NCBI RefSeq assembly: GCF_027484945.1 | Contig: NZ_JAIXRZ010000017.1 | Coordinates: 1 to 64,000, forward strand | DNA length: 64,000 nucleotides | Source of the DNA: Flavobacterium sp. | GTDB lineage: Bacteria; Bacteroidota; Bacteroidia; Flavobacteriales; Flavobacteriaceae | Direction of reading: 5' to 3' | Part shown: one piece after another, positions 1 through 64,000 of the stretch | How positions within the stretch are numbered: position 1 is the first letter of the stretch | Layout: each line of letters opens with the position of its first letter | Made by a program: the position numbers and the translations under genes | Notes under the pieces: model-generated | What the model was told of the DNA's origin: nothing | The model's input: the letters and a program-made list of their open reading frames with translations, nothing else | Database searches by the model: none

Positions 1-325
1 GCTCGGGATCAATGTTTGATAAATATTTACCTACATTTTCAGCAACAGTAATAAAGGGCATCAAATCAAAATCTTGCGCTAAATACTTCATGTATTCCAT
101 GCCTGGAATCAAATGGTATTTTGGTCCCAAAACTTCTTGATCGTTCCAAAATATTTGCCCCTCATCCAAATCATACAACCCGTAAATAAGTTGGAGCAAC
201 GTACTTTTCCCACAACCACTTTCTCCAATAACCGCTAAAGTTTTACCCTGTTCAAGCGAAAAAGATAGCGAATGAATTGTGGGTTGATCACGGTATGAAA
301 ATTGAATTTTACGAACATGTAACAT
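1..325 (-). CDS. ABC transporter ATP-binding protein, cut by the left edge
   Basis: Only the N-terminal 108 or so codons are in the window. They read MLHVRKIQFSYRDQPTIHS and carry a clear Walker A motif (GESGCGKST), followed by a Q-loop-like stretch (YLAQDFDLMPF). This is the nucleotide-binding subunit of an ABC transporter. The signature and Walker B motifs lie outside, so import or export and the substrate cannot be told. The start ATG at 325 is preceded by a strong hairpin (361-390) that separates it from the ABC1 kinase gene upstream on the same strand. Confidence 0.88.
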   Translation of the reverse strand, partial: MLHVRKIQFSYRDQPTIHSLSFSLEQGKTLAVIGESGCGKSTLLQLIYGLYDLDEGQIFWNDQEVLGPKYHLIPGMEYMKYLAQDFDLMPFITVAENVGKYLSNIDPE

Positions 326-360
326 AGTGCAAAAGTACGGACTAAATTCGATGAAAAACA

Positions 361-390
361 ACAAAGGTGATTGCTATGAATCACCTTTGT
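361..390 (-). terminator. Hairpin, probable terminator of the TetR/ABC1 kinase operon
   Basis: A perfect 12-bp stem (ACAAAGGTGATT with its complement) closes a 6-nt loop just after the stop codon of the ABC1 kinase gene. On the minus strand it is followed by a T-rich stretch. It probably ends the 2415-to-417 transcript before the ABC ATPase gene. Confidence 0.65.
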
Positions 391-416
391 CAACCTAACC
401 AATAAATAAACAAACA

Positions 417-1736
417 TTACTTGCTTGTTTGCAAGTACTTTTCAAAATGACGTGTATGCACACGTGCTTTTAAATCGTGTAATAGATTATATAATCCAAA
501 AAATGTGCGGTTGATATACAAAAAATGTTTGGAACCTCGATTTCCATTCATTTTTCGCAGTTGGGTATCTTTAGCGAACTCCTCCCCCATTGTGGCTATT
601 TTTCCAAAAAAATCTTCATCTGAAAAATCAAAATAATCCGTGTGAAAAGGTTGGGTAAATAATCCCAACAACTCATGAAAGATTTTTGTAAAATAAACTA
701 CTTCTTCCGGACGATCATCGAAGCGTAAAATTTCTAATTCAAATAATTTTTCTTTAAAAACTAACGGATCGTTAATTTTATCTTTATCGGCCAGTTCAAA
801 ATAGGGCCTATAAAAATCGAGTGGTACTTGTTTAATACACCCAAAGTCAATTGCTACTAAATTCCCTTCTTTATCCACCAAAAAATTACCCGGATGGGGA
901 TCAGCATGAACCTGTTTTAACTGATGCATTTGAAACATATAAAAGTCCCAAAGCACCTGACCAATACGATCACCTAATTCCGCATCTTTATTTTGTAGTG
1001 AAAATTCGGATAAATGCAATCCATCAATCCACTCCATCGTTAAAATCTTGGAAGAAGAATATTCAGGAAAATAATTAGGGAAACGAAGGTTTTCAATAGC
1101 ACTGCACAATTGTTTCATTTGCAAACTTTGCTGTAATTCCAAATCATAATCGGTTTCTTCCAGCAACTTGTCTTCGACTTCTTTAAAATACCTTTCTGAA
1201 TCTTTGCCCTTTAGATTAAACATCCGAGTAGCAAAGGGTTTTACCAAGGCCAAATCCGAACTTATACTCTCCGCAACACCGGGGTATTGAATTTTCACAG
1301 CAAGATTTTTCCCATCCTTAGTTGCCTTGTGCACCTGACCAATACTAGCGGCGTTACTGGCATCGGGTGTAAACGTGTCGTATAAGTTTTCCGGATACTG
1401 ACCTAAATATTTTTTAAACGTTTTTCGCACTAGAGGTGCCGATAGCGGTGGCACACTAAACTGCGATAACGAGAACTTATCTACATATTGTTGTGGCATA
1501 ATACTTTTGTCCATACTCAACATTTGAGCAACTTTTAAAGCACTGCCTTTTAAATTTTTTAAACCGTCATAAATGTCCTCCGCATTATTTTCGTTGAGCT
1601 TGTCGCGACTTACGTTTGGATTGACAATCTTTTCACCATAATACGCTACATAATTGGTACCCACTTTGAGTCCAGTTTTCACCAACTGACTCGCCCGTTC
1701 AATTTTTCCGGTAGGTATTTTATCAAGCGTCTTCAT
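417..1736 (-). CDS. ABC1/UbiB (AarF) family atypical kinase
   Basis: A 439-residue protein of the ABC1/ADCK/UbiB atypical kinase family. Visible motifs are the ATP-site lysine in LAVKIQYPGV, the family alanine-rich segment with SIGQVHKATKDG, and the catalytic region VHADPHPGNFLV followed by VAIDFG. The N-terminal KxGQ-like element appears as LKNLKGSALKVAQMLSMD. Family members bind ATP and support quinone or lipid metabolism. No ubiquinone genes are nearby, and Bacteroidota use menaquinone, so the exact role is unknown. The gene is 4 bp downstream of a TetR regulator and is almost surely co-transcribed with it. Confidence 0.9.
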   Translation of the reverse strand: MKTLDKIPTGKIERASQLVKTGLKVGTNYVAYYGEKIVNPNVSRDKLNENNAEDIYDGLKNLKGSALKVAQMLSMDKSIMPQQYVDKFSLSQFSVPPLSAPLVRKTFKKYLGQYPENLYDTFTPDASNAASIGQVHKATKDGKNLAVKIQYPGVAESISSDLALVKPFATRMFNLKGKDSERYFKEVEDKLLEETDYDLELQQSLQMKQLCSAIENLRFPNYFPEYSSSKILTMEWIDGLHLSEFSLQNKDAELGDRIGQVLWDFYMFQMHQLKQVHADPHPGNFLVDKEGNLVAIDFGCIKQVPLDFYRPYFELADKDKINDPLVFKEKLFELEILRFDDRPEEVVYFTKIFHELLGLFTQPFHTDYFDFSDEDFFGKIATMGEEFAKDTQLRKMNGNRGSKHFLYINRTFFGLYNLLHDLKARVHTRHFEKYLQTSK

Positions 1737-1740
1737 TTAA

Positions 1741-2415
1741 TTAATTTCTGTTTTCTTTCCACAAAAACTTACCTAAATCTAACAACCGCTCTAAAGGTTG
1801 CGAATGGGTTAAATCCATTGCGGTATTAATTGATTTTTCAATCAGAACATCGGTTTTCTCGAAACCTTTTGAGGTATCTTCAATCCAAAATTTCAATACC
1901 ATTAAAAAATTAACCCAATATCCTTCAGCTAAAACAGGCTTTGAAACTTTTGTCCAACTATTTTCACAGGTTGTATCAGTAGTAGAATCCAACATTGTTT
2001 CGATAAATTCTTTAAAACGAGAACGCATTCCTTTGAGAGTACTTCCGTTTTTTAAAGCATTTTGGTGGCCTTCAAATTGAAACAAAATATAACTTCGATT
2101 CAATGTGAACAACTCAAATAAAGTAAAATATAAAGTCAATAATTTATCGCGATTACTATATGTAGCATAGGCCTGATCCATTTGCATAGTAGCTACTGCA
2201 TGGTCAAAGAATTGAATCCAAATCGCTTCTTTTAAGGCTCGAATTGACCCAAAGTGAATGTAAAAATCAGACTCTTGAATCGCATTTTCTTTACAAAAAA
2301 GATATACATTTTTGGGTTCCATATTGTTTGATACCACCGAATCCATATATAAAGCAATCAATCGTTGGTCATCGACGGGATCTTTTTTTCTTCGTTTCTG
2401 AGTTGTGGACTCCAT
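1741..2415 (-). CDS. TetR family transcriptional regulator
   Basis: A 224-residue protein whose N-terminal 60 residues have a TetR-type helix-turn-helix pattern (CKENAIQESDFYIHFGSIRALKEAIW, split here between recognition helix and following helix). The C-terminal ligand-binding part resembles the uncharacterised TetR C-terminal domains common in Flavobacteriia, often found beside ABC1 kinases. It is the first gene of a two-gene operon with the ABC1 kinase. Its inducer is unknown, and autoregulation is likely but not shown by the sequence. Confidence 0.85.
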   Translation of the reverse strand: MESTTQKRRKKDPVDDQRLIALYMDSVVSNNMEPKNVYLFCKENAIQESDFYIHFGSIRALKEAIWIQFFDHAVATMQMDQAYATYSNRDKLLTLYFTLFELFTLNRSYILFQFEGHQNALKNGSTLKGMRSRFKEFIETMLDSTTDTTCENSWTKVSKPVLAEGYWVNFLMVLKFWIEDTSKGFEKTDVLIEKSINTAMDLTHSQPLERLLDLGKFLWKENRN

Positions 2416-2701
2416 GATCTGCGTATTTGATGTAAAGATAATAATTGTTTAACCTTTTAATCAAAAAACTAAACAAAAATATTTGTTAATTTTTAATTTC
2501 AAAAAAAGTGACGCTACAAAAAGATCTATTTTCAACCTAACCGTTTCTATTTGAGATCATACATGGCTTAATCAATTTAAGGGTAGCCAATTTTAAAACG
2601 TATGTATACATTCGTGTAGCGACAATTTGTCAGTTTTATTTGAAATGGTACTTTCTTTGTTATGTCCCTATGAAAAATTGTATAACTTAATTATAAATAC
2701 T
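2416..2701. other. Intergenic region between the divergent TetR and htpG genes
   Basis: A 286-bp AT-rich divergent spacer. It contains a short odd palindrome GACAATTTGTC (2621-2631) upstream of htpG, and otherwise no ORF or RNA I can support. Both promoters must lie here. I could not find an unambiguous TAnnTTTG box for htpG. Confidence 0.6.
2621..2631 (+). promoter_or_regulatory. Candidate heat-shock operator upstream of htpG
   Basis: GACAA-T-TTGTC is a perfect 5-bp-arm inverted repeat 71 bp before the chosen htpG start. Its position suits a regulatory site for a stress gene, but the assignment rests on symmetry and location only. Confidence 0.3.
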
Positions 2702-4585
2702 ATGGCAACCGGAAAAATTAATGTCTCAGTAGAGAACATCTTCCCGTTAATCAAAAAATTTCTTTATAGTGACCACGAGATTTTCCTTCGTGAATTGGTA
2801 TCCAATGCCACTGATGCAACATTAAAACTCAAACACCTTACCGGTATAGGCGAGGCCAATGTAGAATATGGTTTTCCTATTATAGAGGTAAAAATTGACA
2901 AAGAAGCTAAAAAACTGCATATCATTGACCAAGGCTTAGGGATGACGGCAGATGAAGTAGAAAAATATATCAACCAGGTTGCTTTCTCGGGAGCTGAAGA
3001 ATTTTTGGAGAAGTATAAGGATGGAGCAAAAGACGCAGGTATTATAGGGCATTTCGGTCTCGGATTCTATTCGGCATTCATGGTAGCTGAAAAAGTAGAA
3101 ATCATTACGAAATCTTTCAAAGATGAACCGGCGGCTCATTGGACATGTGATGGTAGTCCGGAATTCACTTTGGTACCCCACGATAAAACCGAACGTGGAA
3201 CTGAAATCATTTTACATATTGCTGAAGATGCTGTCGAGTTTTTGGAAGAACACCGCATTGGGGAATTGTTGCGTAAATACAACAAATTCATGCCTATTCC
3301 AATCAAATTTGGTACACGTAAAGAAGCATTACCCAAACCTGAAGATGCTGGCGACGACTACCAAACAGAATACATGGAGGTAGATCATATTATCAATAAT
3401 CCAGAACCGGCTTGGACCAAGCAACCTACCGACTTAGAAGATGAGGATTACCAAAAATTCTACAGGGAATTGTACCCAATGCAATTTGAAGATCCATTAT
3501 TTCATATTCATTTGAATGTTGATTATCCTTTCAATTTGACCGGAATTTTATATTTCCCAAAAATGTCTCAAGAGGTACAAATGCAAAAGGATAAAATCCA
3601 ATTGTACCAAAACCAAGTTTTTGTTACCGATAATGTAGAGGGAATTGTTCCCGAATTTTTGGGCATGCTTCGCGGTGTTATTGACTCACCCGATATTCCA
3701 CTAAACGTATCGCGCTCTTACCTTCAAGCCGATGGAAATGTAAAAAAAATATCCAATTACATTACGCGTAAAGTAGCCGATAAACTGAAAGCATTGTTCA
3801 ATGAAAATCGGGAAGATTTTGAACAAAAATGGAACGATATTAAAATCGTTTTGGAATACGGTATGTTAACTGAACCCAAGTTTTATGAAAAAGCGGGCGA
3901 TTTTGTATTGTATCCAACCGTTGACGGCACCTATTTTACGCTTGCAGAATTGAAAGAAGCCATTCAAGATGTGCAAACCGACAAAAACGGCAAACTGGTA
4001 GTCTTATATGCATCCAATAAAGAACAACAACACAGTTATATTGATATCGCTAAAGAAAAAGGATACCAAGTTGTTTTGTTGGATTCACCTATTGTTTCGC
4101 ATTTGATTCAGAAATTAGAAGCCGACAATGAAAAACTTACATTTGTTCGAGTAGATGCTGATCACATCGATAAATTAATCGAAAAAGAAGACACTACACC
4201 TTCTAAACTTTCCGATGAAGAGCGCGAACAATTAAAAGGGATTGTTGAAAATCATGTGCCAAAAACCAATTATACAGTTCAGGTTGAAGCGATGGAAAGC
4301 ACTACGGTTCCGTTTATGATTACCCAGCCGGAATTTATGCGTCGAATGAAAGAAATGAGCCAAACAGGCGGAGGTGGAATGATGGGCTTTGGCAACTTCC
4401 CAGAAATGTATAATTTGGTTATTAATTCCAATGCTGAATTGGCTTCAAAACTAATTCAAGCCGATGCCGAAACGCAAGAAGCATTGGTTAAACAAGCGCT
4501 TGATTTGGCCAAAATAGCACAAGGATTATTAAAAGGAGAAGAATTGACCGCTTTTGTAAAACGCAGTTTTGAATTAATTCAATAA
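2702..4585 (+). CDS. htpG: Molecular chaperone HtpG (bacterial Hsp90)
   Basis: A 627-residue Hsp90-family chaperone of normal bacterial length. It is an ATP-dependent cytosolic dimer that helps fold client proteins under stress. The N-terminal GHKL ATPase is clear: LRELVSNATDA, DQGLGMT and GHFGLGFYSAFMV. The middle domain carries the NVSRSYLQ segment, and the C-terminal dimerisation part ends FVKRSFELIQ. The open frame extends up to 2627, but the conserved family start MATGKINVSVENIFPLIKK is at 2702, so I use that ATG. The gene is monocistronic and ends in a strong hairpin. Confidence 0.98.
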   Translation: MATGKINVSVENIFPLIKKFLYSDHEIFLRELVSNATDATLKLKHLTGIGEANVEYGFPIIEVKIDKEAKKLHIIDQGLGMTADEVEKYINQVAFSGAEEFLEKYKDGAKDAGIIGHFGLGFYSAFMVAEKVEIITKSFKDEPAAHWTCDGSPEFTLVPHDKTERGTEIILHIAEDAVEFLEEHRIGELLRKYNKFMPIPIKFGTRKEALPKPEDAGDDYQTEYMEVDHIINNPEPAWTKQPTDLEDEDYQKFYRELYPMQFEDPLFHIHLNVDYPFNLTGILYFPKMSQEVQMQKDKIQLYQNQVFVTDNVEGIVPEFLGMLRGVIDSPDIPLNVSRSYLQADGNVKKISNYITRKVADKLKALFNENREDFEQKWNDIKIVLEYGMLTEPKFYEKAGDFVLYPTVDGTYFTLAELKEAIQDVQTDKNGKLVVLYASNKEQQHSYIDIAKEKGYQVVLLDSPIVSHLIQKLEADNEKLTFVRVDADHIDKLIEKEDTTPSKLSDEEREQLKGIVENHVPKTNYTVQVEAMESTTVPFMITQPEFMRRMKEMSQTGGGGMMGFGNFPEMYNLVINSNAELASKLIQADAETQEALVKQALDLAKIAQGLLKGEELTAFVKRSFELIQ

Positions 4586-4631
4586 ATGTATTAAGCATTT
4601 AGAATAAAAAAATCATATCACTTTAAAATAA

Positions 4632-4658
4632 AGAAATCCCGAATAAATCGGGATTTCT
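4632..4658. terminator. Bidirectional terminator between htpG and the SbtA-like gene
   Basis: An 11-bp perfect stem (AGAAATCCCGA and its complement) with a 5-nt loop lies between two convergent genes. Confidence 0.8.
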
Positions 4659-4708
4659 CATTTGACAGCATAGCTGTCCATTCTAACCAAACATAGTATT
4701 GAAAAAAA

Positions 4709-5668
4709 TCAATTACTCAAAACAATAGATAAAAACAACGGCATCCCTAAAGTGATGTTAAAAGGGAATGTAATGGCCAACGCCATGGGTAAAAACAAAC
4801 CCGGATTAGCTTTAGGAACCGCAATTTTCATTGCCGCTGGAACGGCGATATAAGAGGCACTTGCCGCTAAAATTGCCAACATAAATCGGTTACCAATTTC
4901 TTCTACAAAAAGGCCTGAAAAAAAGGCTAAACAACAGCCATTAATAAGTGGAATAAAAAGCGAAAATAAAAGGGCGAATTTTCCATTTTTAAAAAAATCA
5001 TTCAACTTTTCGCCACTACTAATTCCCATATCCAAAAGAAAAACAGCTAAAAACCCTTTAAACAAATCATTCGTAAAAGGTTTGATTCCTTGTGCTTGTT
5101 CTTCATTGGCTAAAAATCCGATACACAAGCTACCTAATATCAAAAGAACACTTCCATTTGTAAGGGAATGTCTGATGATATTAAGTACTTTTGGTCCTTC
5201 TTTATCGGGGGCAAAAAGGCGAATCATACTAACACCAACTATAATGGCTGGCACCTCCATAATGGCCATAACAGCAACCATATAACCATTAAAATGATAC
5301 CCTAACATTTCTAAAAAACTTCCAGCAGTTACAAAAGTTACCGCACTTACTGAACCATACGAAGCCGCTATTGCTCCTGAATCGTATACCGAAAAATTTC
5401 GTTTTAGGATAAAAAAAGTATAAATTGGAATAAGAAAAGCGGAGAGTGACCCAAGTAAAACCGCTCCCATGATTTCATGATTAAACGTACTGTGGGATAG
5501 TTCTTGGCCACCTTTAAATCCGATAGAAAACAATAAATAAATTGAAATGAATTTTGAGGAATTCTGCGGAATTCTCAAGTCACTTTTAAGTTGAACCGCA
5601 ATAATCCCAAGCAAGAAAAATAATAATGCTGGATTGGTTAGATTATCAAAAAGTAAATGCAAATCCAT
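4709..5668 (-). CDS. SbtA-type sodium-dependent bicarbonate transport family permease
   Basis: A 319-residue integral membrane protein with about ten hydrophobic segments. It matches the Sbt_1 (former DUF897) family, seen in the N-terminal NPALLFFLLGIIAVQLKSDL, the conserved SIGFKGGQEL, and ASYGSVSAVTFVTAG in the second repeat. Cyanobacterial SbtA is a Na+/HCO3- symporter. The flavobacterial relatives have not been shown to move bicarbonate, so the substrate is inferred. It is the last gene of a tight operon after DUF6671 and Sua5 (2-bp gap). No PII-like SbtB partner is seen next to it. Confidence 0.85.
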   Translation of the reverse strand: MDLHLLFDNLTNPALLFFLLGIIAVQLKSDLRIPQNSSKFISIYLLFSIGFKGGQELSHSTFNHEIMGAVLLGSLSAFLIPIYTFFILKRNFSVYDSGAIAASYGSVSAVTFVTAGSFLEMLGYHFNGYMVAVMAIMEVPAIIVGVSMIRLFAPDKEGPKVLNIIRHSLTNGSVLLILGSLCIGFLANEEQAQGIKPFTNDLFKGFLAVFLLDMGISSGEKLNDFFKNGKFALLFSLFIPLINGCCLAFFSGLFVEEIGNRFMLAILAASASYIAVPAAMKIAVPKANPGLFLPMALAITFPFNITLGMPLFLSIVLSN

Positions 5669-5670
5669 AT

Positions 5671-6633
5671 TTATTGTATTGAAGCACGGTTAAGACGATC
5701 ATTAATTGTTTTGCCTAAACCTTCTTCTGGAAATTTTTGTATAAGCATCACATCAAATTGCATACGGTCAATTGAAAATAAGGTTGCATAGAGCTGTTGC
5801 GCAACTGCTTCCCAATTTTCATTGATTTCCCATAAAAATAATTGACAATTTTCAGGAAGATTTTGTATGGGAAAATACGATAATACTGCTATTCTTTGAG
5901 TTGTATCTTCGCCATATAAAGTGAGTGTACTTTCAAGGTCTTCAGTTAAAACCACTGGGGTATTGGGTGCATAATGTTTAGGGAATCTACCCGGTGTAAA
6001 AAATACTTTATCGGGTTTTCCTTCATATAATACATCACCGACAACAGCTGTAATAGCCTCTAAGGATAAAGCGCCCAATCGGTAAACTTTAACCTGATTA
6101 TTCTCAAATCCAACGATAGTCGATTCCAATCCCGAAGAACAAGGACCTCCATTTAAAACAAAAACAGCATCTTCTTTAAAATAATGATCAACCATTTGAG
6201 CGGTAGTTGGACTAATTTTTGAAAAGGGATTTGCACTGGGAGCGGCCAATGGAAAACCACATTCTCTAATTAAATCTAAGGTCAACGCATGATTCGGCAT
6301 ACGTATACCTACAAACGGACTTTCTCCAGTGACCCACTCCGGAACGCTATCATTTTTGGGTAGTAAAACCGTTAATGGCCCCGGCCAAAAATGAGCCATT
6401 AATGTGTAGATTGGATCAGGTATTGCATTCACTAACGCTTCACATTGAGCTATAGAATCAACATGAACAATCAAAGGACTACTCTTTGGGCGTTTTTTCA
6501 AATGATAAATTTTCTGTACCGCTTTCTCACTGTAAATATTAGCTGCCAATCCATAAACCGTTTCCGTTGGAATGGCTACAACATCTTCATTTACAAGATA
6601 TAATTTAGCTATTTGTATTTCGGAGGTATGCAT
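5671..6633 (-). CDS. L-threonylcarbamoyladenylate synthase (Sua5/YrdC family)
   Basis: A 320-residue two-domain Sua5-type enzyme. It makes threonylcarbamoyl-AMP from threonine, bicarbonate and ATP for the t6A37 modification of ANN-decoding tRNAs. The YrdC domain fills about residues 1-190 (PTETVYGLAA, KKRPKSSPLIVHV, LAAPSANPFSKISPT). The C-terminal Sua5 domain carries the linker motif FFTPGRFPKHYAPNTP. It sits between SbtA-like and DUF6671 genes with 2-3 bp gaps. Bicarbonate is a substrate of this enzyme, so the neighbouring bicarbonate-type permease is suggestive but unproven. Confidence 0.95.
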   Translation of the reverse strand: MHTSEIQIAKLYLVNEDVVAIPTETVYGLAANIYSEKAVQKIYHLKKRPKSSPLIVHVDSIAQCEALVNAIPDPIYTLMAHFWPGPLTVLLPKNDSVPEWVTGESPFVGIRMPNHALTLDLIRECGFPLAAPSANPFSKISPTTAQMVDHYFKEDAVFVLNGGPCSSGLESTIVGFENNQVKVYRLGALSLEAITAVVGDVLYEGKPDKVFFTPGRFPKHYAPNTPVVLTEDLESTLTLYGEDTTQRIAVLSYFPIQNLPENCQLFLWEINENWEAVAQQLYATLFSIDRMQFDVMLIQKFPEEGLGKTINDRLNRASIQ

Positions 6634-6636
6634 GAG

Positions 6637-7479
6637 TTAGGGGTTACAATAGTCACAAAATTGAGGATCTTCTACTTTTTTATCCAATGGATAGAAATCT
6701 TTTTGTTCAAAGGTACAAACACTACAGCTTCTGAGTGCATACAAAGGGGAACGTGTGGGTTGTTTACACCATAAACACGGCAAACCCGATTCCATTTTAA
6801 CAATTGAAAAACCCGGTGCTGCACATTGAGGACAGAGCGACCGTATATTTTCAATCAAATTTTCAGTTGCATGGGCTATCGCTTGCATTCGTTTTGGATT
6901 GTATAAAGCACGCATATCCGTTTCTGCATACACTGAATCAAAGTGCTTTTTTAAATAATAAAAGTGTTCCCATAGAGAATCAACAGAAGTAATCCCTTTA
7001 AAAATAGGATGATAACTTTGTGCGTCTTTCCTTAAAATCAATCCGTGTGAAGGAAATCCGATTTGCTCCATAAATTGTTCCATAGCTTCTTCATCCTTTA
7101 TTTCGGAAGCTGAAAAATTGGTATTCGGTGTCCAATATGAGCCCGAATATTCAGTATTGTTTTGCACATCCTTTAGCAGTACCATTTCATAATTTGCAGG
7201 CAAAAACGGACTGGAAGGATGCGCACCGAAAGACCCTTCGCTAGCAAGTACCAAATCAACAGGATTCTCTTTCATAGCGAGAATGCACTTGGCGCGAAGG
7301 GTAGAAAGCACATCGCCGGTTCGAGCAATTTCACCAGAAAATGTACCTAAACTATCGGTGTTTATTTTTGTAGGGACAAAGCATTCGACTTTTAAACCCT
7401 GTTCAAGAATAGGAGCAATAACACGTTCTTTCTGATGTGCCGTAGCAATGAGTAATTTTCTACCTAAAAAAGCATTCAT
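6637..7479 (-). CDS. DUF6671 family protein with C-terminal zinc-binding cysteines
   Basis: A 280-residue protein of unknown function that I recognise as DUF6671. The N-terminal part (residues 1-210) has an alternating alpha/beta pattern beginning GRKLLIATAHQKERVIAP, with a conserved ASEGSFGAHP segment. The C-terminal 60 residues hold four Cys pairs (CPQC, CLWC, CSVC, CDYC), consistent with a double zinc ribbon. It is the first gene of the DUF6671-Sua5-SbtA-like operon. No catalytic role can be assigned from sequence. Confidence 0.75.
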   Translation of the reverse strand: MNAFLGRKLLIATAHQKERVIAPILEQGLKVECFVPTKINTDSLGTFSGEIARTGDVLSTLRAKCILAMKENPVDLVLASEGSFGAHPSSPFLPANYEMVLLKDVQNNTEYSGSYWTPNTNFSASEIKDEEAMEQFMEQIGFPSHGLILRKDAQSYHPIFKGITSVDSLWEHFYYLKKHFDSVYAETDMRALYNPKRMQAIAHATENLIENIRSLCPQCAAPGFSIVKMESGLPCLWCKQPTRSPLYALRSCSVCTFEQKDFYPLDKKVEDPQFCDYCNP

Positions 7480-7704
7480 AATTAACGTACATTTGAAAAC
7501 CGATGTAAATCATATCCATTTATCAGAACAATTTACGAATTTTAAAAAAGCGGTATATTATGCAAAGTTACCTATTATGCTTTTATTCGTTTTAATTACT
7601 GCTGTACAAAATCAGTTTGCTCTTCATCTTTCCTATTCACTATCAATTCTTTTTTTAAAAACCTTTGTTTTAAAACCTTTAGTTAACTACAAGTTTAAAA
7701 TCTA

Positions 7705-7950
7705 TTATATAGAAACGTGTAGCGATGCTTTTACATGAGAAGGTGATTCCTTTTGCTGTAACTGCTGTGTAAACTGCTGCAGTTGTGCTTGTAAATCTTT
7801 GATGCACTTTTCACGAAATTTGATATCCTCTTCAGACAAAACAGTAGCAATTTTACGCTCATGAAATTTGATTTGAAGGGCTACCAGCTCGCGAACCATT
7901 GCTACGCATTCCTTAGCATCAAACCGACCTTGAAATAAATCGAGTTCCAT
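7705..7950 (-). CDS. Small coiled-coil protein of unknown function
   Basis: An 81-residue protein, strongly helical, with a glutamine-rich heptad stretch (LQAQLQQFTQQLQQKE) preceded by a charged helix. It resembles small conserved flavobacterial proteins of unknown function. It lies 10 bp downstream of the isocitrate dehydrogenase gene on the same strand, so it is probably the last gene of that transcript. It has no signal peptide and no recognised domain. Confidence 0.6.
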   Translation of the reverse strand: MELDLFQGRFDAKECVAMVRELVALQIKFHERKIATVLSEEDIKFREKCIKDLQAQLQQFTQQLQQKESPSHVKASLHVSI

Positions 7951-7960
7951 AGGTTTACTT

Positions 7961-9397
7961 TTATTGTCCTTGACCTAATGAGAAAGCGGGTTCGCCATCA
8001 AAATGATACAAGTTTTCGGTTTTTATCACATCCAATTCCAATGCATTTGCCTTTTGTAGTAATTGAATGATTTTTACTTTACTCATTTCTGCACTCGTAG
8101 AAGATTTAAAACGACATCTCCAGTGATCGGTACAAAAAGTTTCAGAAAATCCCTCAGGCCATACTTTTATACCGCGATTGGTTATCATGGTCAAGTTCAT
8201 ATCGGGATCCGAAAGTAAGTTCACTTTTTTTGCGAGCTCATCGGGCTGATCTCCCGACCAATGCACGAATAAATCAACTCCATGCAACGTTTTTGACTTG
8301 GCAACTGGACGTTTGTATTTTGGTAATTGCATCGGTTTGGACTCACCATAAGTAACGGATTTTAACACTTGGGGCTGTTGACCTAATCGTTCGATTATAG
8401 CGGCAGCAAAAGCTTGTGTGCCCACTTTTTGCGAACTAATCCCTTCCTTGTGTATGTCATACGTATGAATACCATCTTCTATGGTTTTTAACCATGCATT
8501 TTGTATTTTTTCGGCAACATCATTTTGACCGATATGTTGCAACATCATGATTGCACCCTGCAACAAACCCGATGGATTGGCCATATCTTGCCCAGCACGT
8601 CGCGGAGCTGAACCATGAATCGCTTCAAACATCGCACATTGTTCTCCAATATTAGCAGAACCTGCCATACCTACCGATCCAGCAATTTGAGCCGCTACAT
8701 CGGATAAGACATCACCATATAAATTTAGGGTAACAATTACATCAAATGCTTCGGGAGTATCGGCCAATTTGGCTGCTCCGATATCAATTATCCAATGCTC
8801 ATTTTCGATTTCTGGATACTCCACCGCAATTTCATCAAATACTTTATGAAATAATCCATCGGATTGCTTCATTATGTTATCCTTCGTGAAGCATGTTACT
8901 TTTTTACGTCCAAAGGCACGAGCATATTCAAATGCATAACGGATTATTTTTTCACAACCTGGACGACTTATTAACTTTAAACATTGAACGACTTCATCGG
9001 TTTGCTGGTGTTCAATACCCGCATACAAATCTTCTTCATTTTCGCGTATAATCACTAAATCCATTTGCGGGTGCTTTGTGGTTACATACGGACTCAAAGC
9101 CAAACAGGGTCTAACATTGGAATACAAACCCAAAAACTTCCGAGTGGTTACATTCAAACTCTTATATCCGCCACCTTGAGGTGTTGTTATTGGGGCTTTT
9201 AAAAATATTTTATTTTGACGAATCGTATCCCATGATGTAGCGGCAATACCGGCTGTGTTTCCCGATAAATAGACTTTTTCACCAACTTCTATCTCGTCAT
9301 ATTCCAATGCTGCACCGGCAGCTTTTAAAATGGATAATGTAGCGTCCATGATTTCTGGACCAATTCCATCTCCTTTTGCAATAGTAATTCTTGTCAT
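7961..9397 (-). CDS. icd: Isocitrate dehydrogenase, type II (Thermus-like, C-terminal extension)
   Basis: A 478-residue dehydrogenase that converts isocitrate to 2-oxoglutarate with reduction of NAD(P), in the TCA cycle. Substrate and metal motifs are intact: SLNVTTRKFLGLYSNVRP, RENEEDLYAGIEH, NLYGDVLSDVAAQIAG, and HGSAPRRAG at the coenzyme site. The last 130 residues form the extra domain found in Thermus-type enzymes, ending FDGEPAFSLGQGQ. The frame is open to 9427, but the family N-terminus MTRITIAKGDGIGPEI begins at 9397. Cofactor choice (NADP expected) is inferred from the family. Confidence 0.94.
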   Translation of the reverse strand: MTRITIAKGDGIGPEIMDATLSILKAAGAALEYDEIEVGEKVYLSGNTAGIAATSWDTIRQNKIFLKAPITTPQGGGYKSLNVTTRKFLGLYSNVRPCLALSPYVTTKHPQMDLVIIRENEEDLYAGIEHQQTDEVVQCLKLISRPGCEKIIRYAFEYARAFGRKKVTCFTKDNIMKQSDGLFHKVFDEIAVEYPEIENEHWIIDIGAAKLADTPEAFDVIVTLNLYGDVLSDVAAQIAGSVGMAGSANIGEQCAMFEAIHGSAPRRAGQDMANPSGLLQGAIMMLQHIGQNDVAEKIQNAWLKTIEDGIHTYDIHKEGISSQKVGTQAFAAAIIERLGQQPQVLKSVTYGESKPMQLPKYKRPVAKSKTLHGVDLFVHWSGDQPDELAKKVNLLSDPDMNLTMITNRGIKVWPEGFSETFCTDHWRCRFKSSTSAEMSKVKIIQLLQKANALELDVIKTENLYHFDGEPAFSLGQGQ

Positions 9398-9486
9398 TGT
9401 TTTTGATTTAGCTTTACAAATTTGCACAAATTAATTCATATATTATTATTTATGTTTTAAATAATATCAATAAAATATTATTTATA

Positions 9487-10104
9487 TCATTCAATTATCC
9501 ATAACAAAACTGGTTTCTTTGTTGCTTGTAATTGTTGATCTAATTTACGCATGAATGCATCGGAAACAGCGGGACATCCCCAGCTCAATGGACTCACGCG
9601 AGGATAAATCTCATGATTAGAGACCGCACTCCAAGAATGTAATACTACCATTCGATCTACAGCCGATTGGTTCTGAACTTCCAATCCATGTAACCAATAT
9701 TTAACATTAATACCCCAAGAACTGTAATCCCGTTTCCCAATCTTAAATTTACCTTTCATACTGCAATGACTGTCTTTGCGGGTATCAAATTTGGGTTTTT
9801 CCCATTGATCAGGATTGGCTTCAAAAACATCACAACTGCCATGGGTCACAATATTTTTGTGTGTAATAACCTTCTTTTTAAAATCATATATAAAAAAGCG
9901 AAACCTACCTGGATGGATACTTAAGTCTATTAAATAATAAAAATCGGTAGCGTATCCATTCATTTCACAAAAGGAACGAGCCTCTTGGTGATTTTTAGCA
10001 TACGACTTTGCGGGTGATGGAAGTTGGATATTTTTCGTGGAATGACCAATATTACAACAAATTAAGAGTAAGACAATAGTAAAAAAAAGTGAATTTCTCA
10101 TCAT
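9487..10104 (-). CDS. Murein L,D-transpeptidase-like protein (YkuD_2 family), exported
   Basis: A protein of about 205 residues with a signal peptide (MMRNSLFFTIVLLLICCNIG). It belongs to the YkuD_2 murein L,D-transpeptidase-like family, placed in the periplasm. The expected catalytic cysteine is in SWGCPAVSDAFM, preceded by the histidine in VVLHSWSAVSN. The frame is open further upstream to 10206, where it would overlap the divergent DUF1800 gene, so the internal ATG that gives a good signal peptide is chosen. Such enzymes act on peptidoglycan cross-links, and activity here is inferred. Confidence 0.85.
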   Translation of the reverse strand: MMRNSLFFTIVLLLICCNIGHSTKNIQLPSPAKSYAKNHQEARSFCEMNGYATDFYYLIDLSIHPGRFRFFIYDFKKKVITHKNIVTHGSCDVFEANPDQWEKPKFDTRKDSHCSMKGKFKIGKRDYSSWGINVKYWLHGLEVQNQSAVDRMVVLHSWSAVSNHEIYPRVSPLSWGCPAVSDAFMRKLDQQLQATKKPVLLWIIE

Positions 10105-10194
10105 ATCAAGTTTAGTACTATGTATTAACTTCATTTTTAAAAATTTATTTAAACCTTTCTTGTTAAAATTTGTCCAATTGAAAAACAAACCCCT

Positions 10195-11592
10195 ATGGAA
10201 CTCCAAAATCTATGGTCACTTCGTCTCGGATTTTCGAATCGACAAGCTAGTAAAATCAAAGCTTTGGGGATTGAAAAATATTTGACAAATGCCTTTGCTG
10301 CACCTTTTTCAAAAACAGAACCTAGTTGCCTTAAAGAGGATCCAAAATCACTACAAGAACTTCGGGAAAAAAGACAACAATTCAAAAACGGTCAAAGTGA
10401 AGAAGCAAAAAAATTAATCAAAAAGCAAATCCAAAAAGAGGGTGAACTCAAACAATGGTGGTTAAATGAAATTATACAGGCTGATTATCCACTACGCGAA
10501 AAAATGGTTCTTTTTTGGCACAATCATTTTGTTGCCTCAAGTCAAAAAGTTAAAGTGAATTGGTGGATTTATCAACATAATCAACTCCTTCGTGAAATGG
10601 CTTTTGGGAATTTTAAAACCCTCACAAAGGCCGTTATCCAAACCAATGCTATGGTTCGTTATTTAGATAATGTTGACAACAAACGGGGAGAAATAAATGA
10701 AAATTTGAGTCGGGAACTGCTCGAACTTTTCACTTTGGGTATTGGAAATTATACTGAAGACGACATTAAAAATGGCGCCAAAGCTCTCGCAGGCTTAACC
10801 ATAGGGGAGCAACAAGCAATGTATCGACCGCGAATTGAAGATAATGACAGCATTACTTATTTGGGGAAAACAGGGCATTTTAAAGCCGATGATTTGGTGG
10901 ACAACATTTTTGAACAACCTAAAATACCTTATTTAATCACGCGTAAAATCTTACAATGGTTTATTTATGATGAACCAACAACTGCTTTAGTCACATATTA
11001 TGGGGATTATTTTCGAAAAGTGAACTTTGAAATTCAACCTTTATTGATAAAAATTTTCACCGAAGAATACGCCAAACCAAATGCCGGAAGTAAAATTAAA
11101 AATCCGTTAGAATTTATTATCCAACTTCATGATGAACTCGAAATAAAGGAACCGTCCTTACCTGTTTTAGTTTTCTTTCTAAAGCAGCAAGGTATGGATT
11201 TATTGAATCCACCCAATGTAAAAGGTTGGGTAGGCGGTACCAATTGGCTTACATCTCAAATTTATTTACAACGCCAAAATAGCTGTGACTTATTGTGTAG
11301 TGGGCTAATGATTAATCGAAGAATGTTTAAAGATGTAACTGAAAATAGTGAAGTCCCAAAAATGAATATGGAAAAACTACCGATTAAAATTGATTTCACA
11401 CCTTCGGATTCTAATATAAAAATTATCCATAAACTAAGTAATAGACTGCTTTTTCATATTGGTCCTGATCTCCAAAAAGATATGGAAACGGTTTTAAAAT
11501 ATGATTTTGATGGCCAAAGTGCTAGTGCTCAAAATGCCGTACTTCGGTTATTCAACTATATGGTAAAAACCCCCGAATTTCAATTGATATAA
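10195..11592 (+). CDS. DUF1800 family protein
   Basis: A 465-residue protein of the DUF1800 family. Family signatures are present: REKMVLFWHNHFVASSQK, VRYLDNVDNKRGEINENL, SRELLELFTLGIGNYTEDD, and NPPNVKGWVGGTNWL. It sits 1 bp before a DUF1501 gene. The two families are found together in many Bacteroidota and Proteobacteria, and the DUF1501 partner usually carries a Tat signal. No signal peptide is visible on this DUF1800 protein. The function of the pair is not established. Confidence 0.88.
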   Translation: MELQNLWSLRLGFSNRQASKIKALGIEKYLTNAFAAPFSKTEPSCLKEDPKSLQELREKRQQFKNGQSEEAKKLIKKQIQKEGELKQWWLNEIIQADYPLREKMVLFWHNHFVASSQKVKVNWWIYQHNQLLREMAFGNFKTLTKAVIQTNAMVRYLDNVDNKRGEINENLSRELLELFTLGIGNYTEDDIKNGAKALAGLTIGEQQAMYRPRIEDNDSITYLGKTGHFKADDLVDNIFEQPKIPYLITRKILQWFIYDEPTTALVTYYGDYFRKVNFEIQPLLIKIFTEEYAKPNAGSKIKNPLEFIIQLHDELEIKEPSLPVLVFFLKQQGMDLLNPPNVKGWVGGTNWLTSQIYLQRQNSCDLLCSGLMINRRMFKDVTENSEVPKMNMEKLPIKIDFTPSDSNIKIIHKLSNRLLFHIGPDLQKDMETVLKYDFDGQSASAQNAVLRLFNYMVKTPEFQLI

Positions 11593-11593
11593 G

Positions 11594-12757
11594 ATGAATC
11601 GTAGAAACTTTTTAAGCTTAACGGGAACGTTTACAAGCGGACTTTTAATCGTTCCTGATATTTTACATAAATTAGGCACACATACTTCGGGAGTAGTGGC
11701 TGACTCATGTGTAGTTTTCATTCAATTAAATGGCGGAAATGATGGTCTCAATACATTTATACCGTATGATGATCCTTTGTATTATGAGTACCGTCGCAAT
11801 GTGGGAATTCCAAAAAGTGAAATTATAGGTAAAAATGCGGGAATGGGCTGGCATCCTGCTTTGAAAAACTGGGCAGCCATCCAACAAAATGGTGATTTGT
11901 GCGTGGTGCAAAACGTGGGTTATCCCGACCCGAATCGTTCGCATTTTCGAAGTCAAGAAATTTGGCAAACGGCATCGGATTCGCAACAATATTTGAATGA
12001 AGGTTGGTTGGGACGTTACTTGGACATCCATTACAAAGAGCATCATCCAACGGGAGGGGTCAATTTGGATAGTATTGATAATTTAGCATTAAAAGGGAAA
12101 GAGCCAAATGCCATAACCATAAAAGACCCTGATCGCTTTCGGAGTAAAAATGAAACGGAAGCCACCAAACTATCCGATAATCCACAATTGGACTTTGTTC
12201 GTAAAATTGCGCATTCGATCACAGAAGGCGCTGAAGAAATCCGGAAAGCTTTGGATCAATCGACTACTGAAATCAGTTATCCCAAAAGTGCATTAGGTAA
12301 AAATTTAGAATGGATAGCACGTTTGATTAAAGGGAATTTACATTCCAATGTCTATTACACTAGTCATAATGGATTTGATACCCATGACAATCAATTGACA
12401 GTTCATAAAAACAAATTAGGAGAATTGAATGAAGCCGTTTTTGCATTTTATCAAGAAATCAAAAAAGCGGGATTATTATCACAAGTTACTATTGTTGTCT
12501 TTTCAGAGTTTGGTCGTCGGGTCAAGGATAATGGAAATGGAACCGATCATGGCACGGCGGCACCTCTTTTTATCATTGGTGGAAAGACTACTGGAAAAGT
12601 AATCGGGAAGAATCCGAATTTGGAGCAATTAATCCAAGGTGATTTACAACACGAAATTGATTTCCGAAGTGTTTATGCTCGATTATTAGAACAAAAACTC
12701 GCCTTTAATCCAAACCAAATTGGCATTACACAATCGCCATTAACAGGAATTTTTTAG
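11594..12757 (+). CDS. DUF1501 family protein with Tat signal
   Basis: A 387-residue protein of the DUF1501 family, related to the sulfatase/alkaline phosphatase superfamily. It starts with a twin-arginine signal (MNRRNFLSLTGTFTSG), so export through Tat in a folded state is expected. Family segments include VFIQLNGGNDGLNTFIPYDD, SHNGFDTHDNQ, and VVFSEFGRRVKDNG followed by TDHGTAAP. It is translated right after the DUF1800 gene. Possible metal-binding Asp/His residues are kept, but no substrate is known. Confidence 0.9.
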   Translation: MNRRNFLSLTGTFTSGLLIVPDILHKLGTHTSGVVADSCVVFIQLNGGNDGLNTFIPYDDPLYYEYRRNVGIPKSEIIGKNAGMGWHPALKNWAAIQQNGDLCVVQNVGYPDPNRSHFRSQEIWQTASDSQQYLNEGWLGRYLDIHYKEHHPTGGVNLDSIDNLALKGKEPNAITIKDPDRFRSKNETEATKLSDNPQLDFVRKIAHSITEGAEEIRKALDQSTTEISYPKSALGKNLEWIARLIKGNLHSNVYYTSHNGFDTHDNQLTVHKNKLGELNEAVFAFYQEIKKAGLLSQVTIVVFSEFGRRVKDNGNGTDHGTAAPLFIIGGKTTGKVIGKNPNLEQLIQGDLQHEIDFRSVYARLLEQKLAFNPNQIGITQSPLTGIF

Positions 12758-12797
12758 CATTCAAGTTGGAATCTTGGTGATTTGAAAAGTTAAGGTG

Positions 12798-12805
12798 TAT
12801 CTTTG
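12798..12805 (+). promoter_or_regulatory. Bacteroidota -7 promoter box for the EamA gene
   Basis: TATCTTTG matches TAnnTTTG and lies 23 nt before the ATG. A TTG at 12774-12776 is in a plausible -33 position, with a 21-bp spacer. Confidence 0.6.
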
Positions 12806-12828
12806 CCGGCTTTTCAAAATTAAAAACA

Positions 12829-13722
12829 ATGTCAAACACCAATCTTTTTAAAGGAATTGTTTATGTCGGACTAGGTGCTTCAAGTTATGGCATGTTAGCT
12901 ACGTTTGTAAAAGTGGCCTATATGGAAAAGTATACCACAGCAGAAGTAACCGTATCTCAATTTATTTATGGAATAATTGGGATGCTCTTAATCAATATCT
13001 TCACAAAATACAAGGCAAATAATTCAGTAGAAAAAGCTACTCCAAAAAACATACTACAGCTACTTTTGGCAGGTACTTCTATGGGATTAACAAGTGTATT
13101 CTACTATGTATCGGTTCGATATATTTCGGTTTCCATCGCGATAATATTGTTAATGCAATCGGTTTGGATGGGTGTTTTGGCAGAATGGATACTAACAAAA
13201 AAGACTCCATCCATTCAAAAACTTATTTCCGTCCTTATTGTATTGACGGGAACTATTTTAGCAACCAATAGTCTTAATCAAAATACAACAATCGATTGGA
13301 ACGGAATAGGCTGGGGCTTAATGGCGGCGGCTTCTTTTACAACTACCCTGTTTACAGCTAATCGAGTGGCAGTTGGAATTTCTTCTGTGCAACGCAGTTT
13401 GTACATGTTAATTGGTGGAGCGGTTATTGTTTTTGGCTTTGCGCTTTTAACTCAAAACACACCCTTTAATTTTTCTATTTTTTTAAAATGGGGTATTTTT
13501 TTGGCACTTTTTGGCACCATAATTCCTCCTATCTTGATGAATGCCGGATTTCCAATTACAGGAATTGGATTAGGAAGCATTATATCAGCTTTAGAACTTC
13601 CCGTTTCCGTAATGATGGCTTATATAATTTTAAATGAAAGAATTGCTGTTATTCAGTGGATTGGTATTGCGTTGATTCTTTTTGCCATTTTTTTAATGAA
13701 TATTCATTCAAAAAAAGTTTAA
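12829..13722 (+). CDS. EamA/DMT family transporter
   Basis: A 297-residue membrane protein with ten predicted hydrophobic helices in two EamA repeats (residues about 8-140 and 155-290). The GTILATNS turn marks the end of the first repeat, and the C-terminal end is YIILNERIAVIQWIGIALIL. Members of the drug/metabolite transporter superfamily usually export small metabolites, and the substrate cannot be told. It has its own promoter and is followed closely by the alkB-like gene. Confidence 0.88.
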   Translation: MSNTNLFKGIVYVGLGASSYGMLATFVKVAYMEKYTTAEVTVSQFIYGIIGMLLINIFTKYKANNSVEKATPKNILQLLLAGTSMGLTSVFYYVSVRYISVSIAIILLMQSVWMGVLAEWILTKKTPSIQKLISVLIVLTGTILATNSLNQNTTIDWNGIGWGLMAAASFTTTLFTANRVAVGISSVQRSLYMLIGGAVIVFGFALLTQNTPFNFSIFLKWGIFLALFGTIIPPILMNAGFPITGIGLGSIISALELPVSVMMAYIILNERIAVIQWIGIALILFAIFLMNIHSKKV

Positions 13723-13745
13723 TTGGATACAAAAGATAGACTCCC

Positions 13746-13753
13746 TAATTTTG
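13746..13753 (+). promoter_or_regulatory. -7 promoter box ending 3 nt before the alkB start
   Basis: TAATTTTG matches the -7 consensus. A TTG at 13723-13725 gives a 20-bp spacer, the classical Bacteroidota spacing. The ATG at 13757 starts only 3 nt after the box, so the transcript should have almost no leader. Confidence 0.6.
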
Positions 13754-13756
13754 CGT

Positions 13757-14359
13757 ATGTCGCTTTTCCAATCACATGAACCGATACGATTTGATGTTCC
13801 CGATGCAGAAATAATTTTGTATCCACACTTTATTGCATTTGAACAAGCACTTGTTTTTTTTGAAAAATTAAAACAAGACGTGCCTTGGCAACAGGATTCC
13901 ATTACCGTTTATGGAAAAACCTATCCCCAACCGCGGCTAACGGCTTTGTTTGGAAATGAAGGAAAACCCTATGCCTATTCAACTATTGTGATGCAACCCC
14001 ACCCGTGGAACCCCTTATTGACTTTTATAAAAGAGTCCGTTGAATCGGTTTGTCACGAACGATTTACAACCGTACTACTCAATTTATATCGAAATGGTCA
14101 AGACAGTAATGGTTGGCATGCAGACAATGAACGTGAATTGGGTCGAAACCCTGTGATTGCCTCTTTGAGTTTGGGGGCGGAACGAATGTTCCATTTGCAA
14201 CATAATACCTATAAAGATTCCAAACTTAAAATCAATCTAACACCCGGAAGTTTACTTCTAATGCGCGGAACTACGCAGCATTTTTGGAAACACCAAGTTC
14301 CAAAAACTTCTCAATTAGTAGGACCTCGAATAAATCTAACCTTTCGACTATTGAAATAA
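13757..14359 (+). CDS. AlkB-like alpha-ketoglutarate-dependent dioxygenase
   Basis: A 200-residue Fe(II)/2-oxoglutarate dioxygenase of the AlkB family, which repairs alkylated bases in DNA or RNA by oxidative demethylation. The metal ligands are visible as the HxD in GWHADNE and the distal His in HFWKHQVPK. The 2-oxoglutarate-binding arginines are in PRINLTFRLL. NLYRNGQDSNGWH is the usual nucleotide-side segment. An upstream TTG (13751) is in frame but lies inside the -7 box, so the ATG at 13757 is taken. Confidence 0.92.
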   Translation: MSLFQSHEPIRFDVPDAEIILYPHFIAFEQALVFFEKLKQDVPWQQDSITVYGKTYPQPRLTALFGNEGKPYAYSTIVMQPHPWNPLLTFIKESVESVCHERFTTVLLNLYRNGQDSNGWHADNERELGRNPVIASLSLGAERMFHLQHNTYKDSKLKINLTPGSLLLMRGTTQHFWKHQVPKTSQLVGPRINLTFRLLK

Positions 14360-14363
14360 TTTG

Positions 14364-14371
14364 TACTTTTG
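14364..14371 (+). promoter_or_regulatory. -7 promoter box for the fatty acid hydroxylase-family gene
   Basis: TACTTTTG matches TAnnTTTG and lies 16 nt before the ATG at 14388. No clear -33 element is seen. Confidence 0.5.
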
Positions 14372-14387
14372 AGTAAATCCCTTAGTT

Positions 14388-15215
14388 ATGAATGAAATTA
14401 TCGCTTATTTTGAGAACATACCTTCGCAACATCGAGCCGCAATACTAGCGGGAGGAATTGCATTTTTTTGGCTATTCGAAAGTGCATTCCCCTTTTTTAA
14501 GTTTCAATACAACAAATGGCAACATGCAGGCATTAATCTTTTTTTTACGTTCACAACGATTGTAATTAATTTTTTATTGGCTTTTATCCTTTTATATGCC
14601 GCTAATTGGGCAGACGAACATGATTTTGGCTTGTTAAATTGGCTTCCCGAAATGCCAATTGTAATGTATAGTTTAGTTGGGCTACTGGTCTTGGATTTAG
14701 TCGGAGCCTATGCCGTTCATTATGTAGAACACCGCTGGTATCCCCTTTGGCGCTTCCATTTAATCCACCACACCGATACATTTGTAGATACTACCTCAGC
14801 CAACCGCCATCATCCCGGCGAAAGCGTCATTCGTTTTATATTTACCACAATTGGAGTACTCCTTGTTGGTAGTCCGATGTGGTTGGTTTTTGCCTATCAA
14901 ACCCTCTCTGTAATCTTCACCCAATTCAATCATGCCAATATCGTATTGCCGCGCAAATTGGATCTAGTGCTCAGCTATTTTATAGTTTCGCCAGATATGC
15001 ATAAAATTCATCACCATTACCAACTCCCCTATACCGATAGCAACTATGGTAATATTTTTTCGATTTGGGATCGTCTTTTTGGAACCTATCGCTATAAAAA
15101 TCGGAATGAACTTATTTACGGTATTGACACCCATAGCGATCCAAAGGAAAATAACGCCTTGGGAAATTTATTGAAAATTCCATTTCAACCTATTCGTAAA
15201 CCCGATTCGGTATAA
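14388..15215 (+). CDS. Sterol desaturase / fatty acid hydroxylase superfamily protein
   Basis: A 275-residue membrane protein with four hydrophobic segments and the full set of diiron histidine boxes: HYVEH (HX3H), HLIHH (HX2HH), a further HH in NRHHPGES, and HKIHHH. The superfamily inserts oxygen into, or desaturates, lipid substrates. The substrate here is unknown. It is distinct from the shorter CrtZ-like hydroxylase at 30187. Confidence 0.88.
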   Translation: MNEIIAYFENIPSQHRAAILAGGIAFFWLFESAFPFFKFQYNKWQHAGINLFFTFTTIVINFLLAFILLYAANWADEHDFGLLNWLPEMPIVMYSLVGLLVLDLVGAYAVHYVEHRWYPLWRFHLIHHTDTFVDTTSANRHHPGESVIRFIFTTIGVLLVGSPMWLVFAYQTLSVIFTQFNHANIVLPRKLDLVLSYFIVSPDMHKIHHHYQLPYTDSNYGNIFSIWDRLFGTYRYKNRNELIYGIDTHSDPKENNALGNLLKIPFQPIRKPDSV

Positions 15216-15319
15216 TTTTTTTGTTTCCATTTTTTTGATTTTATTTTTTTTAGTAATATTGAAATACCATTTTTTATAAAATAAAGAAACGATAAACGTT
15301 AAATTGTACTTTTCGACTA

Positions 15320-15592
15320 ATGAAAAAAAGTAAAAGAGTAGAACTTAGCCCTGAGCAAATCGAACGTGTAGTCACTATGGCTCAGGAGGAACGCAAACCT
15401 TTTGAAGTTTTAAAAGCAGAATTTGGCTTAGCTGAAGGTGACGTTACAGAACTCATGCGTAAACAACTATCTAAAGACAACTTTGAATTGTGGAAAAAGA
15501 AAGCTTCATCGAGTAAACCGAAGCCACGCCCCATGAATGATCCATTTGATGACGATTTAGATAGTAAATACTACATTCGAAACAAAATTTAA
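15320..15592 (+). CDS. TIGR03643 (DUF2805) family protein, first tandem copy
   Basis: A 90-residue basic protein. LSPEQIERVVTMAQEERKPF, then FGLAEGDVTELMRKQLS and FELWKKK are the signature of the TIGR03643 family. The N-terminal half looks like a helix-turn-helix-sized fold, but no function is known. A near-consensus box TACTTTTC (15307-15314) precedes the ATG. A hairpin follows the stop codon, and then a second paralogue. Confidence 0.85.
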   Translation: MKKSKRVELSPEQIERVVTMAQEERKPFEVLKAEFGLAEGDVTELMRKQLSKDNFELWKKKASSSKPKPRPMNDPFDDDLDSKYYIRNKI

Positions 15593-15617
15593 CGCTTATT
15601 TAGCAAGCGTTTTTTTA
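15591..15617 (+). terminator. Hairpin between the two TIGR03643 genes
   Basis: A 7-bp stem (AACGCTT and its complement) followed by a run of T. It begins inside the stop codon region of the first copy. Confidence 0.65.
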
Positions 15618-15639
15618 TTTCTGTGCGATTTTTGTAGTA

Positions 15640-15921
15640 ATGAAAACAAACAATCTCTCCTTCGAACAAATTGACCGCATTATTGAAATGGCTTGGGAAG
15701 ACCGAACGCCTTTTGAAGCCATTAAATTTCAATTTGGATTATCAGAGCAAGATACCATCAACTTAATGCGAAAGGAAATGAAAGCTTCTAGTTTTCGTAT
15801 GTGGCGCAAACGTGTTCAAGGTAGAGCCACCAAACATGCCCAAAAACGCGTGACCGGAATCGATCGTTTTAAGTGTACCTTACAACGACAAATCACGGGA
15901 AATAAAATTTCCAAAAGGTAG
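15640..15921 (+). CDS. TIGR03643 (DUF2805) family protein, second tandem copy
   Basis: A 93-residue paralogue of the gene just upstream. It shares the pattern LSFEQIDRIIEMAWEDRTPF, FGLSEQDTINLMRKEMKASS and FRMWRKRV. The C-terminal 30 residues are strongly basic (RATKHAQKRV, CTLQRQ), unlike the acidic tail of the first copy. This would suit nucleic-acid contact, though that is inference. The function is unknown. Confidence 0.85.
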   Translation: MKTNNLSFEQIDRIIEMAWEDRTPFEAIKFQFGLSEQDTINLMRKEMKASSFRMWRKRVQGRATKHAQKRVTGIDRFKCTLQRQITGNKISKR

Positions 15922-15966
15922 TTTCCATTGGGAAATTTCATACTTTCGATGCGTAATTTTCTTCCT

Positions 15967-16896
15967 ATGAAAGCATTTTTGCTAGTTATCTATTGTTGTT
16001 TTGCAATCCCAGTATTTAGTCAAACCAATTATTCAACCCAAGAAATCGAAGTCAATTCTTTAATAAAAGGAAACTTACTTACCCCTACTACAGGTTCTAA
16101 AACGTTGCTTATACTGATAGCCGGTTCGGGTCCGACTAACCGCAATGGCAACCAACCTGGAGTTGTAACCAATTGTTATAAATTTTTAGGTCAACAATTA
16201 GCCCAAAATGGTATCGCTTTTTTTAGCTATGACAAACGCATTATAGCGCAAATGATTAACAAAACTGTAGACGAAAGTAGCCTTCGCTTTGAGGATATGG
16301 TTACTGATGCTGTCGCTGTTTTAAATTATTTTAAAAAAGAAAACACGTATACACGAATTGTCATTGCGGGACATAGTGAGGGTTCGTTGATTGGTCTATT
16401 GGCTGCGCAACAAGGCGTGCAGGGATTTGTCTCGTTATCTGGACCCGGACGACCCGCAGATGAAGTTTTAGCCGAACAATTAGCGCGTGAAAAACCCGAA
16501 ATGTATTCATCCATTAAACAATGTATCGACGCGATGAAACTATCGGGAAAATGGCAATGCGATACACCCCTGAAAAATGCGGCATTACTATTTAGACCTA
16601 GTGTAATTCCTTATTTAAACTCATGGTTTCAGTACAATCCCGCAGTCGAAATTCAAAAATTAAAAATACCTGTTCTAATAATTAATGGCGATAAAGATTT
16701 ACAAGTTGCGGTAACTGATGCCGAACTTTTAAAAAAAGCCGCACCAACAGCACAAATTAGTATTATTCCCAACATGAATCATGTATTAAAAATCACACCA
16801 ACCGAGGAAGAGAACAGAAAATCATATACCGATGGAAACCTACCCATTGCACCTACATTATCTTCAATTATCACACAATTTGTCAATCAATTGTAA
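15967..16896 (+). CDS. Exported alpha/beta hydrolase
   Basis: A protein of about 309 residues with a signal peptide (MKAFLLVIYCCFAIPVFSQ). The alpha/beta-hydrolase triad is visible: nucleophile Ser in AGHSEGSLIG, acid Asp in INGDKDLQV, and His in NMNHVLK. The oxyanion segment is LIAGSGPTNRNG. It resembles the prolyl-oligopeptidase/dienelactone-type hydrolases common in the flavobacterial periplasm. Earlier in-frame starts at 15928 (TTG) and 15949 (ATG) would put residues ahead of the signal peptide, so 15967 is preferred. Confidence 0.85.
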   Translation: MKAFLLVIYCCFAIPVFSQTNYSTQEIEVNSLIKGNLLTPTTGSKTLLILIAGSGPTNRNGNQPGVVTNCYKFLGQQLAQNGIAFFSYDKRIIAQMINKTVDESSLRFEDMVTDAVAVLNYFKKENTYTRIVIAGHSEGSLIGLLAAQQGVQGFVSLSGPGRPADEVLAEQLAREKPEMYSSIKQCIDAMKLSGKWQCDTPLKNAALLFRPSVIPYLNSWFQYNPAVEIQKLKIPVLIINGDKDLQVAVTDAELLKKAAPTAQISIIPNMNHVLKITPTEEENRKSYTDGNLPIAPTLSSIITQFVNQL

Positions 16897-16940
16897 CGAA
16901 AAAGAAACTCCAACTACTTATGCATTATAATTTAATTGGT

Positions 16941-18791
16941 ATGAAAAAAATAGTTCTCTCCATTGCCACAGCTGGTCTTCTAATTGCTTGTGGTTCGGCA
17001 CCAAAAACCGTTGAATTACGTCAACAAGTTGCCGTGAATTTGGATTTAATCGATGTAAAAGAAGACAAAGTTAAAGTTACCATTACTGCACCTACCCTCT
17101 CTGAATCTGAAATTGTTTATCATATTCCGAAAATTATACCAGGCACCTATTCTTCTGATGACTATGGAAAAATGGTAGAAAACGTAAAAGCATTTGATGC
17201 AAAAGGCAACGAACTACAAGTAATCGTTGTTGACAAAAATTCGTGGCAAATCAAGGATGCAAACCGTTTAAAAACACTTACCTATTGGGTCAATGACACT
17301 TATGACAACGAAAAAAGTATGCGTTTTGGTGAGGGCATTTTCTCGCCAGCGGGAACCAATATTGCAGCAGAAAGAAATTTTATGATTAACCAACATGGCT
17401 TTATTGGTTATTTTGAAAAAAAGGAAGCGCTCAATTATATCCTTTCTATAAAACATCCTGAAACACTATACGGAGCAACGGCTCTTGTCGATACCGACGA
17501 AAGTAAAACTAACGATATTTTTATTGCTAGCCGGTATAATGAGTTGGTTGACAATCCAATAATGTATTCCAAACCTGATTATACAACATTTAACGTTGAA
17601 GGGATGGATATTTTATTTAGTGTTTATTCGCCTACAGGCAAGCATACGGCTTCGGCTTTATCGCCTGATATTGAGAAAATGATTCGTGCACAGAAGAAAT
17701 TTTTAGGTCCGATAAACAACAATAAAAAATACGCCATATTGTTGTACTTGTCAGATATGGAAGCAGCAGATGCCAAAGGTTTTGGCGCCTTAGAGCACAA
17801 TTCTTCTACAACCGTTGTTTTCCCTGAATTAATGGGTAAAGAAATGTTGGGAAAACAATTAATTGATGTGGTATCGCATGAGTTTTTCCATATTGTAACA
17901 CCGCTTGGAGTACATTCGAAAGAGATCCATGATTTTGATTTCAATACGCCTAAAATGTCGCAACATTTATGGATGTATGAAGGAATAACGGAGTATTTTG
18001 CCAACCTATTTCAAGTTAACCAAGGATTGATTTCTGAAGAAGCGTTTTTAAACCGTATGCGTGAAAAAATTCGAAATGCAAAACGCTATAACGACACGAT
18101 GCCGTTTACAGAAATGAGTCAAAATGTACTGACCCCTCCATACAAAGACCAATATACCAATGTTTATGAAAAAGGGGCTTTAATTGGAATGTGTCTTGAT
18201 ATTTTAATCCGAGAAAAAAGCAATGGTGAGCGGGGTGTTTTGGATTTAATGCAAAAGCTGACCCAAGAATTTGGTCCGTCACGTCCTTTTAACGATGTAG
18301 AACTGTTTGATCGTGTAACAGCGCTTACCTATCCCGAAATTGGTGAATTTTTACGAACGCATGTTTCTGGAAATACTCCAATTGATTATTCGATTTATTT
18401 TGCTAAAATGGGAATTGGCAAGGGAAAAATAAAAAAAGTAGCTAACCCGCTTTTTAATAACAATTCACCCTGTATTACATCAAATAGTGACAAACAACTT
18501 TTAGTACGAAAAGGTATTGAATTGTCCCCTTTCATGAAATCATTAGGGTTGAAAGAAGAAGATATTATTCTAAGTATAAACAACACCCCGTATTCAATTG
18601 AAACCATTAGTGCGGTTATGGATACCGTACAAAATTGGAAAGACAATGAATCGGTGACATTTACCGTAAAAAGAAATGGTAACGAATTGGTTTTGAATGG
18701 AAAAGCAATTCAATCCTATACCGAAATAGAGGGTTTTACAACTATCGACGCTACAAAGTCGCAATTAAAAGAATCTTGGTTGAAACGATAA
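16941..18791 (+). CDS. M61 family metallopeptidase lipoprotein with PDZ domain
   Basis: A 616-residue lipoprotein (lipobox in AGLLIACGSAP). It has an N-terminal M61 beta domain, then the zinc site HEFFH in VVSHEFFHIVTPLG, followed by the third ligand in MYEGITEYFANLF. The C-terminal part (last 120 residues) contains a PDZ-like region (KSLGLKEEDIILSINNTPYS). M61 enzymes are glycyl aminopeptidase-type proteases. Attachment to the cell envelope is expected. An in-frame ATG at 16920 would add seven residues before the signal, so the second Met is chosen. Confidence 0.9.
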   Translation: MKKIVLSIATAGLLIACGSAPKTVELRQQVAVNLDLIDVKEDKVKVTITAPTLSESEIVYHIPKIIPGTYSSDDYGKMVENVKAFDAKGNELQVIVVDKNSWQIKDANRLKTLTYWVNDTYDNEKSMRFGEGIFSPAGTNIAAERNFMINQHGFIGYFEKKEALNYILSIKHPETLYGATALVDTDESKTNDIFIASRYNELVDNPIMYSKPDYTTFNVEGMDILFSVYSPTGKHTASALSPDIEKMIRAQKKFLGPINNNKKYAILLYLSDMEAADAKGFGALEHNSSTTVVFPELMGKEMLGKQLIDVVSHEFFHIVTPLGVHSKEIHDFDFNTPKMSQHLWMYEGITEYFANLFQVNQGLISEEAFLNRMREKIRNAKRYNDTMPFTEMSQNVLTPPYKDQYTNVYEKGALIGMCLDILIREKSNGERGVLDLMQKLTQEFGPSRPFNDVELFDRVTALTYPEIGEFLRTHVSGNTPIDYSIYFAKMGIGKGKIKKVANPLFNNNSPCITSNSDKQLLVRKGIELSPFMKSLGLKEEDIILSINNTPYSIETISAVMDTVQNWKDNESVTFTVKRNGNELVLNGKAIQSYTEIEGFTTIDATKSQLKESWLKR

Positions 18792-18817
18792 CTTGCGGGT
18801 AATATTTATATTGAAAG

Positions 18818-18860
18818 TCCTCAATTTGTCAATTAAATTGGGGATTTTTTTTTTTTTTTT
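18818..18860 (+). terminator. Terminator with a 16-T tract after the M61 gene
   Basis: A 10-bp stem with one G-T pair and a 7-nt loop is followed directly by 16 consecutive T residues (18845-18860). The next gene starts 17 nt after the tract. Confidence 0.75.
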
Positions 18861-18876
18861 CCAAAATTTAAAAATC

Positions 18877-19599
18877 ATGCGTAAATTTATTTTTGGACTA
18901 CTAACGGGCGGTTTACTAATCGGTTGTGGCAAAGAAGAAGCCAAACCAACTTCGGGATTAACTATTTCGGGAACTATAAAAGGATTCAAAAAAGGTACCT
19001 TATACATCCAACGGATTAAAAATGACTCCGTATTGGTTCCAATTGACACGCTAAAATTCAATGGCCAATCCGATTTTAAAACCCATATTGATTTAAAACA
19101 TCCCGAAATGCTGTACTTGTTTATCGATCGTGGAGTATCCAATTCATTGGACAATAATTTACCATTTTTTGCAGAGCCCGGGGTGATGACTATCGAAAGT
19201 TCGTTAGAGTATTTTACAGCTGATGCCAAAATTACAGGTTCAAAAAACCAAGCCCTATATGATGAGTATAAACTAATGATGTCGCGCTTAATCGATAAAA
19301 ATCTTGACCTGATTCAATTACGCATACTTGCTATGAATGAAAAAAATCAAGCGCGCGTTGACAGTATTCAAGCGGAGCAAGATGATAATTTAAAACGACG
19401 CTATTTAATGACCACTAATTTTGCAGTAAATCATGGCGACTATGAAATCGCTCCCTATGTAACTTTAGCTGAGATACCCGATGTGTCCTTAAAATATTTG
19501 GATACCATTCAAAAATCGATGAAACCAAAAATTGCGCAATCATTGTATGGTAAGAAATTAACCACTTACACTAAAGAACGTAAAAAACTAGGTCAATAA
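18877..19599 (+). CDS. DUF4369 domain lipoprotein
   Basis: A 240-residue lipoprotein (MRKFIFGLLTGGLLIGCGKEE). The region after the lipobox (LTISGTIKGFKKGTLYIQRI, then DSVLVPIDTLKFNGQSDF) is the DUF4369 beta-sandwich often found at the N-terminus of thioredoxin-like proteins in Bacteroidota. Here the thioredoxin domain is absent: the C-terminal half is helical (residues about 110-200) and has no CxxC. The open frame extends upstream through the T tract, but only 18877 gives a lipoprotein signal. Confidence 0.85.
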   Translation: MRKFIFGLLTGGLLIGCGKEEAKPTSGLTISGTIKGFKKGTLYIQRIKNDSVLVPIDTLKFNGQSDFKTHIDLKHPEMLYLFIDRGVSNSLDNNLPFFAEPGVMTIESSLEYFTADAKITGSKNQALYDEYKLMMSRLIDKNLDLIQLRILAMNEKNQARVDSIQAEQDDNLKRRYLMTTNFAVNHGDYEIAPYVTLAEIPDVSLKYLDTIQKSMKPKIAQSLYGKKLTTYTKERKKLGQ

Positions 19600-19600
19600 C

Positions 19601-19634
19601 AAAAAAATCCCGAAATAACTTTCGGGATTTTTTG
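19601..19634. terminator. Bidirectional terminator between convergent genes
   Basis: A long A/T-flanked stem (AAATCCCGAAA and its complement) lies just after the DUF4369 stop and ends at the stop of the minus-strand FKBP-type gene. Confidence 0.8.
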
Positions 19635-19635
19635 T

Positions 19636-20619
19636 TTATTCGTGACAATTTTTATTCAAATGGCGCGGTGTTCGCGTCGGTGTTGTATAATCACCATTGC
19701 AGTCGGGAATTCCTTTACTTTCATCCCAAGGTGTTGCAGGATCATCGGTAGCAGCACCAAATAATGGATAATAATAATTAACGTTTGCGCCGCTAACTGG
19801 ACTGACAAATGTTCCCGCCAAACGTTCATTTTTGGTGTAGTAATAATCATTATCATCATCGATATCACGATAATTAGGTATTCCATCCGAATCCGTGTCA
19901 TAATCGGTTGGATTATTACTCCAGTTAGTTATCGGAAAAGCCCGCTCATCTTTTGACAAAATACCGTCACGGTCATGATCACGGTATTGCATTTCGACCA
20001 ATTTAAAACTAAAAATGAGGGGTTGATAGGACCCTATAGTTCCGGTAATTCCATTATAATACCCCAAACCCGAAGGCAAAAACAATATACCTGCACCATA
20101 ATTTTGAAAATTCAAAGGTTGTCCAGGTGTACTAGTATAGGTACCCGATTTAAAGTTGGGTAACATATGAGACCAACCCGATATTACCGATTCTAAAAGA
20201 AACCAAACCGGACTTTCCGCTTGGTCAAACGTGCTTAAATCTAGGGTCAATCCTTTATATGCTACGTGAACCGAATCGACTTGAGTAGGGCGTTTTTGGG
20301 TTCCTTCTCTAAATTTTATAAAATCGACTTTATAGGTAATTCCATCTTCGTTAATTAGGGTATCTTTTAAAGGATATTCCGTTTGGTCTTTTATCGATAC
20401 TTGTGTTCCTCCGTCGGGAATTTTATAAAAATCTACATCATAGGACGTAGGATCGACCACCATGTAATGGGTGTCTAAAAATTCATCGATTGCTAAACGA
20501 TCAGCTGCATATTGTTCTGCATAATCACGTATTTGAACTGTATTTGAACTTTCTCTAGTACAAGATACGGTCAAAACAGCTAAAACAAGGGCAAATAATC
20601 CGGATAATTTCAATTGCAT
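19636..20619 (-). CDS. FKBP-type peptidyl-prolyl isomerase-like lipoprotein with Ca-binding tail
   Basis: A 327-residue lipoprotein (lipobox VLAVLTVSCTRE). Residues about 100-220 follow the FKBP pattern (VHVAYKGLTLDLSTFDQAES, VISGWSHMLPNFKSG, ILFLPSGLGYYNG). The C-terminal 100 residues carry acidic repeats DHDRDGILSKDE, DTDSDGIPNYRDIDDDND, typical of calcium-binding type-3 or EF-hand-like loops. Family members assist folding of envelope proteins, and some are tied to gliding in Flavobacteria. Activity is not certain, since FKBP active-site aromatics are only partly kept. Confidence 0.8.
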   Translation of the reverse strand: MQLKLSGLFALVLAVLTVSCTRESSNTVQIRDYAEQYAADRLAIDEFLDTHYMVVDPTSYDVDFYKIPDGGTQVSIKDQTEYPLKDTLINEDGITYKVDFIKFREGTQKRPTQVDSVHVAYKGLTLDLSTFDQAESPVWFLLESVISGWSHMLPNFKSGTYTSTPGQPLNFQNYGAGILFLPSGLGYYNGITGTIGSYQPLIFSFKLVEMQYRDHDRDGILSKDERAFPITNWSNNPTDYDTDSDGIPNYRDIDDDNDYYYTKNERLAGTFVSPVSGANVNYYYPLFGAATDDPATPWDESKGIPDCNGDYTTPTRTPRHLNKNCHE

Positions 20620-20696
20620 TTTTTCAAAACTTTTAGGGTGCAAGATACAATATTGATTTATTTTTGTAAACTATTTAACGTAGTTTTTACCATTTT

Positions 20697-21086
20697 ATGA
20701 GAGTCGACAAATACCTTTGGTGTGTTCGCTATTACAAATCACGAAATATGGCTACAGAAGCTTGTAAAAAAAATCAAGTTTCCGTAAATAGCCAGGTTTG
20801 TAAAGCCTCTCGGGAGGTGTATCCAGGCGATTCGATTAGCTTTCGCAAGGATCAAATTACCTATCAAATTTCGGTTTTAGACCTACCACTTAATCGAGTT
20901 GGTGCAAAACTAGTTACGGTATATTGCAAAGACAACACTCCTCCTGAAGCGTTTGCCCATTTAGAAATGCTACGCTTATCAAAAGAACACTACCGTCGGG
21001 CAGGCACAGGTAGACCGACCAAAAAAGACCGACGCGATCTAGATGAATTAGAAGAAAACAACTGGGATGACGACACCATTGAATAG
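20697..21086 (+). CDS. S4-domain RNA-binding protein (Hsp15/HslR-like)
   Basis: A 129-residue protein starting with an S4 fold (MRVDKYLWCVRYYKSRNMAT, NQVSVNSQVCKASREV). This matches the Hsp15 family, which in E. coli binds stalled 50S subunits carrying nascent chains. The C-terminus is basic then acidic (RPTKKDRRDLDELEEN). It overlaps the methyltransferase gene downstream by 20 bp, so the two are probably translationally coupled. Confidence 0.9.
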   Translation: MRVDKYLWCVRYYKSRNMATEACKKNQVSVNSQVCKASREVYPGDSISFRKDQITYQISVLDLPLNRVGAKLVTVYCKDNTPPEAFAHLEMLRLSKEHYRRAGTGRPTKKDRRDLDELEENNWDDDTIE

Positions 21087-21654
21087 AAATTATTGGGAAA
21101 ACCGATATCAAAACAACGAAACCGGTTGGGATGTTGGTACGATAACTACTCCATTAAAGGATTATATCGATCAATTGACCGACAAATCGGTACGTATTTT
21201 ACTACCCGGTGGTGGAAATGGGTACGAATTTGAATACTTAATCCAGGAAGGTTTTACACATTCTTTTATACTGGATTACGCATCACAACCCCTTAAAAAT
21301 ATCCAACAACGACTCCCTTTAATTGGTGACAAACATCTAATTCATGGTGACTTTTTTGAGCATTCAGGTAAGTATGACCTCATTATTGAACAAACTTTTT
21401 TTTGTGCCCTAGATCCTCAGTTGCGAAATCGTTATGTTGATAAAATGTTGGATTTATTGCAACAGGGTGGAAAATTAATCGGTTTATTGTTTCAATTTCC
21501 CCTAGACCAATCAGGGCCTCCATTTGGTGGGTCACAAACAGAATACATTTCGCGGTTTTCATCGGCATTTGAAATAAAAACATTGGAGACTGCCTATAAT
21601 TCGATTGGACCCCGTAAAGGCAACGAACTCTTTTTTATCTTTATCAAAAAATAA
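21067..21654 (+). CDS. TPMT-family SAM-dependent methyltransferase
   Basis: A 195-residue methyltransferase of the thiopurine methyltransferase-like group. The family N-terminus YWENRYQNNETGWDVG is followed by the SAM-binding glycine loop LLPGGGNGYEFEYL and the LIIEQTFFCALDPQLR segment. In bacteria these enzymes methylate small thiols, halides or metalloids, and the substrate here is unknown. It starts inside the 3' end of the S4 gene. Confidence 0.87.
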   Translation: MTTPLNRNYWENRYQNNETGWDVGTITTPLKDYIDQLTDKSVRILLPGGGNGYEFEYLIQEGFTHSFILDYASQPLKNIQQRLPLIGDKHLIHGDFFEHSGKYDLIIEQTFFCALDPQLRNRYVDKMLDLLQQGGKLIGLLFQFPLDQSGPPFGGSQTEYISRFSSAFEIKTLETAYNSIGPRKGNELFFIFIKK

Positions 21655-21668
21655 CTTACTTCACCATT

Positions 21669-22166
21669 ATGAGTCAGAACATCATTCTCAGTCACCAGGA
21701 AATCGAACATAAAATCAAGCGAATAGCGTACCAGATTTATGAAACTTTTGTGGAAGAAGAAACGGTTGTTATTGCAGGTATTGCTTCGAATGGATTTGTT
21801 TTCGCACAAAAAATAGCAGCAACACTAGCAACGATTGCGCCATTGAAAATTATTTTATGTGAAGTTACACTCGACAAACAAAACCCGTTAGCAGCCGTTG
21901 CAACCTCTTTGCAACCCTCAGAATATACAAACAAAGGCATTGTTTTAGTTGATGATGTGCTTAATTCGGGAAGCACGCTAATGTATGGAGTTAAACACTT
22001 CTTGGATGTCCCCTTAAAAAAATTCAAAACGGCCGTTTTAGTTGATCGTAATCATAAACAATTCCCGATTAAAGTCGATTTTAAAGGAATTTCATTATCA
22101 ACTTCTTCAAAAGAACATGTAGCTGTGGTATTTGAAGCGGACACATCCTATGCTGTTTTAAGCTAA
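21669..22166 (+). CDS. Phosphoribosyltransferase family protein
   Basis: A 165-residue type I phosphoribosyltransferase. The PRPP-binding motif is intact (IVLVDDVLNSGSTLMYG), and the flexible-loop and C-terminal hood regions resemble the PyrR/Hpt-like group. The acceptor base is not obvious. It ends 9 bp inside the end of the shikimate kinase gene on the opposite strand. Confidence 0.88.
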   Translation: MSQNIILSHQEIEHKIKRIAYQIYETFVEEETVVIAGIASNGFVFAQKIAATLATIAPLKIILCEVTLDKQNPLAAVATSLQPSEYTNKGIVLVDDVLNSGSTLMYGVKHFLDVPLKKFKTAVLVDRNHKQFPIKVDFKGISLSTSSKEHVAVVFEADTSYAVLS

Positions 22167-22670
22167 CAGCTTTGTAATTTCGGCAACCAATTCGGCAATC
22201 GATTTACCATCAGTGGCAATACTATATTTGGATTGCATGTAATAAAAATTGCGATCAAACAAGTGTTTGGCAATAAATTCCTCGAGTTCAGAATCGGCCA
22301 AATTTGCTAACAGTGGTCGTTCATGGCGTTCAGGTAATAAACGTTCAACTAGTGTGGGGACAGTTGCTTTTAAAAAAAAGGATTCAACTTGGGATAACAA
22401 CTTGTAGTTTTCATAATAGCATGGGGTACCACCGCCCAGACTTAGCACAAATTCATGTTCAGTTTGTAATAAATCGGTAAGGATTTGATGCTCAATTTTC
22501 CGAAAATATAATTCACCGCGCGTAGCCATAAGATTTGCAATAGAAAGTGCCGTCGTTTTTTCAATCGCTGCGTCCAAATCAATCCAAGGCACACCTAATT
22601 GAAGAGCTAAATGTGCGCCAATTACCGACTTTCCAGAGCCCATATAACCCGTTAAAACCACTTTCCGCAT
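22158..22670 (-). CDS. aroK: Shikimate kinase
   Basis: A 170-residue enzyme of normal length that phosphorylates shikimate at the 3-OH with ATP, in chorismate synthesis. Walker A is GYMGSGKSVIG. Shikimate contacts are in DLDAAIEK and LSLGGGTPCYYEN, and the LID arginine region is ERHERPLLANL. It converges with, and overlaps by 9 bp, the phosphoribosyltransferase gene. Confidence 0.96.
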   Translation of the reverse strand: MRKVVLTGYMGSGKSVIGAHLALQLGVPWIDLDAAIEKTTALSIANLMATRGELYFRKIEHQILTDLLQTEHEFVLSLGGGTPCYYENYKLLSQVESFFLKATVPTLVERLLPERHERPLLANLADSELEEFIAKHLFDRNFYYMQSKYSIATDGKSIAELVAEITKLLA

Positions 22671-22764
22671 AGAGTAAATCCTTAATAATTAAGGCATTGA
22701 GGTTGATTTTTTAAAAAAGGTAAATTTATAATAAAATTGCCTTGAAAAATAAATTTTAACGTCT

Positions 22765-22772
22765 TATATTTG
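22765..22772 (+). promoter_or_regulatory. tRNA operon promoter, -7 box
   Basis: TATATTTG is a perfect TAnnTTTG box 24 bp before the first tRNA-Lys. A TTG at 22742-22744 gives a 20-bp spacer to a -33 element. It probably drives the two tRNA-Lys genes and the tRNA-Leu. Confidence 0.75.
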
Positions 22773-22796
22773 CACCCGCATTCAAGAAATGTTATT

Positions 22797-22869
22797 GACT
22801 CGATAGCTCAGTTGGTAGAGCACAACACTTTTAATGTTGGGGTCCTGGGTTCGAGCCCCAGTCGGGTCA
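22797..22869 (+). tRNA. tRNA-Lys (anticodon TTT), copy 1
   Basis: A 73-nt cloverleaf: acceptor GACTCGA pairs with TCGGGTC, the anticodon loop is CTTTTAA, and the T-arm is CTGGG-TTCGAGC-CCCAG with discriminator A. CCA is not encoded. It is identical to the copy 108 bp downstream. Confidence 0.97.
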
Positions 22870-22904
22870 CAATGACCTTTAGTCAAAACAAAATCAAATG
22901 CACT

Positions 22905-22977
22905 GACTCGATAGCTCAGTTGGTAGAGCACAACACTTTTAATGTTGGGGTCCTGGGTTCGAGCCCCAGTCGGGTCA
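22905..22977 (+). tRNA. tRNA-Lys (anticodon TTT), copy 2
   Basis: An exact second copy of the preceding 73-nt tRNA-Lys, after a 35-nt spacer. The anticodon loop is CTTTTAA. CCA is not encoded. Confidence 0.97.
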
Positions 22978-23017
22978 CACTTAAAGTTGTTCGCTTGCGA
23001 ATGACTTTTTTTATTTA

Positions 23018-23099
23018 GGCCACGTGGAGAAATTGGTAGACTCGCCATCTTGAGGGGGTGGTGCTGCAAAGCGTATGGGTTCGAATCCCATCGTGGTCA
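23018..23099 (+). tRNA. tRNA-Leu (anticodon GAG)
   Basis: An 82-nt class II tRNA. Acceptor GGCCACG pairs with CGTGGTC (one G-T). The anticodon loop TTGAGGG gives GAG, a long variable arm follows (TGCTGCAAAGCGT), and the T-arm is ATGGG-TTCGAAT-CCCAT. CCA is not encoded. Confidence 0.93.
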
Positions 23100-23116
23100 C
23101 GAATAAATTCTAATAG

Positions 23117-23154
23117 AAAAAAAATACGCCAAGCTCGCTTGAGCGTATTTTTTT
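23117..23154 (+). terminator. Terminator of the tRNA operon
   Basis: A stem AAAATACGC / GCGTATTTT with an inner CAAG-CTCG-CTTG hairpin is followed by a T run, 18 nt after tRNA-Leu. Confidence 0.8.
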
Positions 23155-23167
23155 ATTATTAGGATTT

Positions 23168-23378
23168 TCAAAGCGGAGCATTATGGGAACTGCAAAGCAG
23201 CATCCCTTTGGAAAGCATAGCTTTGTGGGAACTGCAAAGCAGAATCCCTTCAAAAAAGCGGAGCTTTGTGGGAACTGCGAAGCAGCATCCCTTCAAAAAA
23301 GCGGAGCTTTGTGGGAACTGCGAAGCAGAATCCCATCGTGAAAGAAACACTTTACCAAAGCTGCAAAGCAGCATCCCT
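23168..23378 (+). repeat. Tandem array of 43-bp hairpin repeats downstream of the tRNA operon
   Basis: Four near-perfect units and two degenerate end units. Each unit has two nested inverted repeats. One is GGGA-A-CTGC-(A/G)AA-GCAG-(A/C)A-TCCC, at 23185-23206, 23227-23248, 23270-23291 and 23313-23334. The other is AAAGC-NNN-GCTTT, at 23212-23224, 23255-23267 and 23298-23310. Loop bases vary (AAA or GAA, GGA or ATA) while stems are kept. A partial CTGCAAAGCAG at 23361-23371 ends the array. Short frames through it on both strands are by-products of the repeat. Confidence 0.85.
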
Positions 23379-23540
23379 TCGGTGAAACAAATTTAAAATA
23401 AGGTTGTTATTAGGGTATTGATTTTTTGTCTTGTGTGGCTCACAAATAAAATCAAGTATATTTGGTAAATTTAAATTGTAAACTTTAAAATTAGAGTAAT
23501 CCATTTAAATTTGTAAATGCAAACCAAATAAATAAACCAA
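23379..23540. other. Leader region of the cyclase-family gene
   Basis: A 162-bp AT-rich stretch with a -7 box TATATTTG at 23457-23464. This predicts a leader of about 75 nt for the gene at 23541. Nothing else is seen. Confidence 0.45.
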
Positions 23541-24341
23541 ATGAAATACTTTCTATTACTTTCGAGCCTTTTTCTAATTTCCTGTCACAAAGAATCAGAT
23601 AAAGAATTTAATTTAAATGAACTTGAGTGGATTGATTTAACCTACAGTTTTGATAGTACGACATTGTACTGGCCTAACAATCTCACAAAATTCATTCATC
23701 ATACAGATGCCGATGGACTTACTCCGCTTGGCTATTACTATTCTTCCTACTCTATTTGCGCACCAGAACATGGTGGAACACATTTGGATGCCCCCATTCA
23801 TTTTGCAAAAGATAAATACACCGTAGACCAATTGCCTTTAAAAAATTTGACAGGTAACGCTGTAGTTATAGATGTATCAAAAAATGCACTAGCCAACCGA
23901 GATTATCAAATAACTATTGATGACATTACTGCATGGGAAAAGATAAATGGGGAGATTGAAAAAAATACTATTATTTTATTTAGAACTGGATATGGTTCCT
24001 ATTATCCCGATAGAAAAAATTATTTTGGAACTTCAAAAACGGGCATTGAAGCCATACCCGAATTGCATTTTCCAGGAATTGATCCAAAAACTACGACTTG
24101 GTTAATTAAAGAACGATCAATCAAAGCTTTTGGTTTGGATACTCCGAGTCTAGATTATGGGCAATCCAAAGACTTTAAAACCCATCAGATATTACTTGGA
24201 AGTAATAAACCTGGTTTTGAAAATCTTGCTAATCTCGATAAGCTACCCTCGAAAAACATTTACCTAGTAGCGCTACCCATGAAAATTGGTAAAGGAAGTG
24301 GAGCACCATTGCGAATAATAGCTGGGGTTACTAAAAAGTAG
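23541..24341 (+). CDS. Cyclase family (kynurenine formamidase-like) lipoprotein
   Basis: A 266-residue lipoprotein (MKYFLLLSSLFLISCHKE) of the cyclase/KynB-like metal-dependent hydrolase family. The metal motif is clear: EHGGTHLDAPIHF. A second conserved block is FRTGYGSYYPDRKNYFGTS, then HFPGIDPKTTTWLIKER and FGLDTPSLDYGQSKDF. Family enzymes hydrolyse amides or lactones, and the substrate here is unknown. Its export as a lipoprotein is unusual for kynurenine formamidases. It lies 66 bp upstream of the EutBC-like gene and may be co-transcribed with it. Confidence 0.87.
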   Translation: MKYFLLLSSLFLISCHKESDKEFNLNELEWIDLTYSFDSTTLYWPNNLTKFIHHTDADGLTPLGYYYSSYSICAPEHGGTHLDAPIHFAKDKYTVDQLPLKNLTGNAVVIDVSKNALANRDYQITIDDITAWEKINGEIEKNTIILFRTGYGSYYPDRKNYFGTSKTGIEAIPELHFPGIDPKTTTWLIKERSIKAFGLDTPSLDYGQSKDFKTHQILLGSNKPGFENLANLDKLPSKNIYLVALPMKIGKGSGAPLRIIAGVTKK

Positions 24342-24407
24342 TTGCATTTTTAAAGCAACCATTTTAATCAGGATTTATAAAAACCGTAACCGTAGTTCTA
24401 TACGATA

Positions 24408-26765
24408 ATGAAAAAAAATAGTAATTACATAAAACCGTCGGTCCAAATCGATAAAACCCCGAGCAATACGATTCATCGTCGTGAATTTTTTACACAATTA
24501 GCTTTATTAAGTTCTTCATTACTCCTTTTAAAATCAAATGTTCGTGCTTCAAAAATTCAATCTACTCCTACAGTATTAAATCTAAAGGACTCATTAAAAA
24601 ACGAAGACATATTTGAATATATTGATCGAATTAAAGGCAGCTTTGACTCAAATTTTTACAAGCAATTAATAGGTTCAGCTAACGAATTCAAAGAAGGTGA
24701 TGCTATTCTTGGAATTGCCGCTTCAAATCAAACAGACAGAACCATAGCTCGAGAACTTATAGCTAATACAAAACTTGCGGCTTTTAACAAAAAACCGGTT
24801 TTTAATGACGAACTTTTCGAGTTAATTCAGAGCACCACCCAATTTGATGTGTCGGTTACGAATATGACGTTTGGGGAACTCAAAGCATTTTTATTAAAGT
24901 CGGATGAACAATCAATCAAAGCCATAATGCCTTCACTTACAAGTGATACCATTGCTATGGTTGTAAAACTGATGTCCAACCAGGAACTAACGCAAATAAG
25001 TAATAAGGTATTTAATCAATTACCAAATAGTAAAATTGGGGGTAAAGGGTATTTAAGTGCACGGATACAACCGAATTCACCAACCGATAACATCGAAGAT
25101 ATTATTTGGCAGATATTTAATGCATGGTCGTATGGTGTTGGCGATCTTGTACTTGGCACTAACCCGGTATCTGGTGATTTAGAAATGGTGGCAAAAATTG
25201 AAGCAGCACTTCATGATATCTTAGTTACCTTCGAATTGGAAAACACTCTCCCCAACTGTGTATTATCACATATCGATATTCAATCGCGGGTAGAACATAA
25301 ACAACCCGGAACTACAGGTGTTTGGTTTCAAAGTTTAGCAGGTACCGTTGCCGCCAATCAAACTTTTGATGTTACTATTGAAAAAATGAAATCCCATGTT
25401 GATGCGCGAAGTGACCATCAATACGGTCTCTATGTCGAAACAGGTCAAGGAGCAGATGCTACGAATGGGCATAGTGAAGGTTTTGATATGGTGGTTCATG
25501 AGTCTAGAAAATATGGTTTTGTTAGGGCACTTAAGCAACGTATGTATTCCAAAAACACTTCTAAAATAGAGCCATGGGTGTTTGTTAATGATGTAGCAGG
25601 ATTTATCGGACCTGAAGTGTTTCGTACAAAAGAACAACTGGTTCGGTGTTGCTTGGAGGATCTTGTAATGGGAAAACTTCACGGGCTAACAATTGGACTT
25701 GACATTTGCACCACACTACACATGGATGTAACACTTGACGATCTCGATTGGTGTATCGATCAAATAATGCCTGCAAATCCTGCATATTTAATGGCATTAC
25801 CTACCAAAAACGATCCAATGCTAAGTTACCTCACCACTTCATTCTCCGATCATGTTCGCATCCGTGAACAATTTGGTTACAAAGTAAATGATGCTATGTG
25901 GGCGTTTTTCAAACGAATTGGAATTATTGGAGAAGACAATAAACCTACAACACTTTTTGGACAACCAAATGCCGTTTATTTAAAATACCGTCAAGCAAAA
26001 GGTGATAAGCGAAGTGATGCAGCTATACTGATGGAAGGTAAAGCAGCTATCGATCGTATTCGTAAACGCGGTGTCCCAATTGCAGAAGGCTTTGGAGAGC
26101 AGATTTGGTTGCCTGAACCGTCATTGAATGCAGAAATTCACGCACTTTATAAGGATGCAAAATACTGCTTATGGACCGAATGGGAAGCATCCTATCTACG
26201 CTCCATAAAAAATGCTGTTATAGTTGCTACAATGGCTGTAGACAGAATCGACTATGTGTATCACCCCACCCGTGGTGAACGACTAGCACCCGAAGGCTTA
26301 TCGGTTATTCAAAACCTTAGTCAGAAAATTAAAAGTCAGAAACCCGATGTTCAAATTGTCATTTCTGAAGGTTTAAATTCGCGATCGATTATGGATGAAG
26401 GTCATTTAGAAACTTTTCTTCCAGCGCTTTATCAAAATATAAATGCTCTTAATTTAACAATTGCTGAAAATCCAATTGTAATTAAAAATGGGCGAGTACG
26501 GGTGGGTTATCAAATTGGGGAAGAACTTTTTGGGTATGAAGCTTCACAAAAACACTGTATTATTCATATTATTGGTGAACGTCCCGGGACAATGCATCGA
26601 AATTTTTCAGTATATATAACAACTGCTAATGCTTCTACTTGGAAAAATCATGGGAAAGTCGATCATGATATTACCCGAGTAATCTCGGGAATAAGTGATA
26701 CATCCTATCAACCAAAAGAGGCGGCTTTAGAAGCGGCATCACTAATTAAAGAACAATTAAATTAA
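24408..26765 (+). CDS. EutB-EutC fused ethanolamine ammonia-lyase with Tat-like signal
   Basis: A 785-residue single chain joining both subunits of adenosylcobalamin-dependent ethanolamine ammonia-lyase (ethanolamine to acetaldehyde and ammonia). The EutB part covers about residues 65-540: KEGDAILGIAA, SARIQPNSPTDNIEDI, YVETGQGADATNG, VNDVAGFIGPEVFR, LEDLVMGKLHGLTIGLDIC and MALPTKNDPMLSYLTTSFSD. The EutC part covers about 570-785: IVISEGLNSRSI, RVRVGYQIGEELF, IIHIIGERPGTMHRNFSVY, and a C-terminus PKEAALEAASLIKEQL. The N-terminus has IHRREFFTQLALLSSSLLLL, a good twin-arginine signal. E. coli has two separate cytosolic subunits. No permease, reactivase (EutA) or aldehyde dehydrogenase lies beside it. 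Confidence 0.9.
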   Translation: MKKNSNYIKPSVQIDKTPSNTIHRREFFTQLALLSSSLLLLKSNVRASKIQSTPTVLNLKDSLKNEDIFEYIDRIKGSFDSNFYKQLIGSANEFKEGDAILGIAASNQTDRTIARELIANTKLAAFNKKPVFNDELFELIQSTTQFDVSVTNMTFGELKAFLLKSDEQSIKAIMPSLTSDTIAMVVKLMSNQELTQISNKVFNQLPNSKIGGKGYLSARIQPNSPTDNIEDIIWQIFNAWSYGVGDLVLGTNPVSGDLEMVAKIEAALHDILVTFELENTLPNCVLSHIDIQSRVEHKQPGTTGVWFQSLAGTVAANQTFDVTIEKMKSHVDARSDHQYGLYVETGQGADATNGHSEGFDMVVHESRKYGFVRALKQRMYSKNTSKIEPWVFVNDVAGFIGPEVFRTKEQLVRCCLEDLVMGKLHGLTIGLDICTTLHMDVTLDDLDWCIDQIMPANPAYLMALPTKNDPMLSYLTTSFSDHVRIREQFGYKVNDAMWAFFKRIGIIGEDNKPTTLFGQPNAVYLKYRQAKGDKRSDAAILMEGKAAIDRIRKRGVPIAEGFGEQIWLPEPSLNAEIHALYKDAKYCLWTEWEASYLRSIKNAVIVATMAVDRIDYVYHPTRGERLAPEGLSVIQNLSQKIKSQKPDVQIVISEGLNSRSIMDEGHLETFLPALYQNINALNLTIAENPIVIKNGRVRVGYQIGEELFGYEASQKHCIIHIIGERPGTMHRNFSVYITTANASTWKNHGKVDHDITRVISGISDTSYQPKEAALEAASLIKEQLN

Positions 26766-26874
26766 GTATTGATTTAATTGAAACTTTTGGAAATAAATCT
26801 ATTTCAATTTAAGCAATGGCATAGTTAGGATTTATCAATTGAGTTAATTTATTAAAAAACATTGTTTTTTTTCT

Positions 26875-26911
26875 TTTTGTTTAATATTTTACATACATTT
26901 GTTAAACAAAA
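26875..26911 (+). promoter_or_regulatory. Promoter and candidate operator of the CarH-like regulator gene
   Basis: The -7 box TACATTTG (26894-26901) lies 20 nt before the ATG. It is enclosed by an inverted repeat with 10-bp arms: TTTTGTTTAA (26875-26884) and TTAAACAAAA (26902-26911), 17 bp apart. The same TTGTTTAA...TTAAACAA arrangement is at the crtI promoter, so autoregulation by the MerR-type product is inferred. Confidence 0.6.
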
Positions 26912-26921
26912 CAATAATTCG

Positions 26922-27818
26922 ATGAATAGCATCAAAAGCACTTTCAGTATCAAAGACCTCGAAAACTTATCCGGTATCAAGGCCCACACCATACGTATTT
27001 GGGAAAAACGATACAATGTTTTTGAACCCATGCGAACCGATACGAATATTCGGTATTATGATACGAATGCACTACAAAAACTGCTTAACATCACTTTATT
27101 GCATGATTATGGCTATAAAATCTCTAAAATTTCCACCTTAAGTGATGAAGAAATCAAAGAGAAAGTTCGCGGTATAATTTCTCAAAAAAGTGCAAAACAT
27201 CATGCCATTAGTGCTTTCAAATTGGCGATGATGAATTTTGATCAAAAGTTGTTTTTTGAAACCTACGATGAATTATTGTCAGAAAAAAGCTTCAATGAAG
27301 TATTTTTCGAAGTTTTTATTCCACTCATGGAAGAATTAGGTGAGTTGTGGCAGTCAGATACCATTACCCCTGCACATGAACATTTTATTAGTTACCTCAT
27401 CAAGTTAAAATTACTAATCAATACAGAAGAAGTAATTAAAAAACCTGCCTTACATGAGGACAGGATATTTGTTTTATTCTTACCTTTAAACGAAATACAT
27501 GAATTGGGGTTAATGTACCTCAATTATGAATTAAATTACCGAGGATATCACACTGTTTATTTAGGTGAAAGCGTCCCCGTTGACAATCTTACCGATGTAA
27601 AGAACTATTTTTCTTGCATTACTTTTGTTGGTTACATTACTGTAGAGCCTAATATTGAAGAAGTCAACGATTACGTTAAAGAACTTGAAAAAGCTACCGG
27701 CAACGAGCAAAATGAATTATGGCTCATCGGTCGTATGACAGAAAATATTTCAAAACAAAACGTTAACTATACTACCAAGATCTTCCAATCAATAACTGAT
27801 CTACTCGGACAATTGTAA
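26922..27818 (+). CDS. CarH/LitR-type MerR regulator with B12-binding photoreceptor domain
   Basis: A 298-residue regulator. Residues 8-75 are a MerR helix-turn-helix (FSIKDLENLSGIKAHTIRIW, then KRYNVFEPMRTDTNIRYYD). The rest is a helical bundle plus a cobalamin-binding domain. Two hallmarks of CarH photoreceptors are intact: the Wx9EH motif (W143 to E153-H154, in LWQSDTITPAHEH) and the ExHxxG motif (E191-I-H193-ELG196) giving the lower axial ligand. CarH proteins bind adenosylcobalamin in the dark, repress carotenoid genes, and release DNA when light breaks the Co-C bond. The frame is open to 26862, but the ATG at 26922 is the one that follows the promoter. Confidence 0.9.
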   Translation: MNSIKSTFSIKDLENLSGIKAHTIRIWEKRYNVFEPMRTDTNIRYYDTNALQKLLNITLLHDYGYKISKISTLSDEEIKEKVRGIISQKSAKHHAISAFKLAMMNFDQKLFFETYDELLSEKSFNEVFFEVFIPLMEELGELWQSDTITPAHEHFISYLIKLKLLINTEEVIKKPALHEDRIFVLFLPLNEIHELGLMYLNYELNYRGYHTVYLGESVPVDNLTDVKNYFSCITFVGYITVEPNIEEVNDYVKELEKATGNEQNELWLIGRMTENISKQNVNYTTKIFQSITDLLGQL

Positions 27819-27836
27819 AATTTTCTTAAAGATTTA

Positions 27837-27874
27837 ATATTGTTTAACTTTTTAGTATATTTGTTAAACAATAT
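27837..27874 (+). promoter_or_regulatory. crtI promoter with 12-bp inverted repeat over the start
   Basis: The -7 box TATATTTG (27856-27863) is flanked by perfect 12-bp arms, ATATTGTTTAAC (27837-27848) and GTTAAACAATAT (27863-27874), 14 bp apart. The right arm runs into the ATG at 27873. The core TTGTTTAA / TTAAACAA pair is shared with the promoter of the CarH-like gene. I infer it is the light-controlled operator of the carotenoid genes. Confidence 0.65.
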
Positions 27875-29333
27875 GAGAAAAGAAATAGCAATATTAGGAT
27901 CTGGGTTTTCGTCATTAGCCGCTGCGTGCTATTTGGCAAAAGCAGGCAATACCGTAACTATCTACGAAAAAAATAATACGATTGGTGGTCGTGCGCGTCA
28001 ACTGAAACGGGATGGATTCACTTTTGATATCGGTCCAACATGGTATTGGATGCCCGATGTTTTTGAACGTTTTTTTGCTGATTTTGGCAAAAAACCCTCC
28101 GATTATTATGAGCTAATCAAACTTAATCCCGCGTATCAAGTTTATTTTGGGATTCGTGATTTTATAACTATAGGTGATCATCTCGATACAATTGCGGCTA
28201 CTTTTGAATCGCATGAAAAAGGGGCTGGGCGTCGTTTAAAAGAATTCATGAAAATAGCTCAGGACAACTATGATATTGCAATTAAAGATTTGGTATACCG
28301 CCCCGGTGAATCCCCTCTAGAACTGATTACTTTGCAAACAGCAACTCGAGTTGGACAGTTTTTTAGCAATATTTCTCGCGATATTCGAAAAATATTTAAA
28401 AATCCAAAGCTGATCGCTATCCTTGAATTCCCCGTACTTTTTTTAGGTGCAAAACCCTCCGATACGCCCTCCTTTTATAGTTTTATGAATTTTGCCGACT
28501 TTGGATTAGGAACTTGGCATCCAAAAAACGGAATGTACTCGGTGATTTTAGGGATGGAACAATTAGCCCGTGAACTAGGTGTTACGATTCACACGAATGC
28601 ACCCGTTACTAAAATTGAAGTAATTCAAAAAACAGCAACAGGAGTTTGGGTGAATGGAAGCTTAAAAGAAGTAGATATTGTGCTTTCGGGTGCCGATTAC
28701 CACCATTCTGAACAATTGCTAGAACCTCAGTATCGAGCGTATTCAGAATCGTATTGGAATAAGCGTACTTTTGCGCCTTCTTCCTTACTTTTTTATGTCG
28801 GTTTAAATAAAAAATTGGACCGTGTCGAACACCACAGTCTTTTTTTCGATGTGAATTTTGATGCGCATGCCGCAGCTATTTATGATCATCCTGAATGGCC
28901 TAAAGAACCTTTATTTTATGCTAGTTTTCCATCCAAAACAGATGATAATGTGGCACCTGTCGGTCAAGAAGCTGCTATTTTTCTCATTCCTTTAGCGCCC
29001 GATTTAGAAGATACAGAAGCCTTACGGGAACTTTACTTTGATAAAATCATCACCCGATTGGAACAACTAACGGAACAGTCCGTTCGCGAACATATCCTAT
29101 TTAAAGAATCATTTTGTGTAAATGATTTCATTAACGACTATAATTCCTATAAAGGGAATGCTTATGGAATGGCAAACACCCTTTTACAAACCGCATTTTT
29201 ACGCCCCAAATTGAAAAGTAAAAAGGTGAAACATCTTTATTTTACGGGACAGTTAACGGTTCCCGGACCCGGTGTTCCTCCTTCGCTAATATCTGGAAAA
29301 TTAGTATCCGAATTAATTGAAAAATACAACTAA
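27873..29333 (+). CDS. crtI: Phytoene desaturase (CrtI family)
   Basis: A 486-residue FAD-dependent desaturase that turns phytoene into lycopene. The FAD-binding Rossmann motif is at the N-terminus (AILGSGFSSLAAACYLAKAG, then YEKNNTIGGRARQ), with FDIGPTWYWMPDVF next. The C-terminal CrtI signature is YFTGQLTVPGPGVPPSLISG. It is the first gene of the crtI-crtB-crtZ run, 54 bp after the CarH-like gene, with its own promoter. In-frame TTG at 27840 lies in the operator and is not used. Confidence 0.95.
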   Translation: MRKEIAILGSGFSSLAAACYLAKAGNTVTIYEKNNTIGGRARQLKRDGFTFDIGPTWYWMPDVFERFFADFGKKPSDYYELIKLNPAYQVYFGIRDFITIGDHLDTIAATFESHEKGAGRRLKEFMKIAQDNYDIAIKDLVYRPGESPLELITLQTATRVGQFFSNISRDIRKIFKNPKLIAILEFPVLFLGAKPSDTPSFYSFMNFADFGLGTWHPKNGMYSVILGMEQLARELGVTIHTNAPVTKIEVIQKTATGVWVNGSLKEVDIVLSGADYHHSEQLLEPQYRAYSESYWNKRTFAPSSLLFYVGLNKKLDRVEHHSLFFDVNFDAHAAAIYDHPEWPKEPLFYASFPSKTDDNVAPVGQEAAIFLIPLAPDLEDTEALRELYFDKIITRLEQLTEQSVREHILFKESFCVNDFINDYNSYKGNAYGMANTLLQTAFLRPKLKSKKVKHLYFTGQLTVPGPGVPPSLISGKLVSELIEKYN

Positions 29334-29344
29334 ACGTTCATCTC

Positions 29345-30184
29345 ATGAAATCGCTATTTGATCTTGTTTCTTACGAATGCAGTCGCACTACGACAAAGGC
29401 TTACAGCACTTCTTTTTCTACGGCTGTCAAAATGCTGGCGCCTTCTATTCGTCAAGATATTTACAATATTTATGGTTTTGTTCGCTTTGCGGATGAAATT
29501 GTTGACACCTTTCATGATTATGATAAAGTTACTTTATTTGAGCGTTTTGAAAAGGATTTAGAACATGCTTTAAATGACCGTATCAGTCTTAACCCTATCT
29601 TGAATTCGTTTCAAAAAACTGTACACCAATACAATATACCCAACCATTTGATAGCGGCTTTCATGAAAAGTATGAAAATGGATTTATACAAGAGCAATTA
29701 TAAAACCTATTCTGAATACCAAGAATATATCTATGGTTCTGCCGACGTAGTGGGTTTAATGTGCTTGATGGTCTTTGTTAATGGCGACGAAAAAAAATAC
29801 GATGAATTGAAAGAAGCGGCAATGCGTTTGGGATCGGCATTTCAAAAGGTAAACTTTTTAAGGGATCTAAAGGCTGATTTTGAAGGTTTAAGTCGAACTT
29901 ATTTCCCAAATACCGATTTAAATCAACTGGATGAGCAAGCAAAAGCAGAGATCATTCAAGATATTGAAGCCGATTTTGAAGCAGCTTATCTCGGAATTGT
30001 TAAATTGCCTTTAGAAGCTAAATTTGGGGTTTATACCGCGTATATTTACTACAAAAAATTATTGACCAAATTAAAACGCACACCTTCAATGGAAATTCGC
30101 ACAACACGAATTCGTGTTCCCGATTATCAAAAAATTGGATTATTAGCGCGTTGTTATGTATCGTATAGATTAAATATTTTATAA
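29345..30184 (+). CDS. crtB: Phytoene synthase
   Basis: A 279-residue squalene/phytoene synthase-family enzyme that condenses two geranylgeranyl diphosphates. Both Asp-rich motifs are present: ADEIVD in YGFVRFADEIVDTF, and RDLKAD in QKVNFLRDLKADFEG. It follows crtI by 11 bp and precedes crtZ by 2 bp, so the three form an operon. Confidence 0.95.
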   Translation: MKSLFDLVSYECSRTTTKAYSTSFSTAVKMLAPSIRQDIYNIYGFVRFADEIVDTFHDYDKVTLFERFEKDLEHALNDRISLNPILNSFQKTVHQYNIPNHLIAAFMKSMKMDLYKSNYKTYSEYQEYIYGSADVVGLMCLMVFVNGDEKKYDELKEAAMRLGSAFQKVNFLRDLKADFEGLSRTYFPNTDLNQLDEQAKAEIIQDIEADFEAAYLGIVKLPLEAKFGVYTAYIYYKKLLTKLKRTPSMEIRTTRIRVPDYQKIGLLARCYVSYRLNIL

Positions 30185-30186
30185 TT

Positions 30187-30630
30187 ATGTGGGTTCATTT
30201 TTTAGTTTTCTTCCTCACCTTTTTCATGATGGAATTCATGGCTTGGTTTACGCATAAATATATCATGCATGGTTTCTTATGGTCGTTACATGCCGATCAT
30301 CATAAAAAGGATCACGATTCTTGGTTTGAGCGAAATGATGCTTTTTTTATTTTTTATGCCGTAGTTAGTATTGTGTTTTTTCTTTTATGGCAAAATCAAA
30401 TTCTAGCAGTTGGATTGGCTATTGGACTCGGAATTTTCACCTATGGTCTTACCTATTTTTTGGTCCATGATATTTTTATCCATCAACGCTTTAAGCTTTT
30501 TCGTAAAGCAAACAATCGGTATGCAAAAGCAGTGCGTCGAGCCCATAAAATGCACCATAAACATATTGGAAAAGAACATGGCGAATGTTTTGGAATGCTC
30601 GTTGTACCGTTGAAATATTTCAAATCATAA
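30187..30630 (+). CDS. crtZ: Beta-carotene hydroxylase (CrtZ-like)
   Basis: A 147-residue integral membrane diiron hydroxylase. Histidine boxes are HKYIMH, HADHHKKDH, and HRAHKMHHKH-type in the C-terminal part (RRAHKMHHKHIGKEHGE). It adds 3-hydroxyl groups to beta-ionone rings, giving zeaxanthin from beta-carotene. It is the last gene of the crt operon, closed by a terminator. No lycopene cyclase, needed to supply its substrate, is found in the window. Confidence 0.92.
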   Translation: MWVHFLVFFLTFFMMEFMAWFTHKYIMHGFLWSLHADHHKKDHDSWFERNDAFFIFYAVVSIVFFLLWQNQILAVGLAIGLGIFTYGLTYFLVHDIFIHQRFKLFRKANNRYAKAVRRAHKMHHKHIGKEHGECFGMLVVPLKYFKS

Positions 30631-30633
30631 ACT

Positions 30634-30667
30634 AAAAATCCCGATACCTTTCAGTACCGGGATTTTT
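30634..30667. terminator. Bidirectional terminator after crtZ
   Basis: A strong stem AAAAATCCCG with complementary CGGGATTTTT lies between crtZ and the convergent DUF4252 gene. Confidence 0.8.
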
Positions 30668-30686
30668 TAAATAACTAACTACTCTC

Positions 30687-31238
30687 TTAGGGCTTCAAGA
30701 TATCTTTCAACGGTTCGAGTTGTTGTAAATTAACTTCTGAATTTTGCAACACCGATAATAACGTCATTGCGTCTGCAGGATTCATATTATCGCCTAAAAC
30801 TCGAATAACGGCCAATCCCCCCGCTTTTTTACTGCCGAATAAAATCAACTCATCCACATGATCTTCGGTACCAACAAAACTAATGGATCCCCCCTCTTTT
30901 CCAGATCCAAATTTAATCAACGGCTGGTATTGCAAAGTGTCTTTCAAAATTTGTCGCACCTGTTGTTGTTCATCATCCATTACCTTCGGGTTTTTAGGGT
31001 CGGCTTTATAAAACAAAACATTCAGTTTTTTAAAGGTTCCCAATACACGTTTCTGTTCCGCAGTTAATTGCGCTTTCTCCGTATTAATTACACTCGAAGG
31101 AATGTCAAACACGCTAAAGCCTGGCTTTTGCTGGTGTGCCACAAAATATTTTTGCATTGAAGGTTCTGAATGGCATCCATATAGCGCCAAACTCAACAAA
31201 GCGAGAACGCTGTAGGTTAATCGTAAAGTGGTGTTCAT
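30687..31238 (-). CDS. DUF4252 lipoprotein
   Basis: A 183-residue lipoprotein (lipobox in LLSLALYGCHSEP). It carries the DUF4252 fold seen as FDIPSSVINTEKAQL, LNVLFYKAD and DELILFGSKKAGGLAVIRV. The function is unknown. It is the last gene of a four-gene operon with an ECF sigma factor, a putative anti-sigma factor and a second DUF4252 protein, an arrangement I know from other Flavobacteriia. Confidence 0.82.
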   Translation of the reverse strand: MNTTLRLTYSVLALLSLALYGCHSEPSMQKYFVAHQQKPGFSVFDIPSSVINTEKAQLTAEQKRVLGTFKKLNVLFYKADPKNPKVMDDEQQQVRQILKDTLQYQPLIKFGSGKEGGSISFVGTEDHVDELILFGSKKAGGLAVIRVLGDNMNPADAMTLLSVLQNSEVNLQQLEPLKDILKP

Positions 31239-31243
31239 TGTAA

Positions 31244-31804
31244 CTATTTTTTACTTGCTTTTCGTAATACGTCACCACCCGGAATATTCATTTTCTCTGT
31301 TAATGTGGTCAACTCATCCAATTCAAAACTTCCGGTTAAGGACATTAAAACCGATTCTTCTTTACCGGCGCCCTCAATAAACATTAACAGTTCTTTTACT
31401 TGTGATTCATTAGCCCCAGAGCGAACATAAATGCGAACCGATTTTCCTTTTTCTGCAATGCGCATCAATTCATCCAAACTTGCGGTTTTGATATACTTCA
31501 TGGCCTCTGCTTTCATTTCGTTGGCCCGTTTATCGTTTGAGGTGACAAACACGCGTAAATTGTCCAACTTTTTAATCAAATTTAAAAACTGTTGACCGTC
31601 TTTATCTTTTACTTCCATTTTGCCCATTAAGGCAAACATCTTTTTGTTGACAATCACCGCACGGATATCATCTTGGTTGTCAAACTTCTCAAAAATGGAC
31701 TGTGCAGACATACAATTTACGGCAAACAATACAATCCATAATGCAAATCGCTTCTGAATAAGCATTACACTAGCGTTTACGTTTGTTTTCATAATAGGAT
31801 TCAT
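31244..31804 (-). CDS. DUF4252 exported protein
   Basis: A 186-residue paralogue of the next gene, with the DUF4252 pattern IFEKFDNQDDIRAVIVNKKM, LDNLRVFVTSNDKRANEMKA and SVRIYVRSGANESQVKELL. It has a hydrophobic leader ending in MSAQ, consistent with a type I signal peptide. Starts at Met 5 or Met 14 (31765) would give a shorter leader and are equally possible. The gene lies 10 bp after the anti-sigma gene. Confidence 0.8.
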   Translation of the reverse strand: MNPIMKTNVNASVMLIQKRFALWIVLFAVNCMSAQSIFEKFDNQDDIRAVIVNKKMFALMGKMEVKDKDGQQFLNLIKKLDNLRVFVTSNDKRANEMKAEAMKYIKTASLDELMRIAEKGKSVRIYVRSGANESQVKELLMFIEGAGKEESVLMSLTGSFELDELTTLTEKMNIPGGDVLRKASKK

Positions 31805-31814
31805 TTTCTACTGA

Positions 31815-32288
31815 TTATTTTTTAAATATTAAATTCTTCGATTGCTCATATTCGTTTAAGTATTCCATACTTTCGATTCCTGTGTTGAGATGCCCCGCCA
31901 TCAAAGCTATAGCATTTTGAGTTGCTACATAGGCCTCTTCTGGTGTTGTATAGGTCCCCAAATCCGTTTGGGCCAGCTCCGCAGTTGATTGTTCAGTCAT
32001 TGGAGTAAAAAGAGTTCCCACTCCAATCAAGATTGCAACACTTGCCGCAATTAACCAATAATACCGCTTGGATCGTATGCTTGTCCAATGAATATCCTGG
32101 TCAAATTGTACGTTTTGTTCTTGCTTGAAATACACAAATAAACTGCGATACGATTCCAAATGGGGTGCTACATTAGGAGATGTGAAGTAGGATCTCAATA
32201 CGTTTTCCTCTTCAAGCGTAGTTGTTCCATCAAAATACTTTTCCAGTAATTGTTTTATCACGCTATCATTCCATTCCATAATTTTCAA
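31815..32288 (-). CDS. Putative anti-sigma factor, single-pass membrane protein
   Basis: A 157-residue protein with a helical cytosolic N-terminus (LLEKYFDGTTTLEEENVLRS), one transmembrane segment (YYWLIAASVAILIGVGTLF) and a short outer part. The EKYFDGxTTxxEE pattern is typical of the anti-sigma-like genes that follow ECF sigma factors in Bacteroidota. It overlaps the sigma gene by 23 bp, which suggests translational coupling. The start could also be Met 4. The role is inferred from context. Confidence 0.72.
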   Translation of the reverse strand: MKIMEWNDSVIKQLLEKYFDGTTTLEEENVLRSYFTSPNVAPHLESYRSLFVYFKQEQNVQFDQDIHWTSIRSKRYYWLIAASVAILIGVGTLFTPMTEQSTAELAQTDLGTYTTPEEAYVATQNAIALMAGHLNTGIESMEYLNEYEQSKNLIFKK

Positions 32289-32775
32289 TTTGCATCATTT
32301 GTGTTCGTATAACTTTTCGGGCCCTTGATAATGCTACTCGAACCGCTGTTTCTTGCATTCCTAATACAGTAGCAATCTTCTCAAATTCATAGCCCTCTAT
32401 TTCGCGCATTTGGATAATTAAACGTTGTTGCTCGGGTAATGCATTGATTATTTTTTCTACCCACAGCAATTGATCGCAATCTTCTACTTTTTGCTGTAAT
32501 CCAGATTGCCCATCGCGGTAGTTTTCGTGAACAATACTCAAATTACCTGCCCGTTTTGATTTCAATTGGTCCAAACAATAATTGCGTGTCATGGTCATCG
32601 CCATTGCCTCAACACTATTTAAATCGGATAAGGATTTATTTCTTGTCCATAATTTTACCAGCACTTCTTGCGTTGCATCTTCTGCCTCTTCTGTACTCAC
32701 CAACAACCGTTTCGCTAAACGAAAAACCTTACCTTTAAAAGGGTTGATTAGCTGAACAAAATCATTTTGTTGCAT
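32266..32775 (-). CDS. ECF RNA polymerase sigma factor
   Basis: A 169-residue extracytoplasmic-function sigma-70 factor. Region 2 is seen as LAKRLLVSTEEAEDATQEVLVKLW, and region 4 as ALPEQQRLIIQMREIEGYEF, then KIATVLGMQETAVRVALSRAR. It heads the sigma/anti-sigma/DUF4252/DUF4252 operon and probably controls that operon itself. The signal is unknown. Confidence 0.93.
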   Translation of the reverse strand: MQQNDFVQLINPFKGKVFRLAKRLLVSTEEAEDATQEVLVKLWTRNKSLSDLNSVEAMAMTMTRNYCLDQLKSKRAGNLSIVHENYRDGQSGLQQKVEDCDQLLWVEKIINALPEQQRLIIQMREIEGYEFEKIATVLGMQETAVRVALSRARKVIRTQMMQIENYGME

Positions 32776-32846
32776 GGTAAAAACCGGTTTATTTAAGAAA
32801 GACGAATGGTAAACTTTATTGTTACAAAGGAACGTTATTTTTTTTC

Positions 32847-32882
32847 AAAAAAAATGCTCCACCCGGTTACCCGAATTGGAGC
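32847..32882 (-). terminator. Terminator of the TonB receptor gene
   Basis: A stem of 11-12 bp (GCTCCA outer arms, CGG/CCG inner) with a GTAA tetraloop, followed on the minus strand by eight T residues. Confidence 0.8.
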
Positions 32883-32909
32883 AATTGTTCTATAACTGAA
32901 AATAAAATT

Positions 32910-34859
32910 TTATAACGTAAGATTAATTCCGATACGAAAATTCCTTCCTCGGGTTGTATACCCTACACTTTCCGTAAAATCTTCATTTAAAAGATTCGTT
33001 GCCGAAGTAAAAAAGGTCAATTGATTTTTAATTACCTCATATTGGACTACACTGTTCAAAAGTTGGTACGATTCTAATTGAACAGGTACGGTTGCAAAAG
33101 TAATTCCATCAAAAAACAAATCACGACGGCCATCAGTATACTGGTAATTTAACGTACAAAGCCAACGTGAAGATGGGGTAATTTCAACTCCAATAGTGGC
33201 CTTGTGTTTCGGAATTAAACGATTTAATGCAAAATCTACTTGTGTAAACGTATAATTCGCTGTTAGGTTTACGTATTTGTTATATTGATAATCCAAATTG
33301 GTTTCTACCCCTTTAACTTTATTCAACCCATCAATATTAATGTAGTTGGATTGAAAGGTAATTGGATTAGTAAAAAACCCAAAACTATCCGTTTGCTCCC
33401 GATAAAAACCTACCGCTGTAAAAACCATTTTTTTCTTAAATAATTGGACTTCAAATCCAACTTCACCCGTTACATTTGATTCGGGTTGAAGCGTGTTATT
33501 TCCATATTGCGAATACAATTGGTATAAACTAGGTGTTACATAGGCAGTGCTAATCGATGAGATAATTTTTAAGGGCATTTTTTTGAATTGATAGGATGGA
33601 TTTATATTGTATACCCATTGATTTCCATAAGCACTATGGTGATTCAATCGGGTACCTGCATTGATATTTAATCCAAAATTCGAATTCCAAACCGCTGTTA
33701 GATAGGGATCAATCATAGTAAACTTTGTTTCTGCTTCGCTAATTGAGCCAAAAGGCGTTTGTGCATTCATATCATGAAACTGATAATTCACACCCGCAAT
33801 TACAAAAAAATTATTATTCACATTATACTTATTAAAAGCATCAATTACCGCAGAGCGCCCCTCATAATTGGACTGATCAACTTGACTCGTCCAACTGTTG
33901 AATTCATCATACATCCGACTTATTTTGGTGTATGCAGCATTAATTTTTAAAACGCCTTTCGTATAGGTAAACGTGGGAGCAAATCCAAAACGTTCTTGTT
34001 TTGAAGTAGTCGTATTAAGGGGTGTATCGCCAGTTCCTGTGTTGTCAAAAGTTTGATCATAAGCGTTCTGAATTTTATCCTGACTTCCAAAGAGGTCAAA
34101 ACGCAATTTTGAATTCACTTTCCAACCCCATTTACCAGAAATATTTAAGCGCGAAAATCGATCTTCTTCATAGGTCTGACCAGTAGGTGGAGCGAGTTGG
34201 GATAGATTTCCACTTTCTGTACTGTTTATCGCAGCCGAGTAATTGAAGGCCCCTGAGGTTCCGCTTGCCGAAAAACCTTGATTGAATTCTTGTCCGTTGA
34301 TCGTGCTTTGTTGTTGCGAATTGTTTGAACCGATATTAATGTATCCATTTCCTTGAAGCACACGCTTTCCAGCCGATTTAGTGGTAATATTAATCACGGC
34401 AGCCGCGGCTCCTGTACCGTATAGCGTACTTGCAGCACCTTTCATTATTTCAATGCTCTCAATTTGGTCTACCGCAATCAAACGTAGGTCAAACTCAAAA
34501 CTAATCCCTGACGGATCAGTCACTGGGTTTCCATCAATTAAAATTAATACTTGTTGGTTGCGCCCCCCACGAATGTAATACCCTAAATTTTTACCATTGG
34601 CACTCTGACTTCCATTAATTTCAACACCGACAACGCTGTTTATAACTTGTGCTAAGTTTTGACCGCTGCGTTTTTTTAATTCTTCCTGTGAAATCTTCAC
34701 AATGACACGTCCTGATTTTTCTTTGCTTTGTGCAAATTTTGTGTCTGATACGACTACCTCATCCAATTGATTGACTGAAGACGATTCGGTTTGTTGACCA
34801 TAAGTCAACGTTGATATAAGTACCATAATAGCACCCATACCCCATTCTTTGGTGTTCAT
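32910..34859 (-). CDS. btuB: TonB-dependent receptor, probable vitamin B12 receptor (BtuB-like)
   Basis: A 649-residue outer-membrane receptor with signal peptide (MGAIMVLISTLTYGQQ). It has a TonB-box-like LDEVVVSDTKF, a plug domain (residues about 45-150: ELKKRSGQNLAQVINSVVGV, YYIRGGRNQQVLILIDGNPV, IESIEIMKGAASTLYGTGA), and a 22-strand barrel region to the end. The B12 assignment rests on the cobalamin riboswitch directly upstream and on the divergent btuFCD-like genes. Sequence alone cannot prove the ligand. The C-terminus (FRIGINLTL) lacks the classical final aromatic. Confidence 0.88.
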   Translation of the reverse strand: MNTKEWGMGAIMVLISTLTYGQQTESSSVNQLDEVVVSDTKFAQSKEKSGRVIVKISQEELKKRSGQNLAQVINSVVGVEINGSQSANGKNLGYYIRGGRNQQVLILIDGNPVTDPSGISFEFDLRLIAVDQIESIEIMKGAASTLYGTGAAAAVINITTKSAGKRVLQGNGYINIGSNNSQQQSTINGQEFNQGFSASGTSGAFNYSAAINSTESGNLSQLAPPTGQTYEEDRFSRLNISGKWGWKVNSKLRFDLFGSQDKIQNAYDQTFDNTGTGDTPLNTTTSKQERFGFAPTFTYTKGVLKINAAYTKISRMYDEFNSWTSQVDQSNYEGRSAVIDAFNKYNVNNNFFVIAGVNYQFHDMNAQTPFGSISEAETKFTMIDPYLTAVWNSNFGLNINAGTRLNHHSAYGNQWVYNINPSYQFKKMPLKIISSISTAYVTPSLYQLYSQYGNNTLQPESNVTGEVGFEVQLFKKKMVFTAVGFYREQTDSFGFFTNPITFQSNYINIDGLNKVKGVETNLDYQYNKYVNLTANYTFTQVDFALNRLIPKHKATIGVEITPSSRWLCTLNYQYTDGRRDLFFDGITFATVPVQLESYQLLNSVVQYEVIKNQLTFFTSATNLLNEDFTESVGYTTRGRNFRIGINLTL

Positions 34860-34944
34860 TTTTGTTCCCTAAAAATTACTACTACTGGGAAAAAAGTATA
34901 GTTTTACCCATACCCAAACTTTTATTCCCGAAAGTTTGATACTC

Positions 34945-35178
34945 CGTATATTGCGGCAGGTCTCCTGGCTTGCGTCTTGTCATTGGCCTTCTCGTTCTAA
35001 CGAACAATGGCAACGTAGTAATGAAAAGCAGTATAGCATACAGTTGCGGGTACAGCTCAGGAATTATAAACTATACTAAATTTAAAATTTAGAATTCAAA
35101 ATTTAAAATAATTAAGTACCTGATTCCCTTTTAATGGATAAACACAGACGTGCTTACCCAACCGAAATACAGCTGCAA
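34945..35178 (-). promoter_or_regulatory. Cobalamin riboswitch upstream of the TonB receptor
   Basis: On the minus strand the B12 box GCCAGGAGACCTGCC (about 34954-34969) and the core CCTGAGCTGTACCCGCAACTG (split across 35043-35063) are present, preceded by the GGGAATCAGGT element near 35118-35128. This is the standard cobalamin riboswitch order. It faces the TonB receptor gene and should turn it off when cobalamin is plentiful. An AT-rich insert of about 45 nt (35068-35116) separates GGT from ATTCC, where only a few bases are usual. Confidence 0.92.
35068..35116. repeat. AT-rich repeat-like insert inside the riboswitch
   Basis: The stretch is made of overlapping palindromic pieces such as AAATTTAAAATTTAG and GAATTCAAAATTTA. 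A related run (TAGAATTCTAAAATCAAAAT, then TTTAGGATCTAAAATAG) lies just outside the riboswitch at about 35205-35240. They look like two copies of one AT-rich intergenic repeat. Confidence 0.5.
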
Positions 35179-35302
35179 AGTTAAATTATATTTTATACAA
35201 AACATAGAATTCTAAAATCAAAATTTAGGATCTAAAATAGAGTAACTTTTTTTTTAAACACATAGTGCTACTTTCAAATTCGATGAGACCCCAAAAAATA
35301 GC

Positions 35303-35310
35303 TACTTTTG
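35303..35310 (+). promoter_or_regulatory. -7 promoter box for the btuF-like gene
   Basis: TACTTTTG matches TAnnTTTG and lies 12 nt before the ATG at 35323, leaving no room for a second riboswitch on this strand. Confidence 0.6.
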
Positions 35311-35322
35311 CAAAAAAACTCG

Positions 35323-36459
35323 ATGGTACAGAAACGCTTTTTAATTGTATGGGTATTTTTTATTTTGCTTTGTGTCCAATGTAAAACGGAAACAGCAAAC
35401 GAATTGACTGTTCAACCAAAAAACACGGTGCACTATGCCAACGGATTTTCAATAGAAAACTTTGATAATTTCACGTGGGTAACCGTTCGAAATCCTTGGC
35501 CGAATGCTAAAAAAGCCTACCATTATGTGCTCCACAAAAAAGGAGTTACGCTCCCTGACACCTTAAAAAATTATAGTGCAATTACGATTCCCGTCAAAAA
35601 AATGGTAGTTACTTCTACCACACATATTCCTTCATTAGAAATGTTGAATGAAGTCAATTCCCTTGTTGGGTTTCCTAATTTGGATTACATTTCTTCTGAT
35701 CGGGTGCGTCAACGCATCGAGCAAGGGAAAGTGAAAGAATTGGGATCAAATCAGACCCTAAACACCGAAGTTCTAATTGACCTGCAACCCGATGTAGTGG
35801 TAGGGTATGGCATTGATAATTCCAATCCAACTTTGGATAACATCCAGAAAAGTGGTTTAAAAGTAATCCTTAATGGCGATTGGAATGAACAAACCCCACT
35901 AGGCAGAGCCGAATGGATTAAATTTTTTGGAGCACTGTATAATCAACAAAAAAAGGCAGCTGCTATTTTTAGAAAAATTGAACAAGACTATCTCAAAACC
36001 AAAGCGCTTGCTGCAAAAGCCAAACAAAAAACTACCGTTTTGGCAGGAGATATTTTTGAAGGAAAATGGTACCTTCCCAAAGGCGATAGCTGGGGAAGTC
36101 AATTGATAAAAGAAGCCCATGGAAATTATTTATGGAATGCAACAAAAGGAACAGGGAGCTTATCCCTTTCGTTTGAATCGGTATTTGAAAAGGGGAAACA
36201 AGCCAATCTCTGGATTACCTCAGGACAATTCAATAGCCGTATCGATATGCAAGCCAGCAATCCACATTACGCGCAGTTCAAAGCCTTTCAAAACAATCAG
36301 TTGTATACTTTTAACCGAAAAAAAGGAAAAACAGGTGGGAGTTTGTATTATGAGTTAGCACCCAGTCGACCCGACTTGGTTTTAAAAGATTTAGTAAAAA
36401 TACTCCATCCAGAATTATTACCTTCGTATCGACCTTACTTTTTTGTAAAACTCGAATAG
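35323..36459 (+). CDS. btuF: ABC transporter substrate-binding lipoprotein, probable cobalamin (BtuF-like)
   Basis: A 378-residue lipoprotein (lipobox in FFILLCVQCKTE) of the BtuF/FhuD periplasmic-binding fold. Recognisable parts are TTHIPSLEMLNEVNSLVGFP, VKELGSNQTLNTEVLIDLQP, DVVVGYGID and a long helix. It sits before btuC- and btuD-like genes with 1-nt overlaps and opposite a riboswitch-controlled TonB receptor, so cobalamin is the likely ligand. Siderophore binding cannot be excluded from sequence. An upstream in-frame TTG (35308) falls in the -7 box. Confidence 0.86.
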   Translation: MVQKRFLIVWVFFILLCVQCKTETANELTVQPKNTVHYANGFSIENFDNFTWVTVRNPWPNAKKAYHYVLHKKGVTLPDTLKNYSAITIPVKKMVVTSTTHIPSLEMLNEVNSLVGFPNLDYISSDRVRQRIEQGKVKELGSNQTLNTEVLIDLQPDVVVGYGIDNSNPTLDNIQKSGLKVILNGDWNEQTPLGRAEWIKFFGALYNQQKKAAAIFRKIEQDYLKTKALAAKAKQKTTVLAGDIFEGKWYLPKGDSWGSQLIKEAHGNYLWNATKGTGSLSLSFESVFEKGKQANLWITSGQFNSRIDMQASNPHYAQFKAFQNNQLYTFNRKKGKTGGSLYYELAPSRPDLVLKDLVKILHPELLPSYRPYFFVKLE

Positions 36460-37487
36460 TGACATCATTTCAACGGTATCGAAATTTATTTATAGGCCTG
36501 GGAATTGTTTTCGTATTGGCTTTGCTAACCAATTTAATGGTCGGTCAGGTTACTATTCCCATTAAAGAAGTGATCAAAAGTTTAACGGGTGGAACTACCC
36601 AAAAAGCTACTTGGGATTATATTATTATACACTTTCGCTTACCCAAAGCAATAACTGCAATTATTGTTGGTATGGGACTCTCAACTTGTGGCTTACTCAT
36701 GCAAACATTGTTTCGAAATCCATTGGCAGGTCCCTATGTGCTTGGACTGAGTTCGGGTTCGAGTCTTGGGGTAGCTTTTGTGATTTTAGGCGCATCCGTG
36801 TTACCGGTTTCTTTACGCAGTTTTTTCAGTTCGTCATACAGCATCGTGACGGCCTCTTGTTTAGGAAGTTTTATTGTCTTACTCCTAGTACTGATGGTTT
36901 CTCGTAAATTAAGAGATACGGCTGGACTATTAATTGTCGGTTTGATGTTTGGAAGTTTCACTTCTGCAATAGTAAGCGTGTTAAGTTATTTTAGTTCAGC
37001 AGAAGAACTGCAGCGCTTCACGTTTTGGAGCATGGGAAATATTGGCAACTTAACTTATGGTAATATTAGTCTATTAGCGGTTTGTTTAGCGGGAGGATTA
37101 TTTATGAGCTTGCTGGTTATCAAAGCTTTAGACGGATTATTATTGGGTGAAAATTATGCATCCAGCATGGGCATTAATGTTAAACGAACACGACTAATTA
37201 TCATTTGGGCTACTTGCCTCCTTTCCGGAAGTATTACCGCATTTGCGGGTCCGATTGCGTTTATTGGCTTAGCAATACCCCATTTAGCCAAATTGTTGTT
37301 TCAAACTAGTAATCACCGAATTTTATTTGGAGCTATTTTACTGTTGGGCGCCATTATCATGTTGTTTTGCGACACAATTGCACAACTCCCTGGATTCAAT
37401 TTTACCCTACCAATTAATGCAATAACCTCTTTATTGGGTGCACCTATAGTAATTTGGTTAATGGTACGCAAAAGAAGTATTTTGTAA
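36459..37487 (+). CDS. btuC: FecCD/BtuC-type ABC transporter permease
   Basis: A 342-residue inner-membrane permease of the BtuC/FecCD family with about ten helices. Family motifs include RLPKAITAIIVGMGLSTCGL, MQTLFRNPLAGPYVLGLSSG, and the coupling helix region AGPIAFIGLAIPHLAKLLF. It starts at a GTG that overlaps the TAG stop of the substrate-binding gene. No later Met would keep the first membrane helix. It forms the transport channel with the following ATPase. Confidence 0.93.
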   Translation: MTSFQRYRNLFIGLGIVFVLALLTNLMVGQVTIPIKEVIKSLTGGTTQKATWDYIIIHFRLPKAITAIIVGMGLSTCGLLMQTLFRNPLAGPYVLGLSSGSSLGVAFVILGASVLPVSLRSFFSSSYSIVTASCLGSFIVLLLVLMVSRKLRDTAGLLIVGLMFGSFTSAIVSVLSYFSSAEELQRFTFWSMGNIGNLTYGNISLLAVCLAGGLFMSLLVIKALDGLLLGENYASSMGINVKRTRLIIIWATCLLSGSITAFAGPIAFIGLAIPHLAKLLFQTSNHRILFGAILLLGAIIMLFCDTIAQLPGFNFTLPINAITSLLGAPIVIWLMVRKRSIL

Positions 37488-38266
37488 TGGATAAAGCGAT
37501 AATCACTACTTCGAATTTAGCTATTGGCTATCCTTCTAAAACCGAAAAATTGGTTTTGGCTTCAGGTATCAATATCAAATTAAATGCAGGGAAATTAATT
37601 AGTTTAGTCGGACCCAATGGGGTTGGGAAATCAACACTACTTCGAACGCTTTGTGGGCTTCAACCTGCAATAGAAGGAGAAGTACGATTGAATAATCTAC
37701 CCTTTGCTCAGCTATCTCCTCAAGTTCGTGCCCAAGAGTTAGCGCTCGTACTCACGGAAAAAATTCCTATGAGCAATTTAACGGTATATGAATTGATTGC
37801 ATTAGGACGCCAACCCTACACCAATTGGTTGGGGCAACTTTCGGAAGACGATAAAAACCAAATTAACAATGCAATTCGGCTTACTGAAGTTGAATCCTTT
37901 CTTGACCGAAAACACTATGCCATTAGTGATGGTCAACTGCAACGTGTTTTAATTGCACGTGCTCTTGCACAAAATACACCTTGGATGGTTTTGGATGAAC
38001 CAACCACCCATTTGGATTTAGTGCATAAAGTAAGTGTTTTTCGATTGTTAAAAAAACTGGCTATAGAAACCGGAAAATGTATTTTATTTAGTACCCACGA
38101 TATTGATTTAGCCATTCAATTGTCGGATGAAATGTTGGTCATGACCGAAGGAAAAGTGGTATTGGACCAACCATGCAATCACATTAGCTCCGGTATTTTC
38201 AACACTCTTTTTCAAGATGCGTCGATCCAATTTGATGCATCTAAAGGACGATTTAGTTTTAAATAA
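37487..38266 (+). CDS. btuD: ABC transporter ATP-binding protein (BtuD/FecE-like)
   Basis: A 259-residue ABC ATPase. Walker A is GPNGVGKST, the signature is AISDGQLQRVLIARALAQ (ISDGQ in place of LSGGQ, which I believe is common in Bacteroidota FecE-type ATPases), and Walker B is WMVLDEPTTHLDL, with the H-loop in FSTHDIDLA. The ATG at 37487 overlaps the TAA of the permease gene by 1 nt. It powers the btuFCD-like importer. Confidence 0.93.
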   Translation: MDKAIITTSNLAIGYPSKTEKLVLASGINIKLNAGKLISLVGPNGVGKSTLLRTLCGLQPAIEGEVRLNNLPFAQLSPQVRAQELALVLTEKIPMSNLTVYELIALGRQPYTNWLGQLSEDDKNQINNAIRLTEVESFLDRKHYAISDGQLQRVLIARALAQNTPWMVLDEPTTHLDLVHKVSVFRLLKKLAIETGKCILFSTHDIDLAIQLSDEMLVMTEGKVVLDQPCNHISSGIFNTLFQDASIQFDASKGRFSFK

Positions 38267-38296
38267 AAAAAGCTGCTCCGAGGAACAGCTTTTTAA
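38266..38296. terminator. Bidirectional terminator after btuD
   Basis: A stem AAAAGCTG / CAGCTTTT with an inner TCC/GGA pairing lies between btuD and the convergent DUF4476 gene. Confidence 0.8.
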
Positions 38297-38310
38297 TTTA
38301 TATAAGAAAA

Positions 38311-39306
38311 TTATTGTCGACTTTGAACATAATCTGACAATTCATCGGCATTTGAACTAAAACTAAAAATTCCATTTAATTTAAAATAGTTTCGGGGCTC
38401 GATACAATAATCATAAGCGAATTTAGCAAATTCTAATTTATTATCATCAAAGGAAAATAAATTGGCAATCTGCATTACTTGATCTACATTCAAACAATTT
38501 GCTGCAATAATTTGTTTAGCCGTTTTCATTCTTGAGTCTTCAAATGCTTGATTTCTAAGAGTACTTAAAGCCGCATTGAAATCGGCAGGACGCATACAAC
38601 TTCTACTTGGACAACCTACGGGTGTTGCTTGTACGGGTCTTGGATTTGGAAAATCTTCATCATGATGACCGCTATGACTAACATGGGTAGAAGATGAAGT
38701 GGTGGTGGTGGTTTGTGAAACGCTGCCAACTCCCATATTGTCATTGATCGAAATTCCCATATTAATTCCTCCAATATTAACATTTGCATTTACAGTATCA
38801 CCTCCCATAGTCGTAGTGGTTGTGGTAGTTTGTGTTACCGTACCGCCTCGAACTGGAGCAGGCTGTTGAACAACAACGGTTTGCGTGGGTGCAGGTCGTG
38901 GTTGTCCATAATGTACAACATAAACATTGGATGGCGGCACAAAATCGGGACGAACAGGAATAGCTGAAAAATAGTTCATTTTCATTTTCCCTTTTTTGTT
39001 TTTATCGCGTTTAATTTTATACGTTACATCCGACATGATTCCGTCAACATCAGCAATCATCATATTATTAGTGGTAATATCCATAAGGGTTTTATCTTCA
39101 AATTGAATACGCGCATTGTAGTAGGGCTGATTCAAATCTTCGATACGAATATTGGTTTGTGGAATATCATTCTGTTGTTCACCATTTAAAATAAGATAAA
39201 ACTTATCTCCATCTTCAGAAAAAATGGTCAAATGACCTACTGGTCCTCCTTGTGCGAACGTAAATGTCGCAGCTAATACGAATAAAAGAGTGGTAATTTT
39301 TTTCAT
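38311..39306 (-). CDS. DUF4476 domain protein, exported
   Basis: A 331-residue protein with signal peptide (MKKITTLLFVLAATFTFAQ). The N-terminal part (20-120) is beta-rich (HLTIFSEDGDKFYLILNGEQ). The middle is low-complexity, with Thr/Ser runs such as QTTTTTTTMGG and TTTTSSSTHVSHSGHH. The C-terminal 95 residues match DUF4476 (FNAALSTLRNQAFEDSRMK, LFSFDDNKLEFAKFAYDYC). The function is unknown and it probably lives in the envelope. Confidence 0.85.
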   Translation of the reverse strand: MKKITTLLFVLAATFTFAQGGPVGHLTIFSEDGDKFYLILNGEQQNDIPQTNIRIEDLNQPYYNARIQFEDKTLMDITTNNMMIADVDGIMSDVTYKIKRDKNKKGKMKMNYFSAIPVRPDFVPPSNVYVVHYGQPRPAPTQTVVVQQPAPVRGGTVTQTTTTTTTMGGDTVNANVNIGGINMGISINDNMGVGSVSQTTTTTSSSTHVSHSGHHDEDFPNPRPVQATPVGCPSRSCMRPADFNAALSTLRNQAFEDSRMKTAKQIIAANCLNVDQVMQIANLFSFDDNKLEFAKFAYDYCIEPRNYFKLNGIFSFSSNADELSDYVQSRQ

Positions 39307-39394
39307 AACGATTCAAAAATTTTTGGTAAAAATAATTGATATTTTTTAAAAATCAAATCTTAACTTCAATCAAATAAATCAATTCTAAGTACAA

Positions 39395-39958
39395 TTAAAA
39401 AAAACTGGAAACTTCTTCAACAACACCTGATGGGAAACGCAGCCTATTATTCCCTACCCTAACGCGAACTAAGCGAAGTGTTGGAAATCCGACAGCTGCG
39501 GTCATTTTTCGTACTTGACGAAACTTTCCTTCGGTAAGCGTTAGGGCTATCCAACTCGTAGGCCCATGACGCGCATCACGAATACGACGACCTTCCCCAA
39601 TACAGGAGGGTAATGCTGAAATTATTTGGGCTTTGCAGGGTTTTGTGGTATACCGTAACCCCTTAAATCCAATTTCAACACCATTGGCCAACATGACTAT
39701 GGCTTCGTCTGTAATCATCCCATCTACTTGAGCATAATATTCTTTTTCAACCGTATTACTTCGCATCAATTCACTCATCATTCCATCGGTGGTAAGTAAT
39801 AGTAATCCTTCAGAATCTTCGTCCAATCGACCTATAGCCATTGTTCCTTCTGGAAAAGGGTATAATGCGCCCAGCAGCTTTTTATGTCGTTTTTTTTCAT
39901 AAATAAACTGACTCAAATAGCCGTGGGGTTTGTGTAATAAAAAATGCCGATGCAACAT
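39395..39958 (-). CDS. 23S rRNA pseudouridine synthase, RluE-like
   Basis: A 187-residue pseudouridine synthase of the RsuA/RluB/E/F group without the S4 domain, as in RluE. The catalytic aspartate is in GRLDEDSEGLLLLTTDG. HKPHGYLSQF and LTEGKFRQVRKMTAAVGFPT are the other conserved blocks. E. coli RluE modifies U2457 of 23S rRNA, and the target here is inferred. It is divergent from rmuC. Confidence 0.93.
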   Translation of the reverse strand: MLHRHFLLHKPHGYLSQFIYEKKRHKKLLGALYPFPEGTMAIGRLDEDSEGLLLLTTDGMMSELMRSNTVEKEYYAQVDGMITDEAIVMLANGVEIGFKGLRYTTKPCKAQIISALPSCIGEGRRIRDARHGPTSWIALTLTEGKFRQVRKMTAAVGFPTLRLVRVRVGNNRLRFPSGVVEEVSSFF

Positions 39959-40054
39959 AGTCGAAAATTCAGTCCAAAAATACCGTTCTGAAATTTATTT
40001 CTACTATTGAAAGTCACTTTTTGTTTTGTAATTTTATAAACTAAATTTTTTAAA

Positions 40055-41389
40055 ATGACAGTACCGATCCTATTATCTCCGATTTTTCTGGGCTTGGGTT
40101 TTTTTATTGGCAAATTACTTTCTAAAAATCAATCCACCGCTTTAAACGCACAAAAGGAGGAACAAATTCGACAAATGGGTTTGCAAATTGAGCAATTACA
40201 AAAGCAAATTTCCAGTCTTTCTACCGATAAAGATACGCTCCGTAACGAGCGTGAAGCCATGACTATTCAGCTAACTAAAAAAGAAGCCGACTTTGATAAT
40301 CTATTGGATCGAAACAAAGAATACCGAATAGAAGTTGAACAATTGCAAGAAAAATTTACCCAAGAATTTGAAATTTTAGCCAATAAAATTTTAGAAGAAA
40401 AAACCAACAAGTTTACCGAACAAAACAAAGAAAATTTAAAAAACATCTTAACGCCTTTACAAGATAAAATTCAATTATTTGAAAAGAAAGTTGAAGACAC
40501 CCACAAAGAAAGTATTGGCAACAATGCCGCATTACGCCAACAAATTCTGGGGTTGCGCGAAATGAATGAACAAATGACCAAAGAAACCATAAACTTGACG
40601 AAAGCACTAAAAGGCGATAGCAAAATGCAAGGAAATTGGGGCGAATTGGTTTTGGAACGTGTTTTAGAAAAATCGGGCTTAGAAAAAGATCGGGAGTATT
40701 TTACACAACAAATCGCAACGACTTCAACAGGGCAACGATTTCAGCCGGATGTAGTGATCGCCTTACCCGATGGTAAAAAAATAATAGTAGATTCAAAAGT
40801 AACATTAACCGCTTATGAGCGCTATGTGAATGAAAATGAAGAGGAAATCAAAAAACAACATTTGCGCGATCATATTTTATCGATTACTCGTCATGTCGAT
40901 CAATTAAGTGCCAAAAATTATTTTGACTTATATCAAATGGAAAGTCCAGACTTTGTTTTATTATTTATCCCTATAGAATCGGCATTTGCTCTCGCTTTAA
41001 ATGAGGATGCAACCCTTTATAATAAGGCCTTTGAAAAAAACATCGTTATTGTTACACCCACCACTTTATTGGCAACGTTGAAAACAATCAACAGTATGTG
41101 GTCCAACCAGAAACAACAAGAAAATGCCTTAGAAATAGCACGACAAGCAGGAGCATTGTATGATAAGTTTGAAGGATTCGTGGGCGATTTATTGAAGATT
41201 GGTAAAAAAATGGAGGAGGCCAAAGTAGAATATGAAGGGGCAATGAATAAATTAAAAGAGGGAAAAGGCAATCTTATCAGCAGTGTAGAACGTTTGAAAA
41301 AAATGGGCGCTAAGGCAAAAAAAGCTTTGCCTGACTCCTTGATAAATAGCGCAGACAATGAAGAACATAATACAATAGAAAAGCAATAG
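40055..41389 (+). CDS. rmuC: DNA recombination protein RmuC
   Basis: A 444-residue RmuC family protein. A hydrophobic N-terminus (PIFLGLGFFIGKLL) is followed by a long coiled coil (residues about 30-180). A nuclease-like PD-(D/E)xK core comes next (QGNWGELVLERVLEKSGL, FQPDVVIALPDGKKIIVDSK). In E. coli RmuC limits recombination between short inverted repeats. It lies 1 bp before the thioesterase gene. Confidence 0.95.
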   Translation: MTVPILLSPIFLGLGFFIGKLLSKNQSTALNAQKEEQIRQMGLQIEQLQKQISSLSTDKDTLRNEREAMTIQLTKKEADFDNLLDRNKEYRIEVEQLQEKFTQEFEILANKILEEKTNKFTEQNKENLKNILTPLQDKIQLFEKKVEDTHKESIGNNAALRQQILGLREMNEQMTKETINLTKALKGDSKMQGNWGELVLERVLEKSGLEKDREYFTQQIATTSTGQRFQPDVVIALPDGKKIIVDSKVTLTAYERYVNENEEEIKKQHLRDHILSITRHVDQLSAKNYFDLYQMESPDFVLLFIPIESAFALALNEDATLYNKAFEKNIVIVTPTTLLATLKTINSMWSNQKQQENALEIARQAGALYDKFEGFVGDLLKIGKKMEEAKVEYEGAMNKLKEGKGNLISSVERLKKMGAKAKKALPDSLINSADNEEHNTIEKQ

Positions 41390-41390
41390 T

Positions 41391-41939
41391 ATGATGAAAA
41401 CTTATAAATCGGTGAAGTCCTCCGGGATTTCAATTTCTCAATTAATGCTCCCATCCTATTCCAATTTTAGTGGAAAAATCCACGGGGGTTATATTTTATC
41501 GCTAATGGACCAAATTGCATTTGCCTGTGCTTCTAAATTTTCTGGAAATTATTGCGTTACGGCATCAGTGGACACAGTTGATTTTTTAAGTCCGATTGAA
41601 GTTGGCGAATTGGTTACCATGAAAGCTAGCGTAAATTATGTAGGACGAAGCTCAATGATTATTGGTATTCGTGTTGAATCTGAGAATATTCAAACCGGCC
41701 ACTCGAAACATTGCAATTCGAGTTATTTTACGATGGTTGCAAAAGATGAAACCGGACAAAATACAGAAGTTCCTGGTTTGATATTAACCCATTTAAATGA
41801 TATCCGCCGTTTTTATAATTGCATTCAACAAATCGAAGCGCGAAAAATCCGAAACCGACATGAAGTTGAATTTGATTATAAATCAGACGACGCTATGAAA
41901 AACTTGGAAAAGTATAAGGTTAAAGTCGAACTCAAATAA
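41391..41939 (+). CDS. Acyl-CoA thioesterase (hotdog fold)
   Basis: A 182-residue hotdog thioesterase of the YciA/BFIT-like group. It shows the conserved GKIHGGYILSLMDQIAFACA helix with the catalytic Asp, then VTASVDTVDFLSPIEVGELV and MIIGIRVESEN. It hydrolyses acyl-CoA, and chain length is unknown. Co-transcribed with rmuC and ended by a long hairpin. Met 2 is an equally possible start. Confidence 0.9.
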   Translation: MMKTYKSVKSSGISISQLMLPSYSNFSGKIHGGYILSLMDQIAFACASKFSGNYCVTASVDTVDFLSPIEVGELVTMKASVNYVGRSSMIIGIRVESENIQTGHSKHCNSSYFTMVAKDETGQNTEVPGLILTHLNDIRRFYNCIQQIEARKIRNRHEVEFDYKSDDAMKNLEKYKVKVELK

Positions 41940-41968
41940 GAAAACTATTCCATAATTTGTATCGACCG

Positions 41969-42018
41969 TAAAAAAAATCGGATTCGACTACTATTGTTGG
42001 AATTACCGATTTTTTTTT
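41969..42018 (+). terminator. Terminator after the thioesterase gene
   Basis: A stem AAAAAAATCGG / CCGATTTTTTT, with inner ATTC/GAAT pairing and a 14-nt loop, ends in a T run. Confidence 0.7.
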
Positions 42019-42044
42019 CTATTTTTGAAATAGAATAAAAGATT

Positions 42045-43157
42045 ATGAAAAAATACGCATTCTTGGGGTTGTTTACGACCGTTTTTTTATTGGTAATCTA
42101 CTCCTGTTCATCCAATGATGACAACCAATATGTAGAAGTGAGTCCAGTAACCGTTGATCTAACTCAAGTCCCTTACGCTAAATTATCCGATTACCATTTT
42201 TTCAAAGCGCCTATGGTCGAAATGGTACCCGAACTTAATGTAATCCCTTACGAACCCGCTAGTGCTTTGTTTACGGATTATGCGCATAAAAAACGTTTTG
42301 TGTGGTTACCCGAAGGAACAAAAGCAACCTATAATGGTGATGGTAAAATTATAGAACTACCTGTTGGTGCTGCTATTATTAAAACGTTTTATTACGATAC
42401 CGTTTTACCTAGCAATACCCGTAGAGTAATGGAAACACGCATCATGATCCGAAAAGCGGAAGGTTGGATTTTTGCAGAATATATTTGGAATGATGAGCAA
42501 ACCGAAGCTTTTTTGGATTTAGCAGGAAGCAATATGTCGATTAGTTTTATAGAAGGTGGCGCTACTAAAACAGCTAATTATCGTTTTCCAAATCTCGCGC
42601 AATGCGTAACTTGTCATAAAACGAGAGACATATCTACCGGTACATACAGCAACTCCCCTATTGGAATAAAACCCCAAAATATTAATTTCAATTATGCCTA
42701 CAGTACGGGAACTAAAAACCAATTAACCCATTGGAAAGATTTGGGATTGATTGAAAACAATTTTAGTTTGCCCACACCATCCAAAACTATAATCAATTAC
42801 AGTGACACCTCGAAACCTTTAGAATTGCGCGTGCGCTCGTACTTTGACATCAATTGTGCACATTGCCATAGTGAATTGGGGCATTGTTACTACCGACCCA
42901 TGCGTTTTGCCTTTGCTGAATCTGAAAATAATCCGACAAATATGGGTGTATGTGTGCCTACGGCAGATATGCAAGATTTTCCACCAGCACTCAGTAAAAT
43001 AGTAACTCCCGGCAACATTAATCGTTCCATGCTGTATTACCGTGTTAATACAGAAAATGAAACTTTTATGATGCCACTTCATGGCCGATCGATTATACAC
43101 GAGGAGGGTGTCCTACTTATTAAAGATTGGATTAATTCACTACAACCCTGTAATTAA
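42045..43157 (+). CDS. Diheme c-type cytochrome lipoprotein (SO2930-like)
   Basis: A 370-residue lipoprotein (Cys 21 in VIYSCSSND). Two heme c motifs are visible, CVTCH (187-191) and CAHCH (271-275). The N-terminal 150 residues follow the pattern of the SO2930-type diheme cytochrome family (EPASALFTDYAHKKRFVWLP, LPVGAAIIKTFYYD). The conserved C-terminal block is NRSMLYYRVNTENETFMMPL, then LIKDWINSL. It is probably an envelope electron-transfer protein with an unknown partner. A secreted FG-GAP protein follows 25 bp later. Confidence 0.82.
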   Translation: MKKYAFLGLFTTVFLLVIYSCSSNDDNQYVEVSPVTVDLTQVPYAKLSDYHFFKAPMVEMVPELNVIPYEPASALFTDYAHKKRFVWLPEGTKATYNGDGKIIELPVGAAIIKTFYYDTVLPSNTRRVMETRIMIRKAEGWIFAEYIWNDEQTEAFLDLAGSNMSISFIEGGATKTANYRFPNLAQCVTCHKTRDISTGTYSNSPIGIKPQNINFNYAYSTGTKNQLTHWKDLGLIENNFSLPTPSKTIINYSDTSKPLELRVRSYFDINCAHCHSELGHCYYRPMRFAFAESENNPTNMGVCVPTADMQDFPPALSKIVTPGNINRSMLYYRVNTENETFMMPLHGRSIIHEEGVLLIKDWINSLQPCN

Positions 43158-43182
43158 CTTTAAACAAACTGAACTATATACA

Positions 43183-45216
43183 ATGAAAAAAATTACCGTA
43201 TTATTTACCCTATTTACAGCTTTATTTACACAGGCACAAGATACTTGTGGAACAGCTGTTGCAATTACTGCTGGAACACATGTGGTTACAGCTGTTGATG
43301 GCACAGAATTGCCACCTTCTATATGTGCAGCTAATGGTGCCTTAGGTACCGATGGAGCGGCAGAATGGTATACGTATACCCCAGCGCAAAACTATACTAT
43401 AATTTTAACAACCGATATAGCAGCTAACACTCCTCGAGTGGATACTCGTGTTCATGTATACACGGGAACTTGTGGTGCATTAACCTGTTTTGCAGGGGAT
43501 GATGATAGTGGAGCCAATTATTCGACAGTAGCAACCTTCAATGTTACTGCTGGTACTACCTACTATCTTGCTTGGGATAATCGTTGGACCAATGCTGGAT
43601 TTACATTCCAACTTTCTGAAAACCCCATAGTAGTTCCACCAACAACTCCTGTAAATTATACCGCTCAAACCGTTGCTAGCATCAACAGTGGCTATAACAT
43701 CTGTGTTGTTGACATGAACAATGACGGTTTGGATGATATTGTAGGTGTAAGTACAGGTTCGTTAAAAGTTCATTATCAAACGAGTACTCCTGGGACATTT
43801 AATATCGTGAACTACCCTTTTTCTAATGTGAACTTTTACCCCAATTGGAGTTTAGCTGCAGGTGATTACAATAAAGACGGATATAATGATTTGATGTTAG
43901 GCAATGGACAAGGAATATCGGTATTGACTTCTTCAAATAATGGCACAGCCTATATCGGTTATACTCCAGGTCAGTATATTTTTTGTCAACGCACCAATTT
44001 TGTCGACTTAAATAAAGACGGAAATTTGGATCTTTTCTCTTGTCATGATATTAATGAGAATGTATATTATCTTAATGATGGTGCTGGTAATTTAACGTAC
44101 TACCAATCTAATGTTACTCCAGGTGCTATGAATTTAAGTAGTGGTGGTGGGAATTATGCTACATTATTTACAGACTTTGATAATGATGGAGATTCAGATG
44201 TATTTATTTCAAAATGTTCGGGACCTCCATGCCAACTAATTCGTTATGATGGTGGAACAACCTACACTAATGTTTCGGCATTGACCGGATTAAATGTTAC
44301 TCCAATTCAAACATGGTCTTCGGGAATTGCTGATTTTGACAATGATGGGGACATGGACGTAATTATTACAGCAAGTGCAGGATTGCATAAATTTTTTAGA
44401 AACAACTTTGAAACAACAGGTACCTTGAGTGCTTTTACCAATATCACAACGGGATCGGGTTGGGACACTAATACGTCGGTTAATATTGACAATATTGCCT
44501 ACGATTTTGATAATGATGGTAAAGTTGACGTATTGGGTGGAGGAAACAAAATAATGTTTAACCAAGGTAACAATACATTTGCTCCTATTTCCTACTCTGG
44601 AATTGGAGTGGGTGCTGTTGGTGATTTAAACAATGACGGATTTTTAGATATCCAAACGGGAAGTACGATTCGTTATGCAGTTCCAAACGGCAATAACTGG
44701 ATTAAAGTTCGTTTAAATGGTATTCAAAGCAACAGTAATGGTATCGGTGCACGTGTAGAAATTTACGGAGCGTTCGGAAAACAAATTCGCGATATCCGCA
44801 GTGGAGAAGGGTTCCGATATATGAGCTCTTTAAATGCACATTTTGGAATTGGCACGAACACTGCTATTACGCAAGTAATTATCCGTTGGCCGTCTGGAAT
44901 TGTAGATACAATTAACAATCCAACAATCAACCAACGTTTAGATGTGGTTGAAGGTGCAACGTTAGCTAATACAACTTTTGATGCTAATGCGATGAGCGTA
45001 TTCCCTATTCCAGCTAAAAATAGTTTAACAATCAAAACAAAAGAAGGGTATACTGCAGTATCTGCTGAAATTTATGATTTAAATGGCCGTTTGGTTTTGG
45101 CTTCTGAAATTGAAAACGAAACCTTGTCTATCCAATCCTTAAATGATGGTACTTACTTATTAAAAGTAAAGGATAATAATGGAAACATTGCCACTCAAAA
45201 AATTGTAAAGAATTAA
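43183..45216 (+). CDS. Secreted FG-GAP/ASPIC repeat protein with T9SS type A sorting signal
   Basis: A 677-residue secreted protein (signal MKKITVLFTLFTALFTQAQ). After an N-terminal beta domain (20-150), FG-GAP/VCBS-type repeats run from about 155 to 510 with calcium loops such as DMNNDGLDDIVG, DYNKDGYNDLMLG and DFDNDGDMDVIIT. An ASPIC/UnbV domain follows (IKVRLNGIQSNSNGIGARVE, IRDIRSGEGFRYMSS, VIIRWPSGIVDTI). The last 75 residues are a type A sorting domain (VFPIPAKNSLTIKT, YDLNGRLVLA, GTYLLKVKDNNG) for type IX secretion. It follows the diheme cytochrome gene. Confidence 0.9.
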   Translation: MKKITVLFTLFTALFTQAQDTCGTAVAITAGTHVVTAVDGTELPPSICAANGALGTDGAAEWYTYTPAQNYTIILTTDIAANTPRVDTRVHVYTGTCGALTCFAGDDDSGANYSTVATFNVTAGTTYYLAWDNRWTNAGFTFQLSENPIVVPPTTPVNYTAQTVASINSGYNICVVDMNNDGLDDIVGVSTGSLKVHYQTSTPGTFNIVNYPFSNVNFYPNWSLAAGDYNKDGYNDLMLGNGQGISVLTSSNNGTAYIGYTPGQYIFCQRTNFVDLNKDGNLDLFSCHDINENVYYLNDGAGNLTYYQSNVTPGAMNLSSGGGNYATLFTDFDNDGDSDVFISKCSGPPCQLIRYDGGTTYTNVSALTGLNVTPIQTWSSGIADFDNDGDMDVIITASAGLHKFFRNNFETTGTLSAFTNITTGSGWDTNTSVNIDNIAYDFDNDGKVDVLGGGNKIMFNQGNNTFAPISYSGIGVGAVGDLNNDGFLDIQTGSTIRYAVPNGNNWIKVRLNGIQSNSNGIGARVEIYGAFGKQIRDIRSGEGFRYMSSLNAHFGIGTNTAITQVIIRWPSGIVDTINNPTINQRLDVVEGATLANTTFDANAMSVFPIPAKNSLTIKTKEGYTAVSAEIYDLNGRLVLASEIENETLSIQSLNDGTYLLKVKDNNGNIATQKIVKN

Positions 45217-45235
45217 GTTTTATAGTAATTTCCAT

Positions 45236-45268
45236 AAAAAAACCCTGATTTTTAAATCAGGGTTTTTT
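45236..45268. terminator. Bidirectional terminator between the T9SS protein and carB
   Basis: A 15-bp stem (AAAAAACCCTGATTT and its complement) with a very short loop lies between two convergent genes. Confidence 0.85.
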
Positions 45269-45346
45269 ATTGGTGTTTATTGTCCTGGAAAAAGTGGACT
45301 ATAAATCAAATTATTATGTCCACAAAAACGCAATGGTTGCTTTTAT

Positions 45347-48199
45347 TTATCTGGACAAGTACATTTTTCTACGAGCGTACAAGTCGTAAAACTGATCGTC
45401 TTTTAGATCTTCAATAAACAAAATACTTTCTCCAGTCGATTTCATTTCTGGTCCAAGTGCCTTATTCACATTTGGAAACTTATTAAAAGAGAATACCGGT
45501 TGCTTAATTGCAAATCCATTCAATTTTGGATTGAAAGTAAAATCGGTTACTTTCTTCGCTCCCAACATAACCTTGGTGGCAAAATTTACATAGGGTTCCC
45601 CATAAGCTTTAGCAATAAATGGAACGGTTCGAGATGCACGCGGATTAGCTTCAATTATATAAACGATATCGTCTTTAATTGCAAACTGAATATTGATTAA
45701 TCCAACCGTTTGTAGCGCTAATGCAATATTTTTGGTATGGTCTTTAATTTGCTGCATTACAAATTCACCCAAATTAAAGGGAGGAAGTGTTGCATTACTA
45801 TCGCCCGAGTGAATTCCACAGGGCTCGATATGCTCCATAATTCCAATTATATATACATTTTCCCCATCGCAAATCGCATCGGCCTCGGCTTCGATTGCCC
45901 CATCTAAATAGTAATCCAACAACAATTTATTATTGGGGATGTGTTTTAAAATCTCGATCACATGTTCTTCCAACTCTTGCTTATTGATCACAATCTTCAT
46001 CCCTTGGCCGCCAAGCACATACGAAGGACGAACTAATAAAGGGAATTCCAAAACATCGGCCAATTGAAGTGCTTGTTCTGCGTTTTCGGCTACACCAAAT
46101 TTTGGATACGGTATATTCAACTCTTTCAATAAGCCTGAAAAACGACCACGATCTTCTGCTAAATCAAGAGCATCATAACTTGTTCCAAAAATTTTAATTC
46201 CATAACGGTTTAATTTTTCAGCCAATTTCAGAGCTGTTTGCCCTCCCAATTGAACAATTACTCCATCGGGCTTTTCATGTTGGATAATGTCGTAAATATG
46301 TTCCCAAAATACTGGCTCAAAGTACAATTTATCAGCCGTATCAAAGTCGGTCGAAACCGTTTCAGGATTACAGTTAATCATAATCGTCTCATAACCGCAT
46401 TCTTTGGCCGCCAAAACCCCATGAACACAGGAGTAGTCAAACTCGATTCCTTGGCCAATTCGATTGGGTCCAGACCCAAGAACAACTACTTTTTTACGAT
46501 CGGAAACCTGACTTTCATTCGCGGTATATCGATTTCCTGCTGCTGTTTCAATTTCAGCTTCAAAAGTCGAATAATAATAAGGTGTTTGTGCTTTAAATTC
46601 GGCCGCACAAGTGTCTACTAATTTATACACGCGTCGAATATTCATTTCTTCACGTAAACGGTACACCTGACTCTCTAAACAGCCCAACATGTGCGCAATT
46701 TGACGGTCGCCATATCCTTTTTGTTTCGCTTCCAATAATAATTCTTTTGGCAACGTATCAACCCGGTAGTTGGCAATTTCTTTTTCTAATAAATACAATT
46801 CTTCGTATTGCTTCAAAAACCATAAATCAATCTTGGTAATTTCATGAATACGACTCAACGGAATACCCATTTGGATTGCATCATAGATAACAAACACGCG
46901 ATCCCAACTCGCATGCGTTAATTTCTCAATAATTTGTTCGTAATTTTTATATCCTTTACCATCAGCACCCAATCCGTTACGCTTAATTTCTAGGGATTGC
47001 GTCGCTTTGTGCAATGCCTCTTGGAAGGATCGACCAATACCCATCACCTCGCCTACTGATTTCATTTGCAACCCTAAGGTACGATCAGCCCCTTCAAATT
47101 TATCGAAATTCCAACGGGGTATTTTTACAATTACATAATCCAATGTAGGTTCAAACAACGCAGAAGTGGACTTCGTAATTTGATTTTGCAATTCATCTAA
47201 GGTATATCCTAATGCTAATTTTGTAGCAATTTTTGCAATTGGATAACCCGTTGCCTTCGACGCAAGAGCAGACGATCGCGAAACACGCGGATTGATTTCT
47301 ATTGCAACAATATCCTCTTTCTCATCCGGAGAAACCGCAAATTGCACATTGCAACCTCCCGCAAAATTTCCAATAGAACGCATCATATGAATAGCCATAT
47401 CGCGCATTTTTTGGAAGGTAGTATCCGATAAAGTCATTGCTGGCGCAACCGTTATGGAATCACCCGTATGAATCCCCATTGGATCCATATTTTCGATGGA
47501 ACAAATAATTACAACATTGTCATTTTTGTCGCGCAACAATTCGAGTTCATATTCTTTCCAACCCAAGAGCGCTTTATCAATCAATACCTCATGAATAGGC
47601 GACGCCTCCAAGCCACGGGTTAATAATTCATCAAAATCTTCTTTACGGTGCACAAAAGCCGCTCCTGTTCCTCCCAATGTAAAGGAAGGACGAATCACTA
47701 AAGGAAAACCAAACTCCTGGGCAATTTCTTTGCCTTTTAAGAATGAATTTGCCGTTTTAGCAGGCGCATAAGGAATTCCAATTTCACTCAATAATGTTTT
47801 AAATTGGTCGCGGTCTTCGGTTACATTAATCGCATTAATATCTACCCCAATTAACCGTACACCAAAATCTTTCCAAATACCCTTTTCTTCGGCTTCCAAA
47901 CATAAGTTCAACGCGGTTTGACCACCCATAGTAGGCAATACGGCATCAATAGAAGGGTGTGCTTTTAAAATTTCAATAATGGATTTTGTCGTTAACGGCT
48001 TTAAATAGATATGATCCGCCATTGCTGGGTCGGTCATAATCGTTGCCGGATTTGAATTGATTAAAATAACTTCAATTCCTTCTTCTCGAAGCGAACGGGC
48101 GGATTGTGACCCAGAATAATCAAATTCACAGGCCTGACCAATGATAATCGGACCTGAACCAATAATCAAAACGGATTTGATAGCGGAATCTTTTGGCAT
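45347..48199 (-). CDS. carB: Carbamoyl-phosphate synthase large subunit lacking the regulatory domain
   Basis: A 950-residue large subunit, with the glutamine-dependent small subunit not in the window. Together they make carbamoyl phosphate for pyrimidine and arginine synthesis. The two ATP-grasp halves are complete: IIGSGPIIIGQACEFDYSGS and MGGQTALNLCLE in the first, VLGSGPNRIGQGIEFDYSC and QLGGQTALKLAEKL in the second. The chain stops after the second half (GESILFIEDLKDDQFYDLYA), so the C-terminal MGS allosteric domain of E. coli CarB (1073 residues) is absent. The short form appears to be the usual flavobacterial one, not a truncation. Confidence 0.96.
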   Translation of the reverse strand: MPKDSAIKSVLIIGSGPIIIGQACEFDYSGSQSARSLREEGIEVILINSNPATIMTDPAMADHIYLKPLTTKSIIEILKAHPSIDAVLPTMGGQTALNLCLEAEEKGIWKDFGVRLIGVDINAINVTEDRDQFKTLLSEIGIPYAPAKTANSFLKGKEIAQEFGFPLVIRPSFTLGGTGAAFVHRKEDFDELLTRGLEASPIHEVLIDKALLGWKEYELELLRDKNDNVVIICSIENMDPMGIHTGDSITVAPAMTLSDTTFQKMRDMAIHMMRSIGNFAGGCNVQFAVSPDEKEDIVAIEINPRVSRSSALASKATGYPIAKIATKLALGYTLDELQNQITKSTSALFEPTLDYVIVKIPRWNFDKFEGADRTLGLQMKSVGEVMGIGRSFQEALHKATQSLEIKRNGLGADGKGYKNYEQIIEKLTHASWDRVFVIYDAIQMGIPLSRIHEITKIDLWFLKQYEELYLLEKEIANYRVDTLPKELLLEAKQKGYGDRQIAHMLGCLESQVYRLREEMNIRRVYKLVDTCAAEFKAQTPYYYSTFEAEIETAAGNRYTANESQVSDRKKVVVLGSGPNRIGQGIEFDYSCVHGVLAAKECGYETIMINCNPETVSTDFDTADKLYFEPVFWEHIYDIIQHEKPDGVIVQLGGQTALKLAEKLNRYGIKIFGTSYDALDLAEDRGRFSGLLKELNIPYPKFGVAENAEQALQLADVLEFPLLVRPSYVLGGQGMKIVINKQELEEHVIEILKHIPNNKLLLDYYLDGAIEAEADAICDGENVYIIGIMEHIEPCGIHSGDSNATLPPFNLGEFVMQQIKDHTKNIALALQTVGLINIQFAIKDDIVYIIEANPRASRTVPFIAKAYGEPYVNFATKVMLGAKKVTDFTFNPKLNGFAIKQPVFSFNKFPNVNKALGPEMKSTGESILFIEDLKDDQFYDLYARRKMYLSR

Positions 48200-48307
48200 G
48201 TTGTGGTGTAGTTTAGTTGGTTTTAGTTGTGTTTGTCAAAATTAGTCGGTTTTCAAAACTTTTAAAAAAATCGAAAGTGTCAACTTATCAATAGTTATAA
48301 ACAGTAT

Positions 48308-48342
48308 AAAAAAAAGGCGCTACTAAAAAAAGTAACGCCTTT
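48308..48342 (-). terminator. Terminator of rpmH
   Basis: A stem AAAGGCG / CGCCTTT with inner TACT/AGTA pairing; on the minus strand a T run follows. It lies 20 bp after the rpmH stop. Confidence 0.75.
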
Positions 48343-48361
48343 ATATATGATTAATTAATCA

Positions 48362-48523
48362 TTATTTTTTGTGTCTTGGTTCAGAAGAAACAGTCAATTT
48401 ATGTCTTCCTTTAGCACGACGACGAGCAAGGACTTTTCTACCATTTGCAGTAGCCATTCTTTCCATAAACCCGTGTTTATTTCTTCTTTTTCTTTTCGAG
48501 GGTTGAAATGTTCTTTTACTCAT
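48362..48523 (-). CDS. rpmH: 50S ribosomal protein L34
   Basis: A 53-residue protein with the full L34 signature: [20 protein letters not shown], then [20 protein letters not shown]. It is a basic component of the large ribosomal subunit. The C-terminal extension VSSEPRHKK is of the Bacteroidota type. It is followed by its own terminator and is divergent from the TPR-protein gene. Confidence 0.98.
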
Positions 48524-48647
48524 TGCTTGCTATCTTTAAATCCTGATAAATATTCTTCGATTACGGCTTTTCAAAACCGAGTGCAAATATACAAAGCTTT
48601 TTAATACTTGCAAGTGCTTTTTTAAAAATATTTTAAATTCCTTTTAG

Positions 48648-48655
48648 TACATTTG
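48648..48655 (+). promoter_or_regulatory. -7 promoter box for the TPR-like membrane protein gene
   Basis: TACATTTG matches TAnnTTTG and ends 19 nt before the ATG at 48675. Confidence 0.55.
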
Positions 48656-48674
48656 CAACATAAATTAAATAAAT

Positions 48675-49190
48675 ATGTTTCATAGAAATATCAAAATCCT
48701 ATTAACCGTTTTAATTTTTGCTTTAGCGGTATGGCAATTTACTGAAAACAATATTGGAAATGGCATCTTTTTATGTCTAGTATCGCTACTTCCTTTAGCA
48801 TTATATTTTCGTAATGAATATATATTATTGGCATTTTTGCAAATGCGTAAACAAAATTTTCCTGGCGCCCAAAAATGGTTAGCCAAAATTAAAAATCCGG
48901 AAACCGCTTTAATAAAAAAACAACAAGGCTATTACAATTACCTTCAAGGTTTGATGGTGGCGCAAACCAACTTGAATCAAGCCGAGAAATTCTTTAAAAA
49001 AGCGATTGAATTAGGTTTAAACATGGACATGGATCTAGCCGTAGCCAAACTTAACTTAGCGGGAATTGCACTTTCTCGTCGTCGCAAATTAGAAGCAACC
49101 AACCTCATTAACGAAGTGAAAAAGTTGGACAAACAAGGGATGCTTAAAGAGCAAATCACGATGATGAAAGACCAAATGAAACGTATCTAA
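48675..49190 (+). CDS. Membrane-anchored TPR-like protein of unknown function
   Basis: A 171-residue protein. The first 55 residues form two hydrophobic helices (ILLTVLIFALAVWQF, GIFLCLVSLLPLALYF). The rest is helical with TPR-like spacing (GYYNYLQGLMVAQTNLNQAE, KFFKKAIELGLN, AVAKLNLAGIALSRRRKLEA). It is a conserved-looking flavobacterial protein with no assigned role. The gene is single and is followed by a terminator. Confidence 0.75.
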   Translation: MFHRNIKILLTVLIFALAVWQFTENNIGNGIFLCLVSLLPLALYFRNEYILLAFLQMRKQNFPGAQKWLAKIKNPETALIKKQQGYYNYLQGLMVAQTNLNQAEKFFKKAIELGLNMDMDLAVAKLNLAGIALSRRRKLEATNLINEVKKLDKQGMLKEQITMMKDQMKRI

Positions 49191-49194
49191 CACA

Positions 49195-49218
49195 AGACTC
49201 CGAAAGGGGTCTTTTTTT
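49195..49218 (+). terminator. Terminator after the TPR-like gene
   Basis: A stem AGACTCC / GGGGTCT (one G-T) with a GAAA loop is followed by seven T residues. Confidence 0.75.
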
Positions 49219-49561
49219 ATGCTTATTGTTCAAGCACATTAACACACTAACGGTATCGTTTGAGTGTATTTTGGTTTTATTGTAAATTTTAGATTAGAAA
49301 TTATAATTCTGCTAAAGAGAAGCTTGTGGAATATCCCATTTATTTGTTTCGAGAAAAGAAGATAGAAAAAACACTTGTCTTCAATTGTTTTGGAACTAAT
49401 TGCTGAGGGCTGACCGCTAAAATTCAGTCTACAATCCACAATCTACAATCAAAAGATGGCAATAATAAAAATGGCTTCAAATTAATTTTAAATCAATATT
49501 CAATAAATGTAAAACATTACCTGTAAAACTTTACTATATTTGATGTAGTAAAATAAAAAAA
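49219..49561. other. Intergenic region before the caspase locus
   Basis: AT-rich with no supported gene. A 7-bp direct repeat TCTACAA-TCCACAA-TCTACAA lies at 49428-49448. A -7 box TATATTTG at 49535-49542, 19 nt before the ATG at 49562, is the likely start of transcription into the lipoprotein and propeller-caspase genes. Confidence 0.55.
49535..49542 (+). promoter_or_regulatory. -7 promoter box of the lipoprotein/propeller-caspase operon
   Basis: TATATTTG is a perfect TAnnTTTG match 19 nt before the ATG. No clear -33 TTG is seen at the right distance. Confidence 0.55.
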
Positions 49562-50464
49562 ATGAGAAAAGTATTGGTTATCATTGCATTACTACCTTTT
49601 GTAGCGTGCTCTACGCACAAGCGCTCACACATTAAAGCCGATGAACAATTTGTCGTTGAATTAAAAAAACCTGCTTCACGAGGGGGTGCATTAGAATTGG
49701 CGTTGCAGGGTTTATTCATTGGGGCAAATTATATTGCTGAAAAAACATCCAATTCCCTTACAAGTTCTTATGTAAAGTCCATTTCAATCAACGATTACTA
49801 CTATACCGACGATTCGGGTAAACCTGAAAAAACCTATCAAAAAATTCACATCAAAAAATTCGCCAAACCCATTAAACCCGAAGATAAAGTTGCATTGGGT
49901 GAAGGATTAAAATCTGAATATGAGGCGCTACCAAAAACTAGAGGTTCTAATTCAAGTTTGGAACTATCGGATGTAATTCGAACAGAAAATGACGATTTGC
50001 TTAATTTTCATGCGGTAATTGAACTTATTAGTGATCCCGAAAATCCCGGCATTACGCGATTGAGCTTTAATGAGTTGCGAATTCTTTTTTCAAAAACTCG
50101 AATTTATACCGACGAAAATCTTAATGCTAAAATCTCAATTGCAATTGAAGGACAATGGCGTAGTACCGATGGATCACCAATGGTTAAGAAACTTATTGAA
50201 CAATCCTATGAATTTCACAATCTAAAATATGGTTATGAAAATCAAATTTCAGAACCCATCCTATCGCCTTGGTATTACGACATTCCCATTACCTCTGAAA
50301 TTGAAAATAATTCCAAATATGGTTTAGTCAATGTAACCATTCAAGTCGAAGAGTTTGAAGGAGGTAAAAGTAAATACATTAATAAACTCCCTGGAATTTT
50401 AAGTGATAATAAAACAAAAATTGTTAAAGACGGTGCTTCTGTAATTGAGAAAATTATTAAGTAA
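49562..50464 (+). CDS. Lipoprotein of unknown function, partner of the propeller-caspase
   Basis: A 300-residue lipoprotein (lipobox in ALLPFVACSTH). I do not recognise a family. The N-terminal part has a small Gly/Ala-rich segment (GGALELALQGLFIGANYI) that could contact the membrane. The rest is mixed beta (SISINDYYYTDDSGKP, FHAVIELISDPENPGI, LVNVTIQVEEFEGG). Its stop codon overlaps the start of the 1038-residue caspase gene (the A of TAA is the A of ATG), so the two products are very likely made together. It ends with a short helical tail, VIEKIIK. Confidence 0.8.
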   Translation: MRKVLVIIALLPFVACSTHKRSHIKADEQFVVELKKPASRGGALELALQGLFIGANYIAEKTSNSLTSSYVKSISINDYYYTDDSGKPEKTYQKIHIKKFAKPIKPEDKVALGEGLKSEYEALPKTRGSNSSLELSDVIRTENDDLLNFHAVIELISDPENPGITRLSFNELRILFSKTRIYTDENLNAKISIAIEGQWRSTDGSPMVKKLIEQSYEFHNLKYGYENQISEPILSPWYYDIPITSEIENNSKYGLVNVTIQVEEFEGGKSKYINKLPGILSDNKTKIVKDGASVIEKIIK

Positions 50465-53400
50465 TGCGTTTTTTATTTTTGTTCATTTCATGTAACTTAC
50501 TTTTTTCACAAAAAGTAAGTGTTCATCCTTTAGACACTATTCCTCCTTCATCTAATTATTTTGTAGGTTCATTTATGCCCAATGACAATTGGATTGTTTA
50601 TGGAACCCCTCACCAAACTTTAACCACTTCATTTAAGTACTATAGCAAAGGAACATTTCACAACCGATTTTCACAATTTGCTTTTAACGAATATTTACAA
50701 CAAAAATTCAAAACCGCTGAACTAATTCGAGAAATACGATACCTTAATACAAATACGGGCAAAGCTTTGTTTTTTAACAACGATATCGATTATTTACAAC
50801 AAAAGTATTACATCTATTCTTACGATTTCATCAATGACCAACTTGAGGTAGTATTGGACTTGAACGAAAAATATTTACCCGAAATTTTGGATTATCACGA
50901 ATCGACCAATCAATTGCTTTTGAGCAATGAACCTTACCATCCAAATTATTCAAATCCCCAAAATGTTTATTTAATACAAAATAAAACTAGTATTCAACTT
51001 AACGGGAAATTTAAACATGTAAAATTTTCAACAAACGGAAAATTCATACTAACGATAAATGAAAGCGATCTATTAGAAATAATTGATACACAATTAAACC
51101 ATAGTTTAACTTACAAACTTATTCCTGGAACCTATACGGTTAATAGCTGGGGTGAAGCCAATTTTTTAGTTTCTAATACTCATCATTCATCTCTACCCAA
51201 TCGTTGTTTAAAAGAGACCATCGTTTTGAATTTAGATCAAAACAACCAATACCAAACAGAAACAAAAGATTGTAGCTATGTAACCCATTTGGTGAATAAA
51301 AAGGACGCCGTTGCTATTTATTTAGAAGATGTTGGACTAGTCATCAACCAAAAAAAAATGCCCCTCATTTTTACGAATCCACCGAAAGCAATTTCGTTTA
51401 ACGACGATACTTCAAAAATTATGATTAGTTTTCACGAAGGTAAAATTGGGATCTATGACACGACAACTTTTGAAGAACTTGGCGGGATGTACCATCCTTC
51501 GCAGAAAGAACATCTATTCTATAGTTCAAATGGTTTCTATTTTAGCAATACCAATGCTGAACAATTTTTATATGCCACTTCAAATAATAAAAGAATACAA
51601 CTTTCAACAGTTGATAGCCAAGTTTTTAATCCAATAGCAGTATTAAACATATTTGGCAAACCCGATGCGAATTATGTTGCAATACTCAAAAAAGCCATAG
51701 AATTACGAAAGGATAAAAAAGATTTAGACGTCAATTTTTCGCAGAATTCTTCCAATTCTATTGAACCAGTCAATACCAATAGACAAACGGGGACAAATTT
51801 ATATGTATTAACTATAGGTGTAGCTGACTATATACAGAGCGAATACAATCTAACGTTTGCAGATAAAGATGCATTAGACATTGCTGATTTGTATGGAAAA
51901 CTTGATACGGAAACTGAATTGTATTATCAAAAGAAATTTTTTGGAAATCGATTTACCTTACAATTTTTAAACCGCAAGTTCGAGTATCGCATGAAAAGAC
52001 ACTTGAGCACGGATCTTTCACTTGGCAATTGGTTTACAATTCAAAATGACAATACCAAATGGCTGGAAATTAGGGCTAATGAGGCATTGATTTGGGACTT
52101 TAAATCAGAAAAAATTGAGCCAATTCAATTACCCAATGGATTCCATCTAGATTTTTTTTCAAAAGAAAACAGTGTTTTTTTTCATCCAGATTCAAATAAA
52201 TTCTATGTGCGTGATGGTGATTTTGTATTTTACCAATACGACAAACTCACCAGTTCTTTTCAAAGAACTGAGCTCCCATTTAAAGTGAAAGACTACTATT
52301 CTAATTTTTATCAACCCATCAACAATGAGCAATGGGTCTATATTGAAGATATGCAAGATGGAACCTATCAACTTTCCATGGGTAAATGCAATTCGACAAA
52401 TTTGGAATTGTTCACGTTTGATTTGAAAATATTTTATGATTATAATCGTACTACACTTTTAAATAGTGACCCAAATTATAGTCCACAATTTAAATGTATT
52501 TCTTCCAAAGGTGATCAGATTATCTATACCTTAAATAATGAAATTTTTTTAATCGATAGTAAAAATAATGCGACCCCTATTCGATTGCCTATTGTAGTTG
52601 ATTCGAGTGATGATATAGCAATATCGGCAACGAATACACTGAGTATTTTACACTCAACGAATGGAAATTATCAAAATCATATCACCGTATATTCATTTGA
52701 CGGTACTGTATTGGAAACTTCTTCAATTGAGGAAGGAAATCAATTTAATACCCGTGGGATTTCTATACATGATGCTAATCCGTGTTGGATTAAAGAATCA
52801 AAGGGAATATTGGAATCAAACTACTTTACCACTTCGAATAATTTGGCTCGTTATAACCCATTCTCATTTCAACAGGTAAACGTAGCAAGTCTAATAAACA
52901 ATCAAGCAACCGCTCAAGCGGTTAAAGAAAAATTTCCACTGTTTTTTAAAGGTGTAAAACCTGAAGATGAAGTAATTGTTTTTTTAGCCGGACATGGTGT
53001 TTTGGATGCTAATAACAAGTATTACTTTGCACCCCATGATATGGATTTTAATCAGATTTCAAAAAAAGGAATTGGTTTTGAATTTTTGATTGAGCAGTTA
53101 AAATCTTTGCCCACAAAGAATAAACTTCTTTTAATGGACACTTGCCACTCTGGAAATACTTTAGATTTAGAAACCTCAACAAACTCGAATGCAGCCGAAA
53201 AGGGAAATATGGGCGTGCGAGGAAGTATCTCAAAAGGGATCAATCAGAAAACAGCATTTAAATTATCTGATGTGGTTTACTCGGTTTTTGACAATTTTTT
53301 ATCTACAAGTAGTGTAACTATACTTTCTGCTTCATCTGGTGGAGACGTAGCTTATGAAAATGAAAACTTGGGAAATGGTGCTTTTACTACTGCCTATTTA

Positions 53401-53580
53401 AAAGTGTTGAGAGAAAAAATGACATATTTAGTTTTACGTGAAGAAAACACAAAACGAGAACTCCTTTTGAATGACGATATTATTGCAAAAATAATGAGTG
53501 AGGTAGCTAACTTAACTCACGGAAAACAAATTCCCGATATCCGAGAAATCAATTCGACTGCGCAAATTAAACTTTGGTAA
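50464..53580 (+). CDS. Exported propeller-caspase with a propeller-like insert inside the caspase domain
   Basis: A 1038-residue protein with a signal peptide (MRFLFLFISCNLLFSQ). Residues about 25-430 look like a WD40-type propeller. Caspase (C14) elements begin at 445 (NLYVLTIGVADYI, then NLTFADKDALDIADLYGKL). Before the expected next strand comes some 300 residues of repeated beta strands (about 495-800), and then the caspase resumes: VASLINNQATAQAVKEKF, catalytic His 844 in FLAGHGVLD, and catalytic Cys 894 in LLMDTCHSGNT. The frame is continuous, so this is an insert and not a frameshift. Both catalytic residues are kept. It ends 4 bp from the stop of the convergent caspase-TPR gene. Confidence 0.85.
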   Translation: MRFLFLFISCNLLFSQKVSVHPLDTIPPSSNYFVGSFMPNDNWIVYGTPHQTLTTSFKYYSKGTFHNRFSQFAFNEYLQQKFKTAELIREIRYLNTNTGKALFFNNDIDYLQQKYYIYSYDFINDQLEVVLDLNEKYLPEILDYHESTNQLLLSNEPYHPNYSNPQNVYLIQNKTSIQLNGKFKHVKFSTNGKFILTINESDLLEIIDTQLNHSLTYKLIPGTYTVNSWGEANFLVSNTHHSSLPNRCLKETIVLNLDQNNQYQTETKDCSYVTHLVNKKDAVAIYLEDVGLVINQKKMPLIFTNPPKAISFNDDTSKIMISFHEGKIGIYDTTTFEELGGMYHPSQKEHLFYSSNGFYFSNTNAEQFLYATSNNKRIQLSTVDSQVFNPIAVLNIFGKPDANYVAILKKAIELRKDKKDLDVNFSQNSSNSIEPVNTNRQTGTNLYVLTIGVADYIQSEYNLTFADKDALDIADLYGKLDTETELYYQKKFFGNRFTLQFLNRKFEYRMKRHLSTDLSLGNWFTIQNDNTKWLEIRANEALIWDFKSEKIEPIQLPNGFHLDFFSKENSVFFHPDSNKFYVRDGDFVFYQYDKLTSSFQRTELPFKVKDYYSNFYQPINNEQWVYIEDMQDGTYQLSMGKCNSTNLELFTFDLKIFYDYNRTTLLNSDPNYSPQFKCISSKGDQIIYTLNNEIFLIDSKNNATPIRLPIVVDSSDDIAISATNTLSILHSTNGNYQNHITVYSFDGTVLETSSIEEGNQFNTRGISIHDANPCWIKESKGILESNYFTTSNNLARYNPFSFQQVNVASLINNQATAQAVKEKFPLFFKGVKPEDEVIVFLAGHGVLDANNKYYFAPHDMDFNQISKKGIGFEFLIEQLKSLPTKNKLLLMDTCHSGNTLDLETSTNSNAAEKGNMGVRGSISKGINQKTAFKLSDVVYSVFDNFLSTSSVTILSASSGGDVAYENENLGNGAFTTAYLKVLREKMTYLVLREENTKRELLLNDDIIAKIMSEVANLTHGKQIPDIREINSTAQIKLW

Positions 53581-53584
53581 CGCA

Positions 53585-56500
53585 TTATGGACGCAAAATA
53601 TAGTTTTGTATCGTATGCATACTATAATGCTCTTTTAACTCATTTGAACCTAAAAACCGTTGATTAACTTTTATAATTGAGGAATCATAACACGTGTCAT
53701 TTCCAATATACCTGCAATAAACGGCTGTTAAAAGCACATCCAATTGGTCGTTTTCATTAAATACCAGTTTCTTACTGTAAAGTGCACACATTTTTTTATC
53801 GTCCAGGTCAATCGCAGACTTTACAATTAGTTTTATTAAATCGTTTTTGTCTTTATTTGAGCATTCATTTTGAAGTAACGATAAACTGACTGTAATTGCT
53901 TCTTGAGGGTTTTGATTCAAATACAAATAATTGGCATATAACCAACCATTTGTCGGAGTTGGATCAATTTCAAAGGCTAACTTATATAAATTTCTAGTTT
54001 GCAAAGGAGTACCAAAACGTTGTTTTTCTTTAGCCATCGCAATAATGTAGGCTGCGATATCACTTTTTTTGTTAACGTAAGGATTGTGCAAATTAGCCAA
54101 CAAATAATTATTTTTCGCATCGGCAAACTGGTTGGTTTCCAACTCGGTTTTTCCAAGTTTTGAATAGACCTTTGCATAAGTAGGGTCGCTAATTAAAGCT
54201 TGGTTATAGGCTTCAACAGCATCTGTAAAGTTTCCCGAATGGAAATAACAATCACCTAATAAATTCCATAAATCGGGCACTTCTTTATGTTTTATAAGGG
54301 TCTGTGTTAAAAACCGAATCGCTTCATCAACTTGATTTTGCTGAATCGCTAGGCCTACTAACTTTGTATGCGAAGGTATATAGAGAGGGTTTAAAGCAAT
54401 CGCTTTCAAATAATTTTGCTTTGCTCCTTGAACATCATTATACGCTTCATATAAAAAATCGGCATAATTAAAATAAGCTAATGGCTGGGATGTATTATTC
54501 TGTATGGCCTCTTCCATTATTTTTTTGGATTCTAATTTTTTTCGCATTTTGAAATTCAACCATGCTTTTCCTGAATAGGCTGCTACATGATAAGGATCTA
54601 GAGCAATCGCTTTGGTGTAAAGTGAATCGGCCAAAACCTTTCGTTGCGAATTAAAATAATGTAACGCAATAAAATCAGCGTATTGCGTATACAGTTCAGC
54701 TAGATCCGGATGCTGTTCAATTGCCTGTATAAAAATCGATTCTGTCTGTTTCAAATCGATTTTATGGTCACTACTGTATTTTGCAATCCCCGCGCGTAAA
54801 AGGGTGGCAAGTGTATCTGTTTGCACCGCTTTATCCAACCATTTTTGCGATTCGATAATAGCGCCTTTAGAAGCGTATAAGTTACTTAACTTTTGCGCAA
54901 TAAACGAACTGTTGGGTTGTGTGGTAAGCGCTTTTTTGTAATTTTCTTCTGCCAATTGATACTTTCCCTCATTTTCATACACAATTCCAAGTTGGATATA
55001 AGTATTTGCATTCACACCCTTCACCCCTAGTGAACTATCAATAAGTTGTTTGGCTTCTTCAAATTTATTTTGTGAAATTAAATTATCACTTATGTTGTGC
55101 ACAGGAGTAGACCAGGTTGAAATTAATTTTCGGGCTTCATTAAAATGATAATGTGCACTATCATTCTTTTGTTCCCATGAGTAAATCATTCCCATAGCAT
55201 TATGAATATATGCTGCATTGGGGACTATTGATAATGCTTCTTTTAATTTTTTTTTGGCTTTTTTTATACCAGGATAATTTTTGCTTCGTATGACGGCATA
55301 GGATTCTAAAAGCAATTTACTTGCCGTGATTCGAGGGTACATATAGTCTTCTTTATCCATCAATTGCAAACAAATCTCTAAGTGTTTGGCTTGTTTTAAA
55401 AATTCATTAGCAAAAGGCAAATCCCTATTCCCATTGATATAATCATTGATTAAGTTTTGAGCCGAATTAGCTAATTTCTCAATTAATTTTGATTGCATTG
55501 CCGTTAACAAATCGGATGGTATTTTTGGATTTAGCTTAGCTGAATTATAAAGCTCTAATGCGCTTTTGGGTTTTCCATAAAAATCTTTACGCCGCAATGC
55601 ATCGGAAAACTCTTGATAGACTTGTTCATAAACTTCATCTTTTACGTTTGTAGGAAGTACTCCCCGCACACGATCAGCCTTGGGACTATTTTGCTTGGGT
55701 AGATTTCCAAAAACAATTGACTTATCCTCCAAGGTTACCGTTTTATATACTTCCCTACTGTTTTGGGTTTTTATAGTTGGAATTTGACTTTGATGGTATT
55801 TTTGAGAAACACTTTGGTTTACCTTATCATACAAATAATTGTCGATCTCGTTGTATTGAATCTTGCTATCTAGATTTGAATCGGCTTCACCAGCTAATCC
55901 CTTTATTAAATAATACGTAAAATACCCATGTTTAAGTTCACTACTCTCATACGATAATTCATTGGGACCGCAACTTAAAAACTTAATGGATTGCTCAAAC
56001 ATGGATTGAATTGCTCCCATATTTTTTTGGGTACCTTCTTTATAAATAAATCCCGATCGACATGCATCTAATATCAAAAAAACTTTAATCCCTTTTTCGG
56101 TCAATTTAGGCAAGACTTTATCATTTAAATAAGCCAAGGGAACTAGGCCTCCTACTCCATTATATTCTTGATTTGCATTGGAATCAAATGCTAATAAATA
56201 GCCAATTTTTTCATCAAAATCGTCAACTACATCACCATGGCCAGCAAAATAAATATAAACGATATCTCCCGAAACGGATTGTGCATAAATACGCTTCAGT
56301 TCTTGGGCAATTCGCATTCCAGTTGCCTCTTCATTGGCTAAGAAACATATGTTTTCATCACTAACTTTTTCAACTTGCGCTAAAAAATTTTTAAACATAA
56401 AGGCATCATTATCCGCATAATTCAATTTTAATTCATTGGATTGATAATCAGAAATGCCAATTACTAAAGCGCGCTTTTCACCTACTGAATTAGAAGTTAT

Positions 56501-56593
56501 TTTGGTCGATATCGCCCCTCTTGAATCATGTTGAGCTGATAATCTCCAACCAAACATGAATAATAAAAGTATGCAGGTGTTAAATCGCATCAT
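53585..56593 (-). CDS. Exported caspase (C14)-TPR protein
   Basis: A 1002-residue protein with an N-terminal hydrophobic signal (CILLLFMFGWRLSAQ). A caspase domain fills about 38-300: RALVIGISDYQSNELKL, catalytic His 119 in IYFAGHGDVVDD, and catalytic Cys 178 in FLILDACRSGF. From about 330 to 960 it is an array of TPR-type helices (IHNAMGMIYSWEQKNDSAHY, YIQLGIVYENEGKYQLAEEN, LWNLLGDCYFHSGNFTDAVE, VYSKLGKTELETNQFADAKN). TPR arrays bind protein partners, so the substrate or regulator is probably a protein. It lies 65 bp after the metacaspase-like gene on the same strand. Confidence 0.9.
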   Translation of the reverse strand: MMRFNTCILLLFMFGWRLSAQHDSRGAISTKITSNSVGEKRALVIGISDYQSNELKLNYADNDAFMFKNFLAQVEKVSDENICFLANEEATGMRIAQELKRIYAQSVSGDIVYIYFAGHGDVVDDFDEKIGYLLAFDSNANQEYNGVGGLVPLAYLNDKVLPKLTEKGIKVFLILDACRSGFIYKEGTQKNMGAIQSMFEQSIKFLSCGPNELSYESSELKHGYFTYYLIKGLAGEADSNLDSKIQYNEIDNYLYDKVNQSVSQKYHQSQIPTIKTQNSREVYKTVTLEDKSIVFGNLPKQNSPKADRVRGVLPTNVKDEVYEQVYQEFSDALRRKDFYGKPKSALELYNSAKLNPKIPSDLLTAMQSKLIEKLANSAQNLINDYINGNRDLPFANEFLKQAKHLEICLQLMDKEDYMYPRITASKLLLESYAVIRSKNYPGIKKAKKKLKEALSIVPNAAYIHNAMGMIYSWEQKNDSAHYHFNEARKLISTWSTPVHNISDNLISQNKFEEAKQLIDSSLGVKGVNANTYIQLGIVYENEGKYQLAEENYKKALTTQPNSSFIAQKLSNLYASKGAIIESQKWLDKAVQTDTLATLLRAGIAKYSSDHKIDLKQTESIFIQAIEQHPDLAELYTQYADFIALHYFNSQRKVLADSLYTKAIALDPYHVAAYSGKAWLNFKMRKKLESKKIMEEAIQNNTSQPLAYFNYADFLYEAYNDVQGAKQNYLKAIALNPLYIPSHTKLVGLAIQQNQVDEAIRFLTQTLIKHKEVPDLWNLLGDCYFHSGNFTDAVEAYNQALISDPTYAKVYSKLGKTELETNQFADAKNNYLLANLHNPYVNKKSDIAAYIIAMAKEKQRFGTPLQTRNLYKLAFEIDPTPTNGWLYANYLYLNQNPQEAITVSLSLLQNECSNKDKNDLIKLIVKSAIDLDDKKMCALYSKKLVFNENDQLDVLLTAVYCRYIGNDTCYDSSIIKVNQRFLGSNELKEHYSMHTIQNYILRP

Positions 56594-56658
56594 AAGAATA
56601 AATGAAAAAGAGTCCCAGATGGATGTTTTTTAAAGTAACACACCAATCGTTAGAAAAA

Positions 56659-58617
56659 TTATTGTTTTACAATTTTATAAATAAACTCTGTGCTAAACCC
56701 ATCGACATCACTATTGGTAGCATTTCCGGAAGAACCTCTGGATTGACTATAACTTTGTTGAATAAAATGCTCCAATGGATTGACATTTCTACTTCCTTCA
56801 CCTCGCGTGGAAACCGTTGGTTGAAAGTTAATTGGTGTCGTTGTTGAAAATGCTTTGAGCACTAATGTTTCAAAAGGGGGAGCAAATGAATAAATACAAT
56901 CTTTAAAAACCATCGTTTGACCAGGATTTAACTTGCGTTCATCGTTGGTTAACGGACAATTATCATTAGGTAAAAAGGGAGCAATTTCGCCTAAACTATT
57001 GATTTCTATAAGACTTATGTAGAGTGTTTTTTTACTTTTATTAGTTACCTGCAACACGACATTATCTTTACCCGGCACAACTTCAAAAACACCGGCTTCA
57101 TTGGTATTTTTGGAAGAATCAAGAATATCCCCAACTTTACCTGTTGCCTCATCGTATTGAACTGGAAGTAGTTTAACTTCAATTTCATACGTTTGATTTT
57201 TTAAACTTAGATTTTTTAAATATTGCCCTTGTGCAAATTGAAAAAGCGCTTGGTTTATCTCAGCAATAGTTTGCCCACCTCTTGTTTGTTCATCATCCCC
57301 AATGTTTTTTAAACCACTGGGTATTTTTAGAACCGTATTTTGATTTTGATTCTCTAAAATTACATCCGCTTGATCAATAGCAGCAACTACATTACCTAAT
57401 TTATTTTCTGTTAAAAATTGAGTAACTCCAGCAATCAAAGCCTTATCCTTTATTTTTGCATCAAAAAAAACATTTATAGCTATGTCTCCATAGGATAATT
57501 GATCTAAAATCACCCAATAGTCTTTAGCATTCAAGGATTGCAATGGTTTATCTAGTTTGATGTAGGATAAATTAAAACTGGCTTTGGTTACCACACCAGT
57601 GGATACGCAATTTTTATCGGTTGCTTTAATGGTTCCTGAAGGGACGATTTTGACTGTTGTACCTTCAAAAATTCCCTGAATTTTTCCAGCATTTATATGA
57701 ATTAAACTGGGATTGGGTAGTTTTGAAACTTCAAAATAGGGTTGTTGTTGTACATATTCTCCATTAAATAGTTTATAATCAATATCACCTTCAATTGTTG
57801 GCGTTTGTTTTGGTGAAATGACATTCATGTTGGAAGCAATTTTAGAAAATAATTGTCTATAGGTAAAATTACTTCCTAATTCCGCCATCGCTTTGGAAAA
57901 AGCAAAACTCAACGAACCATACCCTTCATATTCATAATTTAATTCGTCGGCAGAAGCACCTGTAAATAATACAAAGGGAGCTGCATTAGGCATAATTTTA
58001 GTACGTTCCAGCATTGCGCTCCCTTTTGTTTTATCTTGATCTAAAGGTTTCCAATCGTCTGGAGCAAACGTAGCTTCACCCCCACGAGATTTTTTTCCAC
58101 GCGTAGTCGAACCCGAATGACAACTATCTAAAATAAAAACCAATTGCCCATTTTTAGATAATTTATTTCTGAAAAGCGCAATAATGTTACCGAGTTCATC
58201 ATCGCGCAAATGATTTTCTCCTTTGTAATTGAATGTATATTTCACCCACGCATCATACGGAACCAAAGCCTCGTCTTTACCATCCACTTCATCTCCATTA
58301 TCATCAAATATTTGTTGCCCATGACCCGAATAATGAAAAACTACGATATCACCCGGTTGGGTTTTGGCTAATAATTTTTCCAAAGCCGTTATAATCCCCA
58401 GTTTTGTCGCCTCTGCATCAATAAGTGTAGTGATATTTTTTTCTTCAAAACCTTGATTTAAAAGTGATTGCTTAATTAGTGGAACATCATTTACCGAACT
58501 AATCGTAGACCAACCCGTTTTCGGCTGGTAGTCTCCAATAGCTACAATTAAACCATATTTTGCTGAAAAACAATGAATTGAAAAAAAAAGAAACAGAAAA
58601 AAAACATTATTTTTCAT
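56659..58617 (-). CDS. Exported metacaspase-like protein with DUF4384-like C-terminus
   Basis: A 652-residue protein with a signal peptide (FFLFLFFSIHCFSAK). The caspase fold (20-285) has type I metacaspase features: His 99 in HYSGHGQQIFDDNGDE, then DGKDEALVPYDA, and Cys 166 in FILDSCHSGST. The middle part has repeated beta structure. Residues about 480-600 look like DUF4384 (LYISLIEINSLGEIAPFLPN, LNPGQTMVFKDCIYSFAPPF, LVLKAFSTT). It is 8 bp downstream of the barrel-protein gene and in line with the caspase-TPR gene. Confidence 0.9.
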   Translation of the reverse strand: MKNNVFFLFLFFSIHCFSAKYGLIVAIGDYQPKTGWSTISSVNDVPLIKQSLLNQGFEEKNITTLIDAEATKLGIITALEKLLAKTQPGDIVVFHYSGHGQQIFDDNGDEVDGKDEALVPYDAWVKYTFNYKGENHLRDDELGNIIALFRNKLSKNGQLVFILDSCHSGSTTRGKKSRGGEATFAPDDWKPLDQDKTKGSAMLERTKIMPNAAPFVLFTGASADELNYEYEGYGSLSFAFSKAMAELGSNFTYRQLFSKIASNMNVISPKQTPTIEGDIDYKLFNGEYVQQQPYFEVSKLPNPSLIHINAGKIQGIFEGTTVKIVPSGTIKATDKNCVSTGVVTKASFNLSYIKLDKPLQSLNAKDYWVILDQLSYGDIAINVFFDAKIKDKALIAGVTQFLTENKLGNVVAAIDQADVILENQNQNTVLKIPSGLKNIGDDEQTRGGQTIAEINQALFQFAQGQYLKNLSLKNQTYEIEVKLLPVQYDEATGKVGDILDSSKNTNEAGVFEVVPGKDNVVLQVTNKSKKTLYISLIEINSLGEIAPFLPNDNCPLTNDERKLNPGQTMVFKDCIYSFAPPFETLVLKAFSTTTPINFQPTVSTRGEGSRNVNPLEHFIQQSYSQSRGSSGNATNSDVDGFSTEFIYKIVKQ

Positions 58618-58625
58618 TAAAAAAA

Positions 58626-60053
58626 CTAATTTAAATTGAAAATACTGAAAGAAATACCAAAATAAAAACCAAATTCATAAACGTTTTTAGTGAAACTATT
58701 CACATCATTAAACACCGTTGGATCACCCACGTTGAGTCCGTTGGTTAATTTTTTAACTGGACCGTAAGCTAATCCTCCCGAAAGGGCTATACGACTTTTA
58801 CTGCCAAGTATTAATGAAGGACCAAATAAATAATTAATCCCGTTTACAGCGTCAGAAATCGGAATAGAAACTCCAAAACTGCCTCCAAAATTAATATTCT
58901 CCCCAATTACCGGATAGAAATTAATCATAGTACTTAAATTGGGGGTAAAATAATTATTTGCTTCAGAACCTATTACCCCATTTTCATCAATAAAATAGTC
59001 GTAGGATTTGGATTTAAAATTATTTAACGTTAATGCAACACTTGTGTTAATCTTAAATCCGCCTTTCGCAAGTAATTTGATATGTCTTGTTTTAAGTGTT
59101 GCTAGAGCGGCAGCTCCATTGTCTGATCCATCAGTATCGTTTTTAGTAGTAAATTCACTTTGAACAAACTGCAATTCCAAATTCACCTTATCTGCAGTAA
59201 TTTCATAATCATAGGTTTGCTCAAAAGATGAGGCTTCTAATGCGGAATACAATTCTTCAATCTTTGTTAAATTTTCAGCGGTCCAATTGGAAGACTCTTT
59301 TAGGTTGGCGATCAATTTTTCCATTGAAGTATACGAAACATTTTGCCCTAGTAATTCACCGCGAGTTACCGATTTATTTTCGGTCATCAATTGTTCCATT
59401 TCATTTTTAATGTCCGAAATTTTATAAGCCAATGCTTCGGCATCTTCATTTACAATTTTTTTCAAGCTCGAAATGTAGATATGGAAATTTTGATTGGGGT
59501 CAGCAATTCGAGCATCCTCTTGAATTGAGGCGGCTTTTCTCAAATTTTGTAAAATAGTTGCTTTATCTAAATTTGGATTCGATAAATCGGCAATCATGCT
59601 CTTTTTTAAGGCATCTACATTGATTGCAACAGTATTTAATTGGGTAAACGCATTGGAAATATTCTCTCCTCGAGAAGCACTAGCCTGTTGAAAGAGCTTA
59701 TTGTTTGAAGGCAAATTTGCAACATTCAATTTCAAATCACCTCCAGCTGCCGAAGATATTCCCCCTAACAAATTAGAAAAATTAAATCCTTGGCTACCTG
59801 TTGCATGAATTTCTTCTTCTTTTACATCTGTTTTTATTTTTACAGCAAATGGGTTAACATTAATTAACTTAATTTCAATTAAGCTGTTTCTCTTAAACTT
59901 AGGATTTTCAAGGGTATCAATTATCTTATTGGACTTATCCAACTTGAAGTATGTAAATAAATCGGTTTTGTAATTGTACTGAATGCGATAACGCTCTTGC
60001 GCATGAGACATCGATGAAACAATAAAAAGCAATATAAATAACTTGGTCTTCAT
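58626..60053 (-). CDS. Exported protein with C-terminal beta-barrel-like region, caspase operon
   Basis: A 475-residue protein with signal peptide (MKTKLFILLFIVSSMSHAQ). The N-terminal 80 residues are beta-rich. A helical central region (about 100-280) has QNLRKAASIQEDARIADPNQ and DIKNEMEQLMTENKSV. The last 160 residues alternate in the way of an outer-membrane barrel (HIKLLAKGGFKINTSVALTL, YEFGFYFGISFSIFNLN). I do not recognise the family. It is the first gene of the minus-strand operon leading to the metacaspase-like and caspase-TPR genes, so it may be their outer-membrane partner. An in-frame ATG seven codons upstream is less likely. Confidence 0.75.
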   Translation of the reverse strand: MKTKLFILLFIVSSMSHAQERYRIQYNYKTDLFTYFKLDKSNKIIDTLENPKFKRNSLIEIKLINVNPFAVKIKTDVKEEEIHATGSQGFNFSNLLGGISSAAGGDLKLNVANLPSNNKLFQQASASRGENISNAFTQLNTVAINVDALKKSMIADLSNPNLDKATILQNLRKAASIQEDARIADPNQNFHIYISSLKKIVNEDAEALAYKISDIKNEMEQLMTENKSVTRGELLGQNVSYTSMEKLIANLKESSNWTAENLTKIEELYSALEASSFEQTYDYEITADKVNLELQFVQSEFTTKNDTDGSDNGAAALATLKTRHIKLLAKGGFKINTSVALTLNNFKSKSYDYFIDENGVIGSEANNYFTPNLSTMINFYPVIGENINFGGSFGVSIPISDAVNGINYLFGPSLILGSKSRIALSGGLAYGPVKKLTNGLNVGDPTVFNDVNSFTKNVYEFGFYFGISFSIFNLN

Positions 60054-60145
60054 GTATAATAATTTAGTGATCATTCAAATATATAAATTAATGTGAAATA
60101 TAAGTATAATTTATTGATTATTACCCAATAAAGCAGTAGGTAATA

Positions 60146-60619
60146 CTATTTTTTACTTGAAAAATGCTGTTGAGTTAGCTGTTCAATAAGTGCTGCTTTT
60201 TCTTCAAATGATTGAATTGGATAAGCGTAGATTTTACCATTCACACTAAATTCGATGGAACTTTGATCTTCACCATCCTGCTGTTGCGTATCTGTGGGCA
60301 AATTGGGATTAGAATCAAAGTGACTTAAATTACTCCAGTCGAAAGGTTGAATCTTGATGCGCGTATGAACTACCGGATCGTCTCCTTTTTTATCAAAATA
60401 GATCATTTGATTTTTGACTACAATCCATTCTAATTGAAATTGTGACTCGGGTGCTAAAGTACCATTACTTCGAAATAATCGAATCGTATCGGCAATCAAT
60501 ACGTTAGATTTAATTTCAGATTTACTTGCGGGAGTATCCAATTTATCCTTGCGATTTTGGCAGCAAAACAATACTACCGATAATAAGACCAGTATCGTCT
60601 TTGAACGTTCGTTTTTCAT
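60146..60619 (-). CDS. Exported or lipid-anchored protein of unknown function
   Basis: A 157-residue protein with a hydrophobic leader containing a possible lipobox (LLSVVLFCCQNRKD). The C-terminal part is polar and beta-like (QFQLEWIVVKNQMIYFDKKG, SIEFSVNGKIYAYPIQSFEE). No family is recognised. It lies 53 bp downstream of another small lipoprotein gene on the same strand. Confidence 0.65.
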   Translation of the reverse strand: MKNERSKTILVLLSVVLFCCQNRKDKLDTPASKSEIKSNVLIADTIRLFRSNGTLAPESQFQLEWIVVKNQMIYFDKKGDDPVVHTRIKIQPFDWSNLSHFDSNPNLPTDTQQQDGEDQSSIEFSVNGKIYAYPIQSFEEKAALIEQLTQQHFSSKK

Positions 60620-60672
60620 ATTCTAGTTTTTAAGCACTAAACTCAATCGTGATTCCTTTATTACGCGCCGTA

Positions 60673-61113
60673 TTAGAAAACATAGATTCGATCGGCTACT
60701 TTGTTTTTACGGTCAATATTTTTGTTTTTAACGCGTAATCCCTCCGATGAATAATCCAACAGTAATAGATGTTCTTGGGTAATCATTTCCAATCCATAAC
60801 GCAACTCAATAACCGGACCACAGTTTTCAAAATGACCATAGGGATATACCGTACGTTCACCAGGAACACAAGGTTTTACAACCAATGTTTGAATTTTATA
60901 TTTTTTAAAAAATGCACGAATCACCGTGTCGTTTTTGGGGTAATTATTGTTCCTGTATTCTTTAAAATCGTTCATAACATTGATCTGCTGCAAATAGTTC
61001 TTAAAGGCAATTATCTCCGATGTATTGGCCTTATTCATTACTGAGGAAACAAATGAACTACTTCCGCAACTTGATAACAGAAGCAAACTAATAAAAGGTA
61101 TTACTTTTTGCAT
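60673..61113 (-). CDS. Small lipoprotein of unknown function
   Basis: A 146-residue lipoprotein (lipobox LLLLSSCGSSS). It has a helical N-terminal half (NTSEIIAFKNYLQQINVMND) and a C-terminal part with two cysteines (VKPCVPGERTVYPY, FENCGPVIELRYGL) that could pair in the periplasm. It is not recognised. Probably co-transcribed with the gene at 60146. Confidence 0.65.
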   Translation of the reverse strand: MQKVIPFISLLLLSSCGSSSFVSSVMNKANTSEIIAFKNYLQQINVMNDFKEYRNNNYPKNDTVIRAFFKKYKIQTLVVKPCVPGERTVYPYGHFENCGPVIELRYGLEMITQEHLLLLDYSSEGLRVKNKNIDRKNKVADRIYVF

Positions 61114-61445
61114 TATGAAAAGATTTTAGCAATTACTATGCAAAGTAAGCGATTTTTAATGACACCCATTATTTTCAGCTTGTCCTCTACTTAAACGTTG
61201 TATATTCTCTAAATTAAGGTTTTCCAGCTTTCAAAAAATTCCGCTTTAAATGGCCATTCAATGAAGTGAAAAAGTAAAATGTTTTTCAATATAATACTGA
61301 AGAATAACATAATTTTTACTGCGTAGTGTCATGCTTTTCTCTGATTTGCATCATTATTTTAATCGCCTAATCCAAACAACTTTGTAATCAGGAACCTCCT
61401 TTAGTCCGATTCCCGAACTAACGTTTAGGCTACCTCCACTATATT
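61114..61445. other. Divergent intergenic region before the GH130 gene
   Basis: A 332-bp AT-rich region between a minus-strand lipoprotein gene and the GH130 gene. I see no ORF, RNA gene or clear -7 box. Promoters for both sides must be here. Confidence 0.5.
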
Positions 61446-62492
61446 ATGCGCGCAACGGTTCAAAAAAAAGGATTACTCCTTGAAAAAACAACCCACGGAT
61501 TTGAAAACTTAGGGGTATTAAATCCCGCTGTAATTCATCACAATGGATTAATCCATATGTTTTATCGCGCAATCAATAAAGAACACTTTTCCTCTATTGG
61601 TTATGCGTTACTCGATGAGCAATCACGGGTTATACATCGCAATGTACTTCCCATACTCTATCCGCAAATGGATTATGAAAGTCACGGTGTTGAAGATCCG
61701 CGCATTGTTTGTATTGATGAATTGTATTATCTAACCTACACAGCTTATGATGGAATCAATGCACGCGGCGCATTGGCAGTTTCGAAAGACATGATTCATT
61801 GGGAGAAAAAGGGGATTATTGTACCACAATTCAATTATACTGATTTTCACCATCGCGCCGAATCGATGGCCCCTCTTAATGAAAAGTACCACCGCTATAA
61901 CGGACCAGTCAACCCTATTGAAGTGTCAAATGGCCATATCGTTTGGGATAAAAATGTGCTTTTTTTTCCCCGTCGCATCGGCGGTCAACTTTGCCTTCTC
62001 CACCGAATTAAACCAGATATACAAATTGCTTTTTTTAATGAGTTGACCGATCTAACGCCCGCTTTTTGGGATGAATACCTATTGCACTTTAGCGACTACA
62101 TCCTACTCTCGCCTCGCTTTGAACATGAAGTAAGTTATCTTGGTGGCGGATGCCCTCCCATTGAAACGGCAGCAGGATGGCTTGTTCTCTACCACGGTGT
62201 ACAAGACACTCTAGAAGGTTACGTCTATAATTGCTGTGTTGCGTTGCTAGATTTAGACAATCCCCGTATCGAATTAGCGCGACTACCCTACCCTCTTTTT
62301 GGCCCCGAACACGATTATGAACTTCACGGAATTATTAACAACATTTGCTTCCCTAGCGGTGCAGTGGTCATAGATGAATTGCTTTGTATTTACTATGGCG
62401 CTGCAGACAAACGTATTGCTTGGGCCACGGTACCTATTCTACCGCTATTGGAAGTACTTCATCAAAACCCTTCTCAACATTATGCTCTTTAA
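61446..62492 (+). CDS. GH130 family glycoside phosphorylase/hydrolase
   Basis: A 348-residue protein with the five-bladed propeller pattern of glycoside hydrolase family 130. The blocks seen are LNPAVIHHNGLIHMFYRA, HGVEDPRIVCIDELYYLTYT, KNVLFFPRRIGGQLCLLHR, GGGCPPIETAAGWLVLYHGV, and YELHGIINNICFPSGAVV. GH130 members mostly phosphorolyse beta-mannosides, using phosphate and one Asp as proton donor. There is no signal peptide, so it acts in the cytosol. The exact linkage cannot be told. Its last 11 bp overlap the glycosyltransferase gene. Confidence 0.9.
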   Translation: MRATVQKKGLLLEKTTHGFENLGVLNPAVIHHNGLIHMFYRAINKEHFSSIGYALLDEQSRVIHRNVLPILYPQMDYESHGVEDPRIVCIDELYYLTYTAYDGINARGALAVSKDMIHWEKKGIIVPQFNYTDFHHRAESMAPLNEKYHRYNGPVNPIEVSNGHIVWDKNVLFFPRRIGGQLCLLHRIKPDIQIAFFNELTDLTPAFWDEYLLHFSDYILLSPRFEHEVSYLGGGCPPIETAAGWLVLYHGVQDTLEGYVYNCCVALLDLDNPRIELARLPYPLFGPEHDYELHGIINNICFPSGAVVIDELLCIYYGAADKRIAWATVPILPLLEVLHQNPSQHYAL

Positions 62493-64000
62493 AACTCAAC
62501 ACCCAACAACTGAGCGGGTACTCAATCGTCAAAGTACCAGACTGCGCGAAACACCTACTATTGCAGCTCCTGTAGTATCTCAATCGCTGGTTATGATTAC
62601 TACCTATCCTCCCAAAGAATGTGGACTTGCTACCTTTGCCTCCGATTTGGTTCAAGCAATTCAAAACCAGTACCGTAGTTCGCTCAACCTTCACATTTGT
62701 GCGTTAAATCCACCTAAATCAGCACCAAGAGAAAATTTTTTTCATGTTTTGGAAACGGATAAACCGTATGCCTTCCAAAACTTAGCCCAAAAAATAAAAA
62801 AAATGGAGGCAAATGAATGGGTAATTGTTCAGCACGAATTTGGTTTATACCGTAATCATGAAGTCGAATTTTTAGAATTTCTCAATACCCTTGAAAAAAA
62901 GGTAATGGTGGTCCTACACACCGTATTACCACAACCTTCGCCCGAAATCGAAGGTTTCATGAAAATTCTCGCCTTTTTGTCCCATACCTTAGTTGTAATG
63001 ACCCACCATTCGAAGTCGATTTTAGTTGATCGTTATGGTATTGAATCCTCAAAAATTATTGTAATCCCACACGGCACCCATTTGGTCGAACACCAATCCA
63101 AAGCAGCTCTAAAAGCTCAATTTCAATGGGAAGACCGAACTATACTAACGACTTTCGGACTCTTAAGTTCGGGTAAAAATATAGAAACTACCCTTCGCGC
63201 TTTACCCCAGGTTATCGCCCGATTTCCAAACGTGTTGTTTCTTATTGTGGGTAAAACGCATCCCGGTGTTATTCATGCTGAAGGTGAACAGTACCGAGAA
63301 TCGTTAGAAGCGCTTATTCAAACTTTAGGATTAGAAAACCATACTGTTCAACTCAATTCGTTTATCGAACTCCCAAAACTCTTAGACCTGCTTCAACTGA
63401 CGGATGTTTATCTATTTACTTCCAAAAATCAAGACCAAGCGGTAAGCGGGACTTTTGCCTATGCAATGAGTTGTGGTTGCCCAATCGTTGCAACACCCAT
63501 CCCTCACGCATTGGAAGTGGTTCAAAATGGAAGCGGAATATTATTTGATTTTGAACAACCTGATCATTTAGCACACCAACTGATTCACCTCTTGGAACGT
63601 CCACAGCTTCAAATGGAAATGCGTTTAAACGGTTTGCACCACATGGAACCAACCGCTTGGGAAAATACTGCTATTCGCTATATGCATCACCTTCAAACGC
63701 ACAGTGATCAAGTTCTAAATCTCGAATACCGTTGGCCTAAAATCAATACCAACCATGTTAAAAAAATGACTACCGATTTTGGAATGTTACAGTTTTCTAA
63801 ACTCAATTTACCCGACACCAGTTCTGGCTATACATTAGACGATAATGCCCGTGCATTGGTTGCTATTGGTCAACAATTTATGCTCACTTCTGAACCGAAT
63901 TTATTGATTTATATAAAACGCTATATGGATTTTATCCAATACTGCCTTCAGCCCGATGGCCGATTTCTCAATTATGTGCATCATGACCAATCGTTTTCTT
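62482..64000 (+). CDS. Glycosyltransferase (GT4-like) with C-terminal extension, cut by the right edge
   Basis: At least 506 codons, open at the right edge. Residues about 35-400 form a GT-B fold: TYPPKECGLATFASDLVQAI, VIVQHEFGLYRNHEVEFLEF, TTFGLLSSGKNIETTLRALP, VYLFTSKNQDQAVSGTFAYA and CPIVATPIPHALEVV. From about 420 a second domain starts (MTTDFGMLQFSKLNLPDTSS, then GYTLDDNARALVAIGQQFM), which looks like an alpha/alpha toroid of carbohydrate enzymes. It overlaps the GH130 gene by 11 bp, so the two act in one pathway, perhaps making or recycling a mannoside. The product is not known. Confidence 0.85.
   Translation, partial: MLFKTQHPTTERVLNRQSTRLRETPTIAAPVVSQSLVMITTYPPKECGLATFASDLVQAIQNQYRSSLNLHICALNPPKSAPRENFFHVLETDKPYAFQNLAQKIKKMEANEWVIVQHEFGLYRNHEVEFLEFLNTLEKKVMVVLHTVLPQPSPEIEGFMKILAFLSHTLVVMTHHSKSILVDRYGIESSKIIVIPHGTHLVEHQSKAALKAQFQWEDRTILTTFGLLSSGKNIETTLRALPQVIARFPNVLFLIVGKTHPGVIHAEGEQYRESLEALIQTLGLENHTVQLNSFIELPKLLDLLQLTDVYLFTSKNQDQAVSGTFAYAMSCGCPIVATPIPHALEVVQNGSGILFDFEQPDHLAHQLIHLLERPQLQMEMRLNGLHHMEPTAWENTAIRYMHHLQTHSDQVLNLEYRWPKINTNHVKKMTTDFGMLQFSKLNLPDTSSGYTLDDNARALVAIGQQFMLTSEPNLLIYIKRYMDFIQYCLQPDGRFLNYVHHDQSFS

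Follow-up and report, generated by a model that had tools for sequence, protein, structure and literature searches.

Three exported metacaspase-type proteins and their neighbours share an (S/T)RG motif in a Flavobacterium locus

The window, a stretch of 64,000 nucleotides from the genome of Flavobacterium sp. GCF_027484945.1, contains three C14 genes, p2, p3 and p4, inside 8.2 kb, flanked by the genes of a lipoprotein, p1, and of an exported protein, p5. The features of the locus are:

49562..50464, + strand: p1, lipoprotein of 300 aa; lipobox Cys16 assigned by eye; RG sites R40 and R127
50464..53580, + strand: p2, exported propeller-type protein of 1038 aa with a split C14 domain; dyad H844/C894; RG sites R764 and R919
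51913..52851 (ends approximate), + strand: p2 insert, about 310 codons within the caspase fold, between the first helix and the next strand
53218..53223, + strand: p2 R919-G920, in the p20/p10 linker; RG is found in the linker of 9/11 p2-like proteins of p4 loci
53585..56593, - strand: p3, exported C14 protein followed by a TPR array, 1002 aa; dyad H119/C178; RG sites R25 and R310
56659..58617, - strand: p4, exported metacaspase-like C14 protein with a DUF4384-type tail, 652 aa; dyad H99/C166; RG sites R173, R178, R446, R605 and R627
58096..58101, - strand: p4 R173-G174, seven residues past the catalytic Cys, in a low-confidence segment of the model
56734..56739, - strand: p4 R627-G628, the C-terminal site, preceding the last beta-strand (641-649)
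58626..60053, - strand: p5, exported protein of 475 aa; [ST]RG sites R128 and R231; C-terminus barrel-like in the judgement of the first-pass annotation

The first-pass annotation had reported three exported caspase-fold proteins with intact dyads and a lipoprotein gene translationally coupled to one of them, and all of this held up. The open reading frames were confirmed, p2, p3 and p4 all exceeded the Pfam C14 cut-off, the three dyads were intact when re-derived and the p1 stop overlaps the p2 start (TAATG). An export-like N-terminus was found in all five proteins, p1 to p5, by a crude rule that is also positive for 339/709 unlabelled neighbours at the later loci described below. The additional domains were recovered in part: the p2 propellers have weak Pfam support, and the DUF4384-like tail of p4 fell under the Pfam cut-off in the window protein and was detected in 11/12 family members. 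The genes p4 and p5 are 8 bases apart, G+C is lower at the locus (32.5-33.9%) than in the rest of the window (35.6-38.2%) and promoter and terminator scans gave chance-level results. Regarding type IX secretion, no Por_Secre_tail-type tail is listed by NCBIfam for p1, p4 or p5, none occurs among the best 25 of the 26 NCBIfam rows for p3, and p2 matches TIGR04183 at 15.4 bits, below the cut-off of 23 and at an internal position.

The three proteins are the sole Pfam C14 matches of the whole genome (2.28 Mb, 89.6%-complete). Across the genus, a fast Pfam scan, which overlooked one of the three window proteins, detected C14 in 2/60 other genomes, and a third genome (G001) was reached through p2. 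The assertion that bacterial caspase relatives usually occur singly needs correction, as grouped C14 genes are not rare: runs of 3 to 6 were seen at fetched loci of other Bacteroidia, with runs of other kinds holding six (L093), four (L075) and three (L094) genes, and operons with multiple metacaspases are already described in the available part of PMC3501461.

The caspase domain of p2 lies in two parts, residues about 441-483 and 797-1038, separated by the insert, which the earlier reading had missed. The insert is absent from 22/22 first-found relatives and is common to p2 and one later relative, L170 p2 (30% identity over 1030 columns); in both, the Pfam C14 match begins at model position 43. 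A single-sequence fold of p2 (pLDDT 30.3) was too low to read the insert as a propeller. A related-locus search with p2 as query confirmed no relative. Among 299 family genomes, own included, the best other p2 match scored 88.5 bits. A tolerated insertion of 310 residues behind the first helix of a caspase fold would point to a new way of regulating these enzymes.

All five proteins carry a motif overlooked at first, [ST]RG, with 11 occurrences in 3467 aa against 0.56 expected; the 46 other window genes hold 4 against 4.2 expected. Relatives were analyzed at a later set of 73 p4 loci. There, p4 outside its first site contained 174 [ST]RG against 12.0 expected and, as five of these loci are contigs of the first set, a recount on the remaining 68, new to the analysis, gave 156 against 11.3. 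At the 73 loci the motif was also found 16 times in p5 (1.3 expected), 5 times in p1 (0.2 expected) and 26 times in a small secreted protein (0.9 expected). Unlabelled genes more than two places from p4 showed no enrichment (52 against 61.2 expected). The split between near and far genes is not clean because close unlabelled neighbours (40 against 24.4, 1.6-fold) and other C14 genes (38 against 10.9, 3.5-fold) are also enriched. As a composition control, the reverse motif GR[ST] was counted against [ST]RG, giving 11 vs 249 in p4 (75 proteins, all sites), 0 vs 16 in p5, 0 vs 5 in p1, 1 vs 28 in the small protein, 0 vs 11 in the window five and 124 vs 95 in 849 unlabelled genes. The rows of these analyses are related to one another, so that Fisher and Poisson values overstate independence. 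The p2-like relatives were not clearly enriched (7 [ST]RG in 12 proteins vs 10 [ST]KG).

The sites of p4 differ in conservation. The R173 position is R in 60/60 rows and RG in 58/60, and the R627 position is R in 60/60, RG in 50/60 and [ST]RG in 44/60, with a flank identity of 0.15; R446 is kept in only 14/60 rows. R173 and R178 are close to the active site, their flanks are conserved (identity 0.57 and 0.46 vs 0.33 overall), and both arginines could be structural residues. The structure model of p4 (mean pLDDT 86.8) has four segments under pLDDT 50, three of which contain R173, R446 and R627, including 169-173 and 627-631. Alignments of this model with metacaspases 4 and 9 have Z of 22.5-24.2 over 227-246 residues. 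Among solved structures, those closest to p4 are Metacaspase-1 (4f6o), Arabidopsis metacaspases 4 and 9 and GSU0716, in a search filled by matches to the caspase part that barely covers the tail.

Outside p4, both p5 sites are [ST]RG in 9/9 sequences, with flank identities of 0.23 and 0.27 vs 0.54 overall. This protein has no match in Pfam and none in the PDB by sequence, and its eight relatives directly upstream of p4 score 476-539 bits. p1, also with no Pfam match, has relatives at three loci (L169, L170 and L171; 340-394 bits), and its R40 site is 24 residues past the presumed lipid-bearing Cys. In close relatives of p3, RG stands directly behind the signal peptide in 4/5 and near the caspase/TPR junction in 3/5. 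The barrel or the lipoprotein had been proposed as sensor or anchor; the evidence instead favours both as substrates because each has two conserved motif sites. Homology of p1 to a lipoprotein family beside caspases at other loci (L066, L068, L069 and L114) was also considered and is not supported (hmmsearch 5.1 bits, 3/500 shuffles higher; hhalign probability 1.4%).

Taken as one system, as had been suggested, the five genes are largely supported, in a modular and not obligate form. Partial sets recur together in other genomes (p5 with p4, p2 with p1, p3 with p4, and p2 with p3 and p4); p5 lies directly upstream of p4 in 8/73 p4 loci of named genomes, and in one MAG the pairs p5-p4 and p2-p1 face each other, an arrangement that matches the window except that p3 is missing. 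No other locus among those examined has all five genes. A labelled partner was found in the fetched flank of 50/73 p4 loci and none in 23/73, nine of these 23 loci being shorter than 12 kb. The small secreted protein (family matches >80 bits) co-occurs with p4 in 13/14 genomes; four genomes with weak matches (<26 bits) were left out and have no full-length p4, so that the count including them is 13/18. Five of the genomes either lack p4 or have the small protein on a different contig; p4 co-occurs in 4 of these 5, and their best copies of the small protein retain two RG sites. The small protein was not found in the window's genome, where two weak candidates look unrelated on inspection of their sequences.

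These associations bear on the view that there is no system at all, that is, that exported caspases simply accumulate in Bacteroidia, that their neighbours are there by chance or through common secretion biology, and that RG is a folding feature. The C14 runs of other kinds and the 23 partnerless p4 loci would fit this view, but p5-p4 pairs recur and a p2-p1 pair occurs, the small protein co-occurs with p4 on different contigs and the motif is kept across unrelated families in variable or low-confidence stretches. This view is already disfavoured, and we regard it as very improbable.

The motif common to the caspase linkers and the exported neighbours suggests a self-contained proteolytic cascade that acts outside the cytoplasm on targets whose genes lie next to its own, and gives indirect support to the envelope proteolytic cascade proposed by the first-pass annotation. 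We propose, with a probability of about 0.6, that exported metacaspase-type, putatively Arg-directed proteases mature themselves and their co-encoded partners at (S/T)R↓G; the specificity, the cleavage, the order of events, the localisation beyond the inner membrane and the purpose are what we infer from these patterns. p2, p3 and p4 would be exported in zymogen form, their cuts falling behind the arginine. p4 would mature itself at the RG sites between its two caspase subunits, with further sites flanking the DUF4384-type tail, and p2 probably likewise, R919-G920 being a likely self-processing site. In p3, sites lie behind the signal peptide and at the passage from the caspase domain to the TPR array, and the propeller and TPR parts may hold partners or substrates. 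p1 is a likely substrate, which a cut would free from its lipid anchor, and so is p5, where two sites ahead of the presumed barrel would allow part of the protein to be released. At related loci, the small secreted protein, whose C-terminal domain is preceded by two sites, and a trypsin-ankyrin protein whose pro-segment has one could take the same substrate role. The purpose may be to control how envelope or surface proteins mature.

The (S/T)RG sites would suit any Arg protease, and they could be real processing sites for another one (exported trypsin-like or C25/C11) that activates the caspases from outside, the caspases themselves then acting on other targets. In this regard, a trypsin-like gene adjoins p4 in 9/16 genomes of the class (by inspection; four of them Pfam-checked) and is present at 5/73 named p4 loci, and trypsin-ankyrin genes lie near p4 in others. 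However, the window and other loci retain the motif with no labelled trypsin-like neighbour, the window's genome matches the trypsin-ankyrin protein in the ankyrin part alone, and p2 and p4 have a site in the p20/p10 linker, a usual place of caspase self-processing. We consider activation by another protease unlikely. Among the trypsin-like neighbours themselves, one type near p4 is not enriched in [ST]RG (1 vs 1.1 expected), and RD replaces RG in three proteins related to the trypsin-ankyrin protein.

The locus could also belong to an envelope-facing conflict or self-killing system in which sensors (propeller, TPR and, at other loci, CHASE2 neighbours) switch on caspases, which then destroy envelope proteins of the cell or of a rival. 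Conflict systems with clustered caspase, trypsin and alpha/beta-hydrolase genes have been described (PMC7159879, in the part available), and such genes, together with CHAT genes, occur in related loci; C14 is sparse in the genus, G+C is lower at the locus and a PADLOC caspase model (PDLC02987) matches. On the other hand, the best stretches of these matches are confined to positions 2-130 of the 453 of the model, its caspase part, a Pfam scan of eight locus proteins gave no NTPase or nucleotide-signal domain and the neighbour proteins look like precursors with conserved putative cut sites. A conflict role appears decidedly doubtful to us.

The role of bacterial caspase relatives is usually framed as cell death and, to our knowledge, the natural substrates of most of them are unknown. 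A motif conserved both in zymogen linkers and in co-encoded exported proteins supplies candidate substrates and cut sites for testing, and points to action outside the cytoplasm. Isolate genomes for such tests exist in Leeuwenhoekiella, Lutibacter, Parapedobacter and Winogradskyella. We give even odds to a wider picture, in which an exported metacaspase cascade is spread throughout Bacteroidia. Its members, several caspases together with a trypsin-like protease and dedicated precursors (lipoprotein, barrel-like and small two-site proteins), would share the (S/T)R↓G code, one caspase would be regulated via a large in-fold insert, and bacterial caspase substrates would be readable from sequence.

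Metazoan-type caspases (C14A) have a QACxG active-site motif, which is absent from p2, p3 and p4; these have DTCHSG, DACRSG and DSCHSG, respectively, with an acidic residue two before the Cys. In Trypanosoma brucei MCA2 the S1 residues are Asp95 and Asp211, and active metacaspases strictly prefer Arg/Lys (available part of PMC4357240). D44 and D164 of p4, invariant in 60 rows, would be their counterparts, D44 by position. Asp as a substrate residue, which had also been envisaged, is disfavoured because the S1 acidic residues match those of Arg/Lys-cutting metacaspases.

In the open-licence literature, including the available parts of PMC3501461, PMC4933709, PMC4357240 and PMC7159879, we found no description of this module or motif. 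In bacterial gasdermin systems with a caspase-like protease and in Craspase (TPR-CHAT), too, the gene of a caspase-fold protease has that of a target or partner close by; those are cytosolic, with a single protease and a different target, whereas here several proteases are exported. The effector modules of NTP-dependent conflict systems likewise join a caspase with a trypsin or alpha/beta hydrolase (PMC7159879, whose main text does not contain the words 'signal peptide' or 'secreted'), but no NTPase is present in the scanned locus proteins. Gingipains, which form a different family (C25), mature fimbrial precursors; here the presumed targets are encoded beside the protease. Like the proteins of the locus, they belong to clan CD and are exported, and as Arg proteases they process themselves at Arg sites (available part of PMC4357240). 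Metacaspases and orthocaspases (MEROPS C14B) share the fold, the His/Cys dyad, the DxC motif and the acidic S1 residues with the locus proteins. A 2012 survey described WD40 and TPR domains, possible signal peptides and operons with up to three metacaspases, with no shared cut motif in its available part (PMC3501461). The locus differs in that its proteins are exported, that three fused types occur together, that one fold carries a domain insert and that a motif is common to the co-encoded proteins.

The first-pass annotation had placed five genes in the locus below, and the re-check gave the same positions for all of them and the same His/Cys dyads in the three caspases, each of which scored above the Pfam cut-off for the caspase family C14.

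49562-60053: p1 (plus strand), lipoprotein; p2 (plus strand), propeller-type caspase; p3 (minus strand), caspase-TPR protein; p4 (minus strand), caspase with a DUF4384-type tail; p5 (minus strand), putative barrel-like protein
60146-61113, minus strand, upstream of p5: two small genes for lipoprotein-like proteins (157 and 146 aa)

The two small lipoprotein-like proteins contained no RG and had no relatives among 80 named loci. A search of the whole genome (73 contigs, 89.6% complete) found C14 at p2, p3 and p4 and nowhere else. Elsewhere in the genus, Pfam detected C14 in 2 of 60 other genomes and p2 identified a third, a lower bound since one of the three C14 genes in the window itself escaped the multi-genome Pfam scan. 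G+C content was 32.5-33.9% at window 48001-60000 versus 35.6-38.2% in the remaining window, which is compatible with recent acquisition of the locus and is no proof of it.

The five genes had been proposed to form one system, and we compared their neighbourhoods in other genomes. Among 296 genomes of the class, own genome included, p4 matched at ≥290 bits in 16 others, one match being truncated at a contig end. In G133, a genome from another family, p2 (plus strand) faces p3 and a p4-like gene (minus strand) in the window order, together with a second caspase-TPR gene and a lipoprotein of unproven kinship to p1; p5 was not seen in the fetched stretch. In G165, p4 lies immediately upstream of p3. 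A search of named genomes gave a best 80 loci, 73 of them with a p4 that is ≥600 aa long, and at least one labelled partner lay inside the fetched flank in 50 of these 73 loci; the other 23, nine of which were shorter than 12 kb, had none there.

Partners of p4 in the 73 loci, and [ST]RG motifs (Ser/Thr-Arg-Gly) observed versus expected in the later loci
Other C14: 32 loci; 38 vs 10.9
Small secreted protein: 17 loci; 26 vs 0.9
Weak p5: 10 loci; 6 vs 2.1
Strong p5: 8 loci; 16 vs 1.3
One trypsin-like type: 5 loci; 1 vs 1.1
p1: 3 loci; 5 vs 0.2
Other lipoprotein family: 2 loci; 3 vs 0.3
Unlabelled genes, up to two places off: 40 vs 24.4
Unlabelled genes, farther off: 52 vs 61.2

Each of the eight strong p5 genes shared its strand with p4 and was the next gene upstream of it. 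Furthermore, p5-p4 faces p2-p1 in L170 (MAG CROMO_A_74), and two Winogradskyella loci (L166 and L176) combine p5 and p4 with a p2-like gene and with genes closely related to p3 (808 and 837 bits). No second locus with all five genes was seen among those fetched. Thus the five-gene set is a real yet modular association.

Several related neighbourhoods had features of their own. Six C14 genes of 690-748 aa, with signal-like N-termini by eye, stand in tandem on one strand in L093 (G236:C96:335000-352000). CHASE2-domain proteins occur near exported caspases (L169:17377-18537, L175:16385-17551, L066:16576-17820, L124:11743-12927), in three of the four cases with an intervening gene of ~260-310 aa; the two could possibly be a sensor pair. 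CHAT and TPR-CHAT proteins, which belong to a different family with the caspase fold, lie within p4 loci (L165:11978-15392, L166:12049-15900). Distant p5 relatives in L082 (G276) and L083 (G358) have similar neighbourhoods with, by eye, TPR, lipoprotein, M23-like and glycosyltransferase genes, and p4 on the same contig ~6 and ~22 kb off.

The caspase domain of p2 is in two pieces (residues ~441-483 and ~797-1038) with ~310 residues, a putative propeller, between them. Both pieces were contiguous in all 22 first-found relatives, three of which (L068, L069, L080) had a short extension at the split-point loop. The p2 of L170 aligned with the window protein at 30% identity over 1030 columns, insert included, and its Pfam match likewise begins at model position 43. 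Because this alignment runs straight through the insert, an assembly error is excluded.

The [ST]RG motif occurs in all five window proteins (11 observed vs 0.56 expected from composition), versus 4 against 4.2 expected in the other 46 window genes. The motif was chosen after inspection and was therefore tested on further sequences. Among the first relatives, the C14 genes carried 99 (18.6 expected), 75 of them in 16 p4-type proteins; counts were 14 (10.2) in genes adjoining C14, 15 (8.7) in the next genes out and 54 (52.0) in the remainder. In the 73 later loci p4 carried 174 (12.0 expected), omitting the stretch just after the catalytic Cys, which the search pattern itself favours, and 156 (11.3) in the 68 loci left after removing five that repeat the first set. 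The reversed motif was rare in p4 (11 vs 249 [ST]RG), p5 (0 vs 16), p1 (0 vs 5) and the small secreted protein (1 vs 28). [ST]RG itself occurred three times in five p3 relatives, and p2-like relatives showed no clear enrichment in it (seven in 12 proteins).

RG lies within the subunit linker in 9 of 11 p2-like proteins and right after the signal peptide in four of five close p3 relatives. Both p5 sites are [ST]RG in 9/9 proteins, with flanks less conserved (identity 0.23 and 0.27) than the whole protein (0.54). The first p1 site is RG in 4/4, its flanks as conserved as the whole protein (0.55 vs 0.56); the second (flanks 0.19) is RG at the aligned column in three and one residue off in the fourth. 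Among 60 p4 rows, the linker sites R173 and R178 are RG in 58 and 59, with better conserved flanks, R446 in 10, R605 in 31 and the last site, R627, in 50 (R in 60/60; flank identity 0.15). The predicted p4 model, from 60 rows, had a mean pLDDT of 86.8 and four segments below 50 (169-173, 197-201, 438-447 and 627-631), three of which contain R173, R446 and R627 (chance P ~0.0007); its last beta-strand follows R627.

The small secreted protein adjoins p4 in many loci and consists of a signal peptide, ~20 residues, RG, ~20-35 residues, a second RG and a C-terminal part of ~75 residues; the first RG is missing in one of ten aligned proteins. A profile of ten rows, nine from p4 loci, matched 18/296 genomes at E ≤0.001, 14 of them at >80 bits. 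p4 was present in 13 of these 14, and full-length p4 in none of the four weak ones. In G193, G298, G390 and G340 the small protein, with both RG sites kept, and p4 are on different contigs; G386, the fifth genome outside the profile sources, has propeller caspases without full-length p4. G386 (L164) encodes a 128-aa secreted protein of the same two-site layout with a different, Tyr/Cys-rich C-terminus of ~20 residues, resembling a peptide precursor. In addition, a text search found proteins with a trypsin-ankyrin-type N-terminus (two of them Pfam-checked). Of the seven full-length ones, six had [ST]RG in the pro-segment and the remaining one PRG; RD stood there in a fragment and in two more distantly related proteins. 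Searches of the window's genome did not recover the small secreted protein, and only the ankyrin part of the trypsin-ankyrin query gave a match there.

D44 and D164 are invariant in p4, and its nearest solved structures are metacaspases. PMC4357240 describes two acidic residues in the Arg/Lys-cutting metacaspase MCA2, of which we read D44 and D164 as putative counterparts. From this reading and the structural neighbours, we propose that the exported caspases may cut after Arg in (S/T)RG; their own linkers would be cut first and co-encoded precursors next. Cell killing seems to us a less likely function than the regulated maturation of proteins of the envelope or surface. Our searches of open-licence papers turned up no description of a module in which several exported caspases have a motif in common. 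Fusions to WD40 and TPR, operons with more than one metacaspase and possible signal peptides have been published (PMC3501461), and caspase-trypsin and caspase-hydrolase pairs are described for conflict systems (PMC7159879).
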